NCBI GenBank assembly: GCA_018714695.1
Contig: DVNB01000032.1
Location: forward strand, 1-43,313
Length of the DNA stretch: 43,313 bases
Origin: Candidatus Ornithomonoglobus merdipullorum
Lineage (GTDB): Bacteria > Bacillota > Clostridia > UBA1381
Reading direction: 5' to 3'
How positions within the stretch are numbered: the stretch's first letter is position 1; every line of letters starts with the position of its first letter. Below are positions 1 to 43,313 of this stretch, piece after piece. Below the pieces are notes generated by a model that did no database searches, was not told the origin of the DNA, and saw only the letters and a list, made by a program, of their open reading frames with translations. Both the position numbers and the translations under genes were made by a program.

Positions 1-880
1 TGTACACCTCCGCGTCTCCGAAAAGGTATCCGTCATACCAGCGTTTCATAACATCGCTTTTTTCCTCGATCTCATAATAGCTCATGAGCTCGTCTACCTC
101 ACCCTGAACGAAGCCGAAGCATTCCGAATAGTTATCCGACATTATGGAATTGACCTCAAGATTGTTGAGTCCGGTAAATATGCTCTCCTTTGAGATGCGC
201 AGACATCCCGTTATCACCGAAAATTCCAATGCAGGATTCGTCTTCAGCGCAGACTCGAACAGTGAGCGTATAAACAGCACCATCTTATCATAATAGCCTG
301 AAAAATACGCATCCTCAAGCGGAACGTCATACTCGTCTATCAGCACTATCGTGTTCACTCCGTAATACTGCTTTAAGCATGAGCACAGGAGCTTTATTGA
401 CCGCCCGAACAGCGCTTCATCAGGCTTGGATCCAATAACAAGACGAAATTCGTTTTTATCTTGCTCATCCACCTTATCGCTTGATAATATATATCTGTAT
501 CTCTTGAACTGACCCTTTATCTCATCGCATAAATTATCAAGCGCAACTTCATAATTCCCCTGCTTGGCACATTTCAGAGACAATGTTACCACGGGATGTG
601 TATTTCTGTATTTGGCGACTTTTTCGTAATACTTCGATATCCTCAAGCCGTCAAACAGATATTGGTTTTCCTTTTCTGTTATATCGAAGAAATATCTCAG
701 CATACTGAAATTAAGCGTCTTTCCGAAACGGCGAGGACGCGTTATGAGACTGTTTTTTCCGCCGCTCGTAAGCAATTCATAGATGAGCATTGTCTTATCA
801 ACGTAATAAAATTCCTGATCGATTATTTCTCTGAAATCCTCATACCCTATAGGGATCCTCTTTTTTCCGTCAAACAGCAT
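1..880 (-). CDS. AAA-ATPase-like / PD-(D/E)XK nuclease-superfamily protein, 3' end outside window
   Basis: The reading frame starts at the ATG ending at 880, behind a GGGAGG ribosome binding site, and stays open to base 1, so only about 293 N-terminal codons are visible. The protein begins MLFDGKKRIPIGYEDFRE and then carries YVDKT and the RPRRFGKT loop, a degenerate Walker A characteristic of the AAA-ATPase-like family (often labelled DUF1703). Further in are VLIDEYDVPL (Walker B-like) and ITGCLRISKESIFTGLNN, both hallmarks of that family. Full-length members run to about 500-580 residues and end in a PD-(D/E)XK nuclease-like domain, which would lie beyond the window. Their biological role is poorly defined; they are common, multicopy and patchily distributed in gut Clostridia and Bacteroidetes. 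The family call is firm, the function is not. Confidence 0.85.
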   Translation of the reverse strand, partial: MLFDGKKRIPIGYEDFREIIDQEFYYVDKTMLIYELLTSGGKNSLITRPRRFGKTLNFSMLRYFFDITEKENQYLFDGLRISKYYEKVAKYRNTHPVVTLSLKCAKQGNYEVALDNLCDEIKGQFKRYRYILSSDKVDEQDKNEFRLVIGSKPDEALFGRSIKLLCSCLKQYYGVNTIVLIDEYDVPLEDAYFSGYYDKMVLFIRSLFESALKTNPALEFSVITGCLRISKESIFTGLNNLEVNSIMSDNYSECFGFVQGEVDELMSYYEIEEKSDVMKRWYDGYLFGDAEVY

Positions 881-922
881 ATACACTCCCTCCCTTGCAG
901 CATAAATTTTTTACCTATGTAT

Positions 923-951
923 ATTCTACCACATAAGCCGCGGCATTTCAA
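923..951 (-). promoter_or_regulatory. Sigma-A-type promoter for the AAA-ATPase-like gene
   Basis: On the minus strand TTGAAA (946-951) is separated by 17 nt from TAGAAT (923-928), and TGG directly precedes the -10. It lies about 45 nt upstream of the start codon at 880, downstream of the terminator of the gyrA/cyclophilin operon. Confidence 0.65.
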
Positions 952-964
952 GCACAAATAACGT

Positions 965-1001
965 AAAAGAGGAACTGCGCCGGATAGATACGCGGTCCCT
1001 C
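965..1001 (-). terminator. Intrinsic terminator of the gyrA-cyclophilin operon
   Basis: Just after the cyclophilin stop the minus strand can form an 11-position stem (969-979 with 991-1001, one mismatch, one G-U) followed by TTTT. It separates this operon from the promoter of the next gene. Confidence 0.6.
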
Positions 1002-1013
1002 CACTGTCTCTGT

Positions 1014-1493
1014 TTAATCTTCAGCTATTCTTATAGTCTTTATCACCTGCGGCACAACCGGCTTATCGCTGTAGTCGGTCTGACATGCTGCTATCTCGTC
1101 GACAACATCCATTCCATCGGTCACCTTGCCGAATGCCGCATACTGGCCATCCAGATGCGGAGCATCCTGATGCATTATAAAGAACTGGCTCGAGGCACTG
1201 TTCGGGAACATCGTTCTTGCCATGGAAAGCACTCCTCTTGTGTGTTTCAGATCGTTCTTTACACCGTTAGCATCAAACTCGCCCTTTATAGACTCAGCCT
1301 CCTTGTGATTCCCGACAGCGTCAAAGCCGCCGCCCTGTATCATAAAGCCTTCGATAACTCTGTGAAATACCAGTCCGTCAAAGAATTTATCGTTTATGAG
1401 CTTTACAAAATTGTCCACTGTTATCGGTGCAGTCTCGGGGTAGAGCTCAGCCTTTATGACCTTTCCGTTTTCCATTTCTATTTCAATATTCAT
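1014..1493 (-). CDS. Cytosolic cyclophilin-type peptidyl-prolyl cis-trans isomerase
   Basis: This is a 159-residue single-domain cyclophilin without a signal peptide, so it should act in the cytoplasm on proline bonds of folding proteins. FHRVIEGFMIQGGG holds the catalytic Arg, Phe and Gln of the family, and SSQFFIMH plus HLDGQYAAFGKV form the rest of the pocket. The usual Trp of eukaryotic cyclophilins is replaced by His, as in many Gram-positive versions. The ATG overlaps the stop of the upstream lipoprotein cyclophilin (ATGA, 1490-1493) and a GAGGAGG site lies 10 nt upstream inside that gene, so the two are translationally coupled. It is the last gene of the operon that begins with gyrA. 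Confidence 0.93.
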   Translation of the reverse strand: MNIEIEMENGKVIKAELYPETAPITVDNFVKLINDKFFDGLVFHRVIEGFMIQGGGFDAVGNHKEAESIKGEFDANGVKNDLKHTRGVLSMARTMFPNSASSQFFIMHQDAPHLDGQYAAFGKVTDGMDVVDEIAACQTDYSDKPVVPQVIKTIRIAED

Positions 1494-2278
1494 AGTATAG
1501 CATCCTCCTCGTTGCTTTCTGCCTCTCCGGGCTCGGGGCTTACCGCATCATTGCCGCTTCGCGGCATATCGATCGCTCCATCTGTCGCATCAGGCTCCTC
1601 AGCGCCGGTATCGAACGCCTCGGCTCCGGAGAGTATCGTTATCGATTCTATCTCATATGTTTCCTCCGGCACATTCTGGAGCCCCGCGGGCGGATCCTCC
1701 ATCAGCCGGGAATTGCCGATCTCATCGACGATATCCATTCCGTCTGTCACTCTTCCGAACGCTGCATACTGACCGTCAAGATATGTGCTGTCCTCAAGCA
1801 CGATGAAAAACTGCGTGCTTGCGCCGTTCAGCGACGAAAGCGGTCTTGCCATCGATATTACTCCGCGAACGTGCGAAATATCGTTTTCTATCCCGTTTTC
1901 CTCAAACTCACCCTCAACGGTCTCAGACACGCTCTTTGGCTTGTACTCCGCGTCATATCCTCCCGCCTGTACCACAAATCCTTTTTCGGCACGGTGGAAT
2001 ATCGTTCCGGCATAGAAATTCTCCTGCACGTTTTTCACGAAATTCGCGACTGTTTTCGGCGCCGCGTCCGGATAGAGCTCTATCGATATCTCGTCCCCGC
2101 TCGTAAGCGTTATAACCGCGTCTATCGTGTTCTCCGTAAGCGCCGGATCAAGCGTTGCCTCCTCAGTCGGAGCCTCGCTCCTTACCGGGCTTTCAGTAGC
2201 ACCGTCATCCGTTGAGCACGCAGCCAGCGCGAACGCCATCGCTGTTGCCAGCATTGTGAGCATTATTTTTTTCCTCAC
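1490..2278 (-). CDS. Cyclophilin-type peptidyl-prolyl isomerase lipoprotein
   Basis: This 262-residue protein is a surface-anchored paralogue of the next gene. It has an N-terminal signal peptide (RKKIMLTMLATAMAFALAAC) ending in a lipobox whose Cys would be lipidated, a short Thr/Glu-rich linker, and a cyclophilin domain with FHRAEKGFVVQAGG and YLDGQYAAFGRV. After the domain comes an acidic tail of roughly 50 residues with no recognised fold. The GTG at 2278 was chosen because GGAGAGGAG lies 8 nt upstream, within the end of gyrA; a GTG at 2287 overlapping the gyrA stop is possible but too close to that site. The likely job is folding of exported proteins outside the membrane, together with the PrsA-like parvulin nearby. 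Confidence 0.9.
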   Translation of the reverse strand: MRKKIMLTMLATAMAFALAACSTDDGATESPVRSEAPTEEATLDPALTENTIDAVITLTSGDEISIELYPDAAPKTVANFVKNVQENFYAGTIFHRAEKGFVVQAGGYDAEYKPKSVSETVEGEFEENGIENDISHVRGVISMARPLSSLNGASTQFFIVLEDSTYLDGQYAAFGRVTDGMDIVDEIGNSRLMEDPPAGLQNVPEETYEIESITILSGAEAFDTGAEEPDATDGAIDMPRSGNDAVSPEPGEAESNEEDAIL

Positions 2279-2283
2279 AAAAA

Positions 2284-4815
2284 TCACTCCTCTCCGCCGT
2301 TTTCATCGCTGTCCGGCGTTTCGGTATCCTCGGTTTCGGACGTGACCTCGTCCTCTTCCTCTTCGCGCTCCGTGAGAGCTACGCTTACCGTCTTTACTCC
2401 GTCCGAAAGCTTCATAAGACGAACGCCCTGCGTCTGACGTCCGTATATGCTTATCTCGTCAACATGCATCCTGATAACAACTCCGTCTGATGTGATAAGC
2501 ATAATGTCGCTGTCCTCCGGCGCCGAAACCAATCCTATGAGTCTTCCCGTCTTATCGGTCAGCTTGTATGTGAATATACCCTTTCCGCCGCGCGTCTGGA
2601 TCCTGTATTCCTCAAGCTGCGTCCTCTTTCCGTATCCGTTCTCTGTCACTGCCAGAACAGCCTTCTCAGGATCGGCAACGACTGCTGAAACTACTCTGTC
2701 GCCTTCATTCAGCTCTATGGCCTTTACGCCGCGCGTCGTCCTTCCCATCGCCCTCGCATCAGACTCCTTAAAGCGTATACAAAGACCGTTCTCAGTCGCA
2801 ACAAGCATTTCCTTAGTACCGTCCGTGAGGTTCACACTTATAAGCTCATCGTCATCAACAAGCTCTATCGCGCGCAGACCTCCCTGGCGTATCCTCGAAT
2901 AATCCATCATATCCGTACGCTTCACAAGACCGTTCCTAGTCACAAACGTAAGATATTCGCCTTCATCGAACGATTTCACAGGTATCATTGCGCTTATCTT
3001 CTCGTCTTTTTCAAGCGACAGCAGATTTACTATCGCAGTTCCCTTGGCAGTCCTTCCCGCCTCCGGGATCTGATAGCCCTTGAGCCTGTATACTATACCG
3101 CGGGTCGTAAAGAAAAGTATGAACTCATGAGTGGACGAGGTGAAGATATGCTCCACAAAGTCCTCCTCACGCGTCGTGACACCGGTTATGCCTCTTCCTC
3201 CGCGGCGCTGCGACTTATAGGTGTTTGTCGGCATACGCTTGGTATATCCGCTGTGCGTGAGTGTTATTATACACTCCTCCTCCTCAATGAGATCCTCGTC
3301 CTCAAGATCGCTGTAGTCGGCTGCGATCTCCGTTCTTCTCGCATCACCGAACTTATTCTTGATATTTAAAAGATCCTCCTTGATGATCGCACATACCTTG
3401 CTCTCGTCGGCAAGAATAGCCTCATAATCACCTATCTTACCCAGGATCTCCTGATATTCTTCCTCGATCTTGTTCCTTTCGAGACCGGACAGACGTCCCA
3501 GCTGCATCTGCACGATCGCCGTCGCCTGTACATCGTCAAGCTCAAACCTTGCACACAGCTGTGTTTTAGCGTCTGATATAGATCTGGAAGCGCGTATTAT
3601 CTTTATTACCTCGTCAACATTGTCTATAACTATCTTGTAACCCTCTAAAAGATGGGCTCTCTCCTGTGCCTTTTTGAGCTCAAACCTTGTTCTTCTCGTT
3701 ATTACATCCTCCTGATGCGCGATGTAACAATCGATCATCTGCTTCAGATTCAATATCTTCGGCACCTTATCCACCAATGCCAGAAGGATTATACTGAACG
3801 ACTCCTGCATCTCAGTGTATTTATAAAGGTTGTTGAGCACAACGTTCGCATTGGCATCACGCTTCAGCTCTATTATAAACCTTATCTCGTCTGATGATTC
3901 ATCTCTGGTGGATGATATTCCGTCAAGCTTTCCGTCACGTACAAGTTCATTTATATGTTTCTCCATCTGTGCCTTATTGACCTTGTACGGTATCTCTGTT
4001 ACAACGATACGCTGTCTGCCGTGATCGTCCTCCTCTATATCCGCCTTCGCTCGCAGGATTATCCTTCCGCGTCCGGTGTTATATGCCTGCCTTATGCCGC
4101 GCTTGCCCATAATGATCCCGCCCGTCGGGAAATCAGGGCCGGGCATATACTGCATCAGCTCCTCCACGGTTATCATCGGATCGTCTATGCATGCGACTAT
4201 CGCATCGATCGTCTCGGTAAGATTATGCGGCGGGATGTTCGTTGCCATACCGACCGCGATACCGTTGCTGCCGTTTACTATAAGGTTCGGGAACCTGGAC
4301 GGCAGAACATCCGGCTCCTTGAGCTTATCCTCAAAATTCGGTACAAAATCCACCGTATCCTTTTCGATATCCGTAAGCATGCATGCCGAGATCTTCGACA
4401 TCTTTGCCTCGGTGTATCTGTATGCCGCAGGGGGATCGCCATCGATAGAACCGAAATTTCCCTTACCCTGCACGAGCGGATAACGGAGAGAGAAGGTCTG
4501 ACCGAGACGCACCATAGCATCATATACCGACGCATCACCGTGCGGATGGTATTTACCCAACACATCACCGACTGTGGTTGCCGACTTACGGAAATCAGCC
4601 TCATAAAGCAGTCCGGAGTCATACATATCGTAAAGTATCCTTCTGTGGACCGGTTTTAATCCGTCCCGGACATCGGGGAGCGCTCTGCTCACGATAACGC
4701 TCATGGCGTATGCGATATACGCCTTCTGCATCTCATCGTTCAGGTCTACACCTATTATCTTCTGATTTTCAATAACCGACATATCAAACGGTTGTTCTTT
4801 AGACTTTTTAGCCAT
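2284..4815 (-). CDS. gyrA: DNA gyrase subunit A
   Basis: At 843 residues this is a normal-length GyrA, the DNA-cleaving subunit that introduces negative supercoils with GyrB. The N-terminal breakage-reunion domain shows [22 protein letters not shown] and the active-site tyrosine in AYRYTE (Y134). The C-terminal beta-pinwheel carries the GyrA box QRRGGRG (536-542), which distinguishes it from ParC, and an acidic tail that is common in Gram-positive GyrA. The residue equivalent to E. coli Ser83 is Ala95 (GDASVYD). The start has GAGGAGG 6 nt upstream. gyrB is not adjacent; the gene has its own promoter and is followed by two coupled cyclophilins, an unusual setting. Confidence 0.97.
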
Positions 4816-4831
4816 TATGTGCCTCCTCAGA

Positions 4832-4855
4832 CCGTGAAATCAACATGATTCACGG
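4832..4855 (-). promoter_or_regulatory. Hairpin in the gyrA leader next to the ribosome binding site
   Basis: CCGTGAA and TTCACGG (4832-4838, 4849-4855) pair, and TCA/TGA extend the stem past one bulged A around a 3-nt loop. The structure ends only a few bases from the GAGGAGG of gyrA, so it could influence ribosome access. The role is inferred from position only. Confidence 0.4.
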
Positions 4856-4864
4856 ACCAAATTA

Positions 4865-4919
4865 TTCGTGCCGAAAATATATCTCGTAACTATTTAATTA
4901 TACCACAAAACGGCACGAA
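4865..4919. repeat. 9-bp inverted repeat bracketing the gyrA -10 region
   Basis: TTCGTGCCG at 4865-4873 and CGGCACGAA at 4911-4919 are perfect inverted copies separated by 37 bp. One arm fills the half of the promoter spacer next to the -35; the other lies about 20 bp downstream of the expected transcription start. This is the geometry of a regulator site or of a supercoiling-sensitive element; which one is not decidable here. Confidence 0.55.
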
Positions 4920-4925
4920 ATGCAA
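4897..4925 (-). promoter_or_regulatory. gyrA promoter
   Basis: On the minus strand TTGCAT (4920-4925), a 17-nt spacer and TATAAT (4897-4902). TGG directly precedes the -10, giving an extended -10 element. Transcription should start near 4890, leaving a leader of about 75 nt. Confidence 0.8.
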
Positions 4926-4957
4926 GCAATTACGCGGATTTTTACACATTTTCAAGC

Positions 4958-5003
4958 AAAAAAACGCGCGCCGCAAGGCGTGAAAGCCGCGGTACGCGTT
5001 TTA
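4958..5003. terminator. Terminator after the PrsA-like gene, possibly bidirectional
   Basis: AAAACGCG (4961-4968) pairs with CGCGTTTT (4995-5002), and an inner CCGC/GCGG segment extends the stem. Read on the minus strand the hairpin is followed by a T-run, immediately downstream of the stop at 5017. Confidence 0.7.
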
Positions 5004-5016
5004 ATATTCGTTTTTA

Positions 5017-6075
5017 TCAGCCTGTTACAGATGTATCATCTACCGGCTCGGGTGTTACTACCTCATCCTCGGTAAGACCCGTTATAACATCATCGTTGAC
5101 CGTAACGGTTATGTTGTACTGCTGGCAAAGCTCCTCAAGCTTCTGCTCTCTCTGTGCAGACTCATAAGCGCTCTCAACAGAAGATCTGTTGTCTGTGAAC
5201 CATGTCTCAAAGTTCGCCTCGGTCGCCGAGAACGAAAGTCTCTGTATTACATGATAGCCGTAGTCCGACTGGCATATGCCGAACTCGCCAGGCTGCAGAC
5301 TCTTTACGCAGTCCTCAAACTCCTTGACCATATCGCCGTCTGTGAAAATATATCCGTCGGGATTAGACTCCGAGCCGGGATCTGTCGAATACTCCGCGAT
5401 AAGCGCGTCAAAATCCTCGCCGCTCTGAGCTCTCGCAAGAAGATCGTTCGCTCTTTCCTCAGCCGTCATCTCGGGCTCGGGCGTTGCTGCCTCCGTAGCC
5501 GCAGCATCCGCAGCCGCGGTCTCCTCTGCCGCTGCCTCCGTTGCCTCCGCATCAGTTGTATCCTCTATAAGGATATGCTTCGCTCTGTAATAGTTATCGG
5601 CAAAATATGTCTTGAGCTCGTCATCGGTCGGCTGGGCGATCTCCATCTGATCCATTACCTGCGTCTGATATGCACTTGCAGTAAAGAGCTTCTCGAGGAA
5701 ATCCATGCTTGAACCGGCTTTGTTGAGATAATCCTCATACTCGGAATATCCGCCGCCCTGCTGAGCGTACTGAGCCTTCATCTGGATAACGCTCTTGCGG
5801 TCATCATCTGTAAGCTCTATTCCCATAGCCTCTCCTACAGCTCCGTACTTAAGAGTGTCTTCGATCTGATCGGCAAACATATCTCTCGCCGTTTCAAAGT
5901 CATAACCGTAGCTCGTATATGTCTGCGCCATGACCGCTATATCCCCGAGAGTTACGGTCGTATCTCCGACCTGCATTGCCGTTTCATTGAGCGTTGAATT
6001 TCCGCATCCGCCCAGAAGCAATACTCCCGATGTAAGAACTGCCAATAAACCTGTCTTCTTCATTTTTGAAATCAT
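5017..6075 (-). CDS. PrsA-like parvulin peptidyl-prolyl isomerase lipoprotein
   Basis: This 352-residue exported foldase helps secreted proteins fold at the outer face of the membrane. The N-terminus is a lipoprotein signal (lipobox LLGGC, Cys24), followed by an alpha-helical SurA/PrsA-type N-domain and a parvulin domain that starts at YRAKHILI (163-170) and continues through YSTDPGS, GYIF, LQPGEFG and YGYHVIQ. Between the first strand and first helix of the parvulin domain sits an Ala/Glu/Thr-rich insertion of about 30 residues (172-202), which is atypical. The start is uncertain: AAGGAG lies 1 nt before the ATG at 6075 and 13 nt before an in-frame ATG at 6063. It has its own promoter inside the end of mfd. 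Confidence 0.88.
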   Translation of the reverse strand: MISKMKKTGLLAVLTSGVLLLGGCGNSTLNETAMQVGDTTVTLGDIAVMAQTYTSYGYDFETARDMFADQIEDTLKYGAVGEAMGIELTDDDRKSVIQMKAQYAQQGGGYSEYEDYLNKAGSSMDFLEKLFTASAYQTQVMDQMEIAQPTDDELKTYFADNYYRAKHILIEDTTDAEATEAAAEETAAADAAATEAATPEPEMTAEERANDLLARAQSGEDFDALIAEYSTDPGSESNPDGYIFTDGDMVKEFEDCVKSLQPGEFGICQSDYGYHVIQRLSFSATEANFETWFTDNRSSVESAYESAQREQKLEELCQQYNITVTVNDDVITGLTEDEVVTPEPVDDTSVTG

Positions 6076-6140
6076 ACTCCTTTATCCTTTTTCGCCCGCA
6101 GAAGATAACCGCCGCGAACAATTCTTATACTATAACGTCT

Positions 6141-6169
6141 ATTATACATCATTTCTCGACGTTTTGCAA
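6141..6169 (-). promoter_or_regulatory. Promoter of the PrsA-like gene
   Basis: On the minus strand TTGCAA (6164-6169), a 17-nt spacer and TATAAT (6141-6146). The -35 lies within the last codons of mfd, so the foldase gene can be transcribed independently of the long upstream operon. Confidence 0.75.
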
Positions 6170-9100
6170 TTCCTTTATTAAATTTAACAAATTATTAATA
6201 AAATAAAGGGGCTTTTTGTCGTTTTCCTTCATTCGTATCGTAATTGACGGGCTTTCCTCCGAAAGCACCTTTACCCGTGACGGATATTCCTTATCGAGCC
6301 CGAATATCATATCGGCATTGAGCCTGCCGTTTCTGAACCGCAGCGTAACTACCCTGTTCTTCTCCGTTACCTCGATACAGCCTATATCACGCGCAGGAAG
6401 CTTGAGCGCCGCAACAGCGATTATATTCGTTACCGGTGAAGGCGGCTCGCCGTAGCGGTCTATGAGCTCGTCTTGGATCTCGAACTCGTCATCCTCGGTC
6501 TCTATCGCGGCTATTTTCTTGTACATATCTATCCTTTGGTTTGCCGACGGGATATAGCTCTCGGGGATGTATGCATTTACGCTTATATCGACAGTAACAT
6601 CCTCTGCCGTCTCTGTCGTAATGCCCTTCGCCTCGTTTATACTGTCCCGCAGTATCTTACAGTACATATCATAGCCGACATTATCCATATGTCCGTGCTG
6701 CTCAGCGCCGAGTATGTTTCCGGCGCCTCGTATCTCAAGATCTCGCATGGCTATCTTAAATCCAGAGCCGAATTCAGTAAACTCCCTTATCGCGCTCAGA
6801 CGCTTCTGCGCAACATCCGAAAGAACCTTGTCGCGCTTATACGTAAGATACGCATAAGCCGCCCTGTTCGATCTGCCGACACGACCGCGGAGCTGATAGA
6901 GCTGCGCCAGTCCCATTTTGTCCGCATTCTCGATTATTATCGTATTCGCGTTCGGGATATCCAGTCCGGTCTCGATTATCGTCGTACACACCAGTATCTG
7001 TGTCTCTCCGCTCACCATGTCGTACATTATATCCTCAAGCTCGCTCTCACGCATCTTCCCGTGTCCGACCGCGACCTTAACATCGGGAAAATTCGCCTGT
7101 ATCCACGCCGCCTTGCTGTAGATGCCCTGAACACGGTTGTAAAGATAAAACACCTGCCCGCCGCGGGCAAGCTCATTTCTTATGGCGTCAAGAATTATGA
7201 CCGGATTATCCTCAAGTACATATGTCTGCACCGGATATCGGTTCATCGGCGGCTGCGACAGCACGCTCATATCGCGCACCGAGGTCATTGCCATATGCAG
7301 AGTCCTCGGTATTGGCGTTGCGGTCATGGTCAGAACATCGATATTCGTCTTTAACGCCTTGAGCCGCTCCTTATGCGCCACACCGAACCGCTGCTCCTCG
7401 TCTACTATCAGCAATCCGAGGTCCTTAAACTTTATATCCTTCGAAAGCAGTCTGTGTGTGCCTATTATTATATCTATCCTGCCGTCCTTGAGCTTCTTTA
7501 TTATCTCCGCCTGCTGCTTTGCGGTGCGGAACCTTGACAGCATCTCAACGGTCACAGGAAAATCTGCCATCCTGTGCAGAAAGGTCTCATAATGCTGCAT
7601 AGCAAGTATCGTTGTAGGGCAGAGATACGCCACCTGCTTTGAATCGCACACGGCCTTGAACGCAGCCCTCAGCGCCACCTCTGTCTTGCCGAAGCCGACG
7701 TCGCCGCAGAGCAGACGATCCATCGGATTAGGCTTCTCCATATCCTCCTTGACCTCCTCGATTGATCTGAGCTGGTCCGGAGTCTCGTTATATTCAAATG
7801 TGTCCTCAAAATCCCTCTGCCACGGGGTATCCTCGGAAAAGGCGTAGCCCTTGGCATTCTCACGCTCCGCATAAAGCTTTATGAGCTCCTTTGCAAGCTT
7901 GTCGGTGGATTCCTTGACACGTTTTTTTGTCTTGCTCCATTCCTTGCCGCTCAATGTATTGAGCTTTACCTCTTTATCCTCTGATGCTCCGCTGTATTTA
8001 TACAAAAGATTGAGCTGATCCACAGGAACATACAGCATATCGGTACCACGGTATCTGATCTTTAAATAGTCCTTTGAAACACCGTTTACCGTCATTTTCT
8101 GTGTTCCGACGTATTCGCCTATGCCGTGCGAAACATGCACAACGTAATCACCCGGACTTATGTCGTTATACGATTTTATCCGCTGCGCGTTTTCCTTCCT
8201 GCGTTTCTCACGCGAGACCTTTGACTCGAATATCTCGCGCTCCGAAACAAGCGCAAATTTGATCTCCGGATATTCGAAGCCCTTCGTCTGGTTTCCGCGG
8301 ATTATTACCGTCTCGCCCTTTTCGAAGCTGCCGTCCTCCGAGATGCGCGTTTTTATACCGCGCTCGTTGAACACTCCGTTCAGGTTCTCCGCTCTGCCGC
8401 TCGTTGCGGCAAGTACGACTACGGTATAGCCGTCCGTCTGCCACTTTTTTAGGTCATCGAACAGATATTCAAGCTTTCCGTGGAATGATACGGTCGTCTT
8501 TGAAACAAACATCTCAAGATGCTTGTATGTGAACTCATTTTTTGTATGCGAAAGCATCTCAAGCGCTATCATACGCATTGATGACAGCGACGAAATGATC
8601 TCTGCCGAGTCCTTGTAAAACTCGGTCTTGGAATCGCCTATGATGCTTTTCATTTTAAGGTCCGTCACAATCTCGCCGCGCTCCCAAAGGAACGTCTTCA
8701 TCCGCTCGCAGATACGCTTCGGATCGGTCACGAATGCCGTGTCGGTTTCCGAAAAATAATCGAGCAGCGACGGTATCCTTCCATATATGAGCGATATATA
8801 CTTATCGATCGACGGGAAATAATACCGCTCCTTGAATGCCTCTATATCGGCATTCAGATTCTCAATATATTCCGAAGCATCGTTCTTTCTCCGCTTGGCA
8901 TTCTTTACTCTGCGTTCAAGCTCCAGTACGATCTCGTCACGCCGCTCCTTTGAAAATATCGCTTCCGAAACAGGTATTATCCTCACCGAATCTATATTCT
9001 CTACCGCCCTCTGAGAATACGGATCGAAGGTCCTTACCGAGTCGATCTCATCATCCCAAAACTCTATCCTCACCGGCATCGCACAGTTGGGCGAGAACAC

Positions 9101-9631
9101 GTCTATTATTCCGCCTCGTGCCGCAAACTGACCCGCACCCTCGATCATATCCTCACGCCGGTACCCCATTTCGGTAAGTGCCGCCGCAAGCTCCGCCGGA
9201 TCATGAACATCGCCCGGGCGTATGCATATTACGCTGCGTGAAAACCGCTGCCTGTCCGCCGTATATGTCATGAGCGAATCTATCGAGGCAACTACCGTCA
9301 CATCCTTTTCGTTCAAAAGCGCATCAAGCACCGAAAGACGCGCATTTTCGTTTGCGCGCCCCATTGTCTCTATATTATAAAAAACATACTCCTTTGACGG
9401 GAAAAGCATGACCTTTTCCTTGTAAAGTTTCATATTCTCCGCCGCCGCTCTCGCCTCCATATCGGAATATGTGACGATAAGCGTATTTCCTCCGGCAGCC
9501 CCGGAGACCGCCGCCATAAGCTGAGGCTGTGCCGAATCAACGATCCCGGCAACTGACATCGGAGTATTGTCAAGATTTTTTATTATACCGTCATACGGTC
9601 TGTACCCCTGCAAAAGATCAGAAAAATTCAC
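6149..9631 (-). CDS. mfd: Transcription-repair coupling factor
   Basis: At 1160 residues this is a full-length Mfd, the DNA translocase that removes RNA polymerase stalled at lesions and recruits UvrA. The UvrB-like N-terminal module contains GQFAARGGIIDVFSP. The RNA-polymerase-interaction domain begins near 493 (GDYVVHVSHGIGEY). The RecG-like motor has Walker A GDVGFGKT (643-650) and Walker B DEEQ (745-748), with TATPIPRT and QLRGRVGRS further on. The start is a GTG with GAAAGGA about 11 nt upstream. It closes the long rimP-to-mfd operon, 42 nt after pth, and its 3' end houses the promoter for the PrsA-like gene. Confidence 0.97.
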   Translation of the reverse strand: MNFSDLLQGYRPYDGIIKNLDNTPMSVAGIVDSAQPQLMAAVSGAAGGNTLIVTYSDMEARAAAENMKLYKEKVMLFPSKEYVFYNIETMGRANENARLSVLDALLNEKDVTVVASIDSLMTYTADRQRFSRSVICIRPGDVHDPAELAAALTEMGYRREDMIEGAGQFAARGGIIDVFSPNCAMPVRIEFWDDEIDSVRTFDPYSQRAVENIDSVRIIPVSEAIFSKERRDEIVLELERRVKNAKRRKNDASEYIENLNADIEAFKERYYFPSIDKYISLIYGRIPSLLDYFSETDTAFVTDPKRICERMKTFLWERGEIVTDLKMKSIIGDSKTEFYKDSAEIISSLSSMRMIALEMLSHTKNEFTYKHLEMFVSKTTVSFHGKLEYLFDDLKKWQTDGYTVVVLAATSGRAENLNGVFNERGIKTRISEDGSFEKGETVIIRGNQTKGFEYPEIKFALVSEREIFESKVSREKRRKENAQRIKSYNDISPGDYVVHVSHGIGEYVGTQKMTVNGVSKDYLKIRYRGTDMLYVPVDQLNLLYKYSGASEDKEVKLNTLSGKEWSKTKKRVKESTDKLAKELIKLYAERENAKGYAFSEDTPWQRDFEDTFEYNETPDQLRSIEEVKEDMEKPNPMDRLLCGDVGFGKTEVALRAAFKAVCDSKQVAYLCPTTILAMQHYETFLHRMADFPVTVEMLSRFRTAKQQAEIIKKLKDGRIDIIIGTHRLLSKDIKFKDLGLLIVDEEQRFGVAHKERLKALKTNIDVLTMTATPIPRTLHMAMTSVRDMSVLSQPPMNRYPVQTYVLEDNPVIILDAIRNELARGGQVFYLYNRVQGIYSKAAWIQANFPDVKVAVGHGKMRESELEDIMYDMVSGETQILVCTTIIETGLDIPNANTIIIENADKMGLAQLYQLRGRVGRSNRAAYAYLTYKRDKVLSDVAQKRLSAIREFTEFGSGFKIAMRDLEIRGAGNILGAEQHGHMDNVGYDMYCKILRDSINEAKGITTETAEDVTVDISVNAYIPESYIPSANQRIDMYKKIAAIETEDDEFEIQDELIDRYGEPPSPVTNIIAVAALKLPARDIGCIEVTEKNRVVTLRFRNGRLNADMIFGLDKEYPSRVKVLSEESPSITIRMKENDKKPLYFINNLLNLIKELQNVEK

Positions 9632-9673
9632 ATTTACCCATTCCTTTCCGTAGGATGTAATGCCGTTTCGCGA

Positions 9674-10234
9674 TCAGTTGAATTTGTTCATCGCCGATTC
9701 CGGTCCTCGCTCAATTATCTCCCGGACCGCCTTTGCAGCCCGGATCATCGCATCTTCCAGCACAGGTATCTCGTCCTTCCCGAACCTTCCCAAAACGTAA
9801 TCGGCAAGGTCGTGATCCTCATGCTCCGGCGCTCCGACACCGATGCGGACACGCGGGAACTTATCGCTCCCAAGCATATATATTATAGACTTCAGCCCGT
9901 TGTGCCCTCCGGCACTTCCCTTCGCCCTCACGCGTATCTTTCCCGTTTTCAGCGCTATGTCGTCGCTTATGATTATTATATTCTCCACGGGTATTTTATA
10001 GAAGTCGGCAAAGCCGGAAACGCTCTCTCCGCTCAGGTTCATATACGTCTGCGGCTTCACCAAAAGCACCTTTTCGCCGCCGATCTGCGTTTCTCCGAAA
10101 AGCGCCTTGAACTTAAGCTTTTTTACCTTCAACCCAAGCTCGTCTGCCATATAGTCGATGGTATGAAAGCCTATATTGTGTCTTGTCATCTCATACTGTC
10201 TGCCCGGATTCCCGAGCCCTGCAACAAGATACAT
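9674..10234 (-). CDS. pth: Peptidyl-tRNA hydrolase
   Basis: This 186-residue enzyme cleaves peptidyl-tRNA released from stalled ribosomes so that the tRNA can be reused. VAGLGNPGRQYEMTRHNIGF contains the family signature with catalytic His19, followed by KPQTYMNLSGESV and KGSAGGHNGLKSI, the other active-site and tRNA-binding segments. The ATG at 10234 has GGAGGG 7 nt upstream; a TTG at 10261 would extend the frame by nine residues but would place that ribosome binding site inside the gene, so it was not used. The glmU-pth-mfd order is common in Firmicutes. A hairpin separates it from glmU. Confidence 0.96.
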   Translation of the reverse strand: MYLVAGLGNPGRQYEMTRHNIGFHTIDYMADELGLKVKKLKFKALFGETQIGGEKVLLVKPQTYMNLSGESVSGFADFYKIPVENIIIISDDIALKTGKIRVRAKGSAGGHNGLKSIIYMLGSDKFPRVRIGVGAPEHEDHDLADYVLGRFGKDEIPVLEDAMIRAAKAVREIIERGPESAMNKFN

Positions 10235-10262
10235 GATATATCCCTCCGATATACGGAACAAA

Positions 10263-10284
10263 GCCGCCGAAATCGCTCGGCGGC
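10263..10284 (-). terminator. Hairpin between glmU and pth, possible partial terminator
   Basis: GCCGCCGA (10263-10270) and TCGGCGGC (10277-10284) form a perfect 8-bp GC-rich stem with a 6-nt loop, just after the glmU stop. On the minus strand it is followed by TTTGTT, an interrupted U-tract. It may attenuate transcription into pth and mfd or stabilise the upstream mRNA. Confidence 0.5.
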
Positions 10285-10291
10285 ATGCCCG

Positions 10292-11656
10292 TTATTTTGT
10301 ATATTTGTTTCCCTTCCAGTTATCCTTATTCACCTGTCTCGCCCGCGCTATCGCAAGATTCTTTTCCGGTATGTCGTCCGTTATCGTCGAGCCCGCCGCA
10401 ATATATGCGCCGTCGCCGACCTTGACGGGTGATACAAGATTCGTATTGCAGCCTACGAACACATTGTCGCCTATCTCAGAACGGAACTTATCCTTTCCGT
10501 CGTAGTTGCAGGTCACCGTGCCGCAGCCGAAGTTTACGTTTTTGCCGATATCCGTATCGCCGAGATACGTAAGGTGGGATATTTTTGTTCCGTCGTCGAT
10601 CGTGACATTCTTTATCTCTACAAAATCGCCTACCTTTACGTGCTTCCCTACCCTGCATCCCGGACGCACATACGCGAACGGTCCCACATTCGTTCCTTCG
10701 CCTATATGGCTTTTCAGTATAACTGAATTGAGTACAGAAACATTGTCCTCTATCACCGAATCCTCTATCCTGCAGCCCATTTCCACACTGCAGCCGCTGC
10801 CTATTTTCGTGCTTCCGGTAAGCGTCACATTCGATGCTATAACGGTGTCTCTGCCGATCTCTACCTCAGCGCCTATGAACACGCTTGACGGATTGACTAT
10901 CGTAACTCCGTTCAGCATGTGTCCCTCGTTTATACGGCTCTGCATTATCGTCTCCGCCTCGCTGAGCTGCACGCGGTTGTTTATTCCTCTTATCTCGTCA
11001 TTGTCCTCTATCGTATAGCCGCCTATCTTTTTGCCGTCGCCTCGAAGTATCGCAAGCGTGTCCGTGAGGTAATACTCGCCCTGCGCATTGTTCGGCGTGA
11101 GCTTGTCGAGCGCCCATGCAAGCTCTGTACCGTTAAACACGTACATACCGGAGTTGATCTCCCTGATCTTTTTCTCTTCCTCGCTCGCGTCCTTCTGCTC
11201 AACTATCCTCAGCACACTGCCGTCTTCACCGCGAACGATCCTTCCGTAGCCGGTGGCGTCCTCAAACTCCGCCGTTATAACGGTCGCACTGTTGCCCTGT
11301 GCTTCATGGTATTCTATCGCCTTTTTTATGGTTTCTGCCTTTATGAGCGGCGTGTCGCCGTTCAGCACCACAACGCTCCCTGGCGCGCTTTTTATATACT
11401 CTGCAGCCTGCATTACCGCATGACCGGTGCCAAGCTGTTCCGCCTGGATCACAGTTTCGGCGCTTTCACCTATTACGGGTCTCACAGCTTCCGCCTTATG
11501 TCCTATTACTGCGACCACCGTATCCGCCCCTGCCTCACGCGAAGCGTCGATCACCCACTTGACCAGCTCCTTGCCGCAAACCTTATGAACGACCTTAGGC
11601 ATATCCGACTTCATCCTTGTTCCCATGCCCGCTGCCAGAATAATACTTGTAAACAT
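10292..11656 (-). CDS. glmU: Bifunctional GlcN-1-P acetyltransferase / GlcNAc-1-P uridyltransferase
   Basis: The 454-residue protein makes UDP-GlcNAc, the precursor for peptidoglycan and wall polymers. The N-terminal pyrophosphorylase domain starts with LAAGMGTRMKSDMPKVVHK and contains VLNGDTPLI and YYLTDTLAIL. The C-terminal half is a left-handed beta-helix of hexapeptide repeats from about residue 250, with YVRPGCRVGKHVKVGDFVE and LTYLGDTDIGKNVNFGCGT typical of the acetyltransferase active site. The ATG follows the ribF stop after 1 nt, and its ribosome binding site GGAAAGGA lies inside ribF. It is part of the long operon and brings a wall-precursor enzyme under the same transcript as translation factors. 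Confidence 0.97.
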   Translation of the reverse strand: MFTSIILAAGMGTRMKSDMPKVVHKVCGKELVKWVIDASREAGADTVVAVIGHKAEAVRPVIGESAETVIQAEQLGTGHAVMQAAEYIKSAPGSVVVLNGDTPLIKAETIKKAIEYHEAQGNSATVITAEFEDATGYGRIVRGEDGSVLRIVEQKDASEEEKKIREINSGMYVFNGTELAWALDKLTPNNAQGEYYLTDTLAILRGDGKKIGGYTIEDNDEIRGINNRVQLSEAETIMQSRINEGHMLNGVTIVNPSSVFIGAEVEIGRDTVIASNVTLTGSTKIGSGCSVEMGCRIEDSVIEDNVSVLNSVILKSHIGEGTNVGPFAYVRPGCRVGKHVKVGDFVEIKNVTIDDGTKISHLTYLGDTDIGKNVNFGCGTVTCNYDGKDKFRSEIGDNVFVGCNTNLVSPVKVGDGAYIAAGSTITDDIPEKNLAIARARQVNKDNWKGNKYTK

Positions 11657-11657
11657 A

Positions 11658-12569
11658 TCAGTTCAATTCCTTTCCCGCCTGCAAAATATCGGCTTTTATT
11701 TGTCCTATAAGTTCATTGACGTCCGCGAATTTTATATCTCCGCGCAGACGCTTTACAAACTCGGCAGCTATCACACTGCCGTAAATATCCTCATCAAAAC
11801 CGAGGATATGGCTTTCAACAGTGATCTTCTCCGCGCCAAACGTAGGATTATTGCCGACGTTTATGACGCTCTTGTACTTTTTTCCGCCGACATATGTATA
11901 GCCGGCATAAACACCGTTTTTCGGGATAGCCGTCTCTGACGAATACCCTATATTCGCCGTCGGTATCCCCATTTTTCTGCCGTTCTGAAATCCTCTTTCG
12001 ACCTTGCCCTCTATCCTCACCGGACGTCCCAGAAGCGCAGCCGCCTTTTCAACGTTTCCCTCGGCTATAAGCTCACGTATAAGAGTGCTTTTTACGGCAC
12101 TGCCTTCAAAATCTATCTCATCGGTAATGATAGCCTTAAACCCGTATTTTTCTCCGAGCTCCTTAAGCAGCTCAACATCTCCGGCAGCCTTATATCCGAA
12201 TCTGTAATCGTATCCTACACAGACAGCCTCGGGATGCAGTACCTCTGCAAGCTCCCGGACAAAATCATCCGGAGAAAGGTGCATGAATTCGCTGTCAAAG
12301 TCACGTATATATACAAAATCCATCCCCGCCTTCTCCAGGATCTCGAGCTTTTGTGCCTCTGTAGTAATTATCTTTACGCCGTCTTCCGACAGCAGCTTCC
12401 TCGTATGCTCCGAAAACAGCAGCACCCCGCTCTTACATCCATGCTCTATTGCATATCTGCGGCACCGCTCTATTATAGTCATATGCGCGGTGTGGAGCCC
12501 GTCAAAATTCCCAAGCGCCACAGCCGTTCTTTCAAACGGTATACTTCCCGTCTGACGCATAACCTCCAT
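11658..12569 (-). CDS. ribF: Bifunctional riboflavin kinase / FAD synthetase
   Basis: About 303 residues, the expected length for RibF, which converts riboflavin to FMN and then FAD. The N-terminal adenylyltransferase domain has VALGNFDGLHTAH (17-29) and CVGYDYRFG. The C-terminal flavokinase domain has GRPVRIEGKVERGFQNGRKM and the PTAN motif that binds ATP, then NPTF and ESHILGFDEDIYG. Of three closely spaced ATG codons, the one at 12569 was chosen because GAGGAG lies 8 nt upstream; the one at 12575 is only 2 nt from it. The gene follows truB by about 30 nt in the usual truB-ribF order. Confidence 0.95.
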   Translation of the reverse strand: MEVMRQTGSIPFERTAVALGNFDGLHTAHMTIIERCRRYAIEHGCKSGVLLFSEHTRKLLSEDGVKIITTEAQKLEILEKAGMDFVYIRDFDSEFMHLSPDDFVRELAEVLHPEAVCVGYDYRFGYKAAGDVELLKELGEKYGFKAIITDEIDFEGSAVKSTLIRELIAEGNVEKAAALLGRPVRIEGKVERGFQNGRKMGIPTANIGYSSETAIPKNGVYAGYTYVGGKKYKSVINVGNNPTFGAEKITVESHILGFDEDIYGSVIAAEFVKRLRGDIKFADVNELIGQIKADILQAGKELN

Positions 12570-12599
12570 TGTCATCTCTCCTCTGCAAAATATGTGCCG

Positions 12600-13472
12600 T
12601 CAGCTCTCGTTCTGCCAGAACGATTTTACCAGGACCAGTCTCGAATCCTCAAGTCTTGACACACATAAAAACCTGCCGCCGCGCCCGTAGAGCCTGTAGC
12701 TCTGCCCCTCTCTGCCGCCGCGCCATGTCATTCTTACCCCGTTTATTATACTGCGCTCCTGCTTCTCGTTGAGCTCTATCGCAGGCAGATCCGAAAACAG
12801 ACTGTCCGTAGGTATGATCACCCTTTCAGGCTCCTCCATACTCTCAAGCTCTCCGAGCGTGTAAGCATCGTCTAAAGAAAATCCGCAGGTACCGGTCCTT
12901 ACAAGAGCTGTCATCACCGCGCCGCAGCCCAGATCCGCTCCGATATCGCTGCAAAGCGAGCGTATGTACGTTCCCTTTGAACAGCATACGTCAAGCGTCA
13001 CATACGGAAGTGATATATCCGTAACATCCGCCTTATATATCGTGACCCGCCTTTTTTCACGCTCGATCTCTATACCCTCTCTCGCGAGCTCATACAGCTT
13101 CTTTCCGTTTTTCTTTATCGCGCTGTACATCGGCGGCAGCTGATCATATTCGCCGACAAAGCCCGCAGCGGCATTTCTGATGTCTGCCTCTGATACGTTT
13201 ACCTCTCCGCCTTCGGTCACCGTCCCCTCTGCATCAAGGGTATCGCTTATCTTCCCAAGCTCCATAACGGCTCTGTATCTCTTGTCGGATGCAGTCATCA
13301 TATCCGCAGCCTTTGTGGCGGTGCCGATGCATACAGGAAGCAGCCCTTCCGCCATCGGATCAAGAGTCCCGGTGTGTCCCACACGCCGCGTACCGTATAT
13401 CCGCCGCATTTTGGCAACAACGTCGTGCGAGGTCATGCCCTTTTCCTTGTTGACAAGAACTACGCCGTTCAT
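12600..13472 (-). CDS. truB: tRNA pseudouridine-55 synthase
   Basis: This 290-residue enzyme makes the universal pseudouridine at position 55 of the tRNA T-loop. MNGVVLVNKEKGMTSHDVV and GHTGTLDPMAEGLLPVCIG are family signatures; Asp38 in the latter is the catalytic nucleophile. DQLPPMYSAIKKNGKKLYELAR and CSKGTYIRSLCSDIG complete the core, with a short PUA-like C-terminus. The start at 13472 gives an ATGA overlap with the nrnA stop and has GGAGAG 8 nt upstream. An ATG at 13490 would bury that ribosome binding site and was rejected. Confidence 0.96.
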   Translation of the reverse strand: MNGVVLVNKEKGMTSHDVVAKMRRIYGTRRVGHTGTLDPMAEGLLPVCIGTATKAADMMTASDKRYRAVMELGKISDTLDAEGTVTEGGEVNVSEADIRNAAAGFVGEYDQLPPMYSAIKKNGKKLYELAREGIEIEREKRRVTIYKADVTDISLPYVTLDVCCSKGTYIRSLCSDIGADLGCGAVMTALVRTGTCGFSLDDAYTLGELESMEEPERVIIPTDSLFSDLPAIELNEKQERSIINGVRMTWRGGREGQSYRLYGRGGRFLCVSRLEDSRLVLVKSFWQNES

Positions 13473-14416
13473 GAAAGTATCTCTCCGCATTCTTTAACTA
13501 CCATTTCCTCCGCCTCAGCGACGCTCTCCGCTTTTACGGTACAGCCCGCAGCCTTTGTATGACCGCCGCCGCCGAACTTCTGTGCCACTGCCGCCACGTC
13601 CGCCGATCCGTTAGAACGCAGGCTCACGCGTATCTTTCCCCCGCTCTCCTTTACAGACGCCGCTATCTCCGTTCCGCATATCCTTCGAGGTATATTCACC
13701 ACGTCCGAAACATCGTCCATGTCGAGCCCGTATTTTTCAGCCATGGCCTCAGTCACAGTGACTATCCTCAGTCTTCCGCCGAAATACGAGCGTATCCTTC
13801 CCGTGAGCTCCGCCTTTAAAAGCTCTATCTCGAGCGGCTCGCTGTCGAATAAGAGCCTCGCTGCCTCGGCGTGGTCTATTCCCTTTTCCATAAGCTTTGC
13901 AGCCGTCCTCATCGTCTTGGGCGTGGTATTCGAATATGCAAAGCAGCCCGTATCCGAGCATATCGCCGTATACAGATACATCGCCGCGCGCTTATCCGGC
14001 TCCATTCCCATCCTCTCATACAGCTCCGCTATTATCTCACCTGTAGCCGACGCCGAGGCATCGACATAGTTGGCATCCCCAAACATAGTATTTGTCTTGT
14101 GATGGTCTATATTTATGACTCTGTCTGCCTTTTCGGCAAACACGGCACGCTCGCCGAGGCGCTCGCGATCACCGCAGTCAAGGGCGATGCAGGTGTCATA
14201 CTCCTCCTCAGAACCGTCATATACCCTCACATTTTCCGATATGAACGAGAGCCTCTCCTCCGGCTTTTCCTCGGTATAGATCACCGTCTTTTTCTCCAAA
14301 GCGCCCAAGAGCTCCGCCATAGCCGCGCACGATCCTATAGCGTCGCCGTCGGCGTTTATATGCGGCAGTATCACTACGGAATCCGCTTCACGTATCATTT
14401 TTATGATCTCTTCCAT
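13469..14416 (-). CDS. nrnA: DHH-family phosphoesterase (NrnA-type oligoribonuclease / pAp phosphatase)
   Basis: The 315-residue protein belongs to the bifunctional NrnA group, which degrades 2-5 nt RNA fragments and dephosphorylates 3'-phosphoadenosine-5'-phosphate. ILPHINADGDAIGS provides metal-binding Asp23 and Asp25, ALDCGDRERLG the next Asp, and INIDHHKTN the DHH motif. The DHHA1 domain ends with the glycine-rich FGGGGHTKAAG. It sits in its standard position between rbfA and truB. Its last codons overlap the truB start, and a terminator-like hairpin lies upstream, between rbfA and this gene. Confidence 0.92.
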   Translation of the reverse strand: MEEIIKMIREADSVVILPHINADGDAIGSCAAMAELLGALEKKTVIYTEEKPEERLSFISENVRVYDGSEEEYDTCIALDCGDRERLGERAVFAEKADRVINIDHHKTNTMFGDANYVDASASATGEIIAELYERMGMEPDKRAAMYLYTAICSDTGCFAYSNTTPKTMRTAAKLMEKGIDHAEAARLLFDSEPLEIELLKAELTGRIRSYFGGRLRIVTVTEAMAEKYGLDMDDVSDVVNIPRRICGTEIAASVKESGGKIRVSLRSNGSADVAAVAQKFGGGGHTKAAGCTVKAESVAEAEEMVVKECGEILS

Positions 14417-14464
14417 ATCCGTCCCTTCCGATCCCGCACGGGATCAAAAAAACCGTATCCCAAG

Positions 14465-14492
14465 AAAAGCGGTATATATAACATACACCGCT
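14465..14492 (-). terminator. Terminator-like hairpin between rbfA and nrnA
   Basis: On the minus strand a 10-bp stem with a 5-nt loop (14468-14492) is followed by TTTTC, just downstream of the rbfA stop. It lies inside the operon, so if it works it should give partial termination and lower expression of nrnA onward. Confidence 0.5.
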
Positions 14493-14499
14493 CTCCGTT

Positions 14500-14832
14500 T
14501 TACTGTATTTCCCTCAACAGCTTATCTATATGCGAGCCATGCTCGATCGACTTGTCGAGCTCAAACACAAACTCCGGAGTATATCTCAGGTCCACACGCT
14601 TACCCATCTCCCGACGGATATAGCCCGCGGCGCTCTTCAGCCCCTCCATGGCCTTGCGCTGAACAGTCTCGTCACCCATTACCGATATATACGCCTTCGC
14701 ATAGCGAAGATCGCTTGTGACGCTTACCGATACCACGCTTGTCATGAGCGGGATCCTCGAATCCTTCAGCTCCCTTATGACCGACGCCAGCTCGCGCATT
14801 ACCTCACCGTTGATCTTATCTATTCTTGCCAT
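14500..14832 (-). CDS. rbfA: 30S ribosome-binding factor A
   Basis: This 110-residue KH-like protein binds the small subunit and assists 16S rRNA 5'-end maturation, especially in the cold. MARIDKINGEVMRELASVI, IPLMTSVVSVSVTSDLRYAKAY and the C-terminal LRYTPEFVFELDKSIEHG are standard for the family. The ATG at 14832 is preferred, with GGAG about 6 nt upstream; an ATG at 14844 lacks a ribosome binding site. It follows infB by 68 nt. Confidence 0.95.
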   Translation of the reverse strand: MARIDKINGEVMRELASVIRELKDSRIPLMTSVVSVSVTSDLRYAKAYISVMGDETVQRKAMEGLKSAAGYIRREMGKRVDLRYTPEFVFELDKSIEHGSHIDKLLREIQ

Positions 14833-14893
14833 AATGCTCTCCATTCCGCAGCGCAGCGCACGCCGCGCATACGGTCATCAACGCTTGATCCGC

Positions 14894-14908
14894 AGCGGTA
14901 TTACCGCT
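14894..14908 (-). other. Palindrome at the infB stop codon
   Basis: AGCGGTA and TACCGCT face each other around a single A, with the infB stop at the centre. The short stem could mark the 3' end of the infB reading frame or be chance; no U-tract follows. Confidence 0.25.
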
Positions 14909-17384
14909 CAATTTCCTGCATCTCGAAGCATTCGATCGTATCGCCTTCCTTAACGTCGTTGAAGTTATCTATGCCGATACCGCATTCGAACTTCTCCGTG
15001 ACTTCCTTGGCATCATCCTTGAACCGCTTTAAGCTCGAGATCTTGCCCTCATGGATGATTATTCCGTCACGCACAACTCTTACCGACGCGTTTCTTACTA
15101 TCTTGCCCTGTGTTACATAGCAGCCGGCTATTATCCCGACATTCGGTACTCTGAAGGTCTGGCGCACATCCGCGTAACCGAGAACTACCTCCTTGTACTC
15201 CGGATCGAGCATACCCTTCATTGCCGCCTCTATCTCCTCTATAGCCTGGTAGATTACTCTGTAAAGACGTATATCCACCTCGTTCTGCTCGCTCATTGCG
15301 ATAGCGCCCGCATCCGGACGAACATTGAAGCCTACTATTATAGCATTTGACGCGCTTGCCAGCATTACGTCCGACTCGTTTACCGCGCCTACACCGCCGT
15401 GGATAACCCTTACACGTACCTCATCATTTGAAAGCTTTTCAAGACTCTGCTTTACAGCCTCTACCGAGCCCTGAACGTCAGCCTTTACGATTATGTCGAG
15501 CTCCTTCATGTTGCCCTCGTCGATCTGACTGAACAGGTTATCAAGCGACACCTTTACGACGGAGTTGAACTTGTTCTCCTGTATCTCCTGCTTCCTCTGC
15601 TCCGCAACATCGCGAGCAAGCTTCTCGTCCTTTACGACTATAAGCTCGTCACCGCCGGACGGAGCCTCGTTAAGACCCTGTATCTCCACCGGCATCGACG
15701 GCCCCGCCTCCTTGACGCGCCTGCCCTTATCGTTCGTCATCGCTCTTACGTGACCTACGGATGTTCCGCATATAACGGTATCACCCTGCCTCAACGTACC
15801 GTTCTGTACAAGTACCGTAGCTACCGGGCCCTTGCCCTTGTCTACTCTTGCCTCTATTACGGTACCCTTCGCCGGTCTGTTAGGATTAGCCTTGAGCTCC
15901 TTCATATCCGCAACGAGCAGCACCATCTCGAGGAGTCCGTCTATATTTATCTTCTTCTTCGCGCTTATCTCAACACAGATCGTGTCTCCGCCCCATTCCT
16001 CGGGAACGAGACCGTATTCCATAAGTGACTGCTTAACGCGCTCTACATTGGCGTTTTCCTTGTCTATCTTGTTTATCGCAACGATTATATCGACATTTGC
16101 CGCCTTTGCGTGATTTATCGCCTCTACCGTCTGCGGCATTATTCCGTCGTCAGCCGCGACAACGAGTATGGCAACATCGGTCACCTGAGCGCCGCGAGCA
16201 CGCATTGTCGTGAACGCCTCGTGACCCGGAGTATCCAAAAATGTTATCGTCCTGTCATTCAGCTTTACGCTGTACGCACCGATGTGCTGTGTTATACCTC
16301 CGGCCTCGGTCGAAATAACACTCGTGTGCCTTATTGCATCAAGGAGCGATGTCTTTCCGTGATCGACGTGACCCATTACAACAACTACCGGCGGACGCTC
16401 AACGAGATCTTCCGGCTTATCCTCTTCCTCGGACTCCATAAGCAGTATGTCTTCCTTAGAAAGAACGATCTCCTTGTTCACCTTTATTCCGAACTCATCT
16501 GCAATGAGCTCTGCCGTATCGAAATCGATAGACTGGTTCACCGTCGCCATTATACCGAGCAGCATAAGCTTCTTGACTACCTCTGCAGCACCCTTGCCCA
16601 TCTTTGCAGCGAAATCGCCGACAGTTATCGTATCGGGAACACTGATCTCAGTTATCACCTTCGGCTTCGGTCTCTGCTGCTTCTTGCTGTCGCGTTCATT
16701 CCTGCGCGACATCTGCTTGCCGCCGCCCTTCTTATCCTGCCTCTTATCGTTCTTCTTATTCTTGTTTTTCTCGCGTTTTCCCACGCGAACATCGTCGGCA
16801 AACTTTTCAAGCCTCTCGCTCTTCTCAAGCTTGTCGAGATCCACATTCGAGGTACGGGTATCCACGGTACGGCTCTTCTTCTCGCTTTTTATAACGTATT
16901 CCTCGGACGTATTGCTGTTGTCGACATTTGAAAGATCCACTCTTACCCCCGACTGTTTTTTCGCGAGATTATGGTGCTTCTTCTGCTTCTCTTTCTTGGC
17001 CTTTTCCTCAGCCTTGCGTTTTGCGCGCTGCTCCGCGTCAGCCTTCTCTCTTGCCGCTTTTTTCGCAGCGGCCTTAGCAGCCGCCTCGGCCTCCTGAGCG
17101 GCCTTCTCTGCCTTCTCTTTCTCCTCAGCCTCGCGTTTTGCCTTTTCTTTCTTCTCTTTTACAGCCTTTACGGCAGCGTTCCGCATATCCTTTATTTCTC
17201 CCGCGGTGGCTTCGCTTTCCTTTGTTATTATATCCACCACTATGGCTGCCTGATCGTCCGTGATGCTGCTTGACGCGCTTTTGACGTGCTCACCGTAATC
17301 CGCCATCTGCGTTATCACATCCTTAGTCACAGCTTTGAATTTTTTTGTAATGTCTCCAAGTTTAGTTGTTGATGTTTCTGCCAT
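14901..17384 (-). CDS. infB: Translation initiation factor IF-2
   Basis: The 827-residue GTPase positions initiator tRNA on the 30S subunit and promotes subunit joining. Residues 60-240 are a highly charged Ala/Glu/Lys-rich region, the variable N-terminal part typical of IF-2. IF2_N-like helices lie near 252-300. The G domain has GHVDHGKT (338-345), DTPGHE (384-389) and NKID (438-441), followed by domains II to IV including [18 protein letters not shown]. The ATG is 6 nt after the ylxQ stop, with AGGGTG upstream. Internal starts giving shorter IF-2 forms, known in other species, cannot be judged here. Confidence 0.97.
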
Positions 17385-17390
17385 ACCACA

Positions 17391-17708
17391 TCACCCTTTC
17401 TCTGTTTCGCATGAGATAAATATATCTAAAATTGCTTTAGCAAAATTATTGTCGTTAACGGACACTACCGCACGGTCTCCCCCGCCGGTGGCGTGTCCGA
17501 GGCTCCCCATATCGGAAAATTCTATAAGCTTTACTTTATAATAACTGCATGAGTCGCATATCGACTTTTTCGTATTCTCCGACGCATCTCCGGCAATTAT
17601 CACAAGCTTCGCCCGTCCCGATCTTATTGCCTTAAGGCATATGAACGAGCCCGTTGAGACTTTGCCGGCGCGCTTTGCGAGTCCTATCATCCCGAATATC
17701 TTGTTCAA
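17391..17708 (-). CDS. ylxQ: YlxQ-type L7Ae-family ribosomal/RNA-binding protein
   Basis: About 105 residues of an L7Ae/L30e-fold protein of the YlxQ group, RNA-binding (kink-turn) proteins encoded between nusA and infB. IFGMIGLAKRAGKVSTG is the conserved start of the fold and AKLVIIAGDASENTKK its RNA-binding core. The start is taken as TTG at 17708, because this gives a TTGA overlap with the ylxR stop and GGAGGA lies just upstream; the longer frame lacks such a site. A precise function is not established for the family. Confidence 0.88.
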   Translation of the reverse strand: MNKIFGMIGLAKRAGKVSTGSFICLKAIRSGRAKLVIIAGDASENTKKSICDSCSYYKVKLIEFSDMGSLGHATGGGDRAVVSVNDNNFAKAILDIFISCETEKG

Positions 17709-17959
17709 AGCAGTTCCTCCGCCTGTCTGTACAGCTCCGATGCATTGCTGCACTTCAAATGTCGTTCAAGGCAGCGTTTCTTCTCCGCCTTTTTTATGCA
17801 ATCAGCATTCGCGCACATGTATGCCCCTCTGCCGAATTTTTTCTTATGTATATCCAATTCGGCAGTGTCGGAGCCTTTTGCCGCCACAACGCGGATCAGC
17901 GCCGGAAGCGGCTTCATTTCGCGGCATGCGATACACATCCTGAGCGGTATATGCGCCAT
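17705..17959 (-). CDS. ylxR: YlxR-family RNA-binding protein (DUF448)
   Basis: This 84-residue basic protein has PLRMCIACREMKP at the start and FGRGAYMCANADCIKKA further on, the two conserved blocks of YlxR. The family is encoded next to nusA, and members have been linked to RNA or RNase P binding. The ATG at 17959 has AAGGGTG upstream; the longer frame begins without a ribosome binding site and would add 14 unconserved residues. Confidence 0.92.
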   Translation of the reverse strand: MAHIPLRMCIACREMKPLPALIRVVAAKGSDTAELDIHKKKFGRGAYMCANADCIKKAEKKRCLERHLKCSNASELYRQAEELL

Positions 17960-18016
17960 ACTGTTCACCCTTTTCCCTGTTTCTTGATCGCGCGGGAGCA
18001 TATTATCCTATGCACG

Positions 18017-19057
18017 TTATTCTGCGCTGATGTCGATCTTCCATCCGGTAAGCTTTGCGGCAAGTCTTACGTTCTGACCGGACTTTCCTATAGCAAGCGA
18101 AAGCTGGTATTCCGGTACAACTACTCTTGCGCTCTTATCCTCTTCATTTACAGTGCACGAAACTACCTTTGCCGGAGAAAGCGCCGCCGTGATATACTCG
18201 GCAGGATCCTCGCTCCATTTTATTATATCGATCTTTTCGGTCTTTAACTCATCGTTTATATTCTGGACTCTCATTCCCTTTGGACCTATACATGCGCCCT
18301 GCGCATCGACCTCGGGATCATTCGAATAAACGGCGATCTTTGTTCTTGATCCGCCCTCTCTGGCAATGCCCTTTATCTCGACTATGCCCTCGGCTATCTC
18401 AGGAACCTCTTTTTCAAAAAGCTTCTTTACAAGTCCCGGATGAGTTCTCGAAAGTATAAGATGCGTCGTTCTTGGATCGGTCTTTACATCACTCACATAG
18501 AATCTCAGCACATCTCCCGGCTCGTATATCTCACCCTCCGGCTGCTCTTTTTTCGGAAGTATCGCTTCAGCCTGATTGTACTGCTCCACGTCCACATATA
18601 CTCTTTCGGGATCCACAAGGATAACTGTTCCCGTTACCATTCCAAGCGAGCGCTCGGAGCGGTCACCGTACACTATGCCGCGCTCCGCCTCTCTTATCCT
18701 CTGAGTAACGACCTGCTTTGCTGTCATCGCACTCACTCTGCCGAAATCCTTCGGCGTTTCCTCGATGTTTACGACGTCACCGAGCTCGTAATTTCCGGAT
18801 ATCTTTCTTGCATCTTCAAGCGATATCTCCTCGCGGGGATCAAGCACAAGCTCCACTACAGTCTTCTGAGAATAAACGTGTATCTCGCCGGTCTCTCTGT
18901 CTATCGACACCAAAACATTCGGAGAATCGTTTTTTCCCTTGTAATAGTTCTTCTTGTACGCCGCAACGAGCGCCGCCTCGAGCGCGTCTATTATGACATT
19001 CTCCTCGATACCTCGGTCCTCGCACAGATCTTTTATCGCCTTAAACAATTCATTCAT
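18017..19057 (-). CDS. nusA: Transcription termination/antitermination factor NusA
   Basis: The 346-residue protein binds RNA polymerase and modulates pausing and termination. It has the N-terminal polymerase-binding domain with AALVAAYKKNYY, an S1 domain (GTVILVDPERVYVDVEQYNQ), and two KH domains including CIGPKGMRVQNINDEL and LAIGKSGQNVRLAAKLTGW. Like Gram-positive NusA it ends soon after KH2 and lacks the E. coli acidic repeats. It is the second gene of the operon, behind rimP, and may control its own leader hairpin. Confidence 0.97.
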   Translation of the reverse strand: MNELFKAIKDLCEDRGIEENVIIDALEAALVAAYKKNYYKGKNDSPNVLVSIDRETGEIHVYSQKTVVELVLDPREEISLEDARKISGNYELGDVVNIEETPKDFGRVSAMTAKQVVTQRIREAERGIVYGDRSERSLGMVTGTVILVDPERVYVDVEQYNQAEAILPKKEQPEGEIYEPGDVLRFYVSDVKTDPRTTHLILSRTHPGLVKKLFEKEVPEIAEGIVEIKGIAREGGSRTKIAVYSNDPEVDAQGACIGPKGMRVQNINDELKTEKIDIIKWSEDPAEYITAALSPAKVVSCTVNEEDKSARVVVPEYQLSLAIGKSGQNVRLAAKLTGWKIDISAE

Positions 19058-19093
19058 TTTTAGTGCAGCTCCTGTTCTTAAAATATTGATGCG

Positions 19094-19552
19094 TTAAAAT
19101 ACAAATTTCAATCTTATATACACCGCGTCCTTCTGCGGCACAGCCTTTTCGCAGCCGTCACATTCTATAAACGCCGTTTTGTCGTGAAAATCCCTCAATA
19201 CCCCGTCAAACTCCTTCATGCCGTCCTCACCCGGCGCATAGAGCTTGACCTCGACTTCACGGCCTCTGTAATACAAAAATTCCCGCTCCTTTTTGAGCTT
19301 TCTGTCGACCCCCGGCGACGAGACCTCAAGCGAATATCCCCCGTCTATTATGTCCGCCTCGTCAAGCACCTTCTCGACCTCGCGCGAAAACGCCTCACAC
19401 GCATCTATATCCACACCGCCGTCGCGGTCGATATAGTAGCAGAGAACTCCGCCGGAATAAGAAACGTCTACTATATATACTCCGAGTGCATCTGCCGCCG
19501 GGCAGCCGAGCTCGAGCGCCTTATCCTCCGTTATCTTAGTTTTGCCTGCCAT
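19094..19552 (-). CDS. rimP: Ribosome maturation factor RimP
   Basis: This 152-residue protein assists 30S assembly. DVSYSGGVLCYYIDRDGGVDIDACEAFSRE in segments, followed by DGGYSLEVSSPGVDRKL, is the RimP N-domain signature; the C-domain (GRVxVKL-like and VLRDFHDKTAFIE) is present. It is the first gene of the rimP-nusA operon, about 100 nt downstream of a strong promoter and an attenuator-like hairpin. Confidence 0.93.
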   Translation of the reverse strand: MAGKTKITEDKALELGCPAADALGVYIVDVSYSGGVLCYYIDRDGGVDIDACEAFSREVEKVLDEADIIDGGYSLEVSSPGVDRKLKKEREFLYYRGREVEVKLYAPGEDGMKEFDGVLRDFHDKTAFIECDGCEKAVPQKDAVYIRLKFVF

Positions 19553-19597
19553 AGATTTTTTCTCCCTCGAAACATCGCAAACTTACATCCGCATAAT

Positions 19598-19624
19598 TAA
19601 AGAGTGCGTAAAACGCACTCTTTA
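19598..19624 (-). promoter_or_regulatory. Leader hairpin of the rimP-nusA operon, candidate attenuator
   Basis: TAAAGAGTGCGT (19598-19609) and ACGCACTCTTTA (19613-19624) form a perfect 12-bp stem with a 3-nt loop, between promoter and rimP. On the transcript the descending arm ends in UUUA followed by AUUAU, a weak interrupted U-tract as at terminators that depend on NusA. Autoregulation of the nusA operon by this route has been reported for Bacillus subtilis; here it is inference. Confidence 0.65.
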
Positions 19625-19650
19625 GAATAGTCATATTCCAAAACACATAC

Positions 19651-19679
19651 ATGATACCATAAACAGCTTATTTTGTCAA
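19651..19679 (-). promoter_or_regulatory. Promoter of the rimP-nusA-infB-mfd operon
   Basis: On the minus strand TTGACA (19674-19679), a 17-nt spacer and TATCAT (19651-19656), with TGG before the -10. No other equally good promoter is seen down to mfd, so this is probably the main promoter of the twelve-gene operon. Confidence 0.8.
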
Positions 19680-19792
19680 GTATCATGCAGACATATCGTT
19701 ATTTTGTACAATTTTCGGCTCTGATATGCGCCGATTTAACTATACAATACACTCAGCAGCACCGTTTTTCGGCACGTTAGCGGGCTTTACCG

Positions 19793-20995
19793 TCAGCCAT
19801 CGGCCTCGGCAGCATCACCCTGCTCCTCGACATACGGCTCCGGATTTTCCGTCGGATCGCTGTCCTCCGACTGCTCTATGCCGCGTATCAGACAAAGCTC
19901 GTCGTTTGTCACCTCGCTCGCCCTGAGCGAGCCGAGCACACCCGAATCAGTCGAGCGCACATATCCTCCAAGCGTCATATAACCGCTTGAATAGAGCTCC
20001 GGCGTCTCCTCCGGATCTGCATAAGACATATTCTCGCCGCTCACTCCGAACATTTCCTGCACAAGTGTCTGAAGCTTATGCATATTCGGAACGAACACAT
20101 CTCCGTTTGACGAGTCGTGAGTGGAGTCACCCGGCACTGTTTCCGAATGGATTCCCGCCGATGTGAAATCATTGAGATACTTGGAATATCTTAAAACATC
20201 CTTTATCGTAAGATTCGTTCTGAGCTCGTTCTTGACATCCGTAAATATAGCCGGTATCTTCTGTATGAGCGATATATTCAGCTTCTGATCCACAAGCGCT
20301 TTTAAGAAATCCTGCTGGATCTTGATCCTGTCAGCATCACCGTTGGGATAGCTCTTGTATGTTCCGGTATCCGGATCGACATTTCCCTTCCTGTAACGCA
20401 AAAGATGCACTACCTGTGTTCCATCGAGCTCATATGTGCCCGGCGGAAGATTTATATGAAGTCCCTGCACAGGGTCGTCATAGACCATGCCGACTCCGTC
20501 GCCGTATATATCCGGTATAGTAAACTCGACGGGACCGAGCTCGTTTATAACATGCGCTACCGCATCGAACGAGAAATCTATATAGTAGTTTATAGGCACA
20601 CCCGTAAGGCGCGTAACAGCCTCGCAGGTAGCCGTGGGACCGCCTATAACGCCGTCCGTCTCAAACGCGTGCGCAGCATTGATCTTCTGATACCTGTTTC
20701 CTATATACATTCTCAGATCTCTTGGGATAGAGAGCATATTTACGGTATTCTCCTTCGTATCGTACGAGGCAAGCATTATAGCATCTGTCCTCAGTCCGTC
20801 CTCGTCAGTACACATGAGAAGTACATTTATCGTTCCTCCGTGCTCTACCGCTACGGTTCCCTCTTCCTGTTCTCCGCTAAGCCCTGCGCCGCCGGTGAAG
20901 TCAAAGCCCATAAACACCATAAACGCCAGAAATATTACTCCCAGACAGGTGCCGAGCACCTGAAAATATTTTTTTACATTAAATTTCTTGCTCAC
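19793..20995 (-). CDS. LytR-CpsA-Psr (LCP) family wall-polymer transferase
   Basis: A 400-residue membrane protein with a cytoplasmic basic start, one transmembrane segment (about residues 12-32) and an extracellular LCP domain. INVLLMCTDED, LRTDAIMLAS and MLSIPRDLRMYIG, followed by KINAAHAFE, match the pyrophosphate-binding core; VVHLLRYRKG and GDADRIKIQQDFLKAL come later. LCP enzymes attach teichoic acids or other lipid-linked polymers to peptidoglycan. The C-terminal 90 residues are acidic and without a known motif. The start is a GTG with AGAGG about 10 nt upstream. It is monocistronic by appearance. Confidence 0.92.
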   Translation of the reverse strand: MSKKFNVKKYFQVLGTCLGVIFLAFMVFMGFDFTGGAGLSGEQEEGTVAVEHGGTINVLLMCTDEDGLRTDAIMLASYDTKENTVNMLSIPRDLRMYIGNRYQKINAAHAFETDGVIGGPTATCEAVTRLTGVPINYYIDFSFDAVAHVINELGPVEFTIPDIYGDGVGMVYDDPVQGLHINLPPGTYELDGTQVVHLLRYRKGNVDPDTGTYKSYPNGDADRIKIQQDFLKALVDQKLNISLIQKIPAIFTDVKNELRTNLTIKDVLRYSKYLNDFTSAGIHSETVPGDSTHDSSNGDVFVPNMHKLQTLVQEMFGVSGENMSYADPEETPELYSSGYMTLGGYVRSTDSGVLGSLRASEVTNDELCLIRGIEQSEDSDPTENPEPYVEEQGDAAEADG

Positions 20996-21016
20996 AGTTT
21001 ATTATCCTCTTTTTTC

Positions 21017-21049
21017 GACGGTTACCGATCGGTCATACCTTGACGGTTA
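21017..21049. promoter_or_regulatory. Palindrome and direct repeat in the LCP-gene leader
   Basis: GACGGTTA occurs at 21017-21024 and 21042-21049, and the palindrome ACCGATCGGT lies between them (21024-21033). They are downstream of the promoter and upstream of the GTG start, where a repressor or RNA element could act. The assignment is positional only. Confidence 0.3.
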
Positions 21050-21091
21050 TATCCTTTCAAGGTGCCGAATGCTTTCTAAATAGTTATAGAC

Positions 21092-21100
21092 ATTATACCA
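21092..21100 (-). promoter_or_regulatory. Extended -10 promoter of the LCP gene
   Basis: The minus strand has TGG directly before TATAAT (21092-21097). No good -35 hexamer is found at 16-18 nt, so this may rely on the extended -10. Confidence 0.55.
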
Positions 21101-21155
21101 CAAACTTATTACAAAATTATTTCCTTTTCATTTCCGTTTGCTAAAATTTTATTAC

Positions 21156-22439
21156 TTACTTTACAAGCTTCATAACGTTATCAGCCGCAACAGTTATTCC
21201 AAGCTTAGCCGACTCATATGTGAGCCCACCCTGCATATACGCTATATACGGCTCTCTTATCGGCGCATCCGCCGAAAGCTCTATAGATGAACCCTGCACA
21301 AAAGCCCCTGCCGCCATTATCACCTGATCCTGATATCCCGGCATATCCCACGGCTCCGGTGTAACAAAGCTGTCTATCGGAGCGCCCTTCTGTATGCCCT
21401 GTATAAACGCTACCATCGTATCTTTGTTTCCGAACTTCACCGACTGGATAATATCGTGTCTGTCCTCAAGCGGCGCCGGATCAGTCTCAAATCCCAGCCG
21501 TTCAAAGACTGCCGCGCAGAGCGCCGCCGCCTTCATGGCCTGCATCACGACATGCGGTGCCATAAAAAGTCCCTGATAGGCATATCTGTTAAAGCCCATC
21601 GTCGATCCGCATTCCCTGCCTATACCGACACAGGTGAGCCTGTAGGAACAGAGCTCGATAAGCCTCGCCTTTCCCGCGATATATCCGCCAGTTGGCGCTA
21701 TCCCGCCGCCGGGATTCTTTATGAGCGAGCCTGCTATGAGATCGGCGCCATGCTCAGTAGGCTCCGTATCGTCGGCAAACTCACCATAGCAGTTATCCAC
21801 AAGGCACAACGTTTTGGGAGATACCGACTTCACAAAATCTATTATGTCGCCTATCCGCTCCGAGCTGTATGTAGGTCTGTCACCATAGCCCTTTGAGCGC
21901 TGTATCAGCACTGCCTTTACCGCCTTTGCCGTAAGCAGCTCCCTGATCCTGTCACGGTCTATATCGCCATCCTCAGTGAGTCCCGCTTCCTCATAAGCAA
22001 TCCCGTAATCCTTTAAAGAACCGTTTCCGTCCTCTCCCGCTATCCCTATGACCTCCTCAAGAGTGTCATACGGCTTGCCCGTAACGGCAAGAAGCGTATC
22101 GCCGGGACGAAGCACCGCATAGAGCATAGTTGCCAAAGTATGCGATCCGTTTACCCAATTATGTCTTACGAGCGCGTCCTCCGCACCGAATATCTGCGCG
22201 TATACCTTATCGAGAGTATCGCGTCCGTCATCGTCGTAGCCATAACCTGTTGTAGGCATGAAATGACGTTCCGAGACTCTGTTGTCAGCAAACGCCTTCA
22301 TGACCTTGAGCTGATTTATCTCTGCAACTCTTTCAAACTCCGCAAATTTCTCTCTTATCGAATCCTCCGCCTCCGCAACAAGCCCGGCAGCGCGTCTTGA
22401 AACACCGAAATTTTCAACGATAAATTCCGTTTTATCCAT
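21156..22439 (-). CDS. PLP-dependent methionine gamma-lyase-family (aluminium-resistance) protein
   Basis: The 427-residue protein belongs to the PLP fold-type I family annotated as methionine gamma-lyase family or aluminium resistance protein, common in Firmicutes. MPTTGYGYDDDGRDTLDKVYA and RHNWVNGSHTL are characteristic, as is the cofactor region LVDNCYGEF followed by the likely Schiff-base lysine in GSLIKNPGGGIAPTGGY. The reaction in vivo is not settled; carbon-sulfur bond cleavage is the family inference. The start is ATG at 22439; the codon before it is TTG and was not used. It has a consensus promoter and appears monocistronic. Confidence 0.88.
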   Translation of the reverse strand: MDKTEFIVENFGVSRRAAGLVAEAEDSIREKFAEFERVAEINQLKVMKAFADNRVSERHFMPTTGYGYDDDGRDTLDKVYAQIFGAEDALVRHNWVNGSHTLATMLYAVLRPGDTLLAVTGKPYDTLEEVIGIAGEDGNGSLKDYGIAYEEAGLTEDGDIDRDRIRELLTAKAVKAVLIQRSKGYGDRPTYSSERIGDIIDFVKSVSPKTLCLVDNCYGEFADDTEPTEHGADLIAGSLIKNPGGGIAPTGGYIAGKARLIELCSYRLTCVGIGRECGSTMGFNRYAYQGLFMAPHVVMQAMKAAALCAAVFERLGFETDPAPLEDRHDIIQSVKFGNKDTMVAFIQGIQKGAPIDSFVTPEPWDMPGYQDQVIMAAGAFVQGSSIELSADAPIREPYIAYMQGGLTYESAKLGITVAADNVMKLVK

Positions 22440-22515
22440 CAATCAAAACAATCCTTTCAAAAGTAAAGCCGCCGGGATATCCGGCGTGTATGAAGAAAAA
22501 AATACATCATAATGC

Positions 22516-22544
22516 ATTATAGCACAGACATATGGCTTTGTCAA
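22516..22544 (-). promoter_or_regulatory. Consensus promoter of the PLP-enzyme gene
   Basis: On the minus strand TTGACA (22539-22544), a 17-nt spacer and TATAAT (22516-22521), both perfect hexamers. The leader contains a small GC hairpin, CGCCGG with CCGGCG (22470-22486). The -35 abuts the duplicated XRE tail at 22547. Confidence 0.85.
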
Positions 22545-22546
22545 GG

Positions 22547-22610
22547 CTCATTCCTTTACGAATTTTATAATGTTACTCACTTCACAATCAAGCGCATAAC
22601 AAAAAGCATC
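22547..22610. repeat. 64-bp duplicated segment, copy 1 (XRE gene tail)
   Basis: It matches 22768-22831 in 60 of 64 positions. In its original frame it still encodes the last 21 residues of the neighbouring XRE protein with one Asp-to-Asn change; the other three differences are silent, so it descends from a once functional paralogue. Confidence 0.9.
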
Positions 22611-22741
22611 GAAACAGGGATCTCCCGCTCACCATGTTCGTAACGCGCATATACTTGCCTGTTGCACACAAGCAGATCCGCAACCTGCTGCTGAGTCATA
22701 TCATTATCTACTCTTAGATCATGTATCCTTTGAAAAAACAT
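22577..22741 (-). pseudogene. Chimeric XRE-type HTH gene with out-of-frame tail
   Basis: A 54-codon frame starts at 22741 with MFFQRIHDLRVDNDMTQQQV, a clear XRE helix-turn-helix, and continues through RYEHGEREIPVSML. Normal members go on for another 15-20 residues. Here the sequence runs at GATGCTTTTTG into copy 1 of the neighbour's tail in the wrong frame, giving FVMRLIVK and a stop. The HTH is complete, so a short DNA-binding protein could still be made, but the gene looks like the product of an illegitimate recombination between adjacent XRE genes. A GGGG stretch lies upstream as a weak ribosome binding site. Confidence 0.7.
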
Positions 22742-22767
22742 AATAATCCCCGCCGCGATACCAAAGT

Positions 22768-22831
22768 CTCATTCCTTTACAAATTTTATAATGTCACTTA
22801 CTTCACAATCGAGCGCATAACAAAAAGCATC
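22768..22831. repeat. 64-bp duplicated segment, copy 2 (intact XRE gene tail)
   Basis: This is the 3' end of the intact XRE gene, matching 22547-22610 in 60 of 64 positions. Here it is in the native reading frame. Confidence 0.9.
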
Positions 22832-22969
22832 AAGTGTTTTCGTACTTATTGCCTTTCCCTGCCTCATCCTGTAAAGTGTATTCGCCGAAAACCCTTGCTT
22901 GTAAATAAGATAATATTCTGTGATACCTTTTCGTAAAAGTGTTTCGTAAAACGGTTCATAACTGATCAT
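22769..22969 (-). CDS. Small XRE-family transcriptional regulator
   Basis: This 66-residue protein is nothing more than a Cro/CI-type helix-turn-helix domain. SYEPFYETLLRKGITEYYLI, then ANTLYRMRQGKAISTKTL as the recognition helix region and LDAFCYALDCEVSDIIKF as the closing helices, fit the compact single-domain XRE regulators found in many Firmicutes. It is divergent from the glutamate-cysteine ligase gene, with 221 bp between them holding strong plus-strand promoters, so control of that island or of itself is plausible but unproven. Confidence 0.85.
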   Translation of the reverse strand: MISYEPFYETLLRKGITEYYLIYKQGFSANTLYRMRQGKAISTKTLDAFCYALDCEVSDIIKFVKE

Positions 22970-23004
22970 TCTATCACCAATATAATTCTATCATAAAAAA
23001 AGTC

Positions 23005-23033
23005 TTGACAATGCTTAATATATTGAGTATAAT
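23005..23033 (+). promoter_or_regulatory. Distal consensus promoter of the thiol/ADH island
   Basis: TTGACA (23005-23010), a 17-nt spacer and TATAAT (23028-23033), all perfect. The spacer contains the near-palindrome CTTAATATATTGAG (23014-23027), a possible operator for the divergent XRE regulator. It would leave a leader of about 150 nt. Confidence 0.75.
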
Positions 23034-23120
23034 TGTGATATATTCTATAAATCTGTAATACATACGTTTCTTTAAAATACATATAAACCCGTAAACCCCA
23101 CAGAATTTGTTATACCACCC

Positions 23121-23149
23121 TTGTATTTTATCCTGATCTGTGTTATACT
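23121..23149 (+). promoter_or_regulatory. Proximal promoter of the thiol/ADH island
   Basis: TTGTAT (23121-23126), a 17-nt spacer and TATACT (23144-23149), about 35 nt upstream of the start codon. Together with the distal promoter it gives a tandem arrangement. Confidence 0.6.
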
Positions 23150-23190
23150 AAGTCAATGAAATCACTCGGTATGATAATGAGAGGTGGAGC

Positions 23191-24423
23191 ATGACAAATA
23201 CGGAACGCATTGCGGAATATATAGCCGGCGGCTGCACAGATAAGCGGCAGCTCGGCGTGGAGATAGAGCACTTCGCCGTGAAAGACGACCTTTCTCAGGT
23301 TCCTTACAGCGGCGGGATAAATGACATATTAAAGAGTCTTTCGGTGTACTATCCCGAAAGAGAATACAGCATGGGCGAGCTCATAGCGCTTTACGACGAT
23401 GAGGCGTCCATAACGATCGAGCCGGCAGGACAGATAGAAATAAGCATAAAGCCGTGCTGCCAAGTTCCTGACATAGACAGGATATATAAAAAATTTCTTG
23501 ACCGTGCCGAGCCGATACTTAAAGAGCGAGGAATGAGGCTTATAAACCTCGGCTATACTCCGCGCTCAAATGCCGGGAGCGAAGAGCTTATACCAAAGAC
23601 CCGATACGAGCTTATGGACAAATATTTTAAAAGCACCGGTACTATGGGCAGGAACATGATGCGCGCGACTGCTTCGACACAGGTCTCTATTGATTTTTCG
23701 GACGAGACAGACTGCGTAAAAAAGCTGCGCACCGCCAATCTTCTTACGCCGGTATTCTCGCTCATGACCGACAACGCACCGTTTTTCGAGGGAAAACGCT
23801 GCGCAGGAAGGATGCTCAGAACGAAGATCTGGGATAACGTAGATCCCGCAAGGTGCGGCACGGTTCCCGGGCTTTTTGACGATGATTTCGGCTTTATGCG
23901 CTATGCGGAATATATCTACAATTCGCCGCCTATACTCATAATGACGGAAAACGGCGCCGTATACACCGGCAGCACTCCCGCCTCGGAGATCTTCCGCGGC
24001 AGAGAGCTCACCGGTGCGCAGACGGAACATCTTCTTTCGATGTTCTTCCCCGACGTAAGACTGAAACGTTATATAGAGATACGTCCCGCAGATTCAATGC
24101 CCCGCGAATATGCAATGGGATATGCTGCATTGATAAAGGCGATATTTGTAACGGATGCTGTGCCGTGCCTCCCCGATGGGCTGGGCGAAGATGACATAGC
24201 CCGCGCCAAGACGGAGCTTTCCGAAAAGGGCTTTGAGGGCTCGATCTATGGGATGCCGGTATCGGCGCTCATAGACAACATGCTGGACAAGGCTGAAAAG
24301 GCGCTCGGCGCCGATGACAAAAAGCACCTTGCGCCGCTTGCCGCGGCGGCGCGCAAAGGGCGCTCTGTATATGAGGATGCGGCAATGAAAGGAATTTACA
24401 ATGAGCTATCAGCAGGAATATAA
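23191..24423 (+). CDS. Glutamate-cysteine ligase family protein (GCS2 type)
   Basis: The 410-residue protein belongs to the plant/actinobacterial-type glutamate-cysteine ligase family (GCS2, as in GshA of alphaproteobacteria and EgtA), which joins the gamma-carboxyl of Glu to Cys using ATP. QLGVEIEHFAV and TIEPAGQIEIS are the two diagnostic strands; RNMMRATASTQVSIDF, RYAEYIYNSPP and RYIEIRPADSMP follow in the expected order. The start has GAGGTGGAG directly upstream. Its last 23 bases overlap the next gene, an ATP-grasp ligase, so the two are probably coupled and act in series. Another gamma-glutamyl acceptor than Cys cannot be excluded from sequence. Confidence 0.88.
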   Translation: MTNTERIAEYIAGGCTDKRQLGVEIEHFAVKDDLSQVPYSGGINDILKSLSVYYPEREYSMGELIALYDDEASITIEPAGQIEISIKPCCQVPDIDRIYKKFLDRAEPILKERGMRLINLGYTPRSNAGSEELIPKTRYELMDKYFKSTGTMGRNMMRATASTQVSIDFSDETDCVKKLRTANLLTPVFSLMTDNAPFFEGKRCAGRMLRTKIWDNVDPARCGTVPGLFDDDFGFMRYAEYIYNSPPILIMTENGAVYTGSTPASEIFRGRELTGAQTEHLLSMFFPDVRLKRYIEIRPADSMPREYAMGYAALIKAIFVTDAVPCLPDGLGEDDIARAKTELSEKGFEGSIYGMPVSALIDNMLDKAEKALGADDKKHLAPLAAAARKGRSVYEDAAMKGIYNELSAGI

Positions 24424-25723
24424 AAAATTAATAACCGACAATTTAGAAGGCTGCCGTGAGGATGCTGTAAAAATGCGCGCGGCGCTTGAAAATTCGAGCG
24501 CGCACTACCACGGTTTTACCGTGCACACGCTCTACATACCCAAGCTTTACCGCGCTGAGGATCTTGAATTTCTCACCCGCGCGGCAGATACAACATACGG
24601 GATACTTGAAAAGGTCACTGAGGAATACGTAAAAAACCCGGACTATCGGAAGCTTTTCGGTTTTGAAGAAAGGCTTGAGCGGCTTATACTGCATGAGCCG
24701 CCGTACAAGTGCTATATACCGGTGGCAAGAATAGACGTGTTTTATGATCCGGACGCTATGGACTTTAAATTCTGCGAATTCAATACAGACGGCTCGAGCG
24801 GAATGAACGAGGACCGTGAGCTGAACAACGTTTTTGACACATCCGAAACGTTCCGTGCATTTTCATCTAAGCACACGATACTCCGGTTTGAACTGTTTGA
24901 CTCATGGGTAAGCGAATTTATGCGCATATACTTCTCGACACCCGCTGCGAAGGAAGAGCCGCATATAGCCATAGTCGATTTCATGTCAAGCGCATCAAAC
25001 GAAGAATTCGAAGAATTCAAGCGAGCATTCGCCCGCGCAGGCTATACCTGCGAGATATGTGACATATACAAGCTGCGCCGCGAAAACGGTTCGCTTATTT
25101 CACCGTCCGGGCAAAGAATAGACGCCGTCTACCGCAGAGCCGTGACAAGCGACATAATGAAACATTATGTCGAGGTGCGCCCGCTCATAGATGCGTATCT
25201 TAATGACGAAACAGTTGTGATAGGCAGTTTCCGCACACAGATAGCGCACAATAAGCTTATCTTCAAGCTGCTGCGCGACGATATGACACGCGCCATACTC
25301 TCGGCTGAGGAGAATGAATTCATTGAGCGTCACATACCGGAAACACATATGCTCACTCATGATAACATACATAAATATGAGGTCATCGAGGACAGATTCA
25401 ACTGGATAGTGAAACCTGCCGATTCCTATGCCTCAAAAGGAGTTTTTGCGGGTATCGAGGCAAAGGATGCCGAAGAATGGCTCGCGTTCCTGTCAAAGCA
25501 TATGGACACAGGATATCTCCTTCAGAGATATATAACGCCTTACGAGAGTGAGAACATCGACCTGCTCTGGGATAAACACGCCGGATTCTGCAAAATAGCC
25601 AATATCACCGGAATGTTCGTCTATGGTGGCAAACTGCAGGGACTTTACTCACGGGCCGCAAAGACAGGCGTTATCTCCACTCAGTACAGCGAAATGACAC
25701 TGCCGACCATGATAGTGGAATGA
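24401..25723 (+). CDS. Glutathionylspermidine synthase-like ATP-grasp ligase
   Basis: The 440-residue protein resembles the C-terminal synthetase half of glutathionylspermidine synthases and their stand-alone bacterial relatives. ARIDVFYDPD and FKFCEFNTDGSSGMNEDREL form the conserved core around the metal and substrate site. RQ-type ATP-grasp elements follow in RFNWIVKPADSYASKGVF and LLQRYITPYESENIDL. No amidase half is present. Starting 23 bp before the end of the glutamate-cysteine ligase gene, it most likely ligates a further group to gamma-glutamyl-cysteine: glycine would make glutathione, an amine would make a bacterial thiol of trypanothione type. The true acceptor is unknown. Confidence 0.82.
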   Translation: MSYQQEYKKLITDNLEGCREDAVKMRAALENSSAHYHGFTVHTLYIPKLYRAEDLEFLTRAADTTYGILEKVTEEYVKNPDYRKLFGFEERLERLILHEPPYKCYIPVARIDVFYDPDAMDFKFCEFNTDGSSGMNEDRELNNVFDTSETFRAFSSKHTILRFELFDSWVSEFMRIYFSTPAAKEEPHIAIVDFMSSASNEEFEEFKRAFARAGYTCEICDIYKLRRENGSLISPSGQRIDAVYRRAVTSDIMKHYVEVRPLIDAYLNDETVVIGSFRTQIAHNKLIFKLLRDDMTRAILSAEENEFIERHIPETHMLTHDNIHKYEVIEDRFNWIVKPADSYASKGVFAGIEAKDAEEWLAFLSKHMDTGYLLQRYITPYESENIDLLWDKHAGFCKIANITGMFVYGGKLQGLYSRAAKTGVISTQYSEMTLPTMIVE

Positions 25724-25780
25724 CCGGCTCTGCTGAGAATAAAAAGGTCAGTATCGCCCGATATTTTTTTAACATAGGTA

Positions 25781-25809
25781 TTGAAATACGTTCGCAAATG
25801 TAGTATAAT
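25781..25809 (+). promoter_or_regulatory. Promoter of the first iron alcohol dehydrogenase
   Basis: TTGAAA (25781-25786), a 17-nt spacer and a perfect TATAAT (25804-25809). It allows expression separate from the ligase pair and argues against any start codon upstream of 25895. Confidence 0.8.
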
Positions 25810-25894
25810 ATATACAGATGGATTCATTGCGCTGCATCGGCGGCGTGAAATTTTAGCGCGGCATTCTGCCGTCTTGAAATATAGGAGATACATA

Positions 25895-27037
25895 ATGAAA
25901 AGTTTTGACATCAGAACCAAAATTTACTTCGGCGATAATGCTCTTGACAGACTCCTTGAGCTGCCGTATAACAAAATACTCATTATAACCGATCCGTTTA
26001 TAGAAAAAAGCGGTATGCTGACGCTTATAACAAGCAGACTCCAGCAGGCATTCATCAATTTTGACATCTTCTCAGATGTCGTACCGGATCCCCCGCTGGA
26101 GAAAATAACCGCAGGAGTTGAGAAATTCATCCAGTCTGATCCCGACTGTATAATCGCAGTCGGCGGAGGAAGTGCTATCGACTCTGCAAAATCGATACGT
26201 GAATTCGGTGCGCGCGCAACAAAAAAAGAAACAGCGCTTATCGCCATACCCACAACCTCGGGAACAGGATCTGAGGTAACAAGCTTTGCAGTTGTTACCG
26301 ATGCCGAGCATGACATCAAATATCCGCTTGTTTCCGACTCCATGCTCCCTACCGAGGCGATACTTGACGCAGAGCTCGTGAAAAGTGTACCGGCAAGCGT
26401 TACTGCCGATACCGGTATGGACGTTCTTACACATGCCATAGAGGCATATGTAAGCATAAACAACAACGAATTTTCTGCGGCACTTGCAGAGAAGGCAATA
26501 GAGATCTGCGGCACCTTCCTGCTGCGTTCCTATCTCGACAATAATGATACTCATGCGAGAGCAAAGATGCACGTTGCATCCTGTCTTGCGGGACTTGCAT
26601 TCAACAGCGCGTCACTGGGACTCAATCATGGTATCGCTCACGCAATAGGCGCGAAATTCCATATACCTCACGGCAGAGCTAACGCTATCGTTCTTCCGCA
26701 TGTTATTGAATTTAACTCCGGAATAAACAAGCATTCAAAGAGCAAAAAGGAGTATCCGAAGTGCGTTGAGAAATACTGCAACGTCGCAAAGCTCCTCGGA
26801 GTGAACAACTTTAACGAGATAACGACCATCCGCGCGCTTGTAGGCTGGATACAGTTCATGAACAAAGAAATGAACATCCCGCTCTCGATATCACAATGCG
26901 GCGTGGACAAAAGAGAATACATGAATGCCGTTGAGTCTATGGCGGAAAAGGCAATAGCGGACTCATGTACCGCTACAAACCCGCGTGTTCCGTCAAAAGC
27001 GGAAGTTTGTCTCATACTTGAGCATATGTATGACTGA
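25895..27037 (+). CDS. Iron-containing alcohol dehydrogenase
   Basis: This 380-residue group III alcohol dehydrogenase interconverts alcohols and aldehydes with NAD(P). GGGSAIDSAKSI is the nucleotide-binding turn, and AIPTTSGTGSEVTSFAV is a family signature. Metal ligands are expected from the Asp and His in MDVLTHAIEAY and the two later His in LNHGIAHAIG and HIPHGRANAIVLPH. The ATG at 25895 has TAGGAGA upstream; a longer frame would begin inside the promoter. The substrate cannot be read from sequence; the closest general relatives act on ethanol, propanol, butanol or lactaldehyde. Confidence 0.9.
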   Translation: MKSFDIRTKIYFGDNALDRLLELPYNKILIITDPFIEKSGMLTLITSRLQQAFINFDIFSDVVPDPPLEKITAGVEKFIQSDPDCIIAVGGGSAIDSAKSIREFGARATKKETALIAIPTTSGTGSEVTSFAVVTDAEHDIKYPLVSDSMLPTEAILDAELVKSVPASVTADTGMDVLTHAIEAYVSINNNEFSAALAEKAIEICGTFLLRSYLDNNDTHARAKMHVASCLAGLAFNSASLGLNHGIAHAIGAKFHIPHGRANAIVLPHVIEFNSGINKHSKSKKEYPKCVEKYCNVAKLLGVNNFNEITTIRALVGWIQFMNKEMNIPLSISQCGVDKREYMNAVESMAEKAIADSCTATNPRVPSKAEVCLILEHMYD

Positions 27038-27049
27038 TTTTTGAAGCTT

Positions 27050-27080
27050 ACGGCTGCGGACTGTCCGCAGCCGTTTTTAT
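27050..27080 (+). terminator. Intrinsic terminator after the first Fe-ADH
   Basis: ACGGCTGCGGA (27050-27060) and TCCGCAGCCGT (27064-27074) form a perfect 11-bp stem with a 3-nt loop, followed by TTTT. Confidence 0.9.
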
Positions 27081-27085
27081 TAGCC

Positions 27086-27103
27086 GCCGTGCAAAAGCAC
27101 GGC
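27086..27103 (+). other. Second hairpin between the two Fe-ADH genes
   Basis: GCCGTGC and GCACGGC pair around an AAAA loop, directly after the terminator and 29 nt before the next start codon. No U-run follows, so it is not a plain terminator; it may protect the 5' end of the next mRNA. No clear promoter is visible between the two genes. Confidence 0.45.
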
Positions 27104-27132
27104 TAAAACACAATACACATGGAGGTGCAGAT

Positions 27133-28245
27133 ATGTTTAATTACTATATGCCGGTACGGATAATAACCGGCGAAAACGCAGTATCGGAAAACGCGGACCA
27201 GCTTATACTCGGAAAACGCGCAATGATAGTTACCGGAGCCCATTCGGGCAGGGAATCGGGAGCGCTGGACGACATAACTGCAGTGCTTGATTCGCGCAAA
27301 ATCCCATATCTTGTATACGACAGGATCGAAAATAATCCGTCCATCGAATCGGCAGCCGAGGGCGGCTCTGCAGCGCGCGAGTTCGGCGCAGATTTCATGA
27401 TCGCAGCCGGAGGCGGTTCACCTCTCGACGCGGCAAAGGCGATAGCTGTATATGCATCCAATCCGCCGGAGGACGGATCGGATTTTGAGCTCTATGATAT
27501 TTTCGGAGGCAAGTACAAAAACAAACCGCTGCCTATCGCCGGAATACCGACCACTGCAGGAACAGGCTCGGAGGTCACACCGTATTCCATACTGACACTG
27601 CATAAAGAGCAGACAAAGAAAAGCTTTTCCTCACCCGAGGTGTTCTTTAAGACGGCATTCCTTGACGGCAAATACATAGTCGACCTGCCGCTCCAGACAG
27701 CCCGCAACACAGCCGTTGACACCTTGAGCCACCTTATAGAAGGCTTTACGAACAAGCGCTCCTCACCCGCCTCTGACTATATCGCATTGGAGGGACTGAG
27801 AGTCCTGGGCAACAATATCGGTATACTCTGCGACGGAACTCCGCCCGCAGAGCTCTGCACTGACTTTCTCTGGGCATCGACGCTCGGCGGCATGGTAATA
27901 GCTCAGACGGGCACTACCATCGTTCATTCCATGGGCTATCCTCTGACCTATCACAAGAATATCCCTCACGGGATGGCAAACGGACTTCTGCTGGGAGAGT
28001 ATATGCGTCGCGCAGATAAGGAAATGCCATGGAAGACGGATCTTTATCTTGAAGCATTGGGCATGGACAGCATCGACGAGGTCTGCGAGCTGCTGAAAAA
28101 GCTCCTTCCCTGCGATACGACCTTCACAGAGGAGGAGCTGGCAGAATGGACAAATACGACTATCCTCGCAAAGAACGTTAAGTCATGTCCCTTCGATGTG
28201 ACACGCGAGCTTGAAATAAAAATGTACAAAACATGTCTTTTATAA
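27133..28245 (+). CDS. Iron-containing alcohol dehydrogenase (second, divergent)
   Basis: A 370-residue group III alcohol dehydrogenase, distant from its neighbour. GGGSPLDAAKAIAV binds the nucleotide and GIPTTAGTGSEVTPYSIL is the family signature. Metal ligands are expected in AVDTLSHLIEGF, VHSMGYPLTYH and KNIPHGMANG. The ribosome binding site is GGAGG, 8 nt upstream. Expression probably relies on read-through of the upstream terminator or on a promoter I cannot recognise. The substrate is unknown; proximity to the gamma-glutamyl-cysteine genes raises the possibility of aldehyde handling. Confidence 0.9.
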   Translation: MFNYYMPVRIITGENAVSENADQLILGKRAMIVTGAHSGRESGALDDITAVLDSRKIPYLVYDRIENNPSIESAAEGGSAAREFGADFMIAAGGGSPLDAAKAIAVYASNPPEDGSDFELYDIFGGKYKNKPLPIAGIPTTAGTGSEVTPYSILTLHKEQTKKSFSSPEVFFKTAFLDGKYIVDLPLQTARNTAVDTLSHLIEGFTNKRSSPASDYIALEGLRVLGNNIGILCDGTPPAELCTDFLWASTLGGMVIAQTGTTIVHSMGYPLTYHKNIPHGMANGLLLGEYMRRADKEMPWKTDLYLEALGMDSIDEVCELLKKLLPCDTTFTEEELAEWTNTTILAKNVKSCPFDVTRELEIKMYKTCLL

Positions 28246-28251
28246 AGCAAT

Positions 28252-28292
28252 AAAAAGATCCCTGGGACCTACCACAGCCCCGGGATCTTTTT
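28252..28292. terminator. Bidirectional terminator between convergent genes
   Basis: AAAAAGATCCC (28252-28262) pairs with GGGATCTTTTT (28282-28292), and an inner GGG/CCC extends the stem. A-run and T-run on the two sides allow it to serve both the plus-strand ADH gene and the minus-strand SLH gene. Confidence 0.85.
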
Positions 28293-28302
28293 CGGTTGTA
28301 AT

Positions 28303-30567
28303 TTAATTTGCTTCCGCAATTATTACTCTTATCCTTCCGCCCTGCGACTCTTCCTTGTCGTAATAGAAGGTACAGTCGTAATCACCGTTTATCACATCAT
28401 TAATTGAAATTTCAGAATACGACGATATATCTCTCTTCTCATATACAACTACCTTGTCACTGAGCCTGTATTTGTTATAATTTATCTCGGCATAGCTCTG
28501 TGTGAGATCAGTCATGCTGCCCGTGTATGAACGCAGTCTTGACAAGCTCGTTATTGCACCGCCGTCAATTCCCGCTCTTACACCGTCACCGAGCGATACA
28601 CTGTAATTATTCGTAGTAGTGTAGACTACAGAATCAAGATCCACAATCGTTGAATTTCCGGTATTGCTGCTCGAACGGCTCGTGACAACACCGTAAGAAT
28701 ACATATCACCGGTCACGTTCCTGAGTATGAGCTCTGAGATCTCACCGTTTGAATCTGTATCGTAATAGACCACCTGTGACTCTGTGAGATCAAGTCCGTC
28801 TATCCTCTGCATAAATGTCCTTGTATAGAGCACCGCGCTCTCGTTGTACTCCGATGCAACGTCAAGGATCTTTACGTCCTTCGATACGCTTCTTGTACCG
28901 ATCTTCATGTTCTCATAGCTTACATAACCGCTGAGCGATGTGTTATTGACTCTGCCCACTGTTGCATAGCCGTCTTTGAGCTGTGCCCTTATTACGTTTC
29001 CGACACTTGACGACTGGTCGTACTCTGTCGGATACGTATATGTTGTGCCGTCAGCCGTTACTATTTCTATATAATAGCTCGTATACGTTGTTCCGTCAGA
29101 GTTGTTGAACGTGGATCTTCCGGAGGATATTGCATACCCTACCTGTGTTCCCGTTGCCGCAGCCTCAGCGGTAACAACACCCGCTATCTTCTCTCCGTCG
29201 CGTCCGATCAGAACAGTTATGGTATCACCGAAGTTAAAGCTTCCGCTCGATGAAAGATCGTTAAACGCTTCAACACCCTCTACCTCGTAGGTCACACCGG
29301 AGATCGTAACGCTGTTTGGCATATCCTTTGACGGAGATGCGCTCTCATACACACCCGTTACCTTTGTGGTATAGGCAAGTATCATGTTGAGATCCTCGCT
29401 GTAATAGATTATGTCGTTGACCTGTATGTCACTCTCATCAACTATATTGCCCTCGCGGACTATCTTCGTGGATGAATCTGTATCGAAGCTGTTCATCCAT
29501 GAGGACGTGCTCACCTTGATAGGACCTTCTACCGTTCCCTCCGAATAGTTGATATAGTCTATATCTCCATTCGATTTATAGCGCACTCTTATGGTGTCGC
29601 CCATTTCCATTGATGCACTGAGCTGTGAATACGTATACGCCGTCGAACCCATATAGCACGGAGTTGATGCGCTTATCTCCAGCTGATGCATATTTGTATT
29701 ATTACCCTCCTCATAGCAGAGGATAGCATTGTTAAGCGTCGAGTAGATCACATATTTCTGCGACAGGGTGTCTTCATCGGGCGAAAACGCTATAAGATAT
29801 TTCCCGTCCTTTATCACCATGTCTCCCGTAGAGCCTACGTAATCCATGTCGAACGTCTCGTCAATTGTATATTTTCCATTTGAAGTGGAGATCTCTGTAG
29901 CTGTGAGCGATGAGTCCTCCTCCTGTGATGCAACTATAGTTACATCATCCACTATTTCACAGTTGTGTACGGATATAAGATCGGCTGTGCTGTCCTTCAT
30001 ACTCGTATCAAGCGTATTGCATACCAGTCTCGCCACATCGCGGCGCGTGAGCGGATCGCCTATTGCCGCATTTATCCCCGATGTCATTTCAAGATTCTGC
30101 GCCATGCCCACCTGACCGTACGGATACGACGCTCCGAAATCATCATTCGTATAGCCAAGTACCTTGAGCATCATGGTTATCGCCTGCTCATATGTTACTG
30201 TCCCGTTGGGATCGAATGTTCCGTCAATGTATCCCTCAACGATCCCCGCCGAGACCCCCGCCTGTATATACGGCGCGCCCCAGTAGGAGCTTTTTACATC
30301 CGAGAACGGCGAGAACGGCAGTCCCACCGCAACGGTATTCTTATAGCTCGACGATGCCACGGCTATCTTTGTCATCTCAGCTCTTGTAACATACGAATCA
30401 AGCTTGAAATCGCCGTTTTCGTCGCCGTTCATTATATTCAGCTCCGACAGCAGCTTTGTCATATCGTCATCCGACTGCCATGACTCGCTTGCAGCGAGCA
30501 CACCGAAGCCTCCCAAAGACGAAACAGTCATGACTGCCGCAGTCAGAGCAGCTAATGCTTTTTTCAT
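28303..30567 (-). CDS. S-layer-homology domain surface protein
   Basis: The 754-residue secreted protein has a signal peptide (cleavage near LAA-SES, residue 26) and three SLH repeats within about residues 30-200. These show YVTRAEMTKI, FSDVKSSYWGAPYI with GYIDGTFDPNGTVTYEQAITM, and IGDPLTRRDVARLV. SLH domains bind pyruvylated wall polysaccharide. The remaining 550 residues are Ser/Thr/Tyr-rich beta-type sequence without a domain I recognise and contain no visible catalytic motif. It is the last gene of the exporter operon, 35 nt after the permease, with AAGGAG as ribosome binding site. A structural or polysaccharide-binding surface role is likely. Confidence 0.85.
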   Translation of the reverse strand: MKKALAALTAAVMTVSSLGGFGVLAASESWQSDDDMTKLLSELNIMNGDENGDFKLDSYVTRAEMTKIAVASSSYKNTVAVGLPFSPFSDVKSSYWGAPYIQAGVSAGIVEGYIDGTFDPNGTVTYEQAITMMLKVLGYTNDDFGASYPYGQVGMAQNLEMTSGINAAIGDPLTRRDVARLVCNTLDTSMKDSTADLISVHNCEIVDDVTIVASQEEDSSLTATEISTSNGKYTIDETFDMDYVGSTGDMVIKDGKYLIAFSPDEDTLSQKYVIYSTLNNAILCYEEGNNTNMHQLEISASTPCYMGSTAYTYSQLSASMEMGDTIRVRYKSNGDIDYINYSEGTVEGPIKVSTSSWMNSFDTDSSTKIVREGNIVDESDIQVNDIIYYSEDLNMILAYTTKVTGVYESASPSKDMPNSVTISGVTYEVEGVEAFNDLSSSGSFNFGDTITVLIGRDGEKIAGVVTAEAAATGTQVGYAISSGRSTFNNSDGTTYTSYYIEIVTADGTTYTYPTEYDQSSSVGNVIRAQLKDGYATVGRVNNTSLSGYVSYENMKIGTRSVSKDVKILDVASEYNESAVLYTRTFMQRIDGLDLTESQVVYYDTDSNGEISELILRNVTGDMYSYGVVTSRSSSNTGNSTIVDLDSVVYTTTNNYSVSLGDGVRAGIDGGAITSLSRLRSYTGSMTDLTQSYAEINYNKYRLSDKVVVYEKRDISSYSEISINDVINGDYDCTFYYDKEESQGGRIRVIIAEAN

Positions 30568-30602
30568 TCTATGTCTCCTTCCTTATATACCCAGTATCTT
30601 TA

Positions 30603-31787
30603 TCAATCACTTCTTAATGCATCTATCGGATTGAGCTTCGCGGCTTTCCGCGCCGGCAGGAATCCGAATATAACACCGATACCGACCGACACTCCGAACG
30701 CAAGCCCGACCGCACCAACGGAAGGCACTACATCCATGTCCAAAAGCCGTCCGGAAAGATACGCCAGCGACGCACCTATTATTATTCCTATTATTCCGCC
30801 TATACAGCTCACTACACCGGATTCCATTACGAACTGCATCATTATATGCTTATGCTTTGCACCCAGAGATTTTCTGATACCTATCTCACGAGTTCTCTCG
30901 CTTACCGATACGAGCATGATGTTCATGATACCTATACCTCCGACGAGAAGCGAGATTCCCGCGATGGCTATAAGCACAAGCTCCATCTTATCCATCATAG
31001 ATGTCATCTCATCTATGATCTCTTTCACTGATGTTACGGTATAGTAATCCGAGTCTCCGATCAATTCGAGAAGAAATGACTCGAGCGTGCTCTTTGCTTC
31101 ATCTACAACTTCGTCCGAAAGCGCATCTACTGTATATGAGCTTACAGTATCGGTGCTTGTTGCATCAAGCGCTGTTGTATACGGAATATATATAACATCA
31201 TCTGAGGATGATTCCTCCGAATCCGCTTCCTCTTCAAGCACACCTATGATCGTATAAGGAGTTCCGTTTACTCTTATCGTTTCCCCTACCGCTTTTGATG
31301 ACAACCCGAAGAAGTAAAGAGCCTGATATGAGCCTATAACAGCGACTCTTGAGTTGTTCGCGCAGTCGCTGTAAGAGATGAATCTGCCGAAACTCAGCTG
31401 CAGTTTCTGTATATCATAGTAGTCTTCAGACACACCGGTTGCCGATCCTGTAAGAGTATCATCTCCGGAATCAGGAGTCTTTATCTGACCGGAAACAGTC
31501 ACATTCGGCGACATACCTCCATACAGCTCGGGATACTGATCTATAAAATCATACAATTCTTCCGGGGTTACCTCCTTATTTGATCTCGGCGTTACGGATG
31601 TTGTAAGCGATGTGGTTCCGAATTCCGAAAACACCGAGGTTATCTCACCGGTAAGACCGTTCATTACAGAAACAAGTATGATGACCGCCGCAATACCTAT
31701 TATAATGCCGAGCATGGTGAGGAGCGAGCGTACCTTGTTGTTTATGATGCTCGAAAGAGCCATCGTAAAACTTTTTGTAAGACCCAT
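30603..31787 (-). CDS. MacB-type ABC transporter permease
   Basis: The 394-residue protein is a MacB/FtsX-type type VII ABC permease. Near the N-terminus VRSLLTMLGIIIGIAAVIIL is the first transmembrane helix. About 220 extracellular residues (MacB periplasmic core-like) follow, and then three helices, with ISLLVGGIGIMNIMLVSVSE and TREIGIRKSLGAKH typical of the family. It starts 3 nt after the ATPase stop with GAGGAGG upstream, so both are co-translated. Such complexes use ATP to drive mechanotransmission and move peptides, lipids or antibiotics. Confidence 0.93.
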   Translation of the reverse strand: MGLTKSFTMALSSIINNKVRSLLTMLGIIIGIAAVIILVSVMNGLTGEITSVFSEFGTTSLTTSVTPRSNKEVTPEELYDFIDQYPELYGGMSPNVTVSGQIKTPDSGDDTLTGSATGVSEDYYDIQKLQLSFGRFISYSDCANNSRVAVIGSYQALYFFGLSSKAVGETIRVNGTPYTIIGVLEEEADSEESSSDDVIYIPYTTALDATSTDTVSSYTVDALSDEVVDEAKSTLESFLLELIGDSDYYTVTSVKEIIDEMTSMMDKMELVLIAIAGISLLVGGIGIMNIMLVSVSERTREIGIRKSLGAKHKHIMMQFVMESGVVSCIGGIIGIIIGASLAYLSGRLLDMDVVPSVGAVGLAFGVSVGIGVIFGFLPARKAAKLNPIDALRSD

Positions 31788-31790
31788 ATA

Positions 31791-32525
31791 TTATTCCTCC
31801 TCACGCCCTGCAGCCGACTGATTGGCAACGATCGCATCGCCCTCTACAGGACCGTCATAGACGATATGCCCGTCTGTTACTCGCACTATCCTCGACGCTC
31901 TCGCCGCTATGGAGTTGTCGTGCGTTATGAGGATTATCGTATTTCCCTCACGATTCAGCTGCTGCAAAAATTTCATGACATCGCGGCCGGTCTTGGAATC
32001 CAGCGCTCCGGTAGGCTCATCGGCAAGTATTACCGACGGATCGCCCGCAAGCGCTCTCGCAATCGATACCCTCTGCTGCTGTCCTCCCGAAAGCTGTGCC
32101 GGAAGATTCTTCGCCTTCGATGCGAGACCGACCCTTTCAAGCGCCGCCATTGCGCGCGTTTTCTGCTCACGGTCACTGTAGCCGCCGTAAAGAAGCGGCA
32201 GCTGCACATTCTCAAGCACCGTCAGCTTCGGGATAAGATTATACTGCTGGAATATAAATCCGAGCATTTTATTGCGTACTTCGGCAAGCTCGTCATCAGT
32301 GTAGTTATTGATCTCCCTGCCGTTGAGCTTATACGTCCCGCTCGTCGGAACGTCAAGGCAGCCTATTATGTTCATGCACGTAGACTTTCCCGATCCGGAC
32401 GAGCCGACTATCGCCACAAACTCTCCCTTGTCGATAGTGAGCGAGATCCCGTCCAATGCATGGACCTCGCTGTCACCTACGTGGTATATCTTATATATGT
32501 CCTTTAGCTCTACCAAATGAGGCAT
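31791..32525 (-). CDS. MacB/LolD-type ABC transporter ATPase
   Basis: About 244 residues with a complete nucleotide-binding domain: Walker A GSSGSGKST, the Q-loop FIFQQYNLIPKLTVLENV, the signature LSGGQQQR, Walker B VILADEPTGALD, and the His switch ITHD. YHVGDSEVHALDGI near the start is usual for the MacB/LolD/FtsE group. The ATG at 32525 has GGAGG 7 nt upstream; the ATG at 32531 is only 1 nt from it. It lies between the adaptor and permease genes of one exporter. Confidence 0.94.
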   Translation of the reverse strand: MPHLVELKDIYKIYHVGDSEVHALDGISLTIDKGEFVAIVGSSGSGKSTCMNIIGCLDVPTSGTYKLNGREINNYTDDELAEVRNKMLGFIFQQYNLIPKLTVLENVQLPLLYGGYSDREQKTRAMAALERVGLASKAKNLPAQLSGGQQQRVSIARALAGDPSVILADEPTGALDSKTGRDVMKFLQQLNREGNTIILITHDNSIAARASRIVRVTDGHIVYDGPVEGDAIVANQSAAGREEE

Positions 32526-32537
32526 ATTCATACCTCC

Positions 32538-34604
32538 TTACATTGGGCCGCCGCCACCGCCGGGTGCGCCGCCGCCGCCGCCGCCGGGCATTCCTCCGCC
32601 CATGCCGCCACCGCCGCCGGGCATTCCTCCGCCCATGCCGCCACCGCCGCCGGACATGCCGCCCATACCGCCCATGCCGCCTTGCATCTGCGTGGTGCTG
32701 CTGTCAACGGTGCCTTGAGCCTCATTGCCGCTCGCCGAAATTGAGCCGCATACTACATCACCCTCGTTAAGTCCGGATTTTATCTCTATATATACCGAAT
32801 CGGTAATTCCGGTTTCAACATCTACACTGTAATAGCCTTCCGGAGCATTGTCGCTTTCATCTGTCTTTTCGCCCTGAACATATACGATGTTTCCGCGCTG
32901 CACAGCTTCGACAGGAACAGCCAACACATCCTCCGAGCTCTCAACTGTTATTACACAGTCAACATTCATTCCGGGCAGCAGGTCGCCGTATTCCGTTATA
33001 ACTATGTCAACCGGATACGTTGTTACTCCGTTTTCCGAAGTACCGTTTACTCCTACCTTCTCGACCGTGCCGGTAAAAGTGCCTTCCACCGCATCGGCGG
33101 TGATCGTTACCTCCTGACCTGTCTGTATATCCTGAACATCCGTCTCGTCCACCGAAAGCTGTACCTTAAGAGTTGACATATCGTATATCACAGCCATAGC
33201 CTCGCTTGTCGAGGACGAATTATTCTCCAGCTTGTCGCCCGCCTTCTTGTTCTTTTCTATAATTGTACCCTCTATGGGTGCGGTTATTTCATAATCCTCA
33301 AGATTTTCCTGTGCCCTCTCAAGCGATATCCTTGCATTGTCAAGACTGATCTGAGCGCTCTGGATATTCGAATCAAGCGAATATGTGTCATTCTGGATAA
33401 CAAGCTGTTCAAGCTGATTATACGCGTCATCCCTTGAACGCTCGGCACTTTCAAGCTGCTCCTTAGCGCTCTCGAGAGCATCCTCAACCGTGGATGAGGT
33501 TATATATCCTATCACCTGTCCCTCGGTTATAACATCATTTTCCTGGAGATACAATTCTCCTATCCTGCCGCTGCTCCTTGCGGTTATATATCCCTCATCA
33601 TAATACTCAAAAGTTCCAAGATCGTTGCACGCCGCACCGTTTACGACTGCCGTTGCGCTGTCCTCGGTCGTAAGTCCTCCGGGATTATCTACCACTATGA
33701 TCACATACCGCACGATCGCATGCGAGCTTGTCGCCTGCGTCGCCGTTCCAACAGTCTCAACAGTTCCTGCAACTGTATCGCCGGATGACGCTATGGTCAG
33801 CACCGCAGAGTCACCGACACTTATCGTATCCGCATCCGCCTCATTGAACGGAAGCTGTATCTTCAGTCTGCTTGAATCATATACCCTCGCAAGCTGAGTA
33901 CCGTCATTTACGCTGTCGCCGTTGTTTACAAGGACCTCAGCTACAGTTCCGCTGTAATTTGCGGTTATCGTCAGATTATCGTAATCCTCCTGCGCATCGT
34001 TCAGAGAACGTGCTGCCGAATCCACCGACGCCAGAGCATTCAGTATCGCATTCTGCTGCGACTGCTCGTTCAATGAATTCGTCTGGACCGTATTTGCCTT
34101 CTGGCGCACCGCATCGGCATACGTCTGCTGCGCCTGCACCAGAGAGTTCTGCGCAGTCTCAACCTCCTGCTGTGCGTCTGAAGAGTCTATCGTGTATAAA
34201 AGCTGATCCTTTGTTACAAGATCGCCTTCACTAAAATTATCCGAAAGGATCTCACCGGTAACAAGCGCCGTTACCTCATATGTATCATTCGCCTCTACAA
34301 CCGACGAACCGTCCACCGTTCTCGTGATGCTGCGCCTCTCTACGGTCGCGGTGGTATACTTGATCTCTTCGGTACCTCCGCCCGCCATTCGCCTCACAAT
34401 GGACACCGCCGCTACGGCTATTACCACCGCCGCGATTATAAGCAATACCACCGTTTTCTTTGACGGTTTTTTAAATTTACTCAGAAAACGTTTTACTCTT
34501 CCTCTGCTTTCCTCTCCGTCCTCATTTTCCCGCCCGTCCGAAGGCTTGCCAAGCTTATCCTCGCTCCGAGCTCTCCTTCTCTCCTTAACGGTTTTCATTC
34601 CCAT
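32538..34604 (-). CDS. MacA/HlyD-type exporter adaptor with Gly/Met-rich tail
   Basis: The 688-residue membrane-fusion protein has a charged cytoplasmic start, one transmembrane helix (about 52-70, KKTVVLLIIAAVVIAVAAVS), lipoyl/barrel-sandwich segments, two long coiled-coil parts rich in Gln/Ser/Ala, and beta-barrel segments such as GTIIEKNKKAGDKL. It ends in about 45 residues composed almost only of Gly, Met and Pro, encoded by 33-bp tandem repeats. The ATG at 34604 has AGAAGGAGG 7 nt upstream. A second in-frame ATG at 34682 also has GAGGAG and would add 26 residues. It is the first gene of the exporter operon. Confidence 0.9.
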   Translation of the reverse strand: MGMKTVKERRRARSEDKLGKPSDGRENEDGEESRGRVKRFLSKFKKPSKKTVVLLIIAAVVIAVAAVSIVRRMAGGGTEEIKYTTATVERRSITRTVDGSSVVEANDTYEVTALVTGEILSDNFSEGDLVTKDQLLYTIDSSDAQQEVETAQNSLVQAQQTYADAVRQKANTVQTNSLNEQSQQNAILNALASVDSAARSLNDAQEDYDNLTITANYSGTVAEVLVNNGDSVNDGTQLARVYDSSRLKIQLPFNEADADTISVGDSAVLTIASSGDTVAGTVETVGTATQATSSHAIVRYVIIVVDNPGGLTTEDSATAVVNGAACNDLGTFEYYDEGYITARSSGRIGELYLQENDVITEGQVIGYITSSTVEDALESAKEQLESAERSRDDAYNQLEQLVIQNDTYSLDSNIQSAQISLDNARISLERAQENLEDYEITAPIEGTIIEKNKKAGDKLENNSSSTSEAMAVIYDMSTLKVQLSVDETDVQDIQTGQEVTITADAVEGTFTGTVEKVGVNGTSENGVTTYPVDIVITEYGDLLPGMNVDCVITVESSEDVLAVPVEAVQRGNIVYVQGEKTDESDNAPEGYYSVDVETGITDSVYIEIKSGLNEGDVVCGSISASGNEAQGTVDSSTTQMQGGMGGMGGMSGGGGGMGGGMPGGGGGMGGGMPGGGGGGAPGGGGGPM
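32586..32651. repeat. Two 33-bp tandem repeats coding the Gly/Met tail
   Basis: Units at 32586-32618 and 32619-32651 are identical; a third, degenerate unit follows. Each codes eleven residues of Gly, Met and Pro. The identity suggests recent slippage and length variation between strains. Confidence 0.9.
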
Positions 34605-34771
34605 ATATATGCCTCCTTCTATTGGATTTAGCCGTGTAATACGGCAAAATTTTTTGTCCGCCACCGGCAAACGGTACCTCATTATCTCCTCAAAGTAAAA
34701 AGCGGTCCCGATCGGAAGGTTTTTCGGTCCCTTCCTCACAGTCCCGCATCTGCCAAAAGAAACCAATGCAG

Positions 34772-34790
34772 GCAGACTCTTGGAGTCTGC
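34772..34790 (-). promoter_or_regulatory. Hairpin in the exporter-operon leader
   Basis: GCAGACTC and GAGTCTGC form a perfect 8-bp stem with a 3-nt loop in the roughly 200-nt leader between promoter and adaptor gene. Further down CGGTCCC occurs twice (34709-34735 region). The leader is long enough for regulation, but I recognise no known riboswitch. Confidence 0.45.
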
Positions 34791-34806
34791 TCCTATTCGC
34801 TTTCTT

Positions 34807-34835
34807 ATTATATACCTATTTATTTTTAGATTCAA
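34807..34835 (-). promoter_or_regulatory. Promoter of the exporter-SLH operon
   Basis: On the minus strand TTGAAT (34830-34835), a 17-nt spacer and TATAAT (34807-34812). It lies 35 nt after the stop of the GH35-LarC gene. Confidence 0.75.
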
Positions 34836-34870
34836 TAGAATACCAGCACTTTTTAAAAAAGGTTAACAGT

Positions 34871-37429
34871 TTATTTAAATTTACGCTTGAGCACACATTT
34901 TTCGACTTCCTGCACCGTTACACCGTGTTTTCGAGCCGCTGACGCAACATCTTCATACTCAGGCTTCTCACGCACAATGTCGCCGTATACGCTTCTTTTC
35001 ACGGTTATCCTACCGTATTCCGTATCAACGCTCTCCATCTCGCAATGCATCACTCTGCGGCTGTATTTTGCATATCTGACACCGCGTGTAGCCGTATAAC
35101 GCAGCACGGCATCTATTACACTTTCAATCTTATCATCATGAGCAAGACAGGTAAGGAGCACGCCCGGTCTGTTCTTTTTCATGTATATCGGAGTATAAAA
35201 AACATCCGCGGCACCCGCGCGCTCTATCATTTCACGCGCAAATCCGAGCTCCTCCCCGGTCATATCGTCGATCGACGCCTTTATCTCATATATAGAATCG
35301 TTCGCGCCTTTATCGTCTCTGAGGAGCGCCGAAGAATAGATCGGTACATATGACGCCGTGGTCTCACCCTCTCTTACATCCGTTTCAAGGTACACACCGT
35401 CCCTAAGCTCCGATATCAAAAGCTCCGCTTCTCCGTTTTCGAAGATCGAACAAGGCACGAGCCAGCTTTTGCCGTACCAATAATCATCCGCAATAAGGCG
35501 TCCGCCCGAATACAGCTGGGCAGCATCGCCAACATAATCTATCTTCACAAATCCGTCTGCCGCTCCGGTCTTTATCCTATACGCACGGATCCGGCGCTCG
35601 CAGCCTATATTCAGCTCACAGTCATACTCATGGGGCGTATATTCCGTCTCCTCCAAGGATACAGTATGCTGCTTTTCCTCAGCACGAACTTCGTGCCTCA
35701 CGAAATTACCGGCCTCCCATTTCAAATACGAAAGGCACGCATCTCCCAGTCTGTAAAGCTCCTCCTCAGTCACTGCCGCGCCTTCTGTAAGATAGAGCTC
35801 ACCGTTTATCCTGTACAGATGACGCGCTTCACTCTCTGTGAGCACAACGAACCTTACTCCGTCCTTTGTTATGTCATGACCGTACACCGTCTCGTCCTCA
35901 AAGGCGAACTCCGGCTCGTTTACGCCGTTCTGTTTAAAGAAATACACTCCGTTCTGTACACACAAAAGCTGACATGTCGCATACCTGAGCTTTAAGCCGC
36001 CGAGACTTATATTGAACGGCAGAACAAAGCAGTCGCCGTTTCTAATCGTTAGTCCATTTTCCGGGAATACCATGCCATCAGCCTCGAACATCACGTTTTC
36101 GTGCCTTGCAAGCGTTTCAAGACGCTGATAATTATTTATGAACACAAACCCGCCGCTGCCGCTCTTTCTCATACTGTAACGCAGGCTCGTCTTATCGTTT
36201 TTGTCGTTTATCGGAGCCTCTGCAAAATACGCATCCATAGGCGCCAGAAGCTCCATAAAATCGTTTATAAAAAGATGCAGCTCCTTTAACAGCTTGTACT
36301 GACCACGCACAAGACCGTATTCACCCAATGCCGCCTGAAAATCATATGACAGTATTGGATAGTCGTTCGGGTAACCGGTTGCCTTTGACTCGTTAAATGT
36401 CGAGAGCTTGCCGATCTTGTTCGTGCCTCCGTGGTACATATAATAGCCGGGCATATTGTTTCCGCTCCCGAGCTTCACGAGCGCTAACGCATATATATCC
36501 ATCTCGTCTATTATCGGCCGCCTGTGATGAGTCACCTCTATGCCGCCGCCAAGCTCGCATGTCGCATACGGATACAGCTTGTAATCTATCCCCTTTGCGG
36601 CGGCCTCGGCATCGTCACCCTCTATTCGTATGAGATCGGCGCCTATTGCGCTGTCGTTACGCATTGCGTTAAAAAAATAGTTGGGCGACGGATCCAGCTT
36701 TCTCGTATGTCCGGTCCACGGCGCCTCGGGATATCCGCCGAACACCGGCAGCACTTCATATTTTGGTATCTCCGCACCGTAAATGCTGTTCCAGCCTGTA
36801 ACAGTGTATATAGGCGCGTCAAGACCTGCTTCCTTCGCAAGCTCCTTAAGCTTCAGCAGATGATCTCCGCCGTCAACGAGCTCGTTCTCAAGCTGCACCG
36901 CAACTATATTTCCGCCGTTTTTATACATAAGATCCGCTACCTGTTCGGCTATTGCTCCGTACCATCCGCGGACGATCTCCAGATACCGTTCGTCATTGCA
37001 TCTGAGCGGTATACCCTTTTTCAAGAGCCAGTCCGGGAATCCGCCGTTCCGGCATTCGCCGTGCGCCCACGGTCCGATCCTGAGCACAACATCAAGTCCG
37101 CACTGCTTGCACAGCTTTATAAATGCCCTCACGTCGTTATCTCCCGTGAAGTCTCGCTCACCCTCGATCTCCTCGTTATATATCCACAGCATATATGTGG
37201 AAACAAGCGTTATCCCGCCCGCCTTCATCTTCAGAAGCTCACGTCTCCATTCGCTCCGTCTTACGCGCTGGAAATGTATCTCGCCCATCACCGGTATGTA
37301 CGGCTTGCCGTCACGTATCAGATAACGGCTGTTAAGCGTTATGCTGCCGCCGTCCGGCGCATCACCTCCGAGATTCAAATGTCCCTCAAGCACCTCCGGA
37401 TGCTCACTCATGTCAAATTTGTATATCAT
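34871..37429 (-). CDS. GH35 beta-galactosidase-like protein fused to a LarC C-terminal domain
   Basis: The 852-residue protein starts with a GH35 (beta-galactosidase) TIM barrel: GEIHFQRVRRSEWRRELLKM near 49, RIGPWAHGECRNGGFPDWL near 117, the likely acid/base Glu183 in VQLENEL, and the likely nucleophile Glu292 in TCELGGG. Beta-rich domains reach to about 700. Residues 709-849 are clearly not GH35: IDDMTGEELG, ADVFYTPIYMKKNRPGVLLT, RGVRYAKYSRR and KPEYEDVASAARKHGV in order match the C-terminal (LarC2, CTP/nickel-binding) half of the nickel-pincer cofactor protein LarC. The LarC N-terminal half is absent, and no larA, larB or larE lies in the window. The frame is continuous across the junction near 35305. 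There is no signal peptide, so it should be cytoplasmic. Start: GGAGAG 6 nt upstream. Confidence 0.88.
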   Translation of the reverse strand: MIYKFDMSEHPEVLEGHLNLGGDAPDGGSITLNSRYLIRDGKPYIPVMGEIHFQRVRRSEWRRELLKMKAGGITLVSTYMLWIYNEEIEGERDFTGDNDVRAFIKLCKQCGLDVVLRIGPWAHGECRNGGFPDWLLKKGIPLRCNDERYLEIVRGWYGAIAEQVADLMYKNGGNIVAVQLENELVDGGDHLLKLKELAKEAGLDAPIYTVTGWNSIYGAEIPKYEVLPVFGGYPEAPWTGHTRKLDPSPNYFFNAMRNDSAIGADLIRIEGDDAEAAAKGIDYKLYPYATCELGGGIEVTHHRRPIIDEMDIYALALVKLGSGNNMPGYYMYHGGTNKIGKLSTFNESKATGYPNDYPILSYDFQAALGEYGLVRGQYKLLKELHLFINDFMELLAPMDAYFAEAPINDKNDKTSLRYSMRKSGSGGFVFINNYQRLETLARHENVMFEADGMVFPENGLTIRNGDCFVLPFNISLGGLKLRYATCQLLCVQNGVYFFKQNGVNEPEFAFEDETVYGHDITKDGVRFVVLTESEARHLYRINGELYLTEGAAVTEEELYRLGDACLSYLKWEAGNFVRHEVRAEEKQHTVSLEETEYTPHEYDCELNIGCERRIRAYRIKTGAADGFVKIDYVGDAAQLYSGGRLIADDYWYGKSWLVPCSIFENGEAELLISELRDGVYLETDVREGETTASYVPIYSSALLRDDKGANDSIYEIKASIDDMTGEELGFAREMIERAGAADVFYTPIYMKKNRPGVLLTCLAHDDKIESVIDAVLRYTATRGVRYAKYSRRVMHCEMESVDTEYGRITVKRSVYGDIVREKPEYEDVASAARKHGVTVQEVEKCVLKRKFK

Positions 37430-37480
37430 AAACTTCTCTCCTTCATCAAAAGTACGGACCTATACATGTCCCATATATGG

Positions 37481-37509
37481 AGTATACACCGTTACGCGCA
37501 ATTTTTCAA
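37481..37509 (-). promoter_or_regulatory. Promoter of the GH35-LarC gene
   Basis: On the minus strand TTGAAA (37504-37509), a 17-nt spacer and TATACT (37481-37486). The palindrome CCATATATGG (37471-37480) lies directly at the expected transcription start and could be an operator. Confidence 0.7.
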
Positions 37510-37578
37510 GCCCTATTATTGCTCACATAATACAAAATTATTGCGCAGTCACAGTGTTGACATTACAGTCGTGTTGTG

Positions 37579-37662
37579 CTGCTGATATACAAGATTGACA
37601 ACAAGAATTTGATCCTTACACTCGTTGCGACAGGAACACACGCAGACCTTCTTAATATGTGA
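37579..37662 (+). pseudogene. C-terminal remnant of a YafQ/RelE-type toxin
   Basis: The plus strand reads LLIYKIDNKNLILTLVATGT followed by HADLLNM and a stop. This is the conserved C-terminal end of YafQ-family mRNA-interferase toxins, whose members read DWLLIYKI...GTHSDLF. Homology stops abruptly at 37579, the frame is closed by a stop at 37558, and neither the rest of the toxin nor an antitoxin is present. The remnant lies in the 290-bp gap between the GH35-LarC gene and the oxidoreductase gene. Confidence 0.7.
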
Positions 37663-37683
37663 AGTCCCATTATTATTTCATTC

Positions 37684-37717
37684 AAAAAGCTCCCCCAAAC
37701 AAAGAGGGGAGCTTTTT
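37684..37717. terminator. Terminator between oxidoreductase gene and toxin remnant
   Basis: AAAAAGCTCCCC (37684-37695) pairs with GGGGAGCTTTTT (37706-37717). It lies directly after the minus-strand stop at 37720 and just after the remnant on the plus strand, so it can act in both directions and may have come with the toxin gene. Confidence 0.85.
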
Positions 37718-37719
37718 TG

Positions 37720-38967
37720 TCATTCTTCTCTTTTCTCCTCGGCATCCTCGTCGAGTCCCTGTATGTATTCGTCGATAGCATCAGCGACAAGCTTTGAATA
37801 CTTGACCGCCTCAACCACAGTTCTCGCTCCGTTTACAACATCGCCCGATGCGAATATGCCGTCACGAGTCGTCTCTCCGAACGTGTTCGTCACAAGCAGT
37901 CCGCGGTCCGTAACGTCGAGCCCGCCGGTGTTCGCTACGAGCATATTGTCAGCACCCTGACTTATCGCGATTATTGTGCTGTCCGCTTTCTCAAGATGCT
38001 CCGTTCCCGGTATTCTTGAAAGATGTCCCTTTCCGTCACATTCCAGTTCCGCGAAGATAACGCCTTCGTCTACGATCTCGACAGGTTCTATATGCATCTT
38101 GAAAGTTACACCTTCAAGCTTCGCATAGTTCACCTCGTGCTCACTCGCAGCGAAATAGTCGTGTCTGGAATAGATAGTCACATCTCTTGCTCCGTGACGC
38201 AGCGCTGTTCTCGCAACGTCCATTGCCGAGTTTCCGGCACCTATGATATTTACCTTTTCACCGAGCCTGTAAACATCGGGGTTTGTCAGATAGTTTATCG
38301 CATAATGCACATTGCCCAAGGACTCTCCCTTTATATGAAGCGTGTTCGGCCTCCAAACACCTATACCTATGAACACAGCAAGATAACCGTCTCTGAACAG
38401 ATCGTCTATCTTGATGCTTCCGCCCACAAGCGTGTTCGGACGTATCTTTATGCCGAGCTCATAAAGTCTCTCCTTGTACCGGTCAAGTATCGACTTTGGA
38501 AGTCTAAACTCCGGTATTCCGTAGCGCAGTACTCCGCCTATCTGCTCCTTGCCCTCGAATATCGTTATATCATATCCGCGTCTCGCAAGTATTATAGCGA
38601 TCGTTATACCCGCGGGGCCGGAACCTATTATCGCGACCTTTTTTCCGTTCTTTTCAATGTCGCCAAATTCCAGTCTGTCAAAATAGTAGTCCGACACGTA
38701 ATTCTCTATGTATGATGCGTGCACCGGAGAACCCTTTCTGTTCAAAACACAGTGTCCCTCACACTGATTTTCATGGTTGCATATAAGCGAACAGATAAGC
38801 GACAGCGGATTGTTTTCGAACAGCATTTTCCCGGCTGCGTCTATATCTCCGTCAAGCAATGTTCTGATCATCTTCGGAATAGGCGTATGTATAGGACAGC
38901 CCTCCATACACATAGGCTTTTTGCAGTTCAAACACCGTTTCGCTTCGTTAAGTACATGATGTGCCAA
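37720..38967 (-). CDS. GltD-like NAD(P)-dependent Fe-S/FAD oxidoreductase
   Basis: The 415-residue flavoprotein resembles the small subunit of glutamate synthase and the NfnB/dihydropyrimidine-dehydrogenase-type electron-transfer subunits. Cysteines in RCLNCKKPMCMEGCPI and NQCEGHC form two [4Fe-4S] sites. VAIIGSGPAGITIAIILARR binds FAD, VNIIGAGNSAMDVARTALRH binds NAD(P), and GIFASGDVVNGARTVVEA near the end closes the FAD site. No large glutamate synthase subunit is nearby, so it probably passes electrons to an unlinked partner. The start is a TTG with GGAGG 7 nt upstream. It appears to be monocistronic. Confidence 0.88.
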   Translation of the reverse strand: MAHHVLNEAKRCLNCKKPMCMEGCPIHTPIPKMIRTLLDGDIDAAGKMLFENNPLSLICSLICNHENQCEGHCVLNRKGSPVHASYIENYVSDYYFDRLEFGDIEKNGKKVAIIGSGPAGITIAIILARRGYDITIFEGKEQIGGVLRYGIPEFRLPKSILDRYKERLYELGIKIRPNTLVGGSIKIDDLFRDGYLAVFIGIGVWRPNTLHIKGESLGNVHYAINYLTNPDVYRLGEKVNIIGAGNSAMDVARTALRHGARDVTIYSRHDYFAASEHEVNYAKLEGVTFKMHIEPVEIVDEGVIFAELECDGKGHLSRIPGTEHLEKADSTIIAISQGADNMLVANTGGLDVTDRGLLVTNTFGETTRDGIFASGDVVNGARTVVEAVKYSKLVADAIDEYIQGLDEDAEEKREE

Positions 38968-39031
38968 TGTAATCCCTCCATGCTAAAATATTTCCGAGCG
39001 CGCGTTCTCCCCCGCGCCGCACCTCATATAA

Positions 39032-39060
39032 ATTATAACATGTGCCGCGATCCGATTCAA
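39032..39060 (-). promoter_or_regulatory. Promoter of the Fe-S/FAD oxidoreductase gene
   Basis: On the minus strand TTGAAT (39055-39060), a 17-nt spacer and TATAAT (39032-39037). A GC-rich leader of about 65 nt follows. Confidence 0.75.
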
Positions 39061-39104
39061 GTATATATTCCGTGTTTTATCCCAAAAATACAGACATTTT
39101 TTGC

Positions 39105-39141
39105 ATAAAAAGAGAACCGTCATTTTTTTGCGGTTCTCTTT
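39105..39141 (-). terminator. Terminator of the hisH-hisF operon, overlapping its last gene
   Basis: CGGTTCTCTTT (39131-39141) and AAAGAGAACCG (39109-39119) form an 11-bp stem, followed on the minus strand by a T-run. The ascending arm is made of the last codons of the YcxB-like gene, and the stop codon lies in the loop. Confidence 0.85.
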
Positions 39142-39632
39142 ACAGTGTATTCGACCTTTCCGTTAAGAAGCGCCTTCAATTCCTCCGGAGTGCCTTTTTT
39201 TATTCCCTGCTTATCCACTACCGATGCATTCTCGGGAGTGTGGTATATATAAAAATAGTCCTCAGTCTCACATATCTTTAAAAGCTCCGAATATAAATAT
39301 TCTTCACGGGAAGCATCGTTTATCTCTATCATCCTGTCACCGTAAAATTCAAACGATGTTGTTATAACATTATTTTTCACGGAATTGTACGGCCTTTTAT
39401 ATGCAAACCGCGGGTATATCATCAGCATAACACCGCCCGCTATAAGTATAGCACATGTTATTATACTCGCCCTGTTGATATATGACCATATTCCCGTCGC
39501 CGTAAGACACGCGCCGATAACGGTAGTCACAAACGTAAGCGTCTTTGTCTTTTCCTTATAGTACATCTTGAAGAAATCGCGGTACAGCTTAGGACTGGTC
39601 GTTGTTTTTGCCTTTATTATAACATCTCTCAT
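39120..39632 (-). CDS. YcxB-like membrane protein
   Basis: The 170-residue protein has two adjacent hydrophobic helices (about residues 33-50 and 58-74, TFVTTVIGACLTATGIWSYI and IITCAILIAGGVMLMIYPRF). A soluble domain with the YcxB-family pattern follows: SFEFYGDRMIE, then YSELLKICETEDYFYIYHT. The family is widespread in Firmicutes and without known function. It is the last gene of the hisH-hisF transcript, and its 3' end doubles as half of the terminator. Confidence 0.7.
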   Translation of the reverse strand: MRDVIIKAKTTTSPKLYRDFFKMYYKEKTKTLTFVTTVIGACLTATGIWSYINRASIITCAILIAGGVMLMIYPRFAYKRPYNSVKNNVITTSFEFYGDRMIEINDASREEYLYSELLKICETEDYFYIYHTPENASVVDKQGIKKGTPEELKALLNGKVEYTVKRTAKK

Positions 39633-39654
39633 ATCACTGCCCTCACATATCCCG

Positions 39655-40107
39655 TCATATAAGAAAATGCTTTATGAAAGCGCCGATGATCGCCGAAACA
39701 AAGGAGAAGATACCGTATACGAAGAACATGACGACCGTCGAAACGAATGTATAATACACATACGCTTCCTGATGCACATCGGTATAATACATAGCTATCG
39801 AGGCCGCCGCGATCACGGTCGCAAGCATTGGCATCTTAAAGTTAAAGCCGACACGCACCCCATAGATCATCAATATCACAAATATACACGTAGGATTCAG
39901 ATACGTCATACACACGGTGCTCAAAAGGTTCTTTCCTATATCGCCGAATGCAAGAAATACGAGCGGCAGTATATGAAATACCACTAACAGAGCCACAACA
40001 AACCATTTTGCAGTTTCCATCGAAAATGCGCTGCGTATTATCATACCATCGCTCTTCAGCGAGCCATATCTCTTCTGCGGCTTATACTTATTCTTACTTT
40101 TACTCAT
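39655..40107 (-). CDS. Small membrane protein of unknown function
   Basis: The 150-residue protein begins with a basic soluble stretch ([20 protein letters not shown]). Four predicted membrane helices follow at about 36-52, 66-82, 92-106 and 119-145, starting with [21 protein letters not shown] recognise no family and see no catalytic motif. It starts 17 nt after hisF and is followed after 22 nt by the YcxB-like gene, so all are likely on one mRNA. A joint membrane role with that neighbour is possible; a link to histidine synthesis is not evident. Confidence 0.7.
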
Positions 40108-40124
40108 AATACACCTCTCAAACC

Positions 40125-40883
40125 TTACAGTCTTACACTTTCACCGTTTTGTGCAAGATATTCCTTGAGTTCCCGTATCTCTATCTCCTTGAAATGGAAC
40201 AAGCTAGCTGCCAACACTGCGTCCGCCTTACCTTCTCTAAACGCGTCAAGGAAATGCGAAAGCTCTCCGGCGCCGCCCGAAGCTATTACCGGTATGCCCA
40301 CACTTTCGGATACCGCACGCGTCAATTCAAGATCATATCCTGCCTTGGTGCCGTCACAATCCATGCTGGTAAGAAGTATCTCACCGGCACCGAGCGTCTC
40401 GGCACGCTTTGCCCACTCGACCGCATCAATACCCGTCGCAACACGCCCGCCGTTAAGGTATACCTCCCAACCACCGTTTTCGCGCCGTTTAGCGTCGATT
40501 GCAACAACAACGCACTGACTGCCAAACTTCTCCGCCGCCTCACGTATAAGCTCCGGATTCTTCACTGCCGCACTGTTCACGCTTACCTTATCGGCTCCGG
40601 CGTTAAGTATACGCCTAAAGTCCTCGACAGTTCGTATACCGCCGCCTACGGTAAACGGGATAAATACGCATTTCGCCACCGCCTCGACCATATCAACAAC
40701 CGTGTCACGAGCATCCGAAGAAGCGGTTATATCAAGGAATACAAGCTCATCCGCTCCCGCTTTGTCATATACCTTCGCGCATTCCACCGGATCGCCGGCA
40801 TCTATGAGATTCACGAAATTAACTCCCTTAACTACCCTGCCGCGGTTCACATCGAGGCACGGTATTATTCTCTTTGCATACAT
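40125..40883 (-). CDS. hisF: Imidazole glycerol phosphate synthase, cyclase subunit
   Basis: The 252-residue TIM-barrel enzyme uses ammonia from HisH to convert PRFAR into imidazole glycerol phosphate and AICAR, the fifth step of histidine synthesis. [19 protein letters not shown] holds catalytic Asp11; [25 protein letters not shown], and [19 protein letters not shown] with the second catalytic Asp are all intact. It follows hisH by 19 nt. Other his genes are not in the window. Confidence 0.97.
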
Positions 40884-40902
40884 ATATCCGACTTTCCTTC
40901 CG

Positions 40903-41499
40903 TTATAAATTCAAAAATCTCCTCAGGATCTCCATTCCGACCTCACCGCTCTTTTCGGGATGGAACTGCGTTGCAAACACCTTTCCGTGCTCCACCGCCA
41001 CAGCCAGTCTGCTTCCGTACTCGGTATAAGCCGATATCTCAGATGTCTCTTTCGGCTCTATGTAATACGAATGAACAAAATACACAAACGGCTCATCCTC
41101 CGGAAGGATCGCGCTTTTTTTCGGCAAACTGATATTGTTCCAGCCCATATGCGGTATCTTAAGCCCGCATTCGGGTATCCTGACCACTTTACCGCGAAAC
41201 ACTCCTAGCCCTTCGACTCCCGGGCTTTCCTCGCTTGACTCAAAAAGCAGCTGCAAGCCAAGACATATACCAAGAAACGGCTTGGAGCCATCTGCGGCAT
41301 TCCTTACCGCTTCGATAAGTCCGCGCTCAGCCATGCAGCGCATAGCGTCACCGAACGAACCGACGCCGGGAAGTATCACCCTATCTGCAGCCGCGATAAC
41401 GTCCGGATCGGATGTAACGACCGACTCCGCGCCGAGATAATCAAGCGCGTTTTTCACACTGTGCAGATTCCCCGCACCGTAATCTATTATAGCAACCAT
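40903..41499 (-). CDS. hisH: Imidazole glycerol phosphate synthase, glutaminase subunit
   Basis: This 198-residue class I amidotransferase supplies ammonia to His[17 protein letters not shown] opens the protein, [12 protein letters not shown] holds the catalytic Cys, and [10 protein letters not shown] the catalytic His and Glu. The ATG at 41499 has GGAG 6 nt upstream; the longer frame to 41541 runs through the leader and lacks a ribosome binding site. It is the first gene of the transcript. Confidence 0.96.
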
Positions 41500-41531
41500 T
41501 TTTTTCTCCTGCAAAATAAAATTATATTTAT

Positions 41532-41560
41532 ATTCTATCACAGTTTTGCAGCAAATTCAA
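41532..41560 (-). promoter_or_regulatory. Promoter of the hisH-hisF operon
   Basis: On the minus strand TTGAAT (41555-41560), a 17-nt spacer and TAGAAT (41532-41537), about 30 nt upstream of the hisH start. The leader is too short for a T-box. Confidence 0.7.
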
Positions 41561-41605
41561 TAGATTTGCGCAATTTAACATATTGTAAACATTTAAAAGC
41601 ATATG

Positions 41606-41636
41606 TGAAAAGCAGGGCACATGACCCTGCTTTTCA
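41606..41636. terminator. Terminator of the SGNH esterase gene
   Basis: TGAAAAGCAGGG (41606-41617) and CCCTGCTTTTCA (41625-41636) form a perfect 12-bp stem with a 7-nt loop. On the minus strand the descending arm ends in TTTTC, 20 nt after the stop at 41656. Confidence 0.85.
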
Positions 41637-41655
41637 TATTGCATATAATATTCAA

Positions 41656-43313
41656 TTACTGAGCATTCGCCAAAGGCGCGTTATTTGCATCATTCCATAC
41701 AAACGCCTTATACGAAGCAGCCTCTGAGCTGTTTGCTACCTCAAATGTCTCCGTTCCATCCGCGGCTACGCTCTTTGTCTGGAGCTGTACCGAAACGAGT
41801 GTTCCTGCTTCATCATATGCAGCAACATATACCGTCACCGAAGCCGCAGACTCGGTCGTGTTGGAAACCGTTGCCGCAGCCGTTCCTTCAGTAAGCGCAA
41901 AGCTCGTTGCCGTCAGTTCACCTGTCGGCTCCGTGATCGGGGTGTATTCAGCCGTTACTGTCATATTTCCCGTCACAACTGTCGATGATGTAAATTCAAC
42001 GCCATTAGCCATCCACTTGCCTGTAAATCCTTCCTTAGCCGGTACAGCAGGTATGTCAGTAACTGTTTCTCCAGAAACTACAGTCCTTGTAGCAACTTCT
42101 GCATCATCTGCCATAAATGTAACTATATATTCATCAGGCTGCGGAGCAGAATTCGCTATTTTGGCTAACTCAGTCATGATTATATTTGCATATACAGTTC
42201 CAAGCTCTACAGTATAATGATTGTGATCCGGATACCAGCTCTGCACCATCTCAAGTACAGTTGTAGGAGCTGTATACCCCTGATTTATTGAATTAGCCTT
42301 ATTTGACATTTCCTGTATCTGTTCAACAGTAAGATCTTGCTGTGCAAGACTTGTCAAATAATCATTTCCGAGTTTTCCTATATCAATTACATTGAGATCA
42401 TACTTTTCAGCAAGATTTTTAAGGAATATAACTCTACCATCATTTTCTCTTGAACAATCAAATGTTTTGGTTGCTTCATCATATGTTCCATATCCACTTA
42501 AAGGTCCATCAGGTGTATGAGTAAGGATAACAGGTATACCGCCTCTCTGGATTACCGGAAGCACATAATAGTATTCCATTAAAGTCTCATATGATCCGCC
42601 TTCATTAGCTTCTCTTGAATTTATACCCATATTTATCGTTACATAGTCACCTGGGTTAATGCTGAGGAGAACTGCTTCTACACGTGCTTGATTATAATAG
42701 TTTACTGAATCACGTCCGGCCATACCATGGTTATAATAAGCCGAGAATGTATCCTCATACATATCTTCAGTTACAGCATTACCCCAGCTGCAATACTCTC
42801 TTTCATCTACCCACTTCGAAGGATCACTCGCTTGAGCTGCCTTATCTTCATTGTATTTTGAATAATGACCTGAGTTCTTCGTTGTAGAATCTCCTATTGA
42901 ATATATAGCCGGCTTCTCCAATCTCGATTTCGCAGTTGCCTGAGATATCTCAAGAGATGTAATACTTGATCCAGCTTCAAAAGTTAAATCAAGAACTTCA
43001 TCACAGACTGCCACTTGGAAGCTGTCTCCTGTCTTGTTTATACCAGTTACAGCCGGTACATTTTCAACCACCTCAGATGTCATGTTCTGGCTTGTTGTGC
43101 TTACCTTTACATTATAGTTTCCATTAGGCACTCTAACCTTAAATGTATACGCAGCAGAACCTGTTATATCTGTTTCATTTACAGTTAATCCATCAATACC
43201 GGCAAATCCGTAATCAGAGCTATTCGAGAACATTGTATTTATAACCTGAGTATAGCCTTCTTCTGGCTCACCTGAACCAAATGCAAAACTAAGCCCATGT
43301 ATATTGACTCTCA
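41656..43313 (-). CDS. Secreted CE12-like SGNH esterase with InlB-type repeat, 5' end outside window
   Basis: The frame is open past the ATG at 43233 to the window edge, so the gene is 5'-partial. The order is an N-terminal jelly-roll-type domain (FAFGSGEPEEGYTQVI, then YTFKVRVPNGNYNVKV), an SGNH hydrolase domain, an InlB B-repeat (YIVTFMADDAEVATRTV through MTVTAEYTP), and a C-terminal beta domain ending near WNDANNAPL. The hydrolase blocks are GDSTT (Ser near 42887), NHGMAGRDS, MGINS and the Asp/His pair in DHNHYT. Carbohydrate esterase family 12, rhamnogalacturonan/xylan acetylesterases, is the closest fit, which suggests removal of acetyl groups from pectin. The catalytic part is visibly more AT-rich than the C-terminal part and the neighbours. 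Confidence 0.85.
   Translation of the reverse strand, partial: RVNIHGLSFAFGSGEPEEGYTQVINTMFSNSSDYGFAGIDGLTVNETDITGSAAYTFKVRVPNGNYNVKVSTTSQNMTSEVVENVPAVTGINKTGDSFQVAVCDEVLDLTFEAGSSITSLEISQATAKSRLEKPAIYSIGDSTTKNSGHYSKYNEDKAAQASDPSKWVDEREYCSWGNAVTEDMYEDTFSAYYNHGMAGRDSVNYYNQARVEAVLLSINPGDYVTINMGINSREANEGGSYETLMEYYYVLPVIQRGGIPVILTHTPDGPLSGYGTYDEATKTFDCSRENDGRVIFLKNLAEKYDLNVIDIGKLGNDYLTSLAQQDLTVEQIQEMSNKANSINQGYTAPTTVLEMVQSWYPDHNHYTVELGTVYANIIMTELAKIANSAPQPDEYIVTFMADDAEVATRTVVSGETVTDIPAVPAKEGFTGKWMANGVEFTSSTVVTGNMTVTAEYTPITEPTGELTATSFALTEGTAAATVSNTTESAASVTVYVAAYDEAGTLVSVQLQTKSVAADGTETFEVANSSEAASYKAFVWNDANNAPLANAQ

Follow-up and report, generated by a model that had tools for sequence, protein, structure and literature searches.

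Candidatus Ornithomonoglobus merdipullorum encodes a glycoside hydrolase whose C terminus resembles half of a nickel-insertion protein, and we examined how such a chain may have come about. LarC uses CTP to finish the nickel-pincer nucleotide (PMC11796402). The window, meaning the whole stretch of DNA that was analysed, comprises 43,313 nucleotides of contig DVNB01000032.1 from a draft MAG that is 86% complete (G000). Within it we observed the following gene and parts:

34871..37429, minus strand: GH35-LarC2 fusion gene, 852 aa, ATG start
35384..37429, minus strand: GH35-homologous part, residues 1-682, with the PF01301 match at 37-385, delimited by the ends of the unfused-homologue alignments
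36881..36883, minus strand: Glu183, presumed GH35 acid/base (QLENE), invariant in 14/14
36554..36556, minus strand: Glu292, presumed GH35 nucleophile (CELGGG), invariant in 14/14
35294..35383, minus strand: linker, residues 683 to about 710-712, between the GH35 end and the LarC2 match
34874..35299, minus strand: LarC2 domain, residues 711-852, identified by PF01969 and NF052512 and matched at 711-843 by 6bwo

The frame runs through its 852 codons without an internal stop, as the original prediction had it, and its N-terminal part assigns the protein by family to the presumptive GH35 glycosidases (PF01301, Glyco_hydro_35, at residues 37-385; E 6.9e-56, 190.6 bits, cut-off 27, Pfam). A complete GH35 enzyme had been proposed up to about residue 700. 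The PF01301 match agrees with the enzyme but the limit moves: when 22 GH35 homologues without a fusion were aligned by BLAST to residues 1-700, the alignments stopped at 682-687, which places the GH35 end near residue 682, with the linker behind it. Both catalytic glutamates had been said to be present; E183 and E292, the two Glu expected in GH35, are invariant across three fusions and 11 unfused GH35 sequences. A LarC2-type domain had been expected at 709-849 and was found with limits of about 711-843, by PF01969 (Ni_insertion) at residues 705-842 (E 7.3e-42, 144.3 bits, cut-off 22.1, Pfam), by NF052512 (nickel_LarC2) at residues 713-829 (NCBIfam, 125.2 bits, cut-off 50, over the whole model, 1-118 of 118) and by a PDB sequence match of L. 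plantarum LarC2 6bwo to residues 711-843 (E 1.4e-24). The PF01969 match takes up profile positions 237-374 of 375 only, i.e. the LarC2 half, and by this profile the fusion protein is not a full-length LarC with LarC1 and LarC2 in one chain. No internal start for LarC2 within the fusion frame was evident by eye.

The original prediction had suggested a search for other GH35-LarC fusions, and two more were found in the genus. G008 carries the same one-frame fusion with 852 aa and 78% identity to G000 (record CAJFNT010000152.1, uncultured Clostridia bacterium), and G004 carries it with 872 aa and 74% identity; their LarC2 parts score 124.9 and 122.1 bits, respectively, against NF052512 (cut-off 50). 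In all three species the fusion is flanked by a gltD-like gene on one side and an exporter adaptor gene on the other, which in the window are:

37720..38967, minus strand: upstream neighbour, GltD-like oxidoreductase, syntenic marker
32538..34595, minus strand: downstream neighbour, HlyD-type adaptor adjoining a MacB-type permease gene, syntenic marker

Because two further species of the genus carry a 74-78% identical fusion at the same locus, it is not a misassembly, and its presence at the same place in three diverged species likewise rules out a chance joining; the fusion frame is confirmed as genuine. Between the fusion species, dS for the GH35 and LarC2 parts is 1.4-2.0. We obtained dN/dS values of 0.10-0.12 for GH35, 0.09-0.12 for LarC2 (six pairs, of which G008-G007 gave no dS) and about 0.1 for LarC1, all of them rough since dS is high (1.4-2.4), and from these values GH35, LarC2 and LarC1 look to be under purifying selection. 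The linker gave 0.58-0.59 in two comparisons with G004 and 0.09 between G000 and G008. Elsewhere in the window, at 41656-43311, lies a large protein cut at the window end; at E 1e-5, Pfam gave nothing for its 525-aa part.

Among 95 genomes of the order and 101 relatives, no further GH35-LarC2 fusion was found, and a genome-contig scan with exact peptide patterns, which covered close relatives only, returned the G008 record as its sole fusion. The 95 genomes gave 55 listed LarC2 matches in 44 genomes: 39 full canonical LarC, three fusions, one free-standing frame (in G007), one contig-edge fragment (in G015) and 11 belonging to a divergent paralogue. No relative in which the surroundings could be read showed GH35 with an intact larC next to it, and five GH35 stretches in G001, G003, G005 and G006 contain no larC. 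In open-licence papers we found no glycoside hydrolase-LarC fusion in connection with nickel. Among the matches listed for 391 genomes of the class, four LarC matches lie in open frames of unusual length, 543-628 aa (G128:C23, G411:C58, G428:C5 and G391:C90), and are possible other LarC fusions.

If the fusion holds LarC2, where is LarC1? The survey of lar genes in G000 that had been suggested returned larB (287 bits, cut-off 175), larE and a LarC1-only gene; it gave no LarA over cut-off and no intact canonical larC among the three PF01969 matches of this 86%-complete genome. The LarC1-only gene (TIGR00299, 202.5 bits, cut-off 90) adjoins larE (242.8 bits, cut-off 150) on contig C90, which is distinct from the fusion contig. 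The same pairing occurs in G000, G004, G007 and G008 (4/4), with 201-207 bits for LarC1 (TIGR00299, cut-off 90) and 238-243 bits for larE (TIGR00268, cut-off 150). In all four species the LarC1-only gene ends in TGATAA; a T-rich stretch that looks hairpin-like by eye comes next, and behind it the same gene begins in each, a YdcZ-type transporter in G000 (Pfam). No LarC2 lies behind the LarC1-only gene in any of the four, with the G008 contig stopping about 185 bases later. This absence rules out that LarC1 is linked by frameshifting to an immediately following LarC2, and a search of open-licence papers for LarC together with ribosomal frameshifting and nickel found nothing.

We compared this arrangement across 16 genomes of the genus. 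LarC1-only genes occur in four of them and all four (4/4) also have a detached LarC2, a pattern that reflects one evolutionary event and not four independent observations; intact canonical larC occurs in eight, none of which (0/8) has a detached LarC2. The remaining genomes are uninformative, G002 and G009 having no match, and G013 and G015 paralogue-type matches only, plus the contig-edge fragment in G015. Invariant residues, defined from 30 full LarCs as 37 in LarC1 and 20 in LarC2, are largely retained by both detached halves: 36/37 by the split LarC1s, 18/20 by LarC2 of G000, G008 and G007, and 17/20 by that of G004. The residues that the fusion LarC2 lacks are N719 and C763. Since a separate LarC1 gene exists with no LarC2 behind it, the LarC2 tail is, in the simplest view, the other half of a LarC that was split. 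The original prediction had offered a choice between a glycosidase with a CTP/nickel-binding module and a glycosidase joined by accident to a free-standing larC2 gene. Both miss the separate LarC1-only gene of the genome; the second is right in so far as a free larC2 does stand at the site in G007. Four genomes of a single other genus in the order (G064, G073, G075 and G084) have LarC1-like genes without any LarC2 match.

We therefore think it probable, judging from the sequences, that larC was split and that LarC2, now the tail of a GH35 protein, acts in trans with LarC1. In the ancestor of the four species, larC would have been split at the LarC1/LarC2 boundary, with LarC1 left as a free gene behind larE and LarC2 landing between the gltD-like gene and the exporter operon as a C-terminal tail of GH35. 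We infer that the tail binds CTP and joins LarC1 in trans, and that nickel would thereby enter the pincer nucleotide; the GH35 part would either be carried along as a passenger or give the chain a second activity independent of the first. G007 would later have lost the GH35 part, larC2 surviving with a start of its own.

The direction of these events is suggested by the insertion site and by trees, which were built from draft MAGs that are 86-98% complete. In G003, a close outgroup with a 95% identical gltD, the site is empty, gltD being followed directly by the adaptor, and an intact larC lies elsewhere in a larE-larB-larC operon. In G007 the site holds a free-standing larC2 frame of 160 aa without GH35, and no GH35 of the fusion kind was found elsewhere in this 98% complete genome. 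The rpoB and flanking-gene trees join G004 with G007 and G000 with G008. A constraint grouping the fusion trio without G007 was rejected for rpoB (p-AU 0.023, 13 genomes) and for three flanking genes (p-AU 0.001, five genomes), in AU tests whose hypotheses were set after the trees had been seen. Because G007 falls inside the fusion group, it has probably lost GH35 and kept larC2. One fusion in the common ancestor followed by this loss is the simplest history, and two separate fusions are a possible alternative. The four detached LarC2 sequences form one clade (100/99) on a long stem of 1.32 changes per site, within which G004 and G007 pair with uneven support (98/55). Two trees depart from the species tree, with G000 beside G004 and G007 for LarC1 (87/84) and G008 beside G004 for GH35 (94/89); the fusion GH35 sequences form a separate sub-branch (100/100) in a tree of 25. 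A further larC1 follows larE and larB in G007 (L068:4893-5729, G007:C14); it lacks the LarC2 core but retains roughly the final 22 residues.

A different role for the tail was also considered. The LarC2 tail might have been recruited to regulate or assemble GH35, through CTP binding or oligomerisation, with nickel insertion lost or carried out by a paralogue on another contig:

G000:C13:14379-15560: divergent full-length LarC-like gene, LarC family match

This paralogue scores above the cut-offs of both NCBIfam models (135.2 bits for LarC1, cut-off 90; 58.4 bits for LarC2, cut-off 50) and could, on these scores, be a working LarC; because it does so, our confidence in the trans reading is lowered. 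It keeps 18/37 LarC1 and 6/20 LarC2 invariants, however, against 18/20 in the fusion tail, and without most invariant residues we think it an unlikely LarC substitute, despite its scores. Similar full-length or nearly full-length paralogues occur in 11 further genomes of the genus, with 5-8 of 20 LarC2 invariants in the five genomes counted. Because the paralogue coexists with an intact larC in 6/8 intact genomes, it arose neither with the split nor as a replacement. Co-option would fit the retention of LarC2 in frame with GH35 in three species, with a promoter-like site of its own and a repeat seen before carbohydrate genes, and it would fit the long LarC2 stem and the loss of two invariant residues. 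It sits poorly with G007, which retains LarC2 at the same place without GH35, and it would leave the LarC1 beside larE without a partner in all four species. We regard co-option as unlikely.

Selection might instead have coupled the two functions, sugar use and cofactor completion being tied through one chain or one promoter. Upstream of the fusion we observed:

37481..37509, minus strand: promoter-like TTGAAA-17-TATACT; by eye, G008 and G004 are arranged alike
37515..37544, minus strand: operator-like direct repeat GCAATAAT-N14-GCAATAAT, the sole exact match to the pattern in G000

Promoter-like sites number seven in the region, compared with a mean of 4.6 (sd 2.0) in shuffles, and are thus not clearly above chance. 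The exact pattern GCAATAAT-N12-15-GCAATAAT occurs seven times in the 16 genomes, compared with none for the reversed control and roughly 0.08 expected from the window base composition. Two of the seven precede the fusion, in G000 and G004, and the copy before the G008 fusion has one mismatch. Others precede a DUF5107 gene beside an AraC-type regulator in G005 (Pfam) and a GH115 gene in G008 (Pfam); two of the seven (G002 and G008) precede genes with the same DUF5107-type N-terminus (by eye), and one lies inside a frame (G010). From this company, the promoter-like site of the fusion may respond to sugar. The fusion in three species, with both presumed catalytic glutamates and dN/dS about 0.1 in both parts, would likewise agree with a true two-function protein. 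Yet G007 has neither GH35 nor the exact repeat and still has LarC2, the linker of G004 differs strongly from the others, and a looser scan of overlapping loci gave 22 matches and puts the repeat inside genes too, one of them G003 larE. On balance, selected coupling is rather improbable. That the fusion is a neutral relic or an assembly artefact without a role, as the draft state of the three fusion genomes might allow, we dismiss as highly improbable, given the same fusion at the same place in three diverged species with high dS and dN/dS about 0.1.

Strong larB matches occur in 13 of the 16 genus genomes, including the four split species (model-tested in G000, G003, G004 and G008). The original prediction had linked sugar release to a LarA-type epimerase, and this link is not supported: none of the 16 genomes has LarA over the PF09861 cut-off, three have matches below it, and LarA is thereby set aside as the partner in the genus. 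Because no LarA is over cut-off, the evidence that the genus needs the cofactor is indirect. PMC11796402 describes one analysis in which about 15% of genomes have larB, larE and larC without larA; in these, proteins other than LarA are presumed to receive the cofactor. The weak LarA-domain matches in G008 and G006 are DUF362 proteins (Pfam), and that of G004 aligns with both; DUF362 and the LarA domain belong to one Pfam clan according to part of PMC11770544. We located four DUF362 proteins:

L169:1506-2996 (G008)
L172:1391-3337 (G006)
L068:1378-2493 (G007)
L170:2889-4340 (G004)

These genes lie near larB in G008, near larE-larB in G006 and near larE-larB-larC1 in G007, and an ArsP_1-type permease gene stands behind DUF362 genes (Pfam-tested in G008). 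The proteins of G008 and G006 also have a copper-amine-oxidase-like N-terminus, and that of G006 a flavodoxin domain too (Pfam). The four aligned proteins keep His-x9-Lys-x15-His, with spacings of 10 and 16, a triplet that was picked post hoc among many invariant residues; His174, Lys184 and His200 of LarA have the same spacing, for which an excerpt of PMC11770544 is among the sources. A profile of the four proteins gave no match to solved LarA structures. As a lead, we propose the DUF362 proteins encoded close to larB as candidates for using the cofactor in these LarA-less genomes. The DUF362-type gene beside larB in G000 itself (L168:6262-7107, G000:C9) is missing about 250 residues in frame, including the DUF362 core and the His/Lys motif, and only its N-terminal domain matches (Pfam). 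Taken to its furthest extent, the picture would be of a two-protein nickel insertase with a glycosidase-tail subunit under a sugar-type promoter, in which cofactor completion depends on sugar and the user is a LarA-less DUF362-type enzyme with LarA cofactor-binding spacing; we offer this as a speculation of rather low probability.

How does the proposed split LarC compare with known systems? Like full-length LarC (PF01969), the G000 genome has both halves with nearly all invariants, but it has them on different contigs, with LarC2 as a glycosidase tail. In L. plantarum, larC1 and larC2 are neighbouring separate frames. G088 likewise has two frames, and its break falls close to the boundary seen here (profile 1-235 and 240-375); there they lie side by side, whereas here they are far apart, with LarC2 inside another gene. 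The L. plantarum LarC2 structures 6bwo, 6bwq and 6bwr match in sequence at 711-843, but the solved chain is LarC2 alone, with 149 residues. Compared with GH35 beta-galactosidase-like glycosidases, the fusion shares PF01301 over cut-off and the presumed catalytic Glu pair and differs in its C-terminal LarC2 extension and its separate sub-branch. For Anaerobutyricum, part of PMC7702098 names larC1 and larC2 genes but gives larC2 a LarB-like enzyme name, and we therefore place no weight on this example.

If the trans reading is true, LarC can function when its halves come from separate genes, even with a large enzyme of unrelated kind at the N-terminus of one of them, and the bulky GH35 N-terminus would limit the ways in which LarC1 and LarC2 come together to insert nickel. 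As a natural control, G007 shows which half of the fusion is retained. The lar maturation genes sit in genomes without LarA over cut-off, and the adjoining DUF362 proteins are a concrete candidate family for the use of the cofactor.
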